Below, one piece after another: positions 1 to 64,000 of a stretch of DNA of 64,000 nt. Positions within the stretch are counted from its first letter, which is position 1, and every line of letters starts with the position of its first letter. The DNA comes from Psilocybe azurescens (Eukaryota > Basidiomycota > Agaricomycetes > Agaricales > Agrocybaceae), in contig JAJIRX010000884.1 in assembly GCA_023853785.1 (NCBI GenBank), forward strand, positions 1-64,000, read 5' to 3'. The notes beneath the pieces were generated by a model. That model made no database searches. It was not told the DNA's origin and was given only the letters and a program-made list of their open reading frames with translations. Position numbers and translations under genes: made by a program.

Positions 1-1152
1 GCTCCCAACCCTACCGAGCAACATCAGATGTAATTTCAACCCCTAATGGCTCTTCTGCTGTTCTTGGTGTTGACCCTGGTAGCATCTACAGTAGTGCAAT
101 CAGGTTCTATTAATCCTGCTGCTCAGAACTCAGTTCAGATGCAGAATGTAACAATGCGGGTAATTGATGGAATGGTTAATGGCACAAAGGTATTTTTTTA
201 AAATTCTGATCCATAATAGTAAGATTTAACATTATTATCTAGCATTGTGCATATGATGGTTGCACATCTGATTTAGCAAATTACCGAGGAGGTGCCTTTT
301 TGTCAAGTGCATGAACATGAATTTGGCAATCGATGCCGTTAGAGATTGTACAGGCACTTCAATTCCTTCTACCATGGCTTGTGAAGCTCATCAAAATGTT
401 TGGAATAAATACAAGCTTGATCACTCTGCTGAAGGGTTATCAGGCTCAAAGAGAATGTTGAACCATCAGCAAGAAAATTTAGAGTGGAATCCAAAACACG
501 AGCGTGAATATCAGCCACATGACCAGCCACCTGCAGAACTTAAAAAATAAAACACTATTTTGGTCCTGCAACCTTTATTGTGTTGAAACAATCTGTTTCC
601 CATGTGGTGTTGTTGAGGCATGGGCAAAATTTGCAAGATCAGAGTCAGATCCAAATATTCTGGCTTTTATAAACAAAGTTTATCCAACAAAGGAATCACG
701 CCTGACTATATCTGCATTGACAAAGCATGTACAGTGCTTAAACATATTGCTGCACAAGGTCACTGGGATGAATGGTCACAAACAACACGATTTATAGTTG
801 ACAGTTATCATTACCAGAATCATCGCAAAACAGATATTCTTTGTCGAACTTGTGTAATCCAGCTCCCACAGATGGGTCAGCTCCAAATTTAGTCATAACA
901 GCAACAGTTTCTGATGGGACCACATATCAAAACGGGCATTTAATACTCAGGTAAAATTCTTCTAGTCATTGTAATTATTTATGTACTGATAGTATAACTG
1001 AAATAGGCCTGTGAGCAACTCAATGCATGGCTTGGTGGTTTTGACTCCATTCTCAAGAGAATGACACCTCAAAACTATAACTGGTTTATACATACCATGC
1101 TTTTTATCACACAAGGAAGGTTCTCCAACGACAAGCTAAAAAAGAGGAGTGA
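1..1152 (+). pseudogene. Decayed KDZ-transposon-associated CxC (CxC6-like) gene, 5' end outside window
   Basis: Conceptual translation across several frames gives blocks typical of the cysteine-cluster genes associated with basidiomycete KDZ (Kyakuja/Dileera/Zisupton) transposases. There is a Cys-rich block starting CAYDGC near 247, then RDCTGTS and an ACEAHQ..WNKYKLD block (340-430). A block GVVEAWAKFA.SES lies near 605-650, DYICIDKAC near 700, TTRFIVDSYHY near 785-815, and ACEQLNAWLGGFDSILKRM after an intron (~951-1008). An earlier intron fits about 189-243. The frame breaks at least four times (near 298, 331, 545 and 695) and stops interrupt it, so it is not functional as it stands. Such genes move with, or decay beside, large KDZ elements; no transposase core is visible here because the 5' side is cut by the window edge. 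The family call comes from motif recognition, not from a search. Confidence 0.7.
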
Positions 1153-1321
1153 CAGTCACTGATCAGCTGGAAGCAGATGGCAATGATGATGATGACTAGG
1201 CTAAATAAATGGCATATAAAGATATAACATGTATATGTAGACTATGGTAGATAGCAGTTGAAAACTCTCTGGATATGGTAATTGGATTTCTTCAATAAAG
1301 TCTGCAATTAAACCAATAACA

Positions 1322-1374
1322 GTCCAGTGGAGTCCAGTGGACATCCACTGGATATCCACTGGACTCCACTGGAC
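1322..1374. repeat. Perfect 20-nt inverted repeat in a TCCAGTGG-rich tract
   Basis: Bases 1322-1341 are the exact reverse complement of 1355-1374, with a 13-nt spacer that itself contains a shorter TCCACTGGA palindrome. The arms are two copies of GTCCAGTGGA. Variants of the same decamer (AGTCCAGTGG, AGTCCATTGG, AGTCCAACGG) continue to about 1680. This looks like the subterminal repeat array or terminal palindrome of a DNA transposon, but no coding part or target duplication could be paired with it. Confidence 0.7.
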
Positions 1375-1679
1375 AGAGCACTCTTGGATCTGGTCTAATT
1401 AAGTGCTGAGAGTCCAGTGGAAGTCCATTGGAAGTCCATTGAAGTCCAACGGACTGGACAGTCCGGCCAGTCCACCTGTTTTCTGTCTTGAAGTGACTTG
1501 ACCAGAATTTGACCAGAATTTGGCCGGACTCTGACTGGACTGGTAGCAGAATTTTTCAAGTCCAACGGAATCCGTTGGATGCCTAGGACTGTCCAGCCAG
1601 ATTCATCGGAATTGGCTGGGTCCAGTGAAAGTCCGTTGGACTCCAACGGAATATGGGGGCACTGTAAAGTACACCCCAC

Positions 1680-3026
1680 GCGGAGGGAGGTCAAGATGAC
1701 CTTGCAATGGAGGTGGGGATAGAGTGACCTGCGAGATCCACAGGTATTTTATTTTCGAGCCCTGCAACCAGCCTCCGGTAGGTTTCACATTACTCGAGAC
1801 TAAGCTGGTTTAACTGTGAAAATCAGACGAGATCTTTGATTGCCTTGCAGCTCTGGATTCATTGAGTTCCAGCTCAGTCCATTGTAGTCAAGATCGCTCA
1901 TCTGTGTTGCGGTAGTGAATGTCAGCGCTCCAAAGAAATATGTGCAGGAGGAGAGAAACACGTAGTTCCAGGTCTGAAACTCAATGTATTCGCACCGGAT
2001 GGATGAAACAGGTTATTGAATATATGCGAGGCATCCATCCTGAGCGCAGGCATGACCATGTCCCAGTAGCCGATCATCTGCAAGGAGAAGGAGGTGGTGA
2101 AACTCCCGCAGATGCCCTGCATTGTGGTGAGTATGTGTCCGCTTCTAATGACATCAGTTAGGTTCCTGATGCTTTTGATGCTGTGCGTTGTACATCGCGA
2201 CCATCTTTCTGATATAGGACGAGCGATGTGAAGTGCGCCCACAAGCGTGAATATGAAGAGCATGGGATGTCAGTGCAATGGAGGAGATTGTGGATGGGTT
2301 GAGTGTTCTTATTGTTTCAGCTATAATGTTGTCTATGAGCTTTACTGGTAGTTTAGGCAGCACCAAGCTAAATGGACGTGAGACATGAGTGCGCATGCAG
2401 ATTGAGTGACTCCACAAGGTTCAACCAGCAGCGACGAGAAATGAACAAGTGTGATAATCGATAATCCTTTGTTGTTCTGTATATAGATTTCAGTGGTCAC
2501 GGTACTTGTGAACATGCGATTGAGAAGGATCTGGAGGATGCTCAAAACTTTAAAACCGATGGATCATGTGTCCTAATGTAATCTACTTGGTGGCATCACC
2601 CAGATTTTCCGGTTACAGCGACTAATCATGCTTTGTGTCTTCTAACAGATCTTAGGTTGGATTTCTGCTTGCTGAAAATTGTTTTATGGTGCCATCTATA
2701 CCACATGGCCGTGCTATAGAGGACAATTGAGCACGGTTGCTACGCAGTTATCTGGGAGGTCTCATTTTTCAGCTGCATTGAGACCAGTTAGGCCCAATGC
2801 CATAGGCAGGTGTGAGCCGAGATGAACAAAGAACACGCGATGGGTTTGAGAAGACGAGTTGCTTCTTAGCACTAGGCAGTCGTTGTGTGAGCTGAGTTGG
2901 ATTGAAATTACCCTTGTGAATGTACGCAACATTCACACGGATATGGCTATGGGTATTGATGGAGTGGGACAAATGTAGGATGAAGATGATGATTAGAATA
3001 AATTATACTATGGATCCATGGAATAT
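1680..3026. other. No gene supported
   Basis: Several short frames cross this stretch on both strands. On the minus strand, two overlapping frames (about 2417-2154 and 2263-1922) join at 2263 into a hydrophobic stretch, with IDNIIAETIRTL followed by LFIFTLVGALHIARP. This resembles a relic of a fungal membrane protein, but stops and frame changes prevent a gene call. Confidence 0.3.
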
Positions 3027-3578
3027 CTAGGCAGCTTTTGCTATGTAATTAAAGCCAATGTGCTTGAAAGTTGGGATGTATGCCAAAACTGAGGGGCAAG
3101 GATTGGACATTTTCTTACTTGTTTGTCTGCTTGTCTGCCTAAGAGGATCTTCAAAATCATTTGGCGTGGTACTGTCTTTGAAAGTGGCCATTTGAAAAGG
3201 TGTTGTCTTGGTTAGTGTTCTCGATGCTATCATTGCGAATGGCGAGTGGGTATGAAGACTCAAGATGACATTGATATTCTGCATCGGCTTGGGGGATAAA
3301 GTCAAGGACAAGTAGATAAGGGGATAGGTGAGTGTGCTTTTGAGTCCACATCGCAGTTGGAATTGAATTTCTTCAGCATCGTTGTCATTGTCGGCAGCAG
3401 TTGGAAGATATTGACAATTTAAGTTGTATTCTAGTACACCCCCGAAAACATGAAAACATGAAGAAATACAAAAGAAATAAAACAATTGCAACAACCTCCT
3501 TCGGACTGACACCTTATCCATGTCTTGGTGTCTCAACCATGCCTGAGACACCCTAAATCTTATTCTCGCCACAGCCAT
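3027..3578 (-). CDS. Hypothetical ORF, 183 aa, unrecognised
   Basis: An uninterrupted minus-strand frame runs from a true ATG at 3578 to a stop at 3027. The product has no motif I recognise. It has a hydrophobic patch near residues 30-50 (LLQLFYFFCISSCFHVFGGV) and a Ser/Thr-rich second half. It has no clear signal peptide and no neighbours in a shared orientation. The length is above chance for this base composition, but coding is unproven, and the frame could be an exon of a split gene or a chance ORF in decayed element DNA. Confidence 0.22.
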   Translation of the reverse strand: MAVARIRFRVSQAWLRHQDMDKVSVRRRLLQLFYFFCISSCFHVFGGVLEYNLNCQYLPTAADNDNDAEEIQFQLRCGLKSTLTYPLIYLSLTLSPKPMQNINVILSLHTHSPFAMIASRTLTKTTPFQMATFKDSTTPNDFEDPLRQTSRQTSKKMSNPCPSVLAYIPTFKHIGFNYIAKAA

Positions 3579-3649
3579 GCGCTTGAAGCGGCACCTGCAC
3601 CTGCACCTGCATCCTCATGCTTAATAGCCTAACCCATTGAAAGGGTGTA

Positions 3650-5510
3650 AACCATTCTGAGCTTACAATTCAGTGGTGAGATACAGAGGCCCTTATTTTT
3701 GCGATTGTTATCTGTAATAAACTAGTACATTATACTAGTGAAGGGTAGGTGATACGCCAGACTATTAGGCTTTGAGGCTTTACTTCCTAGTGGGCCAACA
3801 AGAGTAATAGACCTTACAAACTAACTAAGGTGTAGTGTGGCCTATTAATCAGTGCTACAAATCAAAGACTACCTTTAGTTTCCTACACAGCTATCAAAGC
3901 AACCCTAACCGAGCATCCAAGCGATCGCCCGCTCCATTGATCATACTATTAGTCCCATGCAAAGAGGAAACTCTTAAGAAATGACCTTGGCTCTTACAAG
4001 GGGTAACACCCACCAGTGTCTTACCAAGTGATCGCCAAGTGATGAAAACCTTATTAATTAGCAAAAGCGATTACTGTGTCCAGGCCTCACAAAGGCTGTT
4101 CACTAAATTAGGCGAATCAACCGCTCGGGGATCAGGCATCACTGCGCCACACAGGTGATTGCCCCACGGACCGAATGTATTGGCAATTGAAATCTTGTGT
4201 ACAACTCAGCATATGGCAGTCTACTAGATCCGACTATAAAAACTTGTAATTTGCAATGCAGTCAATGTGAGTGAGTGATCGCCCAGCCAGCGATCGCCAC
4301 ACGATACTAGAGGTGACTTGCCTCATGATAAGGGCACCTGCTGTTCCAGGAGGTCCTAAACCAATAGCAACTGTGCTTGGGAACCTTGGTAGGGTTTCCT
4401 AGGAAATATACCCCTAAGCAATCTAGTCCTGACATGCCTTAGCTGCAAGCCATCTGATAAAATAAGTCGGGTGATCGCTACCCAAGAAGGCACTGCCGCA
4501 TGGACAACAATGTTATCTTCAAATAAGCGCCGTAGCCCAGGCAAACTAGTACTTTCCACTATTATAATTGGTGCAGCAAAGGCTAGGCAGCACGCGGTCC
4601 ATTTCCTTCCTTTTCTCTTAGTCTCTTTCAATTATCACAAGCCAAAGTATCTATTTAGTCTATAAAAACAGCCCTGTATCTTAGAATAGGAACCAAGTAA
4701 TTTACACCCCAGATTTGATATCAGAATTTACTCTGAATAAGAATTCTAGTGTTAACACTTTGAGGACTAGTGATTTGTGTGATAAGAGATCGAACACTGC
4801 AGTTCACCTTAAGCAATTAGGCGCTACCTGGTTTCGTGAGCAATCGCCATTGTGATATTCAACGTCAGGTCTATTAGACTTGATAAGCAGGCTTTATAAG
4901 TCATCCGTGGACTGCCCTGGGGATTGTTAAGTACGGATTGGAACCCTATACAACTAGCGATTGCTCATAGTAACTAGGGACGACTGTCAGAGAACTCTGA
5001 CTGTTCAGGACATTGCCTATAGTAAGACTGCCCTGGGGATTATTAAGTACGGGTGGGAACCCTATAAAGGCTAGTGATTGCTCATAGTAACTAGGGACGA
5101 CTGTCAGAGAAATCCGACTGTTTTCAGGACGTTGCCTATAGTAAACTAAGGACTGTGGACTAGTGTGCCCAGTTGCTTATAGGAACCAAGGATCTACTAC
5201 GTGTTAATACGGGTGATTGCTTATAGTGTTTGATAAAGTTTGAGTTTGGGTTTTATAAAGAGAACTGTTAAGTGTCCCGTGTACACTCGCCCCCAAAAGC
5301 GCATCCCCCTGATATTGGTGATCGCCCTCATAGAGAGATCGCCCTTACTATTCAAGTGCCTTGTGTGTACTAGCCTGTAAAAGTGTTCTCTAGCTACTAG
5401 TGATCACCCCAGAGTGATTGTCTAAGTCTGCACTCTGCTAAAACTAGTTATTGTAATAAGCCTTACGAGCTTACCCTCCCAGATCGAACTGATCAATATA
5501 AATATTTGAT
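3650..5510. repeat. GATCGCC/GATTGC-rich region with a 116-bp tandem duplication
   Basis: The hexamer GATCGC and its variant GATTGC recur more than ten times (for example near 3933, 4030, 4150, 4285, 4300, 4470, 4960, 5080, 5213, 5320, 5338), usually as GTGATCGCC. A direct tandem duplication is present: unit one runs about 4910-5025 and unit two about 5026-5144, both beginning GACTGCCCTGGGGATT. No coding frame is convincing. The texture suggests noncoding element DNA, perhaps the untranslated or long-terminal part of the element whose ORF follows. Confidence 0.5.
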
Positions 5511-5513
5511 TGG

Positions 5514-6170
5514 GTGTTGTGTATTGGGCAATTACAAAGTCACCCCGCTAAACAACTCAACGCTCTCTATATCACGCACGGCTATCCCGAAAAACTAGCC
5601 ATGTCCTGGTGTAAGAAAAACATACAGGAACATTGGGAAAAGCAGTTCGTATCGCGAGCCGCAGAGCACGACAAAAGTGTTCTTGTACTTAAAACCAGAT
5701 ACGACAAAGTATGGAATTGGTTCTCAGCTGCCGAACTTGGTAAAGCTGTTACCAAGTACTGGTCAGAGTGGTATACCCGCGCTGAGAATGGAGACTACTC
5801 AGTCTCTGCATCCAGACCCTTTCTGAAACCCAGTGATGATGAGGTGCATGGACTCAATGATGTTAAGCCGGACCTGTTCGCAGTGATTCCAGTTGACGGT
5901 GAAGATATACACATACCAGATCTGAGAAAGATAGGATTACTCGGAAGTCGTTGGATTGTGTCCCGGAAACGTAACACAAATCTCTTCGACCTTGCAAATG
6001 TATGGAAGAAAACAGTTTTTCGTAAACTGGATGAAAACATTGCTGAACAAGGTGGTGTTGTTCCTTTGATTCAAGACGTTAATGAAGATTATCAATCTGA
6101 TTCAGTAAAAGCTATTGAACAGACTCCTATTGTTTATGAAAGCAATAACAAGATAATACTACATCGATGA
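5514..6170 (+). CDS. Unrecognised ORF (about 218 codons open), possibly element-borne exon
   Basis: The frame is open from 5514 to a stop at 6168-6170. The first in-frame ATG is at 5601 (about 189 aa), and an upstream exon is possible because the frame is open before that ATG. The product is hydrophilic and Trp-rich in its first half (WCKKNIQEHWEKQF, KVWNWFSAAELGKAV, KYWSEWYTR). It has an RKIGLLGSRWIVSRKRNTNLFDL block near the middle and an acidic tail. I recognise no catalytic motif. It sits directly upstream of the ribozyme-bearing repeats, between noncoding repeats on both sides, so it may be the surviving coding part of a mobile element. Confidence 0.4.
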   Translation: MLCIGQLQSHPAKQLNALYITHGYPEKLAMSWCKKNIQEHWEKQFVSRAAEHDKSVLVLKTRYDKVWNWFSAAELGKAVTKYWSEWYTRAENGDYSVSASRPFLKPSDDEVHGLNDVKPDLFAVIPVDGEDIHIPDLRKIGLLGSRWIVSRKRNTNLFDLANVWKKTVFRKLDENIAEQGGVVPLIQDVNEDYQSDSVKAIEQTPIVYESNNKIILHR

Positions 6171-6384
6171 TCATGGTCTCCAGACCGGGAACATCCAGAA
6201 TTTGGCAGCAGCTCCAAAGTGAATAATCAATGAAATAATTACTAGCAACTTTGTTGCGACACGCTGCCCCAAACCCCAAACTGTATGTAATTATTAAATG
6301 CCATAGAGTGACTCACATCAACTCACAAGCACATTTTGATTCGTAATAGCCAAACCCAAACCCAACCAAACCCAAACCCAAACT

Positions 6385-7170
6385 CGAACTTACCCAATCA
6401 GGTAATACTAACAATTACCTTACTAGGGAAGTGTGCCACTATTTTGCATCAACATCGAATTGTCGAAACATCTTGATCGGGTAACTCGGATCTTACCGAA
6501 AATGAAGCACCGCTGGTTTAGTAAGCAACACCCAACACTTAGGTTAGTAAGCCACGCTGAACACGACGCACCACCGGATTAGTACGTTTGAGCCCAGGAA
6601 TCTGGCCTTGTACAAAGTAGGTCGACCGGGCAGGACTCGCCTTCGGACTTGACTGGGTAGCGTTAGTAGCGCGAATAGACTGCATTATGCAGAAGTCTAT
6701 GGTCTATTTTTGAATAGGTTGGTAAGCTATTACTCGGATATGACTAACGTTTAGTCAGAAACACTAGATCAGAGCAACTCTAGTCCACCATTTCATAATC
6801 AAAGTGACTCGATGACTGATCCATCCACCATGTTATTTGTAATGAGCTTGATCAGCTCTATTGTAGTTAGTCAGTAAGACCTCTGACAATTCCGTTTTAG
6901 GATGGAAAAGATTACAAAGGTAACACTAAAAGGATTAGAAATCAATAGTTGATTCACTAAGAATAGGCACTTAGCTTAGTAAACACATGCTTATTCTAGG
7001 AGCATATAGTAATATTCCTTACGTATGATAGCTACTGATGAGTCTATAAAGACGAAATGGCTACTTTGAATACCCCTCCAAAGTCATTTAGCTAGTATCG
7101 CCCCAACACTTACAGTGTAACTACACAGCTGCTTGCATTAAATTGCGCCCCCCTCACCCCAAACCCAAAC
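6385..7170 (+). mobile_element. Retrozyme-like repeat unit 1 (~786 bp, carries hammerhead)
   Basis: The stretch starting CGAACTTACCC at 6385 recurs from 7171 with high similarity over its whole length. Shared landmarks are TAATACTAACAATTACC, TAACTCGGATCTTACCGAAAA, the hairpin around GCATTATGC (about 6680-6705), and GGAGCATATAGTAATATTCC just before the ribozyme. The offset is 786 bp. A (CCCAAA)-rich tract precedes the unit. There is no ORF. Tandem noncoding units with one hammerhead per unit are the hallmark of retrozymes and related circular-RNA-forming elements; that reading is an inference here. A tandem pair of LTRs is an alternative. Confidence 0.6.
7021..7100 (+). ncRNA. Hammerhead ribozyme, copy 1 (complete core)
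   Basis: The conserved core is present in order. CTGATGA is at 7035-7041. A 3-bp stem II GTC/GAC (7042-7044 with 7051-7053) closes loop TATAAA with the required G10.1-C11.1 pair. GAA is at 7054-7056. A15.1 at 7057 opens stem III, whose outer ATG pairs with CAT (7085-7087) and whose inner ACTTTG pairs with CAAAGT around a 3-nt bulge. H17 is T7088. Stem I is TAGCTA 7029-7034 with TAGCTA 7089-7094. Predicted cleavage is between 7088 and 7089. The AUU cleavage triplet is permitted (NUH) but is usually slower than GUC. All core residues are intact. Confidence 0.75.
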
Positions 7171-7804
7171 CGAACTTACCCAAAAGATAATACTAACAAT
7201 TACCTCATTAGAGAAGGATGCCACTATTCGCATCGATGGTTGAATTGTCGAAACGTCTCGATTGAGTAACTCGGATCTTACCGAAAACGGAAGCACCGCT
7301 GGTTTAGTAAGCAAAGCCCAACACTCAGGTTAGTAAGCTGCGCCGAACGCGACGCACTGCTGGATTAGTAGGTTCGAACCCAGGAACTTGGCCTTGTACA
7401 AAGTAGGTCGGCCCAGGCCTGGAATTTATTCTGGGATAGCGTTAGTAGCATGAATAGACTGCATTATGCAGAAGTCTATGGTCTATTCTCGACTGGTTGG
7501 TAAGCTATTACTTGGACATGACTAACATTTTAGTCAGATTACTAGATCGGAGCAACTCTAGCTCGCCAATTCATAATCAAAGTGACTCGATGACTGATCC
7601 ATCCACAATGTTATTTGTAATGAGCTTGATCAGCTTTATTGTAGTTAGTCAGTAAGACCTCTGACGATTCCATTTTAGGATGGAAATGATTACAAAGGTA
7701 ACAATAAAAGGATTAGAAATCGATAGTCGATTCGCTAAGAATAGGCACTTAGCTTAGTAAACATGCGCTTATTTTAGGAGCATATAGTAATATTCCTTAC
7801 GTAC

Positions 7805-8310
7805 GATAGCTACTGATGAGCCTATATGTTACGACAAGTCTTTTTCTTTTTCCTTTTCTCTTTTCTTTTTCTTTTCTTTTCCTTTTCTTTGTCATCCTTC
7901 ACATCATTGATACATCATCGTATGTTCTGATGAACTTTGCTTTCCATCATATCTACGAAACTCCATCACATCTCTGATGGACTTTCACTTCTATCTTTTA
8001 TGATACATCTTTTGATGAACATTTGATCTGTTTCTTCTATTCTTATATACATCTGTTGATGAACATTCAATCTCGTTTCAACTAGCTGTACAGTTCGTAG
8101 TATTTATACCAGGAAAGATCCACTGTATTCTTTAGCTAGTTCTTGAGAATCCAACCTGCTTAACCTGCTCAACTTGAACTTGAACTTGTTCTTGTAAACT
8201 ATTGGTGGTCAGATTATGCACACTGCGTGATTCTAACTTGAGATCATAACACTATAAAGGCAAAATAGCTACCTTGGATATCCCTCCAAGGCTATTTAGC
8301 TAGTATCACC
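7805..8310 (+). ncRNA. Hammerhead ribozyme, copy 2, split and probably inactive
   Basis: CTGATGA is at 7813-7819, followed by GCC of stem II. The matching GGC is at 8259-8261, beyond the insertion. After removal of the insertion, loop II is again TATAAA. Stem II is GCC/GGC where copy 1 has GTC/GAC. Stem III is ATAG/CTAT plus CCTTGG/CCAAGG where copy 1 has ATG/CAT plus ACTTTG/CAAAGT. These are paired, compensatory differences. The G12 of the GAAA element is A here (GGC then AAAA), and the loop II insertion adds 425 nt, so this copy is unlikely to cleave. Confidence 0.65.
7827..8251 (+). mobile_element. Solo LTR (425 bp) with 5-bp target duplication CTATA
   Basis: The insertion begins TGTTA and ends TAACA, the TG..CA inverted dinucleotide context of LTR retrotransposons. 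It is flanked by CTATA at 7822-7826 and CTATA at 8252-8256. A long pyrimidine tract (7840-7890), repeated TGATGAAC segments and a TATTTATACC promoter-like box near 8100 lie inside. No internal retroelement genes are present, so it is a solo LTR left by recombination. The element class (copia or gypsy) cannot be told from the LTR alone. Confidence 0.8.
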
Positions 8311-8374
8311 CCACATACTTACAGTGTAAACACACAGCTACTTGCATTTATTTGCACCCCCTCACCCCAAGCTA

Positions 8375-9085
8375 CAATGTAACTTCCCTATGTGGTGGCC
8401 TTATCATTCTTCAAAATGTTGCGCCGGATGCAATGACTTGACGCTGGTCTGACAGTAGTTAAAACAAACATTATAACTTTGCTCAAACTTATTTGTATCT
8501 AGAGTTGACGGTCCAGATCCCCCGAAACTTTCACTATTGAATACAGTGGGCCTGGTGCATAAGCAGTGGTGGTCGGTTGGGGGTGGATGGGGAGAGTGAC
8601 TACGGGACTTGTCACGCTATGATAGGTGAGTCCGCCGAACAGCCCGGCGTACAGTCCGGCACACAGTTCGGGGCGGACTCTCCCAGATCCCCTCGCTTGA
8701 GCGTGAGCTCACGAAAATAAACTCTTCCTCGTCAGCCGGCAGACATTCTTGAGCAGTAAACATGGAGGGAAGCTCACTACTCCGGTATATGCTCTTGTCC
8801 CTGAATACTTATGAAGGATAGGAGTAACCAGACTTGAGCTCACCGTATTTAGCAAGAAGCACCCCACAGCACGTTATTCATAAAGACAGCAAGATAGACC
8901 CATTATATTGCCTGTCTTCTACAAGTCTAGAAGATTCTGTTCATAGCATCTTTGCCGCAAGGTGGTCACGAACTCGATTATTATCGTCCACCAACGGCTC
9001 TGCCCAATGGTAGAAGAGCTAATTCTTGCCCTAGGACGTTATCAGGAAGACAAATGACAGAGTGGCGTGAGTAATGGCCTAGATC
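8375..9085. other. No gene supported; intergenic
   Basis: No coherent coding frame with splice sites is seen. A GTCCGGC/GTTCGG-rich segment near 8625-8690 resembles part of 25080-25170, probably another dispersed repeat fragment. Confidence 0.4.
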
Positions 9086-9086
9086 A

Positions 9087-9094
9087 TATATATA
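9087..9094 (+). promoter_or_regulatory. TATA-like box upstream of the micro-exon gene
   Basis: TATATATA lies 127 nt before the predicted start codon at 9221. It is the only strong TATA-like run in the upstream 300 bp. Position and orientation fit, but promoter function is an inference. Confidence 0.3.
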
Positions 9095-9170
9095 CCCCAT
9101 CGATTCACTTGATCGAGTTGTGTCCCACTCATCTCTTTTCATCGCCTCAATATCAGACCACATATACGTG

Positions 9171-9216
9171 GTGAGATACCTATCCTCCGTTCAATGACTC
9201 CTGATTCATATCATAG
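9171..9216 (+). other. Probable 5' UTR intron of the micro-exon gene
   Basis: A 46-nt segment begins GTGAGA and ends CATAG, with CTGAT as a plausible branch site. It stops four nucleotides before the predicted ATG (context AAAGATGG). Length and signals match the introns inside the gene. Confidence 0.45.
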
Positions 9217-9220
9217 AAAG

Positions 9221-12200
9221 ATGGACGAAACTTTAGAAACCCAAATCCAAAGATTGGAAGAGAAGGTTACCGGTGATACTCTTGCGTGTTGACCTGCTTC
9301 TGATGATTCTTTGCGCTTGAAGCTTGTACGTCGGAGTATGTGCGAATCATGCCTTATCTTTTACTCAGTCCGTGGACCTTTGGCCTTCAGAAAGTGCGTC
9401 GCTCAGGCGAACACATTGCAATGTCATTTTGACTCGGGTAATATAACAAACCCATTACCACAGCAAGTGAGTGTCCTGCAACCCCTAGAAAAATAACAAT
9501 GTCATAACTTCGAGAAGATGGTACGCCATCGTACATTTTGGTTCACATATATAGCAGAATTAATGGGAGTATATCTCACGTATCGTTTGTAGGAGGTAAA
9601 GTTTTTTATTCGACGAACCAAAGCCAACTTCTGACGATCATCTGACAGCCTGTAAGTGCTGAACACAGTTTTGTCTTGAGAGAAACCGATTGATCCTGAT
9701 TATGACGGGTGCCTCATTTACCTGTCCGTAGCGTGTAAGTCTCTGCTACATCGCACATGTCCGGCACTGAGTATTATCTAGGCCGTGAGTTCTAGACATA
9801 TTAGGATGACTGGTTGAAGATCTAATAGAAACACCGGGGTGGTAAAGCTATTTGACCTAGAGGTAAACAGTATAAAACTAGCTTACAACACAGCTAATTA
9901 AAATCTCACGTTCAATGACACAAAGAAGGTGGGCTATCTTGCTATGTGTGCCAATGAAGAAGACCATGTAACTTCATCCAACGCACGTTGACAGGTTGTG
10001 AGTCATATTAAGATCGCTTACCAGAAAAAACATCAATTTGATATAACACCCCACGGTCAATAGATGGTACGCCGCGCTATGCAATTACGAAGACGGGCGA
10101 AGGCTTACTAAATACATTTAAGGGCCATTTTGGAGAACAGAATGTGAGGCAAATGATGAATAAGGAAGGAAACACGACATTAATGTGTGCCCACATAATA
10201 CTATCCACAGGAGGTAAGTAAAGTCCAGGATTGATTGGCAGACAAGTCATTGATCTCTTTTCTATACATTCTCCTCAGCAGGATGTAGATCTCGTCTTGC
10301 AATAACTAAGAATTGCGAAATTGATCATGTGACCGCCAATTAACCTCCATAGAACGTGAGTTACGTCTTGAAATAATTGAGAAATGCGACACCGATAATA
10401 TACCCAACATTTCGCATCTATAGATCGTAAGAGACGTTCAGAATTGAATGAGAAATGCAACTTTGACTATCTACCAGCGCGTGAGTCCCGTCTTGAAATG
10501 ACGGAGAAGTGATTCTTCTATTCTTTACCCGCTATCGTCCACAGAAAGTAAGTCGCATGCCAAATTTACTAAGAAATATGATATCGAGTATCTGCCAGGA
10601 TGTGAATCACGCCTTGACATGATGGAGAAATGCAATACTGATCTCTTGCCCACCCATTCTCATTCATAGCTTGTGAGTCACATCATAAATGGACCGACAA
10701 ATACTTAATTCATGTATTCCTTAACCGTAATCTTCCGCAGAAAGTAGGTCGCACTCTAAATTGACTAAGAAAGGCGACATTGAATCGCTGCTAGGACGTG
10801 AGTCGTATCTTGAAACGATGGAGAAATGCGATCCCGATCTCTTGCCTAACTATTCTCATGCATAGCTTGTAAGTTAAATTGTGAATGGACAAATGGGTGG
10901 TTCATCTATTCCTCACCCGTTATTTTCCGCAGCTCGTAAGTCGCACCATAAGTTGACTCAGAAATGCGACATTGACTACCAGCCAGGATGTGAGTCGCGT
11001 CTTGAAATGACGGAGGAAGGCAATACTGATCTCTTGACTGCCCACTCCCATTCATAGCTTGTAAGTTGCATCATGAATGGATTGACAAAGGCGTGATTGA
11101 GCAATTCCTTACCAATTCTCTTCCGCAGGACGTAAGTGGCATTCGACACCGACAGATAAATGTGGTATTGACCTAGTCCCTACCCATTCTATTCCGTAGG
11201 AAGTAAGTCACATTCAATACTTACAGAGAAATGTGGTATTGACCAATTCCCTACCCATTCTCTTGTGCAGATCGTAAGTCGCACCCTAAACAGACTGTGA
11301 ATGCGACACCGACTATCTTCCAGCGCGTGAGTTACGTCGTGAAACGACAGAATAATGTGGCATTGACCTATTCTATTATTCCGCAGGAAGTAAGTCGCAT
11401 TCTACACAGACAGAGAAATGCGGTATTAACCGTTCCCTACCCATTCTCTTCCACAGAAAGTATGTCGCATTATACACTAACAGAGAAATGTGGTATTGAC
11501 CTATTCTTTACCTATTCTCTTCTGCAGCTCGTAAGTCGCACCCTAAACAGACTGTGAATGCGAGATTGACTATCTGCCAGCATGTGAGTAGCGTCTTGAA
11601 ATGACAGATAAGTGTGGTATTGACCTTTTAACTACCGATTCCCTTCGGCAGGAAGTAAGTCGCATTCTACACAGACAGAGAAATGTGGTATTGACCGATT
11701 CCCTACCCATTCTCTTCTGCAGCTCGTAAGTCGTACGCTAAACTGAATGTGAATGGGACACTGACTATCTGCCAGCGCGTGAGTTGCGTCTTGAAATGAC
11801 AGATAAATGTGGCATTCTTATTCACTACCCATTCCCTTCCGCAGAAAGTATATCGCATTCTACACTGACAGTAAAATGTGGTATTGACCTATTACCTACC
11901 CATTCTCTTCCGCAGAAAGTAAGTCGCACCCTAAACAGACTGTGAATGCGACGCTGACTTTCTACAAGCGCGTGCGTTGTGTCTAGAAATGACAGCAAAA
12001 TGTGGTATTGACTGAATCCCTACCCATTGTCTTCCGCAGGAAGTAAGTCGTATCCTAAACTGACAGTGAATGCGACACTGATCATCTGCCAGGGCGTGAG
12101 TCGCGTGTTGAAATGAAAGAAAAATGTGGTACTGAGCGATTCCCTACCTATCCTCTACCGCAGGAAGTAAGTCGTACCCTAAAATGACTGTGCATGCGAC

Positions 12201-15200
12201 ACTGACTATCCGCCAGCGCGTGAGTCGTGTTTTAAAATGACAGATAAATGTGGTATTGACCTATTCCCTACCCATTCTCTTCCACAGAAAGTAAGTCGCA
12301 TTCTACACTAACAGAGAAATGTGGTATTGACCTATTCCTTAACAATTCTCTTCTGTAGCTTGTAAGTCGCAACCTAAACAGACTGTGAATGCGAGATTGA
12401 CTATCTGCCAGCGCGTGAGTCGCGCCTTGGAATGACAGCAAAATGTGGTATTGACATATTCACTACCCATTCTTTTCCGCAGGAAGTAAGTCGCATTCTA
12501 CACTGACAGCGAAATGTGGTATTGACCTATTCCTTACCCATTCCCTTCCGCAGAAAGTATATCGCATTCTACACTGACAGTAAAATGTGGTATTGACCTA
12601 TTACCTACCCATTCTCTTCCGCAGAAAGTAAGTCGCACCCTAAACAGACTGTGAATGCGACGCTGACTTTCTACAAGCGCGTGAGTTGTGTCTAGAAATG
12701 ACAGCAAAATGTGGTATTGACTGATTCCCTACCCATTGTCTTCTGCAGGAAGTAAGTCGTATCCTAAACTGACAGTGAATGCGACACTGACCATCTGCCA
12801 GGGGGTGAGTCGCATGTTGAAATGAAAGAAAAATGTGGTACTGAGCGATTCCCTACCTATTCTCTTCCGTAGGAAGTAAGTCGTACCCTAAACTGACTGT
12901 GAATGTGAAACTGACTATCTGCCAGCGCGTGAGTCGCATCTTGAAATGACCGAATAATGTGGTATTGACCTATTCCCTACCTATTCTCTTCCGCAGGAAG
13001 TGAATCGCATTCTACGCTGACAGCAAAATGTGGTATTGACCTATTCCCTACCCATTCTCTTCTGCAGTTCGTAAGTCGCACCCTAAACTTACTGTGAATG
13101 CAACACTGACTATTTGCCAGGCCGTGAGTCGCGTGTCGAAATGACAGCAAAATGTGGTATTGACCTATTCACTACCCATTCCCTTCGGTAGGAAGTAAGT
13201 CTCAAGCTACACCGACAGAGAAATGCGGTATTGATCTATTCCCTACCCATTCTCTTCCACAGAAAGTAAGTCGCATTCTACACTGACAGAGAAATGTGGT
13301 ATTGACCTATTCCCTACCCATTCTCTTCTGCAGTTCGTAAGTCGTACCCTAAACTGACTGTGAACACAACACTGACTATCTGCCAGCGCGTGAGTAGTGT
13401 CCTGAGATGACAGATAAATGTAGTATTGACCTATTCTTTACCCATTCTCTTCCGCAGGTCGTAAGTCGCACCCTCAACTGACTGTGAATGCGACACTGAC
13501 TATTTGCCAGCGCGTGAGTCGCGTCTTGGAATGACAGCAAAATGTGGTATTGACCTATTCACTACCCATTCTCTTCCGCAGGAAGTAAGTCGCATTCTAC
13601 ACTGACAGCGAAATGTGGTATTGACCTATTCCCCACCAATTCTCTTCCACAGAAAGTATGTCACATTCTACACTGACAGAGAAATATGGTATTGACCTAT
13701 TCCCTACCCATTCTCTTCTGCAGTTCGTAAGTTGTACCCTATGCTGACTGTGAACGCAACACTGACTATCTTCCAGCGCGTGAGTAGTGTCCTGAAATGA
13801 CAAATACATGTAGTATTGACCTATTCTCTACCCATTCTCTTCCGCAGGAAGTAAGTCGCATTCTACACCGACAGAGAAATGTGATATTGACCTATTCCTT
13901 ACCCATTCTCTTCCACAGACAGTATGTCGCATTCTACACTGACAGAGAAATGTAGTATTGACCTATTCCCTACCCGTTCTCTTCCGCAGGTCGTAAGTCG
14001 CACCCTAAACTGACTGTGAATGCGACACTCACTATCTGCCAGCGCGTGAGTCGCTTCTTGGAATGACGGCAAAATGTGATATTGACCTATTCACCATCGA
14101 TTCCCTTCGGCAGGAAGTAAGTCGCATTCTACACTGACAGAAACATGTGGTATTGACCTATTCCCTACCCATTCTCTTCCGCAGATCGTAAGTCGCATTC
14201 TATACTGACAGACAAATGTGGTATTGACATATTCTCTACCCATTCTCTTCCGCAGGTCGTAAGTCACATACTAAACTGACTGTGAATGCGACACTCACTA
14301 TCTGCCAGCGCGTGAGTCGCGTGTTGGAATGGCAGAAAAATGTGGTATTGACCGATTCCCTACCCATTCTCTTCGGCAGGAAGTCAGTCGCATTTTATAC
14401 TGACAGTAAAATGTGGTATTGACCTACTACCTACCCATCCTCTTCCGCAGAATGTAAGTCGTACCCTAAACTGACTGTAAATGCGGCACTGACCATCTGC
14501 CAGGGCGTAAGTCGCATCTTGAAATGACCGAATAATGTGGTATTGACCTATTGCCTACCCATTCTCTTCTGCAGATCGTAAGTCGCACCCTAAACTGACT
14601 GTGAATGCGACACTCACTATCTGCCAGCGCGTGAGTCGCGTCTTGAAATGACCGAATAATGTGGTATTGACCTATTTCCTACCCATTCTCTTCTGCAGGA
14701 AGTAAGTCCCGTTCTACAATGACAGAGAAATGTGGTATTGACCTATTCCCTACCCATTCTCTTCTGCAGGAAGTAAGTCGCATTCTATACTGATAGGGAA
14801 ATGTGGTATTGACCTATTCTCTACCCATTCTGTTATGCAGATCGTAAGTCGCACCCTAAAACGACTGTGAATGCGACACTGACTATCTGCCAGCGTGTGA
14901 GTCGCGTCTTGAAATGACAGAATGCTGTGGTATTGACCGATTCCTTACCCATTCTCTTCCGCAGGCAGTAAGTCGTACCCTAAACTGACAGTGAATGCGA
15001 CACTAACTATTTTCCAGCGTGTGAGTCATGTCTTGAAATGACAGTAAAGTACAATGTTGTTCTTTGACCCACTCATACTCATTCTCAGCTTGTGAGTCGC
15101 GTTTGAAATGACGGAGAAGTGATTTATCCATTTCTTATCCGTTATCTTCCGCAGAAAGTAAGTCACGCCCTAAAACAATTGAGACATGTGACATTGAATC

Positions 15201-18200
15201 CCTGCCAGAATGTGAATCGCGTCTTGAAATGACGGAGAAAGGCAATAACGATCTCTTACCCACCCATTCTCATTCATAGCTTGTAAGTTGCATCCTCAAT
15301 GGAATGACAAATGCGTGATTTAGCAATTCCCTACCCATTCTCTTCCGCAGGAAGTAAGTCGCATTATACACTGACAGAGAAATGTGGTATTGAACTATTC
15401 CCTACCCATTCTCTTCCGCAGAAAGTAAGTCGCACCTAACTGATTATGAAATGTGACATTGAATATCTACCAGCGCGTAAGTCGCGTCTTGTAGTTTACT
15501 GAGAAGTCATTCATTTGTTCATTACCCGTTATCTTCCGCAGCTCGTAAGTCGCACCCTAAATTGGCTAAGAAAAGGGACATTAACTATTTACTAGGATGT
15601 GAATCGCGTCTTGACATGAGGGAGAAATGCAATACTGATCTCTTGCCCACCTATTCTCATTCATAGCTTGTGAGTTATATCGTAAATGGACTGACGAATA
15701 CGTAATTCATCTATTCATACACCGTTATCTTCCACAGAAAGTAGGTCGCACCCTAAATTGACCAAGAAATGTGAAATTGACTCCCTGCCAGGAAGTGAGT
15801 CGCTTTTTGAAATGATGGATAAATGCAATCCTGACCTCTTAATCACTCATTCTTATTCATAGCTTGTAAGTTAAATTGTGAATGGACAAATAGGTGGTTC
15901 GTCTATTTCTTACCCGTTATTTTCCGCAGCTCGTAAGTCGCACCATAAATTGACTCAGAAATGTGACATTGGCTACCCCCAGGATGTGAGTCGTGTCTTG
16001 AAACGACGGAGAAATGCAATACTGATCTCTTGTCCACCCATTCTCATTCATAGCTTGTAAGTTTCATCACCAATGGATTGACCAATGCGTGATTCATCTT
16101 TTCCATACCCATTCTCCTCTGCAGAATGTAAGTCGTTCTACACTGACAGGGGAATGTTGTATTGACCTATTCCCTACCCATCCTCATCTGCAGGAAGTAA
16201 GTCGTAACCTAAACTGTCTATGAAATGTGACATTGACAGTCTACCAGCGCGTAAGTCGCATCTTGAAATGAAGGAGAAATGCACATTGATCTCTTGCCCA
16301 CCCATTCGCATTCATAGCTTGTAAGTTAAATTGTGAATGGACAAATGGGTGGTTCATTTATTCCTTATACGTTATCTTCCGCAGAAAGTAGGTCGCACCC
16401 TAACCTCACTATGAAATGTGACATTGACTATCTGCCAGCGCGTGAGTCGTCTTCTGAAATGACGCAGACATGCGATACTGATCTCTTAGCCACTCATACT
16501 CATTCACAGCTTGTGAGTCGCGTCTTGAAATGACGGAGATGTTATTCATCTATTTCTTACCCGTTATCTCCTGTAGAATGTAAGTGGCATGCTAAATTGA
16601 CTAAGATATACGACATTGACTCCCTGCCAGGATGTGAGTCCCGTCTTGAAACGACGGAGAATTGCGATACTCATCTCTTGCCCACCCATTCTCTTTCATA
16701 GCTTGTAAGTTACATCGCGAATGGACTGGCAAATTCGTCATTCACCTTTTCCGTACCCATTCTCTTCCCCAGGACGCAAGTCATATCGTACATTTGCTGA
16801 CACACGTCGTATTCATGTTGCTTCCACCCGTTTTCTTGCACAGAACGTATGTCGCATCTCAATTTAATTTGCAGTGCGATAGTAGTCCCTGGCCAATCCA
16901 ATCCCATTCTCATAGATTGTGCGTTTTGTCCTTCGTTGATTCAAAAATAGCCCATTGACTCTGTTTTCACCTCACTCGTTTCTCTAAACCGCAGGTTGTA
17001 TGTTCTCACCTTGATTAATTACCGTTAACCCTCCCTCAATTTCTTCACTATTTGGCTCACAGAACGTACCACCATCTTCTCTACCATGTCTTTTCCAAAA
17101 AATGATCATATTTTCTTTCTCCAGCATGTACGTCCCCTTAATCACTCATCCTACCATCTAATTTTTTAGCTTGTGAGATTTCAAACAATCTATATATAGC
17201 CCTCTAATGATTTTCACATCAAGTAAGTACAACGGTTTATTATTTGTCGTCGTATTGCTCATTTTCCACTAGAATGTTTGTCGTTTCCCCAGCGCTCTCG
17301 TACATAACTAATCTTATGAAATTGTCGATATTAGCAATTCCCAGCTGGTATGCCGTGGTCCAATTTCATACTCTAACGCATCTTGAAATTGCTTTTGTTC
17401 AGGATCAGGTGCCATTCTCTTACCAACGTGCCATAATTCAATGTTTTGATTCATTCTACCCTAAACTGCTTGGAATATTCTAGGCTGTTTGTTTTCTTTT
17501 CATTTGTGGCTCCTTTTCATTGACATCTTTGCGTCCTTACAGAAGGTTTGATTCGTGGGCCACTCATCTCGTACTTTACCTCTAATTGTTTTCCCCACGC
17601 CCCTATAATGCGTCATGCGTCCTGTATGCTTGCAGTACGACGATGTAGGCAATACATTGCATCCATCGCTCTCAAAACTGACCCTAACTTAATTACAGGA
17701 GATTGTGAGGTTCTCTGTGACATAATTTTAATACACGACTAATCCGCACATCTCTATAGGATGTACGTTCATCATTTGACTTGCAGGATCTGTTTTTTCA
17801 AACTTGTCTCTTACCTGTTCTATAGATTGTGTGTGGTTATATGCTTAGGACCCAACTACACACTAACATATCTTTAGATCGTATGTTGTCCGGGAGCTTT
17901 GATTTAATGGCTTGTTTTCATTTATTCCTTCTTAGAAAGTAAGTAGTCCAATATTCCTATACATGTCAAACTGAAGTATTTCTATAGCTTGTGGGTCGCG
18001 TGTACCGATGTTATTATGCTCGCAGTCAGTTGAATGTTGGTTTAATTTATATCAGGCTGTGAGTAATACAACCGATCGAGCAGGGTATCATCATTATGAC
18101 ATTCGCTCTCGTTTCTGCACTTGTCAGATTGTATGTCACTCCTGATTCATTATCCCAACCTGAGTCCGTTTATGGGAATAGAGTGTAAGAGAGTCTATGC

Positions 18201-18644
18201 CTCCAAATAATTACTCTCTGATGATGATGTTCTCGGCGATGGGGCCCTGTAGATGGTACAGCAGCCAGAATTACCATTGCTAAGTTTGATACTAATAATT
18301 CCCATTCTCTTAGGAAGTATGCTCGTTCAAATCTTACCTAGCTCATTCATTTTCCTATACTGAGCTTCCCGCTTGTGCTCCCGTGTTTTAGATCGTGGGT
18401 ACTTGTATCTCAAAATGATATCTTATTTTGCTGACCATATTTCTGCTACGTCTCTTAGCTCGTACGCATTATAGCCTCTTCGAATGATCGCAGCACTTAG
18501 CCTACGATCAAATGAATATCAGAACGTACGGACTTTGGTTCACAAGATGCTTCACACCGTCCATTAATTTATGTGTTGTAGCGCGAATGCAGTGACAAGT
18601 TAAATGCGGCTGCGCGAGAAGGGTGGTCGAACGACGCCGTGTAA
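9221..18644 (+). CDS. Gene with 138 single-codon exons, predicted 180-aa charged coiled-coil-like protein
   Basis: Exon 1 (9221-9265) encodes MDETLETQIQRLEEK and ends before GTTACC. From there to 18581, acceptor AG and donor GT (mostly GTAAGT or GTGAGT) flank only 3 nt at 138 places, 6 nt at 17403 and 17699, and 9 nt at 17636. The last exon (18582-18644) begins RECSDKLNAAAREGW and ends in TAA. All 143 exons total 543 nt, a multiple of three, with no internal stop. Introns are mostly 42-80 nt (one longer interval at 9785-9925), each usually with a TGAC/TNAY branch-like site 10-30 nt before AG. The product would be about half Asp/Glu/Lys/Arg, with one Pro and one Cys, rich in Leu/Ile at 3-4 spacing: a charged helix or coiled coil. 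Function is unknown. The alternative is a noncoding minisatellite that mimics splice sites; the constant three-nucleotide spacing in diverged flanks argues against it. Transcript reads would settle it. Confidence 0.75.
9266..10480 (+). other. 5' micro-exon segment with mostly unique introns
   Basis: Single-codon exons start at 9323, 9391, 9464, 9518, 9593, 9649, 9732, 9782, 9926, 9995, 10064, 10141, 10211, 10282, 10353, 10424 and 10478. They encode L K Q M E P R A, then K V M N E D N I R. The introns up to about 10210 share no obvious sequence with each other (47-80 nt), yet the exon is always 3 nt. Between 9785 and 9925 the model is weakest: one 141-nt intron, or two introns of 78 and 63 nt meeting at AG|GT (9862/9863) with no exon between them. 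The acceptors of the exons at 9323, 9518 and 9926 end in AAG rather than YAG and are less certain. Confidence 0.65.
10481..16772 (+). repeat. Core tandem array of intron+codon units (periods 71 and 53 bp)
   Basis: About ninety-seven units, each an intron followed by a 3-nt exon. Most introns are 68 nt (GTAAGTCGCATTCTACACTG... to CTCTTCCGCAG, or a GTGAGTCGCGTCTTG form) or 50-51 nt (GTAAGTCGCACCCTAAACTG... to ATCTGCCAG). The 50-nt type is usually followed by CGC (Arg) or, near the ends, GAT/GAC (Asp). The 68-nt types are followed by GAA, AAA, CTC, CTT, ATC, GTC or TTC. Representative exon starts are 10545, 11058, 11528, 12040, 12554, 13068, 13582, 14114, 14628, 15155, 15667, 16194 and 16702. 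Intron lengths are typically 3n+2, so retention shifts frame while exon skipping does not. The triplets vary freely while the flanks are conserved. Confidence 0.9.
11779..12996 (+). repeat. 709-bp higher-order duplication inside the array
   Basis: Exons at 11845, 11916, 11969, 12040, 12093, 12164 and 12217 correspond one to one to those at 12554, 12625, 12678, 12749, 12802, 12873 and 12926, each offset by 709 bp. They carry nearly identical introns, including the rare GTATATCGC donor and the unusual TCTACAAG acceptor. The encoded string KKREGER occurs twice as a result, with GGC changed to GGG. This is a recent block duplication of about ten units. Confidence 0.85.
16773..18581 (+). other. 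3' micro-exon segment with unique introns and a few 6- and 9-nt exons
   Basis: Exons start at 16773, 16844, 16916, 16995, 17063, 17125, 17170, 17220, 17273, 17345, 17403 (6 nt), 17484, 17543, 17636 (9 nt), 17699 (6 nt), 17760, 17826, 17878, 17936, 17988, 18056, 18128, 18182, 18253, 18314, 18392, 18459 and 18523. Apart from the first two or three, the introns are unrelated in sequence. Canonical CTAAC branch sites are visible at several (for example before 17699 and 17878). The donor at 16776 is GC (GCAAGT), a known minor class. The acceptor before 17220 reads CACAT instead of CACAG, a probable single-base change or error. The exons at 18182 and 18253 are less certain than the others. Confidence 0.65.
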
Positions 18645-19500
18645 ATCATTTCCAATTTGGTGAGTTATAAGTCAGGGTTAAATTTACATGATTGGTTCTC
18701 ATCAGTTAATATCAGTTGTGTGTGCCAGGGTGTACGGAAACTTTGCAAGTGCACACCTCGTCACGCTGTCTGATCGGTAAATTGACCGATTGATTCAGGG
18801 AGCTGGATACCGAACGAAGGAATTTTTGAGAGGGATATCAGATATTGGCGTGAGGGATCGCATTGACTATCACTTAGTCATATATGGCTAGGCAGTGTGG
18901 AGGGAAGCCGTTACGGATTTGCAATTTATCTGCGTTCTTTTGGAATAACTCTAAATATCGAACAAGGGAAATCTTTCAAGTGGTAGTAATACTTTTTGAC
19001 AGCGGGATGTTCGTCTATACTTCTCATGAGTGAATAAGATAATTCGAGACTCACAACACTGGTGTAGGGCTTGTATTATTTGTGTATTATGGAGTTCGAG
19101 AATCTTGCACAAACCCGATGAATCATGGGACCGAGCTTGCCTGAGAACATTATTTCCAGTAGATTAGTACACCGACCCAGGCATATTGGCAATGTGGACG
19201 AGTCGGAGTACTTCAAAGCGCAAGAGATGAGACAACAAGTTCTATAGCGGAATCGTCGTTCGGACTTGAGTCGGGTCGCCTCGGGTCACCGGACATGCTG
19301 ACACATGATTATGTATGACGATCCGGTACACTTCTCACACGTTGATTATCTTTCTTTTTATCTTATCTTCTTATTTCGACTTCACTTCGTTGTCTCCTGA
19401 TACATGATCTCGTCCCTTTCACTCTCTGTCCCTTATCCCTGAAACCCTTCCTTAGATACCTTATGTTTCCTTTCCTTTAGTACCACACAACACGTACTAA
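18645..19500. other. No gene supported; 3' flank of the micro-exon gene
   Basis: No further AG-N3-GT series, coding frame or RNA gene is seen. A GGTGAGTT at 18658 could start a 3' UTR intron, but nothing confirms it. Confidence 0.4.
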
Positions 19501-19503
19501 CCC

Positions 19504-20640
19504 TCGTATTACAATGCACCATTCAACCAAAAAGTACCATGGACGGCAGTAACACTCCTTATCTTCCTGGTGTACTCGCATGTGTCCATATACGGTGTCA
19601 TATCGTCCGACGTCCGACCTTCTCTACTGAATGCGCGTCATCCTTGCCTCCAACCGTGGAACACTCATGGAACCCGGTATCCGGCCTATTATTACTTCGG
19701 GAATGATCAAGCAACTTTTGGCGGGCACCAATCTTATCGATGTGGACTTCAGTCTTAAGGGATCGTGGTTGTTGAGTGGTGCTCCGAAACGTGAGTGTCG
19801 TGTCGTGTCGTGTCGTGTACATTCCAATCCTCCATCCGCACCCTTATCTTCCTTTTCTCCAATCTCTTCATCATCCATATATGCACACGTGCGAAGAACA
19901 CACACCGACTAATATATGCTAGTGTTCGCTTTCATCATCTCCCTCGGCCAAGCCACAGTCTACGTGCTCACAGGGCTCTACGGCCAGCCGTCCGACCTCG
20001 GCGCCGGGGTCTGCCTCTTGCTCATCATCTAGTTCATTGTCACCGCACTGGTCGCGAATGATCCCCTGGGACAAACTCTTGCAGAAGGGGTACAGTCTTG
20101 GATTGGGCATCCACTTGTTCATTGCGACGAACACCTGCGAGTCGATCGTGTGGAAAGTGTTCTCGCCTATCACTGCGAACATCGGCAGAGTTGACAAGCA
20201 TTATGTTCGTTGTGTAGCGGATGTCGGAGACTCGGTTCTCGCGGAACTTGTTGGATAAGGTTTTAGGTGTTTGGGAGGTTAGTTTTACATTTTTATATTA
20301 TATATATATTTAACGATGTTGGGATTTTGGCCGACATGTTTTCACCGTTCTCTACCTACTTGTTCCATTTCGTCCCCTTCTGCCTCCAGCACCTCGAAGA
20401 CTGCCCGCAACTTAGCGCCACAGGTGGTATCACATACTACATGTCACCACCACACACGATCAAAGAACCCGTCCTGGACCCAATCCACACGGCGATCTAC
20501 ATCGTCTTCATGCTCAGTGCGTGCGCACTGTTTAGCAAGACATTGATTGAGATCTCTGGGAGCGGGCCAAGGGATGTGGCGAAGCAGCTGAAAGACGGCC
20601 AAGTGAGCTTTGTGTATCTCTGCATGAGGAAAGATTCTCA
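19504..20640 (+). pseudogene. SEC61 alpha-like pseudogene, copy A (5'-truncated)
   Basis: The Sec61 alpha subunit is the channel of the ER protein-conducting translocon. Recognisable blocks are NQKVPWTAVTLLIFLV (about 19527-19575), [54 protein letters not shown] (about 19960-20010), and [16 protein letters not shown] with FMLSACALFSKT..EISGSG (20430-20580). The reading frame breaks near 19600, an in-frame TAG follows the LLII block near 20030, the middle of the gene is scrambled, and the C-terminal exon is missing. Exon 1 is absent. Clearly non-functional. Confidence 0.8.
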
Positions 20641-20989
20641 GCTGTGAGATGGCTTGTGAATGTCCCGCAAAGATGACGTATGTTCCTTGTGTTATTCCCG
20701 ACGTGTCTTGTTCATGACACTCCTTGCACTTAGCGGTGCATGACGCAGATGTCCCATCCACTATCTTATCTTATCTTCGCAACCCCGGTATGCCGCTGCG
20801 ATCAGATTGATGTCAATTCACGAGGTCACGCGTCAATGAGCAATCTCCCTGTCGGCCATCCCCCACCATCTCCGCCACCTTGGTTTCTATTTTGCCAAAC
20901 CCCAAGTCTGAACCGCAAACGTAGCTACCAGCCTGTGCCTCACCCCAGCCCACACACACGTCCTCAGTCACACCCAACACGCAACCCCT

Positions 20990-21240
20990 TGAAGAACTGC
21001 ACATCGAGGCCGGCCTCAGCCGCACCCTTCAATCGCGCCATCTCGGCTCTGTACCGCTTCTCGACGCCGTACATGACCATGCGGTAGGGGTACACGAACA
21101 CTTTGAGGTCCGAGGACGCGGTGCTCTGGCGGCGCGGCAGGTGCGAGTAAGCATGGGTATTTGACGAAGACGACGGCGACGAGGGAGGTGAGGGAGAGGA
21201 AGAAGAGGGCTCGACTGCGACAGGGAGTAGGGATGCGCAA
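20990..21240 (-). pseudogene. Fragment of the serine-rich gene at 40.6-43 kb (in duplicon B)
   Basis: The minus strand reads RRQ..SSDLKVFVYPYRMVMYG.EKRYRAEMAR then LKGAAEAGLDVQFF, matching two separate parts of the gene at 40610-42950. Here RAEMAR is joined almost directly to the second block, whereas the longer gene has roughly 150 residues between them. The fragment abuts SEC61-like exon 1 of copy B in the opposite orientation. Confidence 0.7.
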
Positions 21241-22808
21241 GAGCTTTAACTGGAGCGTTCGGTTCGTCGACTTCGACCGGCCTTTCTTACCTATACTACC
21301 CCAAGTGTTCTCACCCGATCGCAAAGTATGTTTCCTTTCGTTAAACCACACACAACACGTACTGACTCTCATATCACAAGGTCCCACTCAACCAAAAAGT
21401 ACCACGGACGGCAATAACACTCCTTATGTCCTCCAACTCCCTGCGACCTGCTCTACTAGATGTGCGTTATCCTGGCCTCTAATCATGGAACGCTGATGGA
21501 ACTTGCTATCACACCTATTATCACTTCAGGAATGATCATGCAGCTTTTGGCGGGTGCGAACCTTATTGATGTGGATTTCAATCTTAAGGAGGATTGGGCG
21601 TTGTTCAGTGGTGCTCAGAAAAGTGAGTGTCGTGTCGTCTGATGTCGTGTACATCCAACTTTTCTCTATCCGCACCCTTCTCTTCCTTTTCATCAATGTC
21701 GTCATCTATATATGCACACGCGCGAAGGACATATACTGACTAAAATTTGTCAGTGTTCGCCCTCATTATCGCATTTGGCCAAGCCATTGGTCTACGTGCT
21801 CGCAGAGCTGTACGGCCAGCCGTCGGACCTAGGTCCCAGTGTCTGCCTCTTTCTCATCATCCAGCTCATCATCGCGGCAGTCATCATCATCTTCCGAGAC
21901 GAGCTCCTGCGGAAGGGGTACGGTCACGGATCTGGCATCAATCTGGTCATCACGACGAACATCTGCTAGTTGATCGTGTGGAAGGCGTTCTCGCCAACCA
22001 CTGTGAACATCGGGCTCGGGAGCAAATTCGAAGGCGCGCCCGTCGCGATCTTCCATGCTACTTACTCCCTTCTCTTTCCCCTTCCTCCGACCTGCGGCCC
22101 CTGGATGGCTCTCCGGAACTGCGCGCGACAGGCGAGACCCCATACTACATGTCTCCACCGCACACACTCAAGGAAGCGGTCTTGGACCCGATTGACACGG
22201 CGATCTATATTATGTTCATGTGCGCTGTTTAGTAAGATGTGGATAGAGCTCTCTGGGAGTCGGTGGAAGGATGTGGCGAAGGAATTGAAAGATCAGTAGA
22301 TAGTGAGTTTTTTTTCTTGCTCATTTGTATTGGCGTTCCCGGTCTCCATTTCTACGTCCCCAACACCACGTCCACGCCACCTACTTGTCCGTCCCCTCTA
22401 TTCCTTTTGTTTTCTTCTGCGAATCTTCCCTATATTCGTCATTAACCTTTATTTAATCCGTACGCTAATTCCCTTACCAACCAGGTCATGGCCAGCCACC
22501 GCGAAGGCTCGATGTACGAGGAGCTCAAGCGGGTCATCCCAACTGTGGCTGCATTCGACGGCGCGGTCCTCGGTTTGCTCTCTGTTGCTGCTGACCTTTC
22601 TGGTGCAATTGGGAGCGGCACGGGGATTTTGATGGCTGTTTTATTAATTATAGCTGTGAGCTTTCCCCTCCACCCCCTTCTTTTTGGAAAGAGAGAGGAA
22701 TGTGGTCGCTGATTTGGTTTGGATGCTTTTTTTTTGAAAGTAGACCGAGAGATCGGTATGCGCAAATCGGGCGGGCCTGAGATGGCTGCATTCGGTGATC
22801 TATTATAA
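21225..22808 (+). pseudogene. SEC61 alpha-like pseudogene, copy B (near full length)
   Basis: Exon 1 remains as [17 protein letters not shown], followed by an intron starting GTATGT (about 21328) and exon 2 VPLNQKV. Later blocks are [59 protein letters not shown] (about 21840-21920), [23 protein letters not shown], and [19 protein letters not shown] with [18 protein letters not shown] (22500-22650). The last is the conserved C-terminal Sec61 segment. The tail [11 protein letters not shown] ends at TAA 22806-22808. Internal stops (for example after the TNIC block near 21967) and frame changes make it a pseudogene. Shared flanks show that it was duplicated together with copy C. Confidence 0.85.
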
Positions 22809-22949
22809 ATAAAATAATTGACCGGATGCGATATAATTTATAGTTCCGTTCGTTTGTTCGTTGACTGTATACAAAAAGGGTTAGGCTCCCGGGGTGTGAA
22901 GGGGCGCTTGAACCCGTCGTTGCGTGAAGGGGGAACCAAAAACCCCAAG

Positions 22950-23520
22950 CCAAATCCCAAATCGGCGTCAGTCCTAGCTCTTGGATGAGATCGTCACCTC
23001 ACCAGGAGGCAACAGCGAGTGTAGGAGACAAGAGAGAGTACGATAAATAGGTAGGGTGGTTCATGGCTTGCATTTGGTGGAATAACTAGTATCGTGATAT
23101 CCAGATCGTGTATAGCGCGTAGCGCGTAAGCCGAGGCGTAGTTGAAGCGTGGGTGGAAATGTGGGAAGGAGGCATAAGAATATCCACAGGGAGCTAGAAT
23201 GTAATAAAATCTGAACGCCGCGATGTTTAGTGTGGCCGCTCCAGCCTAGGCCCTAGAATTTGCTGCGTGTGGTATTGGGAGGTTAAAAAGTAAAGGCAGT
23301 TGAGGATAGGTGATGGAATGTGAAGTGCAAACAAAAGGCGGAAGTTGAAAGTTGAAAAGAAAATTGAAAAAGTCGGGGTGGAAAAAAGTGAAAGCGTAGA
23401 CGGAGTGTAGGAAGTCAGGTGCCAGAAGGGGCATGATAAAGGGAGGGGGACTAGTGAGATGAATAGATAGGCAGCATGGACGACCCGAATGTGGATATCA
23501 TCGCTTTTACTCAGCACTCG
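22950..23520 (+). repeat. Dispersed repeat family, partial copy 1
   Basis: The segment from AATCGGCGTCAGTCCTAGC through AGGAGACAAGAGAGAG and CCAGATCGTGTATAGCGCGTAGCG to CTGAACGCCGCGATG matches 39285-39550 almost throughout. A shorter part matches 28605-28800. The following AAAAGTAAAGGCAGTTGAGG portion (about 23285-23440) matches 40195-40340. No coding capacity is evident. Confidence 0.75.
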
Positions 23521-23539
23521 CGCTCGGATTGACTATCTT

Positions 23540-24908
23540 CTAGAAGCCACAGAGAATACCTCTGATCATCTTCCGCAATGTGTCGCGTTCCTTCCATATT
23601 TGCTTGGTAACATCGATGAGCGGAATGGCTATCAAAGCAATTGCCAGCGTTTGACCGAACGTCCAGTCGGCTTCTTGGGCCGAATCGACGAGCAAAGACC
23701 GATTGGTATGGATAGTCAACTCTGTAGTAAGAATGAAATACACCTGCACGAGGAGAGTTAAAACGATGAAGCTTCTTAAGTTTAAAGCTTTTCCTGCTCG
23801 AAAAAAACATCTGGACTCAAAATGCGAATCGCGAGAAGTTCCAGTGCGCCTATGAAGACGATGTTAAGGAAAGGCACAAGGCAGACGATGTATAGTACGT
23901 CGAACCAGATTCGTATGGGGGATGTGACTCGAATATTGACTCCAGGTATGATGACGACTTTTGTATCGCTGGTAAAGTTGTCGCAATTGCCGAACTGACC
24001 AACCGTAAACCAAACCCATACCCCAAATGCAGCAAACAGTGTGAGATGAGCCGATGCAAGAGTAGCCATGATCCAGTCGCGGTTAAGGAGCTGAACTACC
24101 TGTTCAGCCATAGGCAATTTATTGTTTGCCCATTGCGCTAATCGATGTCCTGGCCCGGTCCACCAAGGTTGCGGGGCATGTTTATCGCTTCTACTCCAAG
24201 GGAGTTGAAAAGTCGCTCCCGTTGGTTTGTCATCCTCGTAGCCTTTTCCACCTCCTGTCCCCGTCCCGGTCTAGGTGTGTGGTCCGAATCGTCTGTAACA
24301 GCCGCCCGTAGCGCTGACAGATTCTGGACAACTTCGTCCAATATGTCTTGACTCTAGGGGAATTTCTTCTGCGTTGCCAATGCATTTTTCAGCATAAATG
24401 CCCTCTTCTTCAATAATTCCCGAAGTCCTGTGAAAATCTCATTACGCGGGGTGCATATGCAGAAATAGGATAGCAAACCATTATCATCCTTAATAGTCGT
24501 TTTTCCCATCAAGTTGTATAGTAGCTTCAACGTCTTTCCTACACGCTGCCTGAACTCAACCTCGGCATTCAATCCGATTTGGGCAATGAGTGCGAATTGG
24601 AAGAAAATTAAGGCACTGGTATTGTTGATCCAACTGAGCTGGAGAACAATGACAGCGTGATAAACGGATAACCCTTGGGTAGTGGCCTGAATGATCGCAG
24701 AAACAAGGAGAGCGCAGCCAGGTAAGAGGATGCCGAGGTAGAGACGGTGCAAACCAATCAACTCTTTCTCGCTGATATGGCCGTCCATACTGGCAAGGAT
24801 TGGCTGAACGAGGGTGAGGACAGCCTGGGCGTAAATGGCAGCACGAACACCGATTCCAGAGATGTCGGGGTTGGGAAAGATACCTATAGTATTGCACGCA
24901 GAGGGCAT
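23540..24908 (-). CDS. Multi-span membrane protein, unrecognised fungal family
   Basis: The model starts at ATG 24908 (MPSACNTIGIFPNPDISGIG). It runs through several hydrophobic helices: AAIYAQAVLTLVQPILA, LYLGILLPGCALLVSAII, TSALIFFQFALIAQIGL, HLTLFAAFGVWVWFTV, WFDVLYIVCLVPFLNIVFIGA and FGQTLAIALIAIPLIDV. It ends RKMIRGILCGF at 23540. An intron of about 23752-23812 fits the junction SPD|VYFILTTELT. The overall plan (six or more membrane helices with an internal charged loop) resembles uncharacterised Agaricomycete membrane proteins. An in-frame TAG at 24354-24356 and a frame change near 24125-24140 lie in the loop. They may mark unresolved introns or decay. Function unknown. Confidence 0.55.
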
Positions 24909-25354
24909 GGGTGTGGGCGATAAGGACAGACCAAGATGAACAATGCTTTGTATTATATGCAAGCCGCCATGATGCACAACGCAGGGCTACCTGCTGCCTG
25001 TCAGTCTCAAGACTGTCGATGTCGTCATCTGTGCTATAAATAGTCTTTAATGAATTAAGCAGATCGGGTTCTCCGGCTCAAGCACAGCCCAACCCCATTC
25101 TGTTTCAGTGATGGGAGAGTAATGAACTGTCTGGCGAACAGTCCGGCGGACTCTGAGTCCTCCCACATAATGCGATGGGGTTGTGACTCCATGTTACTTG
25201 CTATACACTCCTGATTTTACTCACAGTGCTTACTTTCATGGTATCGAGCCATTGTAGAGCATCCCTGTACATTGCAACCCTCGCCGTTGAGCTCCGAGTC
25301 GGATAGGCTGCTCAGACAACACCGAGAGCGTGCTATGTTTGCTCGTATTGACGT

Positions 25355-25865
25355 GGTCACTGTCTTATCTTATCTTCGCGACTTTCACAACCCCGGTATG
25401 CGATCAGATCAATGTCAATTCACGATGTCACGCATCAACGGGCATCCTCCCTGTCGGCCATCCCCACTATCTCCGCCACCTTGGTTTCCATTTTGCCAAA
25501 CCCCAAGTCTGAACCGCAAACACCGCTACCAGTCTGTGTGCCTCACCACACTCAGCCCACGCACATGTCCTCAGCCACACCCACCACGCGACCGCTTGAA
25601 GACCTGCACATCGAGGCCGGCCTCAGCCGCACCTTGCATCTTCAAGAAGCCCTGCAATCGCGCCATCTCGGCTCTGTACCGCTTCTCGATGCCGTACATG
25701 ACCATGCAGTAGGGGTGCACGAACACTTTGAGGTCCGAGGACGCGGTGCGCTGGCGGCGCGGCGGGTGCGAGTGGGGGTGGGCATTTGACGAAGACAAAG
25801 ACGAGGAGAGACGGGAGGAAAGGAAACAGAGGTCTTTATAGCGACGGGCGTAGGGATGCGCGAGG
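25355..25865 (-). pseudogene. Flank and serine-rich gene fragment in duplicon C
   Basis: This segment parallels 20760-21240, including the CCAAACCCCAAGTCTGAACC tract. On the minus strand (about 25865-25590) it reads KPSRIPTPVAIK, a Ser/Arg-rich stretch, SSDLKVFVHPYCMVMYGIEK and RYRAEMARLQGFLKMQG, corresponding to the gene at 40610-42950. RAEMAR is joined directly to the GFLKMQG block, as in duplicon B. Confidence 0.7.
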
Positions 25866-25874
25866 GCTTTGACT

Positions 25875-27471
25875 TCAGCATTTGGTTCCTAACCTCGTCT
25901 GGCCTTTCTTACCCATACTACCACAAGTTTCCTCACCCGATCGCAAAGTATGTTTCCTTTCGTTAAACTGCAACCAACACATAATGACTCTCGTATGGCA
26001 AGGTCCCACTCAACCGAAAAGTACTATGGACGGCGGCAACATTCCTCAACCTTCCTGGTGTACTCGCAAGTTCCCCTGTACGGTATGGCGCCCTCCGACT
26101 TTTCCGACCCGCTCTACTGGATGCGCGGCATCCTGGCCTCCAACCAAGGAACGCTAATGGAATTCGGTATTACACGCATTATCACTTCGGGAATGATCAT
26201 GCAGCTTTTAGCTGTGCGAACCTTATCAATGTGGATTTCAGTCTTAAGGAAGATCGGGCGTTGTTGGGTGGTGCTCAGAAAAGTGAGTGTCGTGTCGTGT
26301 CGTGTTGTGTACATCCCAACCCTCCTCCATCCGCACCCTTCTGCTTCTTTTCTCCAATCTCTTTATCAACTATACATGCATACGCGCGACAGACACATAC
26401 TGACTAACATTTTACAGTCTTCGCCCTGATCATCGCGCTCGAATGTCTACATGCTCACAGGGCTCTACGGCCGGCAGTCGGACCTCGAGTCGAGGCCGAG
26501 GTCTGTCTCTTGCTCATCATCCGGCTCATTTTCGCGGCACTGATTGCAATCCTCCTGGACGAGCACCTGCAGAAGGGGTACGGTTTGGGAACCCGTTCAT
26601 CATGACAAATATCTGCGAGTCGATCGTCTGGCAGGCGTTCTCGCCTACCACTGTGAACACCGGGTGCGGGAGCAAGTTCCAAGGCGCGCTCGTCGCGATC
26701 TTCCATGCTACTTGCTCCCTTCCCTTTCCCCTTCCCTCCGACCTGCAACCCCTGGAAGGCTCCCGCAACTGTGCGCGACAGGCGGGGTCCTGTACCACAT
26801 GCCCCCCACCGCACACGCTCAAAGAAGCCGTCCTGGACCAGGTCCATACGGCGATCTACATCACGTTCATGGTCAGTGCATGTACGCTGTTTAGTGAGAT
26901 GTGGATGGTGCTCTCTCTGGGAGTTAGCGGAAGGATGTGGCGAAGGAATTGACAGATCAGCAGATGGTGAGTTTTTTTTCTTACTCGTTTGTATTGGCGT
27001 GCCCCGTCCCCATTTCTAGTTCCACGTCCCCAACACCACGCCCACGCCACCTACTTGTCCATCCCCTGTATTCCTTTTGTTTTCTTCTCCGAAATCTTCC
27101 CTCTATTCGTTGTAAACCTTTATTTAATCCGTACGCTAATTCCCTTACCAACCAGATCATGGCCAGCCACCGTGAAGGCTCGATGTACAGGGAGCTCAAG
27201 CGGGGCATTCCAACTGCGGCTGCATTTGGCGGCGCGATCCTGGGCTTGCTCTCTGTTGCTGCTGACCTTTCTGGTGCAATTGGGAGCGGCACGGAGATTT
27301 TGATGGCTGTTTTATTAATTATAGCTGTCAGCTTCCCCCCCCCCTTCTTTTTGGATAGAGAGAGGAATGTGGTCGCTGATTTGGTTTGGATGCTTTTTGA
27401 ATATAGACTGGGGGATCGGCATGCGCGAATCGGGCGGGCCTGAGATGGCTGCATTCGGTGATTTGTTATAA
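25875..27471 (+). pseudogene. SEC61 alpha-like pseudogene, copy C (near full length)
   Basis: Blocks in order are [18 protein letters not shown], an intron from GTATGT (25948), [42 protein letters not shown]..., [20 protein letters not shown] (26605-26660), [19 protein letters not shown] and [18 protein letters not shown]. The tail [11 protein letters not shown] ends at TAA 27469-27471. Frame changes occur in the luminal-loop region, the YMSPPHT block is read out of frame, and no full reading frame can be made. It is the sister of copy B, with the same intron positions and the same flanking gene fragment. Confidence 0.85.
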
Positions 27472-27526
27472 ATAAAATAATTGACCGGATGCGATATAAT
27501 TTATAGTTCCGTTCGTTTGTTCGTTA

Positions 27527-28051
27527 AGGTAGACGACTTTCATAATCGAATAGCATCACGTGGTGTTATTTCGTGTGACATCCTTGATCAAATCGGAAAT
27601 AAATGCACGGAAAAACAACGGAACATTCATAGAATTTGTTGTAGGCCATTAAATGAAATTCCGCTACTAGTTTTTATTAAGATACATGTTAATTATATGC
27701 TTGCAAATTTGGGTAATAATTGAGTAAGGACTGAAGGAGTTTAAACATTTTCAAAAGATGCCTCGGATTGGCAGGCAGATAATGATCCCACGCTGATACT
27801 CTTCTTTCACCATGGTCCACAATAACAACGCATTTTTGTTATTCCTCCTCCAAATTTGGACTTTTTGCAAGAATATTTTTGAATTCATGTAACACATACT
27901 ATTTACTACAAAATCTAGTAGCCAAAAGTGCGAAAAGCCTCCCATAATTTGAGATAATGTCCACTTTATCGTATTTTTGTGAAAAGTTGCCTATTTCAGA
28001 CGGTGTCACATAGACCACGTGATGCTATTCGATTATGAAAGTCGCCTACCT
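27527..28051. mobile_element. MITE (525 bp) with ~36-bp terminal inverted repeats and TA target duplication
   Basis: The left end AGGTAGACGACTTTCATAAT... and the right end are inverted repeats matching over about 36 nt with one difference (GTAGA versus GTAGG), extending to ATAGCATCACGTGGT. TA flanks both ends (27525-27526 and 28052-28053), the signature of Tc1/mariner-type integration. It carries no transposase. It sits in the 3' flank of SEC61 copy C. The equivalent flank of copy B (about 22855-22870) lacks it. Confidence 0.85.
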
Positions 28052-28369
28052 TATCTGTATGCAAAAAGAGTTAGAAGCCCGGGGTGTGAAGAGGCGTTTG
28101 AAACTGTTGTTGTTGCGTGAAGGGGATTCAAAGATGGGTGGGTGAATAGATGGATGGGAAGAGGGTTTGAGATTGAGATTGAGATTGAGGTTGAGAGGAA
28201 TTTTATGATTGGGTATGTAGAGAATGTGAAGGCGGTATCTCTTCGTGTTGTGTGCTAAACATTGGGGTCAGTCCGGTAACAAAATACGGGCACATTTTCA
28301 ATTTGATGGCTACCGAAGTCTGCTAGCTGAAGGCCGATGCGCTCGGTTCTCTCTTCTCTTCTTCCCTTC

Positions 28370-29459
28370 AAGGTCGCCTCAAGGTTACTTGTATCACACG
28401 CATTAGTATTCAATCAACAAAACATTATATTATATTTTCCAAATCGATTGAATATAGAAGGTATTCGATACCTTAAACTGTCGCTATATAGCTATGTATG
28501 AACTTATCTATGGTACAGTACCAGTACAAGAAAATCCCCGATGCGAGCCGTTGTCATGTATTGAATTTTGTTGATAATATCATCGTCGTCGTGTTCCCTC
28601 CAGCCAAATCCCAAATCGGCGTTGGTCCTTGCTCCTGGATGAGATCGTCACCCCACCAGGAACCAATAGCCAGCGTAGGAGACAAGAGAGAGCACAATAA
28701 ATAAGTGGAGTAGTGCGTGGATTGCATTTGGCGGAATAATCGGGATCGTGATATCCAGATCATGTATAGAGCGTAGCGCGTAAGCCGAGGCGTGGATTGT
28801 TATGATAAGTATGTCAGTAAATGTCAGTTGCTTTCTGGGTAATAATGTGTTGCGTGTCCTCGAGCCCATCCACGCGCCACGCCGTGTCCTAGATCCTGGA
28901 TGACATCGTCACCTCACAAAGAACAATGACCTCGACACATACAGGAGCAGAGGGGGAGATGTAAATTAAATGTGCGTGGCTTGCATGTGATCAATAATTT
29001 AGTATCCAGATCGTGGGTTGTGTGTAGCGCGCAGAGCGTAGATGAGCATAAAGAAGTCCACAGCACAAACTCGAACGTAATATCCAAACAGGGGCTCTTT
29101 ATTACTGTGGTCATCATGGATAGGGATAGGGTGCCGCATCAAGCGCATGGGAGCGTGAGGTGTCGTCGGCGTCCTTGAGACATCAAGACATCGATAGAAC
29201 ATCGGTTGGAAGGGAGGGAAGTGGTTGCAGTCGTTTTAGTAAAAGCGACAAGCCGGCGAAGAGAATAAGGTCGAAGCACCCCAGCACTCGATTTAAACTC
29301 CGTATAGCAACAGAAAAAGAGTACAGAAGAGGTTAGTGCGTTTATTCGGACAGACTTGCTGCTCGCGTGAAGTAGTAGAACGAAAAGGAGTGGTGCGACA
29401 AAAGAGTCGCTAAATTAAACCATATAACCCAAAGCGCGCATTCACAAACAAACCAGACT
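28370..29459 (+). repeat. Dispersed repeat family, copy 2, left part (interrupted by hAT)
   Basis: 28370-28560 (GCCTCAAGGTTACTTGTATC, GATTGAATATAGAAGGTATT and so on) matches 39008-39180. 28605-28800 and again 28886-29060 match the AATCGGCGT..AGCGCGTAGCG core. 29172-29275 (CCTTGAGACATCAAGACATC...) matches the reverse complement of the last 100 bases of the window. The copy resumes after the hAT element at about 33151. Confidence 0.75.
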
Positions 29460-32400
29460 AGGGACTAACTCGGATCTATCCGGGTAGTATCCGTATCCGA
29501 ACCGCGGATATTTGCCAAATACGGTTCGGATACGGCTCGGATACACTAATCCGTTTAAGACCCGTGCCCCAAGGGGGTAGCAGCGGCGGCTTGGCAGCGG
29601 CTTGGCGGCGGCGACATGTTAGTAAAGTAGTTCATGGATTAAATTCCATCCCCTATAGCCAATTATTGTCCGTTTTGCTCATATTTGGGTGCATTGGAAA
29701 GAGAAAGAGCAGTAGAATTTAAATATAGCAAAATATAAGCCAAAATAGTTGTAATTTTTACACAGTAAAGGTGACAAGGTTCAATTTACATTCTTGCTGA
29801 TAGTTATTTTCAATCTTCACCTTCTGACCTCATCCTCAGCTTTACCCATTCAGTCACTTCTGAGAGCTTTGGAAAAATAGGGGTCTTAGCCCATGAACCC
29901 AATGCCATACGAGCTTTGAATGTTTGAGAGCTCATATTATGTTGCATGTGATTGACTTGACAACGGCCAGTCGAAAATGCTCTTTCAGCATCCACAGATG
30001 TTGCTGTTGTTTAATGGTCAGTTTAATATTTCTAATAGAAGTTTGAATAAAAACCTGGTGCAGAACAGAAGTCTTGTCCCATTTTAGCAAGAAGTGGGCG
30101 ATTCTTGCTTGCATTAAACCAATACTTCATGTAGCCACCAGCTTCTTCAATTACATTTGATGGAATTGGATCATCCTCAAGGTAAGTTTGAATGTGATCC
30201 TCAGGGTATTGATTTGATGTTTTTGATCTTCGGGTACCTTGATTCTCTGGAGCAGCCCATTTCGACTCGTCCTAATAGAGCATTAATTAATAATAGGATG
30301 CACAAAAATATATGAAAATTACTTTGTTTCTCCTTTGCTTTGGAGCACGAACATTAGCTTCCTCAACAGCATATGTTGTTTGCCATCAATTTAAAACTAG
30401 TTTCTTGATGGTCTTCAACTTCTTTGCATCAATTTCTTTTCGCTTTTTAGCCAAATAAGCTTGCGGTCAGGGCACATCACTGTAATTTGATTAACTGTGT
30501 GTAGATGAAAGAATAAGAAAAGATCTCATACCAATTGATATAACATAAATTTCACAATCCCAAGTCAGATCCATATATTTGTCAATATGTAGAACAGCAG
30601 CATGTGCAGCAATCCGAATAACTGCAGGAGTTTCTTGAACCAGTGAACCAGGATCAGAAATGTCGGAATCAGAGTCAGAATCAGGTGTTGGAATATTTTG
30701 GGGCTTGTCCTCAACAGCAGCAACTAAGCTGTCACGCACGCTGATATAGCATAGGAAGGGCATCGACAATAAGAGGAACCTCAGCTTTAGAAAATAGGAG
30801 TGTAACATCCTTGAAAAGCTATAAAAAAATATAACAAGGTGATTTAAAATATATAAAATCAGTGACATTAAATAACTCACCTTCAGGACCTCTTGTACAT
30901 CACTTGCAAGTTGCCACTGCTTCTCAGAAAGATGATATGCCTTCAACTTGTTTTCAGACACTGCTGTCAGGGACTGAACAATACTTTTAAAATGCAAATG
31001 AGCTGCAAGACAATCAAAGTTGGTGTTCCATCGGGTTGCAACACGCCTATCCAGAGCTCGCTTGTTAGATTGTTGATTTGGATCCTGGTCAATGAGATGC
31101 TGAAATTTCTCATTGAGGGTTGTATTATCATGGACCCGGCGTGCAAGCCCAGAGACCTAAAAAATATATTAGAAAGCAACAGACCAATTTTAAATAGAAA
31201 CATTACTGCAGGAAAAAGCTGGAGTGCCATTTTTTCCTCTTCTGAACTCATCATTACCCCTTTCCTACCCATTTCCTCTATTGCAATATCACGCAAAGAT
31301 CTTACCACAGCATTATCATGAGCCACCTGACCATCATCTCCACCATCATTCTCTGCATCTACCACTGCCTCCTCTATTGCAGCAATATCCTGATCCTCTG
31401 TTTCTCCATCCCCTTCATCAAGAATATATTCTTCATCATCACTACCTTCCAAAGTAACTTTCACAGACTTCTTGAGTTTGGGCTTTTTGAAAAAAATGAT
31501 ATGAAGATCTGCAAAATATAATTTAAATTAATTCTAAACTAAAAGAGAAGAGAAATATTAATACCTTTGCAATCAAATTGAATATATGTGCTAAACACCG
31601 AAGACGAGCATCCATACCCGGAAAGTCAGGCAGAAATTCAGGAAGAATTTGAGCAAGCTTGTTGCAGTTGGAAGCATTGTCCATGCAAATTCCAAACAGC
31701 TATCAACAATGTTCTGAGCAATTTGAAAAAAATTATCTTGCTTATTTGCTTACTTTTTGTCAAGGCCAAAACGTTTTACACAATCAGCAGTCACAGCTGC
31801 TAAATAACGTCCATCATGTTTTCGAGTTAACCTATTTTATCAACTTAATCAGCATTCAAAAGTGAATGTAAAAATTGTGCAAAGATACCGTATAAATTCA
31901 AGAATGGCACGATGGATTATTCCTTGATCAAACCAGACTATAACCAACCCAAGGTATGATGAGACCAAAGGTGAGGTCCAGCCATCAAGCACAAGATAGA
32001 CAATGTTATTAATTTGCTAAGAAACAGTTCAGTCACAAATTTGAAATTACCCAGAATTTGGAATTACCATAAAATAATTTCGTACTTCAATTGCTGCTTG
32101 TTCATAAATGTGAAGAAGATCGCTGAACAGTTACTGGATGTGGAACACTGGTTCCTGGTCGAAGCATCTCAATTTCAGCAAGATAATCCTCATCCAAGAT
32201 TATATTGAATGGACGAGCATCCTTGGCACAATGCAAAGCAATAAGAGCACGGTGAGCAGCTTGCGAGGTAGGGGATAGAAGCAGCAACAGGCTTATCACG
32301 TAATTTTCCCTGCTTTTTCAGACAAATATCCATACTCTTCTGTAGATTGCTTGTACCATCTCCAGTTTTCATTCGTAGTCGTGTAAAAATACTGGCATGG

Positions 32401-33142
32401 TGCTCAGGATGAGTTTTGCATTTGAAAACATACGTCATTGAGACGGGTTTCCCAAATTTGTCAAAATTTCGCTGCAGCGAAACATTGAAATGATCGTAAA
32501 CCGGAGAACGCCAGGACAGAATTGCCGCATCTCATAAATAATATATTAGCTCATTTACATATTATAATAATTAAACCACACACCAAGAATGTCATCATCA
32601 GACATTCCCCAGACTTGAAGATCAGTTTGGCGGTTAATAGCTGGTGCATTATGTCTCCGCTTGATTGGTGAGACAATAATTGGAATAATTTTTTAGGACC
32701 TTGGCTCTCGCTCTCATCACTTGATGTGCTTGAAGGTTCAGGAAATTCCTCTCCAGGAGATGCAGAGTGTGGTCCAGGCCGTGTAGGAGTCACTGGGGGA
32801 CCAGGTTGGATAGGAAAGATATTTGTCCTCTTGCTGGCACCATCTCTGGCAGCAGGGACAGCAGTAGGGATGGCTGGATGGCCACCCTTTCGAGGTGGCA
32901 TAACGATGCAGGGTCAAGGGAAGGGAAGCCCAACACAGAGCAGACTCTCATATTATCTGACAGCGGAGAAACCATGATTTTTGATTGATTGATGTCGGAG
33001 CTTTAAACTACGTCTAAATATGGTGGATTATCCGTAGTATCCGCGGTTCTGCCTATACATATCCACGGATACTTAAAAATAGTATTCGGTTACTACGGTG
33101 CATGGGTAGTAACCGGATTTGCCTAATCCGTGTTAGTCCCTA
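29460..33142 (-). mobile_element. hAT-family DNA transposon (3683 bp) with 8-bp target duplication
   Basis: The element begins TAGGGACTAAC at 29460 and ends GTTAGTCCCTA at 33142, forming terminal inverted repeats. It is flanked by AACCAGAC at 29452-29459 and 33143-33150, a perfect 8-bp duplication typical of hAT elements. Subterminal GGATACTACGG/ATCCGTAGTATCC-type motifs occur at both ends. The transposase is on the minus strand. Confidence 0.92.
29810..32901 (-). pseudogene. hAT transposase gene, intron-containing and probably decayed
   Basis: Reading the minus strand from about 32901 gives an N-terminal basic/proline-rich part. Then come a BED-like segment (YVFKCKTHPEHHASIF, about 32435-32380), ALIALHCAKDARPFN..DEDY..E (32260-32180), a DGWTSP-type block (about 31980), a FGICMDNASNCNKLAQILPEF block (about 31690) and an acidic stretch (31460-31330). 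These are followed by RRVATRWNTNFDCLAAHLHF (about 31050-30990) and the hAT C-terminal dimerisation region ATSVDAERAFSTGR...MSSQTFKARMALGSW (30010-29890). The Asp/Glu/Trp context is that of fungal Ac-like transposases. Many frame breaks could be introns, but a continuous model was not achieved. Its domestic function would be cut-and-paste transposition. Confidence 0.75.
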
Positions 33143-33150
33143 AACCAGAC

Positions 33151-33620
33151 CAAATCAACATTCCAAGAAGCAGACGATTGGGGCGAGCGGCGCGTGTGTG
33201 TACAATGGACACAAAGCTAAATCAAGGTGGAGGATCGTAACGAGGAAGGTACATTGAATCTGGCTTTGAATGCAGTCCGACTTGGATTAATGGACGATAT
33301 GCTCCAGCATGCGTACGATGTGCTGCTGCGTGGTATTGGTGGGTTGAAAGTGAATGGGAATGGGAATACGAATGGGAATGGGAAATTGAGATCGAAGTCG
33401 AAGGAAGTGAAGAGAAAAAATGGAAGGGTGCGAAATTTGAAAAGAAATGCCAAAATGGGGGCTGAGAACGAAGTGAAAGCGAAGATGGAGGGGTCGGAGA
33501 GTGAGGTCGGAGAGTGGGGACGGAGATGGGATCAAGATGCAACTCTCACCTATAAAAACCAATAGCTCTCTTCACATATTTCCAATGGATACAACGCACG
33601 CACCATTCATCGCCCAAACA
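33151..33620 (+). repeat. Dispersed repeat family, copy 2, right part
   Basis: This is the continuation of the copy cut by the hAT element. The purine-rich stretch (GAAGTGAAGAGAAAAAATGG ... GGGTCGGAGAGTGAGG, about 33400-33520) matches 40240-40345 and, inverted, 63780-63900. A GGGAAT-repeat microsatellite lies at 33350-33385. ORFs through it are low-complexity and not supported as genes. Confidence 0.65.
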
Positions 33621-33884
33621 AAACCTCTCGGTCAGGAGGAGAGAAATAATGTAGGGCTGAACAGAAATCTTGTTTCAATTTGACCTCAAGACTCAAGTTT
33701 GCCACGTGATCGCGGCGCATTGCGACCGACCCCTTATAGATTATCACTTGCCATTGGTTCTAGAGAAGAAACGCCCCAGCGAAAGCCACTAAGAAGCAGT
33801 ACATTTCTCTGTCGCTAAACCATGTAAGCAGTTAACTCTCCCGCAAATTTCTGGGTGTGGTCTTACTATAGAGATCAATAACCA

Positions 33885-34741
33885 ACGAGCCGACACCCAC
33901 TCAACTCAAAATTGCCAGCACCTTACTCGTGGGGCATCTTCGAAAGGCGGGCACTCTCCATGACAATGCCACTCTCTTGGAAATTTTTTGAACGTGGCCT
34001 ATGTTCATACCGTGCATAATCTCTCAAAATGGAATTCAGGTTATCCATATTATAACCATGTTCTCACAGAATTCTTAAAATTCCTGCAAATGTCGGTGAA
34101 TCAACTTCTGTAAACATATCTTAATCAATGTATGTTCATTCCAAACCAAGCAATTCTGAAAAATAAAAGAGCTCTATATCCACTATCGAAGTATCTGTGA
34201 TCAAAAATTGTGCGAAGACCTGGTACTACTTCTCTAGAGCCCCTTGGCTTTTGGACTGCCGTCTGTTTGGGCAGCGGAATGTCCAAAATATTACCTCTCC
34301 AGGATACAATCTTGCAACACAGGTGGCCTTGTTAGCATCTGTATCAATATTTTCCACTCTTCCTCCGCCATTGCTCTCTACACTGTAATCTCCGGCATCA
34401 ATATGAAAACTTGCTGCATGCAAGATGACCTTGAATATAGATGGATTGCGACGGACTTTCTAGACAATCCATTCTGAGCTAGACCCTATGCTTTGGATTA
34501 ATCAGCGTATATCACGGCTGTAGGATTTGCGGTGGAGTTCGTAGTCAGGGAGTGGGACCACCCGAAGGCACTAGTATTTGAGAGCATAGAGGATGGTAAT
34601 TATAACCCATCGGACATTATTTGGTATTTTTTGACATCTGTCTCATCGAAAGCCGTATACTCTGCCGAGCTAGTCAATTTTCTCAGTTGTCAGAATCTTA
34701 CCTTCATTTTGGGAAGACCAAAGGGGTGCCGTAAGCGATAG
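33885..34741 (+). pseudogene. Decayed copy of the 3' half of the NACHT gene
   Basis: The order of matching blocks is the same as in 37411-38300. It runs LRLAGPLQDNATL-like DNA (about 33950-33985), the FWTTVCAGG-like region, CRLFGQRN, ITAVGFAVEFVVREWD corresponding to YTTAAVFAAEYAISPWD, and SSKAVYSAELVNFLSCQNLTFILGRP (34650-34720) corresponding to SKAGYSAELVNLLSQENLTFNLGRP. Stops and frame changes are frequent. The NTPase half is missing. A direct-repeat relic of the intact gene about 3.5 kb downstream. Confidence 0.75.
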
Positions 34742-35914
34742 GTTAAGAACACCGCTTAGAGCAGCGCAGATATCTATCAAATTCAGAGGCACAATTCTAC
34801 CAGGGTTCAAAATCATCATTCATTTGACAGGAGTCAATGCGATCCGATACTGGGAAATATTACACGGCAAATGACTCTGACGTTCAAAATATTATCAAAC
34901 ATCTAACACGCTTGCCATTTACCCTGATGAATCCATTGATCCCGGACATGGGGGACCTGAAGGGACTCTGAAGACAGAACTCACAGTGGCAATAAAAGGA
35001 AAATGTTCCGAAGTTCACGCCTAATTCCCAACCTGACATTGTCGAAACAAAATATTCCCTTGCACTGCCGGGAGTGCCGGAATTTACAAGTGCTGGCCAC
35101 AAGGGCGCGCAGCGGATGCAGAGTGGAGGCGAACAAGCATGCGAGAGTACGTATCTAGGTCGTACGAGTGAGTTGGCGTGTGTACTCGGGGAGTGTTACT
35201 AAGCAGGCGATAAAGCAGGCTGTAACAATGCAGAACGGTATGGAAAAGACACATGACGACCAAGCCCTGATTTTTGTCTTAAAATACACTTAATTCTTGG
35301 AGGGCGTGGACTGCGTGCCGAGGTAACCCACAATCGAAGGATTCACATAAGTCGTGCTCTGGAGGCGGGGTCACTCATGAGTCTATAAGCTGGATAACTT
35401 CCCCTCCACGTCGTCGGACTGTAGCAAGACGTTAAGCTACAGTTTGAGCTTCACAGTTCATGTCAATTGTATTGCACCTAATTGGATTGTCTTCATCATT
35501 TGTCTACTCGGATTTAACCGCTAGCGATGTACTGAGAGATAAGGGTGTGCAAAAGCGAGGAACGATACCCTAAATTTTGCAGCGACTATTGGGTATAGGC
35601 GAGACAAGGGTCGTCGCCTTCAACAATAAAGAGTTTCTGCATTCGGTTCAATGTTCACCAACAGGTAACCAGTGTTAGCTTCGATTGTAAAATATCAAGG
35701 AAGCTATGCATGTGAAGAAAGTATTAATAAAAAACAAGGTGTTGTTTTCTAGTGCGTCACATCTCACGCACGGCTTTCCATGTGTTCTCATTGTATTTGA
35801 TTCACTTCGCCCTTGAGAGTCATCAACCAAGCTTTCTTTCCCCCTCAAATAAGATCAGAGACACACACCACTATCGTCCGCGCTCAATTATATCGCATAC
35901 TAATTACTTGCGCG
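34742..35914. other. No gene supported
   Basis: Decayed sequence between the NACHT relic and the NACHT gene. No coding frame or RNA gene is recognised. Confidence 0.35.
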
Positions 35915-38536
35915 ATGCTTGAACATTTAAACAATGTCCTGATAAATGGAGGAACGTATATCGAGTACCATTATGGTCAATCGTCCGAAGGTATGTGGCT
36001 CCATCGGTCTCTTTCAATTATCACTACATACAATCAATACATGAGTACAGCCATCAAACGATTGCTAGAGGCATCATCTCTCGGGGCGCTCCATAACTCT
36101 GGCGAGAGATTCGACCCTCCCAAATGCCACCCAAACACTCGTACCGCCGTCCTTAAGAAGCTCATGGATTGGTTTATTGGGGAGTTTGGATGGGATGACC
36201 TCGTGCTTTGGCTGTATGGTCCGGCAGGCGCAGGGGAAATCTGCGATTGCCCAGACCTTTGCAGAACTATGTGCCAAGGAGAATGTCCTTCTCGCCAGTT
36301 TCTTTTTCTCTAGGTCAGATCCCAGGCGAAACAACGAAAGAACTTTTGTGGCAACGTTGTCCTATCAATTATGGTTTCATGTTACTGAATCTCGGCCAAT
36401 AGTCGAAGCAGCTATCAACAACAATCCAGCAATATTTCAGCTCAATTTTGATACCCAATTTCGCACATTGTTCCTCGATCCTCTTCTTCAGCTTTCCAGT
36501 TCCGGGCGCTTCACATCTGGGAAGCCGTTTCCTAACCTAATCGTCATAGATGGTCTCGACGAATGCGATGGAGCGGACGTTCAGGACACTATTTTAAACA
36601 TCATCTCAAATGCACTCCAACATCATCGCTCGGCTCTCCCCTTCAGAATTCTCATTGCCAGCCGACCAGAGTATCATCTCACCATATCATTTTCTGTTGC
36701 CCCTCTGCACGCTCTGACTTCTCGTCTCGCACTCGACGACACATACCGACCAGACGACGATATAAGACTATATCTGACAGACTCGTTTCGTGACATACAA
36801 AAGACACACATCATGCGTGCTCATCTTCCGGATTCATGGCCATCGGAGGAAGACATCGCCAAATTGGTCGCCAAATCATCCGGTCAATTCATCTATGCAA
36901 CAACGGTTATTAGATATGTGTCCGCTCCTCGACGTAATCCACTTGATCGCCTTAGCGTCATTCAAGGCATCCTTCCGGTCAATGACGATAGGCCATATGC
37001 GCAACTTGACGCTCTATATATCAATATTCTTTCTGATGTGGAAGATATTAAAGCAGTTTTGCGAATTCTAGGGATGGCTTTTATATTGACAAATAATACA
37101 AATCATAACATTGGACCTATGGCAGTCAATGATCTGGAGAAGTTTATGCGACTTACCCCGGGGACTGTTCAGCTCCTACTCATTGACCTACTGTCCGTTG
37201 TGGATGCCTCAGATCACAACAAGCCCATAAAATTTCTCCATGCCTCGTTCAGTGACTTTCTCATCGATCCATCCCGGTCTTGCCAATTTTTCATAGATCC
37301 TAGTAAAAGACATGAGGACGCTGCCCATTTCTGTATTTCTGCCATTGGATGTAAGCATTGATCGCTCTCTTACAAATTCATTTTTGAGCTTCAGTTTATT
37401 TCATATATAGTACTAGACATGGCTACACCTCTGCCAAGACTTGCGTACCAGTCACTCTTGAGTCATCTTCGACTGGCAGGTCCTCTGCAAGACAATGCCA
37501 CTCTTCGGGAGAAGCTTTTGAAGGTGCCCTATGTTCAGCACTGGAAATTTTATGCCCTCAGCTTGATTGATAAACCTTTAATGTATAATGAGCCTCCGCC
37601 TGAGGATCCTGGAATGTTTCTAGAATTTCTGCAAACGTCGGTACGTCTACTTATTTTAAAGATATTGGAAACAACATATTTTGACTCCAAATCAAGGAAT
37701 TTAGGCAAACGGAGGAGCTTTATCTCCACCATCGAAGTATCTTGGATCAAAAGTTACGCGACTCTTTGGCATTGATTCCCATGAGCCCTTGTCTGGATTT
37801 TTGGACTACCGTCTGTGCCGGCGGGATGCTCAAACACTATCCAGAAGTCCCTTTGCTAGCATTTGGCATTCTTTCATCCTCATCGACACCCGACGTCTCG
37901 GTTGTTGCGCCAGGTTTCCTCGTTTCTGCTTTTCTCGATCGAATCGAGGCAGGCAGTGAGCGGCGACGATATCCATGGAAGGGAGCTTATCGCATAACTG
38001 GTAACCTGTATCCACGGATGGTGAAGGAATTTCTAAATGATCCGTCACGGGCAGGAGCACACGCTATAGATCAATCAACGTATACTACGGCTGCGGTATT
38101 CGCCGCGGAGTATGCAATCAGCCCGTGGGATGTGACAAAGTCCATTTCTTCGCACATACTTAGGGGCGAACAATGGAACTTTATATGGGAGGCTTTTACA
38201 TTCATGCTGTCGAAGGCCGGGTACTCGGCCGAGCTAGTCAATTTGCTCAGCCAAGAGAACCTTACCTTCAATCTAGGAAGACCGTACAACAATGTGCGCC
38301 ATCGGGTACAGACTTTGTTTGGAGCAGTCCGCGACTATTTGCTGAAATTCAAATGGTCGATTCCTTCAGCATTTAAAATTGCCATCAACTGGGCAGAATT
38401 TGAAAGAGACAACATTAGTGATTGTTTCACGGCCGAAGACTTAGATGATGATGGGAGCAAATGGCGAGTTTTTTACATCGATGAATCCATTCTTCCGAGC
38501 GACGAGGATACACGGGAGCCAGCCGGGCGAAAGTGA
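35915..38536 (+). CDS. NACHT-type STAND NTPase (mushroom NLR-like), one-base insertion in Walker A
   Basis: Exons 35915-35990, 36051-37350, 37411-37640 and 37697-38536 are joined by introns of 60, 60 and 56 nt. With one G removed from the GGGG run at 36233-36236 they give exactly 815 codons (814 aa). The order is a short N-terminal helix (MLEHLNNVLINGGTYIEYHYG), the linker SGERFDPPKCHPNTR, Walker A GPAGAGKS split by the frameshift (about 36219-36243), FFFSRSDPRRN, Walker B LIVIDGLDEC (36537-36566), RILIASRPE, a helical domain, and an all-helical C terminus without visible repeats. STAND NTPases of this kind act as ligand-gated switches, in fungi often in non-self recognition or regulated cell death. 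As written the gene cannot make the full protein. A sequencing error or a real mutation are both possible. Confidence 0.8.
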
Positions 38537-39004
38537 TTGGCCATTTGGGAACAGATAGTTTGAGCGTACACATATATTCGGAGGGTGCTGTGGGGTTAAA
38601 GTGCAAGGAAAATGCACAAGCGTAGATACTCGAGTGTCCCTCTATATGTTAAAGCTAATAACAATATTCGACCCCTCTGAAACCGACCGAGTCACTGAGA
38701 CCATAGGTTCGGAATAGGCGTTGAAGTCAATAAACTGAAGAGTGGCCTCCGCTTTATTCATCTGATCCACATACACGCGACCGTACTTTCATGCCGATCC
38801 GATAAGCAATAACCGTTACACCAAAATGGTGCCGTAAATGCAGTCTGGTATCTAGCTGCTCGGACTGTATATGAAGCAGTGGGCCATCAGACTTACTGGA
38901 GACACTTTGAAGAGAAGAGGAGAAGAAAGGACCTAGCGCATTAGCTTCGATCTGAATGGTCATCACTGATTCGAGGTTCGTGCTGTGTGGAAATGACTAT
39001 TAGC

Positions 39005-40560
39005 TTGCATCGCCTCAAGGTTACTTGTATCACACGCGCGAGTATTCAATCAATGAAACAATATATTATATTCTTTCAAATCGATTGAACATAAAAGGTA
39101 TTCGATACCCTGAACTTTTGCTATATAGCTATGTATGTATGTATTTTATCTACAGTACAGTACCAGTACGAGAAAACTCTCCCGGCTCGTTTTCATCGAT
39201 TGCCTGCCTACCTGCCTGTATGTAAAGGTGTGGGTCGTTATCATATATTCAAATTTCCTAATAATATCGTCGTCGTCGTGTTCCCTCGAGCTAAATCCCA
39301 AATCGGCGTCGGTCCTAGCTCCTGGATGAGATCGTCACCTCACCAGGAGCCAACAACGACCACAGGAGACGAGAGAGGCATGATAAATGGGTAGGATGGT
39401 GCATGGCTTGCATGTGGTGGAATAATTGTTGTGATATCCAGATCGTGTGTAGCGCGTAGCGCGTAGTTAAAGCGTAGGTGGAAATGTGAGAAAGAGGCAT
39501 AAGAAGACCCACAGCACGCTCGAATGTAATAAAATCCGAACGGCGGGATCCTTAGTGTGCGGTGGGTGGGTGTCGTGCGGTGGTTAAGCTAAGCATGGGG
39601 ATGAGGATGCGGGTGCCGCGTCAAGCGCATGGGTGTGGGCGGGCATAGGACGTAGGATGTCTTTGGCGTCGTCGAGACATCAAGACATTAATAGGGCATC
39701 GATCGGAAGGGAGGGATTGTTGCAGTCGTTTTATTTGTTTGGTATTTCTTCTTCTTTTCGTGTTTTCGTGGGGAATCCAAATTCATAAATCAAAAATCAA
39801 ATCGCGTTCGCAAAGGGGTCACAAGCCAGCGAGCGAGAAAGAAGAAACACGAAGCACCCCGGCACTCGACTCAAACCCCGTCCGTAGAGCGGTTACGGAG
39901 GAGGAGCACAGGGATATCGTCGCTTTCACTCAGCACTTGGACTCGCGGGTTGGGTGGTAGTAGAACGAAAAAAGATGCGGTAAAAATAAAAATAAAACCA
40001 CACATCAGCAAAGGGACACATGAAAAGCCAAACCGAGGACGACTCGAGAAGCCGAAAGATCTAGGCAAACGTTGAAACGATCGACTCGACGCCAAATCAA
40101 GGCGGAGGATGTATAGGGGATAGGAGGGTGAGTCTGAACCTGGGCTTCGAATCCAGTCGGCTCTAGCGTACCATGCTTTGCTGCGTGCGATATTGAGGAT
40201 TTGAAAAGTAAAGGCGGTTGATGGAAGGTAAAAATGCGAATAAAAGGTGGAAGGTGAAAGTTGAAAAAGAATTGAAAAAGTGGCGGTGGAGAACAAAGTG
40301 AAAGCGCAGACGGAGGATAGGAAGTCGGAGGCGGGTGTCAGAAGGAGCACGATGAAGGGAAAGGGACTGGCGAGAGGAATAGATAGGCGGGAGTATGGAC
40401 GACGCGAACATGAACCTAGAGAAACCAGATACCAAAATCTGAGAAATCCATCTCATGCAAAAAAGCATACGACGTACGCACCGTCAATCAATAATCCATT
40501 CCAGCATACCAATCCACAACCGACGACGGGTCGTACTCCTCCTCCATCTCCTGCACGCAA
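39005..40560 (+). repeat. Dispersed repeat family, longest uninterrupted copy
   Basis: It combines all modules seen elsewhere: the AT-rich head (39008-39280), the AATCGGCGTCGG..AGCGCGTAGCG core (39300-39545), the GAGACATCAAGACATT module (39680-39740), and the purine-rich tail (40190-40345). The low-complexity ORFs inside are in different frames in different copies, so coding is unlikely. It ends near the 3' end of the serine-rich gene. Confidence 0.7.
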
Positions 40561-40609
40561 CCCTCGCTATCCTCATCAGCAGCCCATGCACACGTCCGCA
40601 GTCCGCTCC

Positions 40610-42950
40610 TCAAGCCTCTCCCCAATCCTTTTTCCCATTGCAGCCACCTGATCCGACCCCGCTTGACCCTTTACGCGCAGGCGTCATGCGGTGCTTCATG
40701 AGCAGGAACGCGATCATGTACGACGTGGGCAGGACAGCGCGGCGCTGGCGTGCTGACTTGGAGGAGGACATGGGTTCGGGGGACAGTGGTGGAGGGGAGG
40801 ATCGGATGGGGCGGGCGGGGACCTGGGCGTCGTTAAGGGAAGGAGTAGGGACTGGCGCAGGTTCTTGGTGCCCGAGTTGGATCTTGCGCATCTCGCACTC
40901 AACCTCGTCCATCATGCGCCTATCCTCATCCTCCTCATCCTCTTCCGATGTACATCCACCATGCGGCCCTTCAACGAATTGCACATCGAGCTCGGCCTCC
41001 GGCACACCCTGCATCTTCAAAAAGCCCTTCAGCCGGATCGCGAGGAGCGCGTCTTGCACTTCGAGCTCCGCCACACGCTGTCTGCGCTCAGCGGACGAGA
41101 GCGCACTGTTGAAAGAGGGGAAGATGTGGTCGGAGTCGTCGTCCTTGGCGGTAGCAGAGTCTTCGTCCTCCTCGACGAGGGGGGAAGCGGCCAAAGCGAC
41201 TCGAGCTCTGATTCGAAGCACCAGCGACGCGGATGCCAGATCCACGGCGATACTTCACATCCGAATCCGAGGCCGCCGTAGCAGGCGAAGGGACATTAGC
41301 AACAACGTCATCATCGTTATCCTCCTCCACAACAACAACAGGCGCACGGGGACCAGACATCGGCGTCGGACTCGTCGACCTGCTCGCAGCCGCTGAGGAC
41401 GCCGCCGAGGCGACGCGCGCCATCTCGGCTCTGTACCGCTTCTCGACGCCGTACATGACCGTGCGGTAGAGGTAGACGAGCACTTTGAGGTCCGAGGACG
41501 CGATGCGCTGGCGGCGCGGCGGGTGAGAGTAGGAGCGGTTATTTGACGAAGACGAAGATGACGAGGAGGGACGGGAGGGAGAGGAAGAGGAGGTGGGCTT
41601 GACAGCGACAGGCGTAGGGATACGCGAGGGCTTTGGTTTGAGCGGGAGCGGGTGGACCTTGGCAGGGATAGGAATAGGGATGGGTACAGCCTTAGCCTCA
41701 GGGGACGGCGAGCGGGACGGCGACGCAGAGTATGGCGGCGGCGGCGACGAATACGGCGGAGGGTCGAAGATCTCCTCCTTCTCCTTCTTCAGCTGCAGCT
41801 GCTGCTTCGCGTCCTGCAGCAATGTTGTCAGCGCCGCGAGCGACAGATGATGTAACTGCTGCTGCTCCGCGGCGTTGGGCGTGGGCGAGGACGGGCGTTC
41901 GAGGTGCGGTACGTACTGCTGTTGTTGGTGCTGGTGCTGGTGCACGTCCGTATCCGTCGCGCGCTGCACAACGACGCCGCTCCCGAGCGCAGGCCTTCTG
42001 AGCGCCTGCATGCGCTGCGGAAGCGGGGAGACGATCGCGGGGCTCTGAGCCGGTGCGGCGGACGTCTGGGAAGGAGACGCAGCGGATGCCGACGCCGACG
42101 CCGAAGCGCGTAAGGACGCCTGCAAAGAAGGGAGCGAAGACGGGTGGATCGTCGACTTGCGTACACGTTGCTGTTGCTGTTGTTGGCGTGGAGCTTGCTG
42201 GCTGACATTGGTGGTAGCACGCAATAAAACGTGTGGCGCCGCGCCAGTGCATGATGAAGTTGAAGATGATGAAGTGTAAGAAGTTTGCGAAGAATTAGAA
42301 TTTTGTGAAGAAATGGAAGATTGTGAAGAATCGGAAGATGAAGATGAATAAGTAGGCCTCGAACTCAAAGGTGTTGAAGAATAACAGTCAAACGACGAAG
42401 GTGATCCCGATGACCTCGTACTCGTAGTGGGAAACGGGATACAGTTGATATCCGCTCTCTTTCCATGTGCATTGGCGTGTCTCTTTTTCCCCTTCGTCCT
42501 CCTCTGCTGCTGCTGAGGCGGGTGAGCGAGGAACGCATATCCTTGTTCCGCTTGCTCTACTTGGACGACCTGGGCCTGAACCTGCACAGGAACCGAGATA
42601 ACAGTCGAAAAATCAAAATCCACACGCAGATCGACCTGCACCCGCGCGCCTACGCCCATGGTTATCTCCGAATTGACGTTCATCGTACTCGAGGACTGTG
42701 CGTGAAGAAAGGGTGCGGCAGAGACATGCGCAAGCGAAAGTGTACACGTGGGGGCCGCCTTGCGGTGAAGGGCGTGGCCGTGGGCAGGTGCGAGCGTGGA
42801 GGCTAGCGTGGGGTGTGGAGTAGGTGGAGCGGTGGCGGTTGGAGTAGAAAACGTGTATGTGGCAATGGGGGATGGTGTGGGGTAGTAGGGCATCGATCTC
42901 GTAACGTCTTGCACAGCAGTCGGTCGGTCTCGTCGTTCGTAGGTCGTCAC
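40610..42950 (-). CDS. Serine/glutamine-rich protein of unknown function, about 764 aa
   Basis: The start is ATG 42950 (MTTYERRDRPTAV). A 46-nt intron at 41253-41208 (GTATCG..ATCAG on the minus strand) joins two long frames: exon 1 42950-41254 and exon 2 41207-40610. Together they make 2295 nt in phase. The product has an N-terminal Pro/Thr-rich part, an HPPQQQQRR patch, a Ser-rich belt, poly-Gln and HQHQHQ stretches, and PPPY motifs near residue 400 (possible WW-domain ligands). Its best-conserved core is ASSDLKVLVYLYRTVMYG followed by EKRYRAEMAR, then an acidic stretch and LKGFLKMQGVPEAELDVQF. Only this core recurs in the two duplicons at 21.0 and 25.6 kb, which lack about 150 residues between its halves. 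The intron has no clear branch site, so a frameshift is an alternative. Function unknown. Confidence 0.6.
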
Positions 42951-44339
42951 TAGGGGTATATCTGCACGAAGGGTATATCTGTAGGAGCCCGTAACTGTAA
43001 TGACGTAGCTCCGAAAGACTAAAAATCTTTACGATGAATGGATAAAGAGATCGGTTATCGACCCTTGGTGTTGATTATAGATGATGTGCACGAAACAGAC
43101 AGACAGACTTCAAGTCCGACGGTGAACGGAAACCTGGATGAAACCTGTAAGAATAATAAAAAATCAAGAATCAGATTAGCCTCGTGTTTTTGCGACGACA
43201 ACAACTTGGAAATGGGTATAATGTAAAACGCTACGCACCGAGGGGTATGACGTGGCGTAAGAGATTAAGCTCTAGGTCGTGAGGTGGTCGTGAAATGAAG
43301 GCGGGACGGGTCGTGTAGAGGATTCACGGAGGAAGTCGTCCGTCCAACGGATGGAGTGAGGGAGGGAGATACTCCGAAGAAGGGAACGGGACGGACGGAG
43401 AAAGGGAGAGAGGAGAGAAAGGGGAGAGAGAGGGAAGAGAGAAAGGGAGATGGGAGTCGTAAGGAAAGAGAAAAAGAAATAAAGAGGTGATCGAACGCGC
43501 CTCGTGTCCGTCATCGGTTGATGCAGATGCTCGACGCGAGGTGCACTATCGCCAGTGCTGCGTTCCCCAGATACCACTCGCAGCGTACCCGGGTCGATAA
43601 CGGACGGTCCTATCTATCTAAACATATCAGTGGGTGCACATACACGGAGAAGAATACATTGTACCACTCTATCCGTGATCCAAGGATCGATGGAGCCCCA
43701 TTCCAACTTGAGCTACTCAACACGGAAAATGCCAATGGGAAAGGAACCGAACACGTTTTCCCACTTCTGATCCACGCGCCTGTCATGTGCGGTTTCCCGA
43801 GTCCCGCGTCACTCTTGCGGGTCAGATTTACTTGTTGGGGATATTTGTGCGTGTACATATGGGAAAACAGTGGGCACCCCGGCCCCGGTGCACGAGTGAC
43901 GGGACAGTCGCAGTATGTAAAAGGTAAAATTTTGAAAGGCAGCTAGGCTTGAAACAGAAAATGAGACGACACATATCATACATACCGTATAAAAGTACGC
44001 AGTTCAAGTTGAATAAATTCAGAGTTAGATTTCAAGTACGCAAAAATAATATTTATAAGTAGTCGTCGGGATAGTATCGAGTAAATACAAGATGCAGAAA
44101 ATCATTATGTAGCTATTTAAAAATAAAAGTCGAGGTGAGGTGAGATAAGGTGGCCATGTTGTTACGCCAATCAATCATGAGCAAGGGATATAGATGGGAA
44201 TACGGTTATACATGATACGCGCGCAAATCCATCCAAATTCCAAACAAGGTACCTTGTGCGTGTATATCCGAGAATCGAAGCAGAAAAAATTATCAAAAAA
44301 AAAGCCGAAGCCGAAGCAAGAGCAGAGTCAATAAAAAAA
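42951..44339. other. Intergenic, no gene supported
   Basis: Contains a GA/CT-rich stretch (43380-43480) and AT-rich sequence. The ORFs present are low-complexity. The 43518-43946 plus-strand frame has no recognisable domain or splice context. Confidence 0.35.
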
Positions 44340-47300
44340 TTAAAGAAAACAAGAAGAGAAAAAAAACAAGAGAGAAACATAGCCCAAAAAGAGAAAAAAG
44401 ACCCAAGAAGCACACTCGTTCGTTGCTGATGACGGTGGTATTGTTGTCATCGTATTTTTTTTTTTGTTCTCAGAATCTTTCTCTAATCCACAATCCACAA
44501 TCCACACCTCACACCCACCCACCCACAGCTCACCTTCAACCCCCAAAAATCCAACCCCCCTCACGATCCTATCCATCGTCCCCATCTTCTTCTTTGCCCC
44601 GCCCGCAGGCGACATCTCCCTCTCCCTCATACTCCCAATGGTACCAGCAGTAGGCGAAAGCGGCACAGGCACATCATCGGCATCCACATATGCCTGCATC
44701 TGCTGCTTGCGCAGACTCGACCCGGATCGCATGCGGCGCAGGACGGCTTTCACCCTCCACCGCCAGTGGTGGGGGATTGGATGTCGCTGTTGTTGTTGGA
44801 GGTGCTCGAATATGCGTTATACGCGGTGGCCGTCGTAGCTGTCGCAGCCGAAGACGACGACGACGCGCCTCCTATTCCAGGCAATGAGAGCTTCGGGCGC
44901 TGCTTGCCCTTCCCAGGACTATCCACCTCCCTGTCCCTGTCCCTGTCCCTGTCCCGCTCCCTGCCCAGATCGCTCGGGCGCTTTCTCAACACCCCTCGTT
45001 CCCGCTCGACGTACTGCCCTTGCTGCTGTTGCGGCTGATGATGATGATGCGGCTTCACCAGCACGCTCGCCGACCGGGCCACACCCGCACGCCCCACACT
45101 CCCACTCCCGCTTCCACCGCCTGCAGTGGTAACGCTCTCAATAGCACCCAGCGAAGACGAAAGAATAGGCGGCGAGCCGGAGACCGGCATGCCCGCGGAG
45201 CTCGACCGCCTCGGCATGCGCATCGGAATCGGCACCGACCCCGGCGTGGGCGTGGGCGTGGATGTCGGTGTACTAGGCACCGTCGAATTGGGTGTAGGAG
45301 ACGTAGGAAGAGGAATCGCAACAGGAGGCGACGCGCCGAGCCCTTTCCCGGCAGCGATCCGTCCCTCCATCTCGAGCTCGATCTCGCTGATCTGCTTCGG
45401 CGACAGGATGGGCATCGACACGGGCTGCACCGCTTTCTTCACCATGATCGGCTTCGTCGTGGTCATCACGCTGCTATTGGCAGTCGGAGAACGCGGGGGC
45501 GAGGAGGGCACAGACGCGCCTTGTATCCTACCAGGCGGCGCAGAAGGATTCAAATTCGGCGAGGTGGCGACGATGGCGCCTAGTGGCATGGATATCGAGT
45601 GGTGTAATCTCGGCTGCTGCCCCGCTCCCGCTCCCGTAAAGGCCTCCATCCCAGAAACAGATCTCGAATGCGTTCTGTGATGCTGATACGCCTTTCTTCC
45701 TACAGATGAGGTCGATATCTGCGAGATGGCGGAAGGCGGTTCGGTCGAAGAGGACGAAGGTGCGTCTCCTCGATAGTGGTGCTGACGTTGATGTTGATAC
45801 CGCTGATCTCGACTCTCTACATCCTCATCAACAGAATAACCTTCGACGGGCGAGAACTTCATGCCAAACGATGATGCCTGCATATTCCGTAAAAAGACTT
45901 AATATTGAATAAGTGACGGAAAAGGAATAAATAAACGCACAGGAAGAGGATACCCCAACGACTCGTTCGAGCTGGGCGAAGACAGCGTCCGACTCGCAGA
46001 TCTCTCCTGATGATGTCTGATCTGCGTCGCAGTTTGTGCCTCCTCCTCCAACTGCGGCAGCGGCAGCGGCGGCGGGGTATGCAACGACGACGCCAAACTC
46101 AAGCTCTCATCTACGTGCGTCGCCCACGTCGTCAGTGCCTCCACATGCACCTGCGTCGGCACGTTCATGTACGCAGAGCCGCCATACTGATACTGCGACT
46201 GCTGCTGCTGCTGCTGTTGCTGCTGTTGATATTGGAGCTGAGAAAGATACGGGTCCGAGGGGTCGTATACGCCAGAGGGCGGCGGAGGAAGAGGTATGGT
46301 GCGCGTGACGCCACGCGGCTCCATCTTGCGCCGGCTCTCGGCGTACAGTCTGCGTTCCTCCTCTTGCGTTTTCGGGATGACGAAGGTCGCGTTCGTGCTC
46401 GTCGTCGTCGTCGCATCCTGTGGTTGTTGTGGCGGGTCCTGGAACGGATTCGAAAATATCCCACCAGCAACTCTCGTAGCAGCCTTCCTCCGTTCCGCCT
46501 CTCTAGCCGCCTCCCTCTCCTCCCTCGCCTGTTCCCTCTGCTTCTTCGCCACCGCTTCCTGCCGCGGCAGGTCCGTGACCCACGCGGCCCACTCGATCTC
46601 GCTCTCCTCTTCGCTGTCTTCCATCATCGACTCCATGCCCAGCGGCGCGCCGTCCTCATCATCTTCATCGCTCTCGGAGTTGCCGTCCGGATCGCGATCG
46701 GTGTTATCTGTGTCTCCTTCGACGCTCCCGGGCAGATACTCGTCGTCTTTGAACCCCACGACCGACTCCGACTCGGTGTCGCCTTGCGCGTCCACCCATT
46801 CTTCAGGTCCATCGTCGTCGTCGTCGTCTTCATTTGCATCGTCGTCATCGTCTTGCTCTTGATCGCGGTCATCGGTCTCGCCAGGAACATGCGCACTTTC
46901 GTCGGAAATGATCCCATCACCCGAGTACGTCGATCGTGCCGACGAAGCAGCGGCATTGGCAGCGTTCATTTCCATAGCTTTGAGAGTAGAAACATGAGAC
47001 ACCTGGCTCATCCTCCTCCCTTCCTCAGCACGCCCTCCTCCAGCTCCTTCTCCGCCCGTAGCACCATTCAACACAGATACAAAATCACCCCCTCATCATT
47101 CTCCGCCTCCTCCTCCTCCTCCCACCGTCTGTCTGTCTCCTCCGTCTCCTCCTCTCCATCAAACTGCACCTCGCCTTCTTCCTCCCAGCGCCGTCTCTCC
47201 TTCTCCTTCTCCTCCTCCTCCTGCTTCTGCCACCTCTCCTCCCTTGCCCTCCTCCGCCCCTCCATCCCCTCCCAATCCACATCCTCCTCCCACTCCCTCC

Positions 47301-50300
47301 CCCACCCATTGAGCACAAGATCCACCGCACGCCCCGCATCCCGCATCCCGTGCCTCCGCGCGCGCTTGATAAGCTCGCGGCGCCATTCTGGGTAGGGCAT
47401 CGCGAATGGGGAGGGGTCCGAGTTGGAGGTCTTGGCACGGGCTTGCGATTGTGAGCGTGATTTGGATTTCAGGTCTTGGTGGGATTTGGCGGCGTGGAAG
47501 GGGAGAGCATGCGCGGGTGTTGTGCTTGAGCTTGAGCTTGCAGTTGTCGCTGGTGTTGGTCCTCGTCGTCCGATCCAGCATTCGAGTTCGAGTTCGAGCC
47601 GTGCGCAGACGGCACCGCCGCCGTCGGGCTCTGCGGCATCGCGACAGGGAAGCGGTTTCGTTAGCATTTGCATCAGCTGCTGTTGTCGGCATTGAGCGGA
47701 CATCGCCCTTCTCCTTCTCCTTTTCCTTCGCCAACTCGGCGGCAGCGGCTTCAGCGAGAGGAGGCGGCACGAAGCTCGACGTGAGCGGCTGCGAAAGTAT
47801 CGGTGGAACACGCGCAAGATGCTGGTAAACGCTGTTTGACGTGTTGCGATGTACACAGTAGAAGTACAAGAAAAAAGGCAGAAAAAGAAAAAGAACGTCA
47901 GTATCCCGTTTTTGTATGTTGTGAATGATAGAGAAAGGAGTGAAGGAGGGAGAAGAACAGGACGAGAGTGAATGGATGAAAGAAATTTGAAAGAAAAAGA
48001 AAAGCAACGCACCAAAATCACTGCCCATATCCAACACAATCCACTCGCCGCGCTCGTCATCCCGCCTCCTTCCCTCCCTCTCTTGCTCTCTGTTCCTATC
48101 TCTCTCCCTCTCCTTATCCCTGACTCTCTCCCTATCTCTCTCTTTTTCTCTCATCTTTTCCCGTTCTATATCCCGTTCGTCCACCCACTCGCTACCACCT
48201 CTCGGCGACGCCCTCACATCCACCTCCCTCTCCCTCTCCATCTCTCTGCCTTTTCCCTTATCCAGCTTTCCTCGTCCCATCTCCTTTTCCTTTTCCTTTT
48301 CCTTGCCTTTCTCTCTTTCTTTCTGCGCCTGCTCGTGATGGTACCCAGACGACGGGTACTGATACCCGCCATACCGATACCCGCGCCTCTCCACCTTCTT
48401 CTTCCTCTCCCCTATCTTCTTCGCCTTCTCTCCACCACCACCGAGCGCGGCATCGCTCTCCTCCAGGTCCTCCAAATCGCTGAACTCCGAGTCCGCAGGC
48501 GTGTGCGCGAACACGGGCGACGAGAGGCTGAGCGACGACGAGTCCGAATTCCCTCCTCCTCCTCCACCTCCGCCTCCTCCTTCTGCGCCCGCATTGGCAT
48601 TGTTCTCGGAATTAGAATCGTCGTCGCGCGTCCGCGAGGACGCGAAAGCGAAACACCAAAGGCAGAGGCAGAGGCAGACCCCAGCACAGGCGACAGCGTC
48701 AGCTTCGGGCGCGCCGCCGCCGCGAGCGATGGCGTCTTCATAGCGTCGGTGTCGGTGTCTCGTGCGCCTCCGCCTCTGCTTCGGCTTTCTCCCCTTGCTC
48801 TTGCTCTTGGCGCTGGCGCTCCGAGAAGCTCGGCGCCCGACTCCCATTTCCACTCCCACCTGCGGCCGCAGAGGAGCGTATCGACAACAGACTGGGCTGC
48901 TGCATGCTCGCTGCCCTCGGCGAGCCCGGATAGTGATGATGGTAATCCCCCTGTGCGAGCGTCGTCGTGCTGGACAGCGCGAGCGACGAGGCTGCCGCGC
49001 TAGCGCTTCCACTCTCCACTGGGCAGGACAGAGATCGAAAGCGCATCTTCAGCTTTCACCTTCCCGCTCTTCTTCTTGCCCAGCTTCCAGCTCAACCCGC
49101 CGCCGCCGGTCGCAGCACTGGGCGCATCATCCTCATCCGCTGTCTCCTCCCTCCCCTTCCCGCGGTTCTTCTCCTTCTCCTTCTCTCTGCTCCTTTTCTC
49201 CCTCTCTCGCAGCTCCTTCATCTCCTTCTCCAGCGCCTTCTCCCGTGCCTTCCTCTCCTTCTCCTCCCTCTTGCGCTCCTCCTTCTCCTTCTTCGTCAGC
49301 AAGAGCGTGCTCGTAGCGTCGTCCGGCTCGCTGGCGTAGCGGTCTCTGTCTTTGTTGCTCCCGCCGCCGAAGAGCCCGACGATGCCGAATGACTTCGGCG
49401 CGGCTGAGATATCGGCACCAGCAGCGGAGGTAGCAGCCGCGCTCGGGAACGCACCCGGCCCATATCCCCCGGAGTATATCGCGACGGTCGTCGTGCTGCT
49501 CCCCACAGACGGCAAAATACCACTGTTATTGCTATTGAAGGTTGAAGATGAAGTAGCGGCTGCACCAAGCGACTGCGAGCTGAGCTTATTCGGGCCCAAG
49601 CTGATCGACGGAAGACTGCTCTTCCTCGGGGCGACGGATTGCAGGAGCGAGTTCCCCGTCTGGCTTTGCGTGTGCGCGTGCTGTTGGTGATTCTTATTGC
49701 TGCTGCTGCTGCCATCCACCGGCGCAAGCTCGTGGTGCGCAGCGGCATTGGAAGCGGAAGACGTCCAGCCGGCGGGCAGCGGGACGGGAATAGGCACCTG
49801 CACAGGCGGCGGCGGCGGGAGCGGCGGGTCGCCCGCAAGCGTCGGGCCCGTGCTCGTGTACTTCCCACTAACGGTCGACGACGAAGCCGCAGCGTTCGCG
49901 AGCCGCTGCTGCTGCGCCTCCCACGAGCGCGCGCTCTTGAACCTTGCACACACGATCTTCATGCCCGCCGCCTCGGCCTCCTCGCGCGACTGCGGTATGT
50001 ACGTCTTCTCGTTGTAGCGCCGCGAGCGTGTGGGCGAGTGTGAGTGCGCGCGCGAGCGCTCGCCGGAGCGGCCGTCGCGCTCGCGGTGGCGGTGCGTGTG
50101 GCCGCGCTGCTGCTGCTGCTGCTGCTCGTGCTCTCTCCTCCGGCTGTGGGCTTCGCCGTGGTCCCTCCTGCTTCCTCCCCTATCCCTATCCCTGTCCCTT
50201 TCCTTATCACCCTCATACCCCTTATCCTTGTGCTTATCCTTCTTCTTCCCCACGAAATCCCAATATCGTCCCACCGACTCAAATACTCCATCTCCCGCCG

Positions 50301-53083
50301 CTCAGCCGCCTCGATCTCCCGCTTGCGCGCCCTCTCCTCCCGCTCCCTCAAATCCGCCTCCGCGCGCCTCCTATCAGCGTCCGGGCCGCGCAAGGCGATC
50401 TGGCCGTGCGACGAGGGAGGCTGTCACTGTGCGGGTGGAGCGGTGGTCGCGCGCGGTGGCGGTGCTCGTGCTACTCCGCGGCAGGGACGAGCTCCGTCTT
50501 GTGCCGTGCCCATGCCCGCGTCCGTGTCCGTGGTGCGAGCGATCCCGGTCCGAGTCACCGCCGCCGCCCGGTCTCCTTGGCCGTGCCGCAGCACCCGAGC
50601 GCGAGCCATACTGCGTCGTGTTCACCAAATGGCTCGCGTCGCGCAGCGAAAGGAGCGACGACAGCGGCAGACTGTGCGTAGGCGTCGCGTCCTCGTCCTG
50701 TACCAAAACAAAGTAGCATCAACAAATAAAATAATTTTTTTAAAAAAGAAAAAAGAATAGAACGCACATTTCTCGATTTACAAAGGTTGATCATCCCATC
50801 TCGATAACCACCCAGCGCTCCCTCCACTCCAGCTTATTCTTCTGCCTCAGGTGCTGGTGATGGTGCCCATGGTGCCTCCCACTCCCACTCCCCCACCAGC
50901 ACCCGCACCCGCGCCCGCGCCATCCGGGAACAGCCCCGTATCGCGCTCCCTTACAAGCACCGCCATCCCGCCGCCCATCGTGCCCTGCGGGTTCGGCATC
51001 CCCGACACCCCGCCGACACCGAGCGCCGGCACCTCCTGCCTGCTACACGACGCGCAGCGCGCACCCAGCCCTCCCAGTACGGCTCCGCGTACGCCGCGGG
51101 GTCGTGCCGCGGCAGGCTCGTCAGCGTCAGCCGCGTGCTCGTGAACGCCTCGCGCCCGTGCCCGTGCCCTGGCCCCAGTCCTCCTCCTTGGCCGGCCGCT
51201 GCCTCTTTAGTGCCGCCACCGCTCGTGCTCCCCTCCGCGCCCCCGCCCCCGCGCCAGCGACGTACCCCGGATCCAAAAGCAGCTTGGGCAGTACGACCGT
51301 CATCGCGAACGACACCGGCGCGCGCGTCACATGCAGCTCCACGAGCTCGTCCGGCCGCAGGTCGTACCACGACACGAGAAAGTCCTCCTCGAGGACCTGG
51401 CCCGTCGCGAAGCGGATGAGCGTGTAGTTCTGCGTGTGGATCTCCTGCTGCTGCTGCTGTTGCTGCTGCTGCGGGTGCGGGTGGTGCAGGATGAGCTGGT
51501 CCTGCGCTTTGGATGATGCTGGACCAGCGGCGGATGCGGCGTTGGCGTTGGCGAACGACCCAATGTCGGCAGAAACAGACGTCGTGCCCGTGCCCGTCGA
51601 CGCAGACGCAGCATGCGACGCCGGCGTCCCTCCGCCGCCTCCTCCTCCCGTGATCTTCGCCAACGGATTGAACCTGCCCTTCCTCTTCCCCACGCTCTTC
51701 CCGCTCGCATTCGGCGCCCCGCTCCCAACCGCAACAGCAGGCGCAGAGGCAGGCGCAGGTGCAGGCCCGATCCGCCCACCCCCACAGGCGGTCCTTGCGC
51801 CTCTTCCTCTCCATCTCCCAGCCCATACTCCCCGCCATCCACATCCACATCCTCCTCCTCGTCCTCCTCATCCCACTCATCGTCCTCCTCATACCCGTCC
51901 TCCCTGCCCTCTCCCCCTCCCCCCTCCGCGCCCGCACCCCCATCGCCATCGCCGCCCCCATCCGCATCCGCCTCCGCTCCAACCCCACCCGCACTCTCAT
52001 CGCTCATCACCCCCGCGCTGCGCTTCCTTCTCACTCTGCTGACCTCCCCGGGCGTCGCAAACAGGATTGGACTGACAGGCCGCTCGCGCTCGTCGGGCGC
52101 GAACGTGATCGGGCTCGGCGCGCGCCCTGGGCCTCCTTCTCCATCATACGCGTACTCGTCGCCCCAGCCCCACGTCCCCGCCCCGCCGCCCGCGTCCCAT
52201 CCCGCGCCTCCCTCCTCCTCCTCCTCCTCCTCCTGTTCGTTTCCCCGCGTTCCCTGCTCCTCCTGCTCCACCACCGCCTGGAAGATCCACCCGTCTGTTA
52301 GAATGCGCGTGGGCATGCGGGTGGGCGTGGGCACCGAGGTGGCGCGGGTCGAACGGCAGGTTGAAGCACTTGGCCAGGATGACCTGCTTCACGTGCTTGA
52401 TCTTCCACGCGGGGTCGACGTGCGTGAGCAGCCATTGGTCGTACGGGACTGCGGGGTGTTATTGTACCGTCATTGTGATGAGAGTTGGAGGTTGGAGTTG
52501 GAGGTTGGAGATCAAGTTGGAGATGGAATGGAAGTCGGAGATGGAGGATGGAGGATGGAAGTCGGAGATGCAGATGGACGTTGGGATAGTCAGGTGACCA
52601 AGTCAGACGCGCCGCCCATCCATATCCATATCCATATGTAAGCCGAGTTGAAAGAGCGGGATTTGTTCACATTTTGAAGTCCAAGTCCAAGGCGAACGAA
52701 GATCCAAGTTGAGAAGACGCGGAGCGAGAAGACGAGAAGTAGTGCCAGGCCAAGACCGTCGAGTCGAGGAGTAGAAGCAGGAGCAGGAAGGGAGCAGGCG
52801 GAGGCGAAGGGAGCAAGGGGACAAAAAAAAGAAAAAAAGAGAAGAAGCTTGTCAGTATCGGGGTCGGTATGAATAGGAAGAGGTATAGGAAATAAGCGAA
52901 TAAGGGATAAGATGAGAGATGTAAAAGATTTAGACGCAGATACGAGAAGAGAGGAAGACCAGACTCTGCAGTCATCCACGGAAAAGAAACGAAAGGAAGT
53001 GCGAAAAAGCAAGCAAACTCACCGAACCGACACCCAAGCCTGATCTGCCTCCGCTGGTGCTGTCTCCTCGCACTGTTCTCCAT
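44340..53083 (-). CDS. Large PH-domain protein with long disordered regions; several apparent frameshifts
   Basis: Exon 1 is 53083-53033 (MENSARRQHQRRQIRLGCRFG) and exon 2 is 52448-52335 (PYDQWLLTHVDPAWKIKHVK). A 40-nt intron (52334-52295) leads to DGWIFQAVVEQE and the block PITFAPDERERPVSPILF. Next come FNPLAKITGG, YTLIRFATGQVLEEDFLVSW, a EPYWEGWV segment (about 51085), and a PH-like domain: LEWRERWVVI..DGMINLCKSRN, an intron 50767-50698, DEDATPTHSLPLSSLLSLR. The rest is disordered: KD/ER-rich, Ser-rich, poly-Asp (EWAAWVTDLPRQEAV inside) and Pro-rich, with an intron near 45900. PH domains bind phosphoinositides or protein partners, so a membrane-associated scaffold is plausible. Apparent single-base shifts lie near 51780, 51165, 50803, 50288, 49010 and 44750. 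The C-terminal 400 nt and the 584-nt first intron are uncertain, and more than one gene is possible. Confidence 0.6.
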
Positions 53084-56000
53084 GATATCATGTATTTACG
53101 TATCCTTCTCCCGTCTCTTCACTCTCTCGTTTTCGTCCTGGTGTCGTGTTAATGTTAAGCGCCTCCTCTGAGAGCTTACAACCTGTATCTATACCTGCAG
53201 ACGACGAAGACGAAGCACGCACAAGCCGATTCAGACCCGACACACGCAAGCACAATAGAGCACTCACTTGAAGAAGGGGAAGGAAGCACGTTCGCTGTCA
53301 ATGGCGCTAGATGCTAGATGCTGGACGCTGGACGCTGGATGTCCAGAGTGCCGGGTTGATAATAATGTTGATGGGGCGATGGCGATGGCTGATTCAGATG
53401 TCGATTGCGAATGAATGATATGATGTGTGTGATTCACGTCGTCGGCGGTGTTAGCACTGCTGCTGTGTATGATGTGGTCGACGACGTATGTGTGGTGTAT
53501 CGAGAGCTGCAGCTGCTTGTTCCTCGAAACGAAATACCCCAAGCTCGAGTCGGGTTCTGGCTGTATACGTATGGCAAACTGGGAAAGGGAAAGGACGAAA
53601 CGTGATTGAGAAAATCACAGAATCACAACAGAAAAAGCGCATCATCGCACCTTCCTTGCTATCTCTATCCCTATCCTATCTCCCCAGAGCGCAGCGGGTA
53701 CCAAAAACGGTTGCAGATCCAGAGCACACCTCTAGAGGGTAACAGGCTCCGAAGAAAGCAGAGGGCCCGCCGACGTGGTTGGGAAAAAGTTGGAGAAAGG
53801 GACACCGCACCGACAGCGACAGGCAAAACAGAAACAAGGCACACACGCACACCCCATAAATCCATCAAATCAAATCAATCAAAAACGTGAGCGTTACATA
53901 ACATCTTTCATATATGTAACGGCACGTGGGTGCTCCTCCGTAGACCATACATAACCCTGGGCGGTTGGATCCGCTGAATGATAATTGATATGTATGGACT
54001 GTTATAACTTGTAACAATTACAACTGTACAAGGTACTATAATAATATCCCCCTCACGCAATAGCAACGCAATGGCTAGAATTTTCTGTCGCCGTCGTACT
54101 CTCCAGAGTCCAGAGTCCAGAATCCCAACCAGCACGATACATACTTAATTCTCTGCACCCCTCGCCGTTCGACACCGTCTTAAACCTTAACATTACATGC
54201 CAACTCTAAATAAACCTAATCAAACCTCTCAATATCAACTCACATATTGCTCATATAGAATACGTTGTCATAGAAAGAAATTAATGACTCGAGTCTCGAG
54301 TCTCGGCCCCCACTCCCAGGGCAACCGCAGGGTCGACCGCCCTATAGTATTAGTATGAACCCATGTATTATGCCGTCAGACTCCCAGCCACTCATTCAGA
54401 GTCATTATATCCTCGGATGCGAGAACCGCCGTCCCCTACGCGACGAGCATAATACGCATACCATACCCAACAACGCGGGTTTTGTTAATTGACTTCTTCC
54501 TTACCACAGATTCAATAGAGATGTATGTATTGGGCTTACACGTGTGCGGGGCTTCCTATGGTCTGATCTGAACAAGAGTTCAATGCAGGGAGGGCGGACT
54601 TCGATAAATGGACAGATCCATCGGCCACCATATGTAGTATGGTTCAAGTAACCAGCCAATGGAATGAACAAGTTTCCACCGGAGGCATTGCGTCTGCAGC
54701 ACTGCCCTCAGTTTCTGGAAATACACTCGGCCATTCATGAGAGCGAATTGGAATGTATGTGATACCCAAAGAACATCGCTGTCAAGCTAGAGTACATCTC
54801 TCCTGTTCAATGAGCTAAGCTCAAGGACCCCGAGCTTTGACAGAAGAGGCAACTCCTCTCTCGCACCACAAGTGAAGCGATAAGCTGGTATGCAAAAGAA
54901 GCTTCAGACCTCCTCTTCTATCTTATATCCTTCGAACATATTCACTCCGCACCTATGCATGCACGCCATAAATCAGTCAGTTCTCTATTCAAACCATGTC
55001 CTCGGATGCGCGAACCGCCCTCCCCTACTCGATAAGCATATCACTATCACATCCAGCAATACGGACTGTGTTAATTAACTTCTCACCCACCACAGATTCG
55101 CTACAGATACATCGAGTTCATCCACATGTGAATAGTCTTCCTGTCCTGCATTCTGAATGAGATGCAGGGTGGGGTCGGACTTTCGCTGGAAAGATTCATC
55201 GGCCATAAGCATAAGATTCCATCAACCAGCCAATAGAATGACTGAGTTGCCTTTATAGTAGCTATCCTTGGACATCTGGTTCTTCACCTCTAAAACTTAG
55301 AAGTACAGTAGAATACGACACATTCACATCCCTCTGCGCTTTCTACATAGATCACACCAGATGCACACGGGATCAACCGGACTTGTATCTCGCCAACGAG
55401 CACCTGTATTTAATTCGGACTGAACGACTCGGCGCTGGATCCACCTGAATCGTCTCTCGCCACGGAAGTGAAGATGTGCGGCACATACAAGACGATCGTC
55501 AGTCCTCCTCTTCTCCTTGCTTTACATTCTGCGAATGCATCGACTACTCCCCGCGTGGGCCTGCTTCCCTGTCCCTGAAATACGGTAATAGGAAGCAGGT
55601 GTATGCGGAATCCTGGCGGGGCTCGGAGTCGGGCTTCTCTAGAGAGATCCATCGGTCGTATGTGTATCTCTATGCCAGTGGTGTAGCATCATTCACTGAC
55701 AGAAGCACGAATTAATATTGCACGGGTGACGGTACCGCGTTCGTGTTCTGTCTCCGTCTTCTCTGGTGAATTGAATCTACGGTATTGAGTACGGCATAAG
55801 TATACATACATACAGGACTCCGGATTAACGAGAACATACAAGGCTGCTCATTATTCACGAGGGTAGATGTACGAGACTTGGGCTACCTGTTTGTCGTGTC
55901 AAACCATAAGATAGTTTGCGTCCATGATATTCGAGGGAGGAGAAAGGAGAATGCTTGAGCGCACACATAACCCTCTAAGATCCCAACTACGAGCACGTAT

Positions 56001-57812
56001 CACAGAGCGCGTTCGGATTAGACTGAGCGGAGTCGTCTCGTCCATTTCCTCCCCACCCGAATATCATACTATATAAATAAAGGCCATTGGTGTAATGGAC
56101 CACGTTCACACAGTGAGGACTCAGGAGCATGTCAGAATTATGCATCCTAGATTGTAGATTAACGTAGGCGGATATCTGGTAGAAGTTTATCGATCCACGG
56201 AACCAAGGCTCTTCATCTTTCCATAAAAATCTTCGTCATCAGTCTCGCTCTCTCATATTCTCATACTTATCTAGATACATATCTGCCTCAAAGTTTGAGT
56301 ATCGCCATGGACGCGCGCACACAGCCCACGCAGACACTCTCAATCTCAGTTAAAAACCGCGTCTATCGCAACACTCTTCTGCTTCGAACGAGAAATCCGA
56401 GCCTATCTATGAGCTACATCGACAGGAGACGCGCCTCTCAGAAATCAACAATTGATCTTCCGGCACCATCCTATCTCTGGAAAGACATGCTGGTGGGAAA
56501 AAGAGCAATTACAATGGCGCCTGCGCGCCTTTGAATAGTATCTTAGAGGTAAAGAGGCGGCTACATAGAAAAAATCGCATGAAATCGCATGAAATAAACA
56601 CCATAGGCGCAAGAATGAGAGGGAACTATTGAATTAAGAATATTTGCGCCTTGTGTTCAGCTGGGCTACCTCATCTGAGGTGCTCACTCATTGTAGTACG
56701 AAACATTTCAATTGCATGACCATGTCGATTGGACTCGTTCACTGCATTTGCCCCGACCAATGAGCGGCCTGGCGCTGAACCTTAGTGGGACACCAAGACA
56801 GTCAGGGTCGAGATCTATTCGCCTGAGCGCTAACCGTTCGGTAGCGACAGTTTTAACCCTGCTCCACAAGAACGCCAAAGAAGATGAGAAAGTGCTCCGC
56901 AAGACCGTCGATGGCAAAGCTGGGGCACTCTAAACGTCCTTCGAACATGAAGAAGCCTCACCCAGGTTGATTAAAAGAATTAATACTCAGTCAATTTGTT
57001 CCACATGAATTATCGGGTTGGACAATGCTCCAGGTATACCATGATGTGTCCCTCATGGTACCATTGAAAAAAATTAATGAGAATGTTCTAAAGCATCTCA
57101 AAGTCCTCAAAATCAACTTCTTTCCCAACTCGACGCGTCTTCAAGATGAAAGCCGGCTATTCCTCGAATAAATAATAAGTTAATTCCCCATTTCACCTAT
57201 GCCCGGCGGGCGAAAGGCGGACATCATCGCATCGCACAGATACTTTATTCCGACTCTTTGCGCAGTGCATCTCGTTAACAAAGTACCGTATGTACGAGAA
57301 ATGAACATGCGCTGCGAACGCGATCCAAAGCCTCGTTCGTCTGAACACGTTCAGTCATCTGACATAGATCTTGACACACGCACTGGTTTGACAGGTCTTC
57401 GAGCTTCGAGGGTTCTTTCGGCGCCTATGCTTATCAAATGCCAAGCATCCAAATTGTCTAGATCCACACAACCTCGGCAAAGGCCACACGCGCCCTCCCA
57501 AAGAAAGCCCGAACATAATAAATCAGAACAGATCCCTGCACGCCGCACTCGCTGATTAGGTGGTTTGTGCATCCATGCATCTGGGTCCGCACATTATCCC
57601 AAGAAATACGCAGACAATGCGATCCATGTGACTTTCCTCCTGCTCTTCTACGGGCAAGAGCAGCAGGCGAATAGGATGGTGGGCGAAAAGTCACCCGGGT
57701 TTCCCAGACCGTCTAAAAATAAAGGTCAAATAGCAAGCTGCTTCTTCGCTATTCCCCAAAAGCAAGGAACGCTCGGAATTCTTACACTAAAAATCTCCCT
57801 TAGATCGTCGCA
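53084..57812. other. Intergenic; direct repeat 54409-54675 / 54998-55250
   Basis: Two diverged direct copies share CCTCGGATGCG.GAACCGCC, TTGTTAATTxACTTCT and CACAGATTC. Their ends read CATCGGCCA followed by AACCAGCCAAT.GAATGA. Short frames on both strands do not form a gene model. The 5' flank and probable promoter of the PH gene lie at about 53084-53300. Confidence 0.4.
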
Positions 57813-58814
57813 ATGTCCCTTCGTATCTCATTCTGGTCCATCCTTCTTTGCTTCGGTTATGCCGTCGGGACATTGGGACAGGCTTTCAGCGTGTAAGTGC
57901 TCCGCCCATCCTATTGTCGATCCAGTGCACTAACAAACATACAGAACGGACTACATAGTTGCAGGAACCGGGTGTCCTCCTGGTACCACCACTGCAGCCA
58001 TTTCAGGTACGCTCACAATTCTGCGAATATTTACGATTTACAAGCTGACATATTGGTCTCAGCCACTGGAAAAGATTTCTCGCTGATCTACTCGAGTTTC
58101 ATCGCCCAATCCGGCCCTGGCACCAAGTACAGCGACAGTCGCAAGAACTGCCAAGCGACTTTGAACGTTCAGTAGGTACATTGGTCCTTGAGAATCTTAT
58201 ATCTCCTAATATGTTTAATTTCAGGGTGCCGGCTGGATACCAATTCGCTCTCAACACCGCAAACTATGTACGTGCTATACATTTTTTCCATTGGCGATGG
58301 CAATACAGTCTGGATGCTAAATTTGCACTTCAGCGCGGCGCTTATTCCCTCGGTTCGGGAGACTCAGCGTCCTATGCGACAACATACTACTGTTAGTAAC
58401 TTTACATTCCAGAAGACGCTATCGATGTTACTCATTGCATACCCCAACAGTCCAAGCCAGTCTTGAAGGAAGCACCGGCACCGGCACAATCAATGGGACT
58501 GCAAACGGTATCGATCTTTGCTACCATTGCAATTGCGAGTATTATATTAATTCGCTCGCTGGTATCTATTGGATATAGACTCCAGAAAACTCTCCAACAC
58601 ATTGGCTCCGGCGGTCTGGAGCACCTGCGGAAAGACCTCCTTGGTCAACATCAACACTGCTATTCGAGTGCGCAGCAGCGGCAGCAAGCAGGAATACTTG
58701 ATCCTCGACTCGTTTAACCTTCCAGTAAGTTCTGAGATCTGGCGTTAAACTGATAGAATGGCCTCACGCACATGTCTACCACAGGAAAGCAGCTTTGTCT
58801 GGAGGGCTTGCTGA
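57813..58814 (+). CDS. DUF4360-like small secreted protein, gene 1
   Basis: ATG 57813 begins a signal peptide (MSLRISFWSILLCFGYAVG). Introns 57893-57944 (branch ACTAAC), 58007-58062, 58172-58224 and 58725-58784 have clean GT..AG ends. The blocks follow the DUF4360 pattern: GTGCPPGTTT, FIAQSGPGTKYSDSRKNCQ, VPAGYQFALNTANY, SLDAKFALQ, then VWSTCGKTSLVNINTAIR, LDSFNLP, and the last exon ESSFVWRAC with TGA at 58812-58814. Paired cysteines in these blocks suggest an extracellular disulfide-bonded fold; the biochemical role of the family is unknown. The part between about 58270 and 58600 is not resolved and may hold another intron or a defect. Confidence 0.7.
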
Positions 58815-61166
58815 TTATACTCCCCTTTTTCTTCGTATTCGGTCTGTGCGCGGGAAAATGGGACGTGGATAAAAATTGGACTTGTTACATGTTTAGTGCT
58901 TTGAAGTCAATATATTCAATAGCCTTCAACTATTCAAGATTTTCTGTGTCATTCTCTTAAGAAATCTGACTGGATCAATACGAGAACTTGCCTACCACTT
59001 CATGTATCTAGTAAGGCTACAAGCTATGAGTCCTCTCGTTACGTATGATGGAGACACACTTCGTCAATAGTAGCGGCAGTCGGACAATATGCCAGAGAAA
59101 TCTGCATGAATCCTGGAAGTCACCATCCATAGGCACATCAATATGACAGAAGCGGAATTATTACAGAGAGGAATACACTGCTGAATTAAGTCAACATGGG
59201 TCACAATTAAGAAGTCGATAATCAGCACGATGATTACTGAACCCTATGGAGAAATATGCTTGGATTTTGGGTGCGGAGGCGAGAAGAATGATAGTCATCG
59301 TGGATAATGACTTTAAGCCTAGACGCGTCTTCGGTCCTCTTGCAGATGTCATAAAATTTAGGTTCACCAACGTTTGATGGCCTCAAAGTCGAGTCCCGAG
59401 AAAGGGATAATACAATTGAACATGAGAGCGGCCTTTACATGGAGATGTTCTAGATCGCCACAACGGGATATATAACTAAACCTTCGGTCGAATATATAAA
59501 AGTGATGGCTATCCTGCTCATTAGCGTATAGATAAGTGACTTTGGCAAAAGTGCTAGGGGTTGTACTTTCATTGATGATGCGGGAAATAGAGCCGTTTAT
59601 ACCCTGGAACGAGATGAATAACATTGACTAGGGATTGAGGATTTCTGTGTTGTAGCCCATTAGTTGGTGTTTGTTATGATCTTATTTGTTCGTGATTAGA
59701 TATATAATACGGATCTGAGGAATAGACTACAGAAGCTAAATATCAATCCCAGAATCTCGATGGGAATGTATTGAATACAATTGTATTCTCAAGAGTCATG
59801 ACTTCGGGATTGAATCAAGTTCAAGAATCTACGCCGATTAACCTGCTGGAAAATTTCTTGAACATTAACCTTTCGCCTCTGTTTGACGAGGAGCGTGGAT
59901 GGAGCCAAGCACTGGATGGACCACTGCACGGGGTTACCTGATAACTATGTGATAAGATAAGATAACCCAGCATTGTTTGCCATCACCGTCTTAGGTCCAC
60001 AAAGAATTCAGCGACGATTTGAAATAAATCTTCTTTGCTTCTTTACCTCCGACATAGGCAACCTCGTTCCTCTCGTCTCGTCTTGTTCTTGTTCACGCAT
60101 TGGACCCATTCTGCGCTCTCATGTGGTCATTTTAATCCAGAAAGAACAGTATCATAAGGTTTTGTAGGGGTTAGTCGATTTGCATCTATCAAAGTCCCAA
60201 ATTCAACAATTAGCTAACGGAATCTTCTTCCTCGTGTCCCATTCAAGATTCGTAACAGTCGCGCCAAGCTCTTTTCGGATGATTTGAACGCAAAAATACG
60301 TGCACATACTCGAAACCTATCGCAGTATACGTGTTCAGCGGAATTTCTTTGGAATTTGCAGACATCTCGGCGACATTGAGAACAAGTCATCCGTCCTCAA
60401 ATCCGCTTGGGAGGCCCTAGAAAATCTATCCTTCCAACTCTTCTTCCCTACTGCATCGGTCCATGGTCCGTATCAATTTGATCGGACCTGACTTTTTGTA
60501 CTTCGAATCGCTCTTCGTCCGCCACTCCAGAGTTTTTGCGAAAAATATAATTCTTTCATGATTAATCCCACAATGCCAAAGCAATCGACTACCAAAAACA
60601 ACGATGACTGCAATTTCAATCAAAGAACGGATTTGTTTGAAAGGCGATGGGCCCAAACGTGAGGGTATATCACCGATGTTATACACGATTAAATTTCCTT
60701 GGTTTATCCAGATGCGAAGATAGTCGTTCACATTCGTTCAAACCACTTTGGGATGGATCAACCGCATGTAAGATTTCTATCCCATTTGATCAGCTTGAAA
60801 ACCGACTCGTATGGCAATTAGATTGTGATCTCAATTCTCACAGAACCACCCGATTTATTGGAGAGAAATTAAGGCTGGCCTCGAGTTCGAACATTATGGT
60901 ACGATTTGACCTCCGTCATGCAGACCCCAAATGTATAGCGTACATCTGCTATGACTGACTATAGTCTCCGGTCAATAGAATCATCTTTGGAAAGCTTCCA
61001 AATCGTGTGATCTCCAGTGGCAGTACTGCGGTAATCCAGCGCCGTCAGCCAAACTCTGAATCACTTAGTGTTGAACACGACAATGCATATCCAGCTTGTA
61101 GGACGCGACTTTTGTATAAAGGCAGACGTGTTTTAGTGAAGTAAAAGCATCCCAAAATCCCAAATT
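58815..61166. other. No gene supported between the two DUF4360-like genes
   Basis: A plus frame at 60647-60958 and a minus frame at 60731-60426 have no recognisable domain. No RNA gene is seen. Confidence 0.35.
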
Positions 61167-62336
61167 ATGTTCAACTTCTTCGCATCTGCTGCTACTTTGC
61201 TCATCGTCGCCATCGCTGCTTTAGCCGCTCCCCAAAGGTCTGGCGAGAGCCCTGGAACCATTCCAGTCGTCGTCCCAGCACCCGTTGGCTTCAACATGTA
61301 TGCTGTCCATTCTCGACGTATCAATCTGAATTCACTGACACTGTACCGATAGCACGTCTCTTGGAGTCAACGGCTCTGGATGTCCACCAGGATCAACCTA
61401 CTACCTCCTCAACCGTTCGTACAACTTTGTCTTCAATGCTTTCGCGACGATCTTGACGTGTTCTCGCTAGCCGATCGCACTGCAGTCACTGTGACGTTCA
61501 GTCAGTTCTTTGCGGAAGCCGGCCCTGGAATCTCCATCAGCCAAAATCGCAAGAACTGTCAATTGACTTTGGGAGTCAAGTAAGTTGCAAATGTCTCGGT
61601 AGTGTCAAAGATTACCGAATCACCTCCTCTACTTAGCGTCCCTCCCGGTTTCACTTTCGGCCTTGCTACCGTCGACTACGTTGGTCGCCTATCGTTGGCT
61701 GTACCAATATACACCACTAATTCTTCTGTTAGCGTGGATACTATCAACTCGACAAATCTGTCACTGCTGCGCAACAATCCATTTACTACTGTAAGCTCCA
61801 TTCTTGATCGCAAGCATCGCGTTCGCTTTAAATAACACTCGGACAGTCCAAGGAGTCGTGACCCAAGGTGCCATTCATTTGAATGCCTGTGTCAAATAAG
61901 CATGTCGTTCTGACCTCGATATGTAGCGACCGCACGCTCTGACCTCACCGGTCCCGTTGATGGTGAATAATCTAATGTGCCTAATTCCCCACAGACAAAA
62001 CAAGCTTACCTCTGATGTCTAGGTGCCGACTATACCTACCGTGATGCTTTCGATCTCGTCTCCACCGTCACCTCTCCATGCGGTGTGTCTTCGGTCCTCA
62101 ACATCCAGAGCGACCTCCGTGTCAGCAACTCCAAGAACACAAAGGGAAGCGGTTACATCGCTACCGACTCCGTAAGTTCCCTTTATTATTGACACAGGCA
62201 TTGAATTTTTGATGCTTTTTGCATAGATCGACACTGCGCTTTCCACGGTTTGTTTCACTTTAATTATCTCAACTTTTCCGACCTATACTAAAGTCACATT
62301 TGCAGACTTTCAACTTCCAATGGCTGAAGTGTTAAA
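61167..62336 (+). CDS. DUF4360-like small secreted protein, gene 2
   Basis: ATG 61167 starts a signal peptide with Ala-rich core (MFNFFASAATLLIVAIAALA). Exons 61167-61297, 61353-61414, 61471-61579 and 61637 onward are joined by introns of 55, 56 and 57 nt. The blocks are NGSGCPPGSTYYLLN, FFAEAGPGISISQNRKNCQL, VPPGFTFGLATVDY, SDLTGPVDG, DYTYRDAFDLVSTVTSPCG, SVLNIQSDLRV and KNTKGSGYIATDS. A final intron 62248-62306 leads to TFNFQWLKC and TAA 62334-62336. This is the same domain plan as the gene 3 kb upstream. The exon structure between about 61680 and 61930 is not settled because stops occur in the simple model. Confidence 0.72.
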
Positions 62337-63149
62337 TGGCTGCAGCTCAAGGTCCAGGTGCACAACACGCTAGCGATGAGACATGTGATTTTACTCTGGA
62401 ACGAATGGATATCGCTCGAGGCAGCCTGGACGTGATGAACAATTAATTGTTTTCTTCTGTTTTTTTGTAACGACTCTGATTGTGGACGTGGGAGTGTACT
62501 AACTACGAGGAAAATTTAAATGCATCTTTTTCGGATATCCACGTTCTACCTTCACTTGCAACCATACTAGCATGCAGTCTGATTAACGGAGCCAATGGTA
62601 TAACATACGCGCCGTCTGAAGCCGACCAGAACAATGACAGGATGTCTTCCTCTTTGAGAACATAATATCCATTGTACACCGTATGAAGAGTTATCGATAT
62701 GATATCCCAGTGGAACTTGTATCCGCTACTCGTGGGCGTGAAATCTGGTATCAGTGTTATTTGTTCATAAATGATCTTATGGACGCTACGGACACTGTTA
62801 TGGAGACTCCCACAGTGTACTTCGTCTTATTGCGCGCCTAGATATGAACATATTCTTGCTTACGGACAAGAGACGACGGCCATTATCAAGAGTCCCGTAA
62901 TTCACTGATTAGCTCGACAGAGCTCCCACGGGCCTCAAATTCAACCATACTTGCTAATTGCAAATTCGTAATCTCGCTCTTAATCGCTTTCTCGAGTTAT
63001 ATAAGACCATTGATTAACGTGGGGCCCGGTTCTTGATGCACCATTCAGAAAGTCCATCACAATCGGTAAATATGCCTCGGCCTCGGCTCGAAAGAAGGAA
63101 TTGGGATACCTGAAATCAAACACCTTTGCAGTAAAGAGGAAGATAGGCA

Positions 63150-63300
63150 CAAATTGCAGGCCAAGAACACCAAGGGAAGCGGTTATATCACTACCGACTC
63201 CGTAAGTTCCCTTTGTGATTGGCGCGGGCACTGCAATTTTGACGCTCTTTTGCGTAGACTGACACTACGCTTTCCGCGGTTTGTTGGATTGGCATTCACG
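63150..63300 (+). pseudogene. Fragment of a third DUF4360-like copy
   Basis: AAGAACACCAAGGGAAGCGG to ACCGACTCC, then GTAAGTTCCCTTTGTGATTG and GACACTACGCTTTCCGCGG, match 62131-62250 of gene 2, including the intron. Upstream and downstream parts are absent, so this is a truncated duplication. Confidence 0.75.
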
Positions 63301-63429
63301 TTCACATCCTCCCTACTTCCGTTTATCCCTTTCCCCTTATCGTGTCCCTTCTGACATCCCACTTCTCACCACTTCCTCTGCGCATTCACTTTATTATCAA
63401 ACCCCCATTTTTTATTTTTAAATTTCAAT

Positions 63430-64000
63430 TTTTACACATTTCCATTGTCTTCGCAGTTTTACCTTCGCTTCCACCATTTATCCTCCACTGACTTTCACCT
63501 TCACTTTCACTTTCACCTTCACCTTTTTTCTTTTTTTCTTTCTTTTCACTGCCCAATCCACTAATACCGTACCCTAAAGCATCATACGCGCTGGAGCACA
63601 CAGTCCATCTATCCATTCCTCCAATCTCCTTCATTTCCCTATTTATCATTACTACGACCCTCCGCCTTGATTTGGCGCCAGAGTCGATGGTTTGTACGCT
63701 CCCGCGCACTCGCGTTTCTTAATTGTACGCCGTCGCGCCATAAGCCCGAGTATCGAGTAAAAGCCCTGTGCTCCTCCTCCATCCCCACCTCCGTCCCACC
63801 TCTCCGCCTCACTCTCCGGCCTCACTCTCCGACCCCTCCATCTTCTTTCTCACTTCGTTCTCAACCTCCATTTTGGCTTTTCTTTTCAAATTTTACTTCG
63901 ACCTTATTCTCATCGCCGGCTTGTCGCTTTTTACTAAAACGACTGCAACCACTTCCCTCCCTTCCGACCAATGTTTTATCGATGTCTTGATGTCTCAAGG
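63430..64000 (-). repeat. Dispersed repeat family, inverted partial copy at the window edge
   Basis: The reverse complement of 63900-64000 matches 29172-29275 nearly base for base (CCTTGAGACATCAAGACATC and so on). The reverse complement of 63780-63900 matches the purine-rich tail at 33400-33540. Their order differs from copy 2, so the copy is rearranged or the modules are independent. It continues beyond the window. Confidence 0.7.

What the first reader, a model, noticed from the sequence alone, without database searches (positions are those of the whole stretch)
9221..18644. A gene whose exons are almost all single codons
The sequence shows 141 consecutive AG-N(3k)-GT junctions between an ATG-led 45-nt exon and a stop-ended 63-nt exon; 138 of the internal exons are exactly 3 nt. 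Spliced, they give an open frame of 180 codons from 9.4 kb of DNA with about 142 introns. Micro-exon genes are known in some lineages (for example schistosomes), but I know of no described gene built nearly entirely of one-codon exons. If transcribed and spliced as read, this is a new extreme of gene architecture.
Basis: partly seen in the sequence, partly recalled or inferred. Interest (0 to 1): 0.98.

Follow-up and report, generated by a model that had tools for sequence, protein, structure and literature searches.

The report
A gene of single-codon exons
In what is probably a mushroom-type fungus, a 9.4-kb stretch carries 142 intron-like segments in a row with, in 137 of the 141 gaps between them, exactly one codon; it would likely be spliced one codon at a time into a predicted 184-residue protein, an extreme of gene architecture that no RNA evidence has yet tested.

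Summary
Between an ATG-led 45-nt exon (9221-9265) and a stop-ended 63-nt exon (18582-18644) runs a chain of 142 introns (141 GT-AG, one GC-AG, 42-100 nt) and 141 tiny exons; my model has 137 of 141 at exactly 3 nt. A stricter first model found no complete path. Chance is excluded: 0 of 300 shuffles of either outer part give any full path. With exon length free (1-30 nt) and no frame demanded, 130 of 141 exons are still 3 nt.

The middle (about 10.4-16.8 kb) is a diverged tandem array whose unit is one intron plus one codon; the outer parts mostly show no match to it yet keep AG-NNN-GT. Searches find the array only at this locus; three decayed end fragments lie elsewhere. One keeps exon letters (2 of 63 differ, against 129 of 801 non-coding, p=0.002); the other two do not.

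Best reading: a genuine protein-coding gene grown by duplication of intron-plus-codon units, spliced by intron definition into a charged, probably helical protein. Transcription and splicing are untested. Introners, schistosome MEGs and aphid bicycle genes were considered and do not fit.

The parts
9087..9094 (+). TATA-box-like run TATATATA, about 130 nt upstream of the ATG
   Evidence: Read in the sequence; also present in the C291 fragment alignment. Promoter function is inferred.
9221..9265 (+). Exon 1, 45 nt, MDETLETQIQRLEEK
   Evidence: Two differences of 45 in the C291 fragment, both synonymous by reading the codons.
9266..10438 (+). 5' part of the microexon chain; AG-NNN-GT junctions kept
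   Evidence: shuffles; residues. Only its last stretch (from about 10411) matches the array in the DNA search; units from 10285 on still align with array units.
9848..9862 (+). 15-nt exon LFDLE with a weak acceptor; alternative readings exist
   Evidence: replaced by other exons when stops or any length are allowed.
10439..16775 (+). Central tandem array: units of one intron (mostly about 50 or 68 nt) plus one codon, arranged in higher-order repeats
   Evidence: Tandem repeats of period 71, 124, 195, 266 and 390; self-comparison; 98 junctions with 3-nt exons.
16776..16843 (+). The single GC-AG intron (donor GCAAGT)
16776..18581 (+). 3' part of the chain; beyond about 16860 its introns show no match to the array, AG-NNN-GT kept
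17173..17272 (+). 100-nt intron in the chosen model; holds an AG-TAA-GT block (TAA at 17224-17226) that would be a stop if used as an exon
   Evidence: the model that allows stops still skips it, the free-length model puts a 23-nt exon at 17200 instead.
18582..18644 (+). Last exon, 63 nt, RECSDKLNAAAREGWSNDAV and stop; not conserved in the C884 and C254 fragments
   Evidence: 16 and 19 of 63 letters differ.

Best explanation
From 9221 to 18644 the sequence holds a chain of 142 intron-like segments separated by 141 tiny blocks, 137 of them a single codon, and this is likely a genuine gene that would be spliced one codon at a time into an mRNA for a predicted 184-residue, highly charged, probably helical protein. 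Shown by the sequence: the chain, the splice-site letters, the phase-0 one-codon spacing, a frame open from ATG to stop in the model, and a tandem array in the middle whose repeat unit is one intron plus one codon. Inferred: transcription from the TATA-like site near 9087, and removal of each 42-100-nt intron by intron definition (pairing across the intron, as recalled for short-intron fungi). A 3-nt exon should not hold splicing factors for both neighbouring introns at once, so removal would have to be stepwise, each codon joined to the growing exon before the next intron is handled. Inferred: the gene lengthened by unequal exchange or slippage between intron-plus-codon units. Units start and end in phase 0, so adding, losing or skipping whole units would not shift the frame; protein length could change in steps of single residues. 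What the protein does is not known; my best guess is a structural or interaction helix whose length may vary.
For: Chain with 137 of 141 exons at 3 nt; 130 of 141 with length and frame free. 0 of 300 shuffles of each outer part contain a full path. All 98 array exons of the model are 3 nt with no doubled intron between them. In 36 disjoint nearest unit pairs AG+GT differ at 0 of 144 sites, donor positions +3 to +6 at 7 of 144, the rest of the flanks at 319 of 2952. In the three duplicated fragments 7 of 26 junctions are broken. Exon letters in the C291 fragment: 2 of 63 differ against 129 of 801 non-coding, p=0.0018; without CpG sites 1 of 61 against 94 of 733, p=0.003; both exon differences are synonymous (read). 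Single codons are enriched in helix formers over 820 background AG-NNN-GT triplets: 15 of 16 (5' part, p=0.001), 90 of 98 (array, p=4e-15, units not independent), 21 of 23 (3' part, p=3e-4). The repeat unit matches this locus only (26 of 26 listed). 137 of 142 introns would break the frame or bring a stop if retained.
Against: No transcript, protein or orthologue was available. A stricter model found no complete path. The spliced protein finds no relative at E up to 10, no Pfam family and no intron-poor copy in the genome; its one match is its own last exon. Inside the array, codons diverge faster than introns: 22 of 108 exon letters against 319 of 2952, 13 amino-acid changes to 3 silent. The C884 and C254 fragments show no exon conservation (p=0.51 and 0.93) and their last exon differs more than introns. 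With a narrower set of helix formers (A,E,K,R,L,M,Q) the 3' part is not enriched (10 of 23, p=0.30) and the 5' part only weakly (10 of 16, p=0.03). Helical periodicity is weak (whole protein p=0.10). A possible stop block lies at 17224-17226. At 99% efficiency per intron only 24% of transcripts would be fully spliced, at 99.5% 49%.
Confidence: 0.7

Rival explanations
1. Non-coding intron satellite: the array is a tandem repeat of intron-derived units that sits inside one large intron or is not transcribed; AG-NNN-GT is kept because units are homogenised, not because each codon is used.
For: The middle is a tandem array, codons in it diverge faster than introns, and there is no RNA evidence. 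A unit rich in decoy splice sites could be removed from the first donor to the last acceptor.
Against: The outer parts, which mostly show no match to the array, keep single-codon spacing. No stop codon occurs among the 98 array codons, also when the model allows stops, where about 5% are expected (no-stop probability 0.006 if independent, which repeats are not). Exon letters are conserved in the C291 fragment.
Confidence: 0.13
2. Decaying pseudogene: a once-working microexon gene whose fragments were scattered and which no longer makes a protein.
For: Three decayed fragments elsewhere, a possible stop block at 17224-17226, a GC donor at 16776, 6 AAG acceptors of 142, and no complete path under a stricter model.
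Against: A full path with an open frame still exists over 141 exons, while 7 of 26 junctions are broken in the fragments, 5 of them distinct since C884 and C254 share two.
Confidence: 0.08
3. Splice-choice generator: the gene is real, but each transcript joins a different subset of the one-codon exons, so the product is a population of helices of different length, and no single 184-residue protein is made.
For: Exons of the model are phase 0, so skipping would keep the frame. Donor motifs are alike (GTAAGT or GTGAGT in 92 of 142 introns), so pairing of a donor with a later acceptor seems easy.
Against: Nothing tested; short-intron fungi are recalled to splice mainly by intron definition, which favours pairing with the nearest acceptor.
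Confidence: 0.08

Closest known systems
Aphid bicycle and megacycle genes (PMC9168663, passages read)
   Same: A gene with more than 100 small exons in which internal duplications repeat the exon-intron pattern (M. sacchari megacycle: 118 exons, about 100 kb, 2092 aa).
   Different: Exons there are on average far longer (118 exons for 2092 aa); [quoted passage not shown] they are putative effectors of insects. Here phase 0, mostly 3 nt, a fungus, one Cys in the predicted protein.
Schistosome micro-exon genes (MEGs; recalled, not read here)
   Same: Many symmetric tiny exons in a row, so skipping keeps the frame.
   Different: Recalled: exons of about 6-36 nt, a signal peptide, secreted products. 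Here exons are mostly one codon and exon 1 is hydrophilic by inspection.
Introner-like elements of fungi (PMC4457414, passages read)
   Same: Similar spliceosomal introns in many copies.
   Different: Those are near-identical and sit in unrelated genes across the genome; here all 26 listed matches of the repeat unit lie in this one locus.
Intron gain by repeat expansion, Cryptococcus gene CNN00420 (PMC2395259, passages read)
   Same: Intron-containing DNA repeats that expand within a gene and create new introns, in a basidiomycete (lineage recalled).
   Different: Two gained introns there; here 98 array junctions with one-codon exons.
Single tiny exons: the 1-nt exon of Arabidopsis APC11 (PMC4674806, abstract and introduction shown in the outline) and a microexon of Trichoderma Xlr2 (PMC11121469, passages read)
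   Same: Show that extremely short exons can be spliced efficiently in a plant, and that microexons occur in filamentous fungi.
   Different: One such exon described per gene; here 137.

Membership tests
Introner / introner-like elements | Near-identical intron copies inserted in many unrelated genes | tested here: not met
   The repeat unit matches only this locus, 26 of 26 listed matches; the 15050-16760 query likewise, 9 of 9. The tool scores best candidates only, so a rare distant copy is not excluded.
Aphid bicycle / megacycle genes | Internal exons almost all phase 2 | tested here: not met
   Internal exons of the model are phase 0; feature taken from PMC9168663.
Aphid bicycle / megacycle genes | Many unusually small internal exons | tested here: met
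   141 internal exons, 137 of 3 nt.
Schistosome micro-exon genes (features recalled) | Runs of symmetric microexons | tested here: met
   All 141 exons are multiples of 3 in the model, which demands this; 130 of 141 are 3 nt when it is not demanded.
Schistosome micro-exon genes (features recalled) | N-terminal signal peptide | tested here: not met
   By inspection only: MDETLETQIQRLEEK has no hydrophobic stretch; no predictor run.
Protein-coding spliceosomal gene | Canonical splice signals and open frame from ATG to stop | tested here: met
   141 GT-AG and 1 GC-AG introns, YAG acceptor in 136 of 142, +5 G in 129 of 142, CDS 555 nt. GT/GC, AG and frame are demanded by the model; a stricter version found no complete path.
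Protein-coding spliceosomal gene | Purifying selection on exons | tested here: inconclusive
   Seen in the C291 fragment (p=0.002), not in C884 or C254 and not among array units.
Protein-coding spliceosomal gene | Spliced transcript | not testable with these tools
   No RNA data.

The most novel reading that the evidence does not exclude
A gene of a new architecture: a coding satellite whose repeat unit is one intron plus one codon. DNA repeat turnover writes a protein one residue at a time, exon skipping cannot break the frame, and about 142 splicing events per mRNA make its output a built-in gauge of splicing capacity and a source of helices of graded length.
Probability: 0.3. Interest if true: 0.98.

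Novelty: new variant of a known kind. Interest (0 to 1): 0.9.

Why it matters
If spliced as read, this sets a new limit for how finely a gene can be cut up: most codons would be their own exon. It would be a natural test of intron definition without usable exons, of how accurate splicing can be over 142 steps, and of how tandem repeats can create introns and protein length together. [quoted passage not shown] In the listings of my ten paper searches I saw no gene of this kind (open-licence PMC papers only; three searches returned more papers than were listed).

Tried and rejected
A first gene model with GT donors only, introns 38-95 nt and exons up to 12 nt found no complete path; it was loosened.

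Intron hairpins bringing donor and branch point together: many array introns have a GTCGCA...TGCGAC-like pairing, but folding against shuffles gave mean z -0.32 for 97 array introns, 0.13 and 0.12 for the 18 and 27 outer ones and -0.06 for control segments; rejected.

Amphipathic or coiled-coil periodicity: residues 1-38 p=0.027 and 60-120 p=0.035, but 1-60 p=0.46, 120-184 p=0.43, 3' stretch p=0.67, whole p=0.10; not claimed.

Dispersed introner: not supported.

Intron-poor paralogue or parent gene: none found. Protein relatives: 618 candidates shared words, none scored E up to 10.

No collection of eukaryote genomes is offered, so orthologues could not be looked for in DNA.
Full report
What was claimed.

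The chain is there. A path search over donors and acceptors (introns 36-100 nt, exons of 3k nt up to 15, GT or GCAAG donors, no stops) gives a complete chain: 141 internal exons (137 of 3 nt, two of 6, one of 9, one of 15), 142 introns, 555 nt of CDS, 184 residues. A stricter first version (GT only, introns 38-95 nt, exons up to 12 nt) gave no complete path; the chain needs one GC donor (16776), one 100-nt intron (17173-17272) and one 15-nt exon (9848-9862). Introns are 42-100 nt, median 67.5; 141 begin GT and one GC; 136 end YAG and 6 AAG; +5 is G in 129 and +6 is T in 122. The base before the donor is G in only 12 of 142, so donors rest on their intron side.

It is not chance and not forced by the model. 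At fixed exon length 3 the longest run is 105; outside the locus it is 4. The outer parts have runs of 8 and 14, each reached in 0 of 2000 shuffles; 0 of 300 shuffles of each part have any full path. In the genome searches only the ends of these parts next to the array matched the array (from about 10411, and up to about 16860), though units from 10285 still align with it. If exons may be 1-30 nt, stops are allowed and no frame is demanded, 130 of 141 are still 3 nt: 14 of 17, 95 of 98 and 21 of 26 in the three parts.

Anatomy. The middle is a tandem array (periods 71, 124, 195, 266, 390). A unit is one intron, mostly of about 50 or 68 nt, plus one codon. Higher-order copies lie 707 bp apart (88% identical over 1114 positions, 17 exons inside) and one 760-bp block recurs about 5 kb away (10452-11209 and 15448-16203, 84%, 12 exons inside). 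Single duplications therefore probably added many introns and residues together, which I take as the way the gene grew. The outer parts would be older units whose introns have drifted beyond recognition; this is inference.

Elsewhere in the genome. The host assembly is 70.4 Mb in 937 contigs. A neighbouring NACHT-type ORF is nearest to Psilocybe cyanescens proteins (77% and 80% identity for the best two of 4660 hits, 120 listed) and the genome has hydrophobin domains (24 matches), so it is probably an Agaricales fungus close to Psilocybe; this is inferred. The array was found only here (26 of 26 matches; 9 of 9; best candidates only). The 5' end (8781-9712) recurs at C291, and the 3' end (from 17882) at C884 and C254. 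In the 20 kb held around each fragment no long 3-nt chain continues: longest runs 5, 10 and 8, in or at the fragments. A 47-position junction profile run over the window and those 60 kb (124 kb, both strands) gives 119 matches with E up to 1: 114 in this locus, on the + strand, and 5 inside the three fragments. The profile was built from 45 of the junctions themselves, so its matches in the locus are partly by construction.

Signs of selection. For: exon letters in C291 differ at 2 of 63 sites against 129 of 801 non-coding ones (p=0.0018; non-CpG 1 of 61 against 94 of 733, p=0.003), and both differences are silent (read). Splice letters: 0 of 144 AG+GT differences in 36 nearest unit pairs against 10.8% in the rest of the flanks. 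This figure is helped by the chain definition, but no array junction of the model is missing. In the fragments 7 of 26 junctions are broken and one codon has become TAA; C884 and C254 share two of the breaks, so 5 are distinct, and which state is older is not known. Against: C884 and C254 show no exon conservation in their microexons (p=0.51, 0.93), their last exons differ at 16 and 19 of 63, and array codons change about twice as fast as introns with 13 replacements to 3 silent. So the protein, if made, keeps a residue class more than exact residues.

The predicted protein. Helix formers (A,E,K,R,L,M,Q,D,N,I,V) are 15 of 16, 90 of 98 and 21 of 23 of the single codons in the three parts, against 56% of 820 background AG-NNN-GT triplets (p=0.001, 4e-15, 3e-4; array units are not independent). 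With the narrower set A,E,K,R,L,M,Q they are 10 of 16 (p=0.03), 71 of 98 (p=3e-13) and 10 of 23 (p=0.30). Residues are dominated by E, L, R, K and D (30, 27, 23, 20, 17 of 184). Periodicity is weak, so coiled coil is not claimed. No family or relative was found.

How it would work. 42-100-nt introns fit intron definition. Adjacent introns share a 3-nt exon, so they should not both be bound at once; stepwise joining is the simplest scheme. 137 of 142 introns would break the frame or add a stop if kept, while skipping of a 3-nt exon leaves the frame. At 99% per step 24% of transcripts would be complete, at 99.5% 49%, at 99.9% 87%. These steps are inferred; no RNA was seen.

What is known. Bicycle and megacycle genes of aphids have many small exons, the example described having 118 exons for 2092 aa (PMC9168663, passages). 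A constitutive 1-nt exon exists in Arabidopsis; that paper gives 6 nt as the smallest constitutive and 3 nt as the smallest alternative exon known before it (PMC4674806, abstract). Repeat expansion created two introns in a Cryptococcus gene (PMC2395259, passages). Fungal introner-like elements sit in unrelated genes (PMC4457414, passages). An amylase gene transferred to basidiomycetes gained many introns (PMC3584928, abstract). A 2024 paper says that functional microexons had not been described in filamentous fungi before (PMC11121469, passages). In the listings of ten searches of the held papers I saw no gene made of one-codon exons; some searches listed 20 of 61, 20 of 45 and 12 of 14 papers, and I judged them by title and abstract start.

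Verdict. It is an extreme variant of the microexon gene, and not a member of the families tested (introners, bicycle genes, MEGs).

Noticed in passing
8000-8252: End of a repeat present in many copies (39 of 41 listed matches, 92-96% identical; 40 of 555 candidates scored), probably an LTR or other mobile element, upstream of the gene.
   Followed up: partly
4910-5144: Two copies of a 117-bp tandem repeat; by eye its reverse complement also appears downstream of the break in the C291 fragment.
   Followed up: no
L023 (C291:27237-27847): In the C291 fragment about half of CpG sites differ from the window against 12-14% of other non-coding sites, as expected from decay of methylated CpG.
   Followed up: partly
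18727-20000: Similarity to C884 and C254 continues in pieces downstream of the gene, so the duplications took in more than the gene end.
   Followed up: no
36069-37358: ORF with an NPHP3_N/NACHT-type domain; its best two database matches, 77% and 80% identical, are Psilocybe cyanescens proteins.
   Followed up: partly
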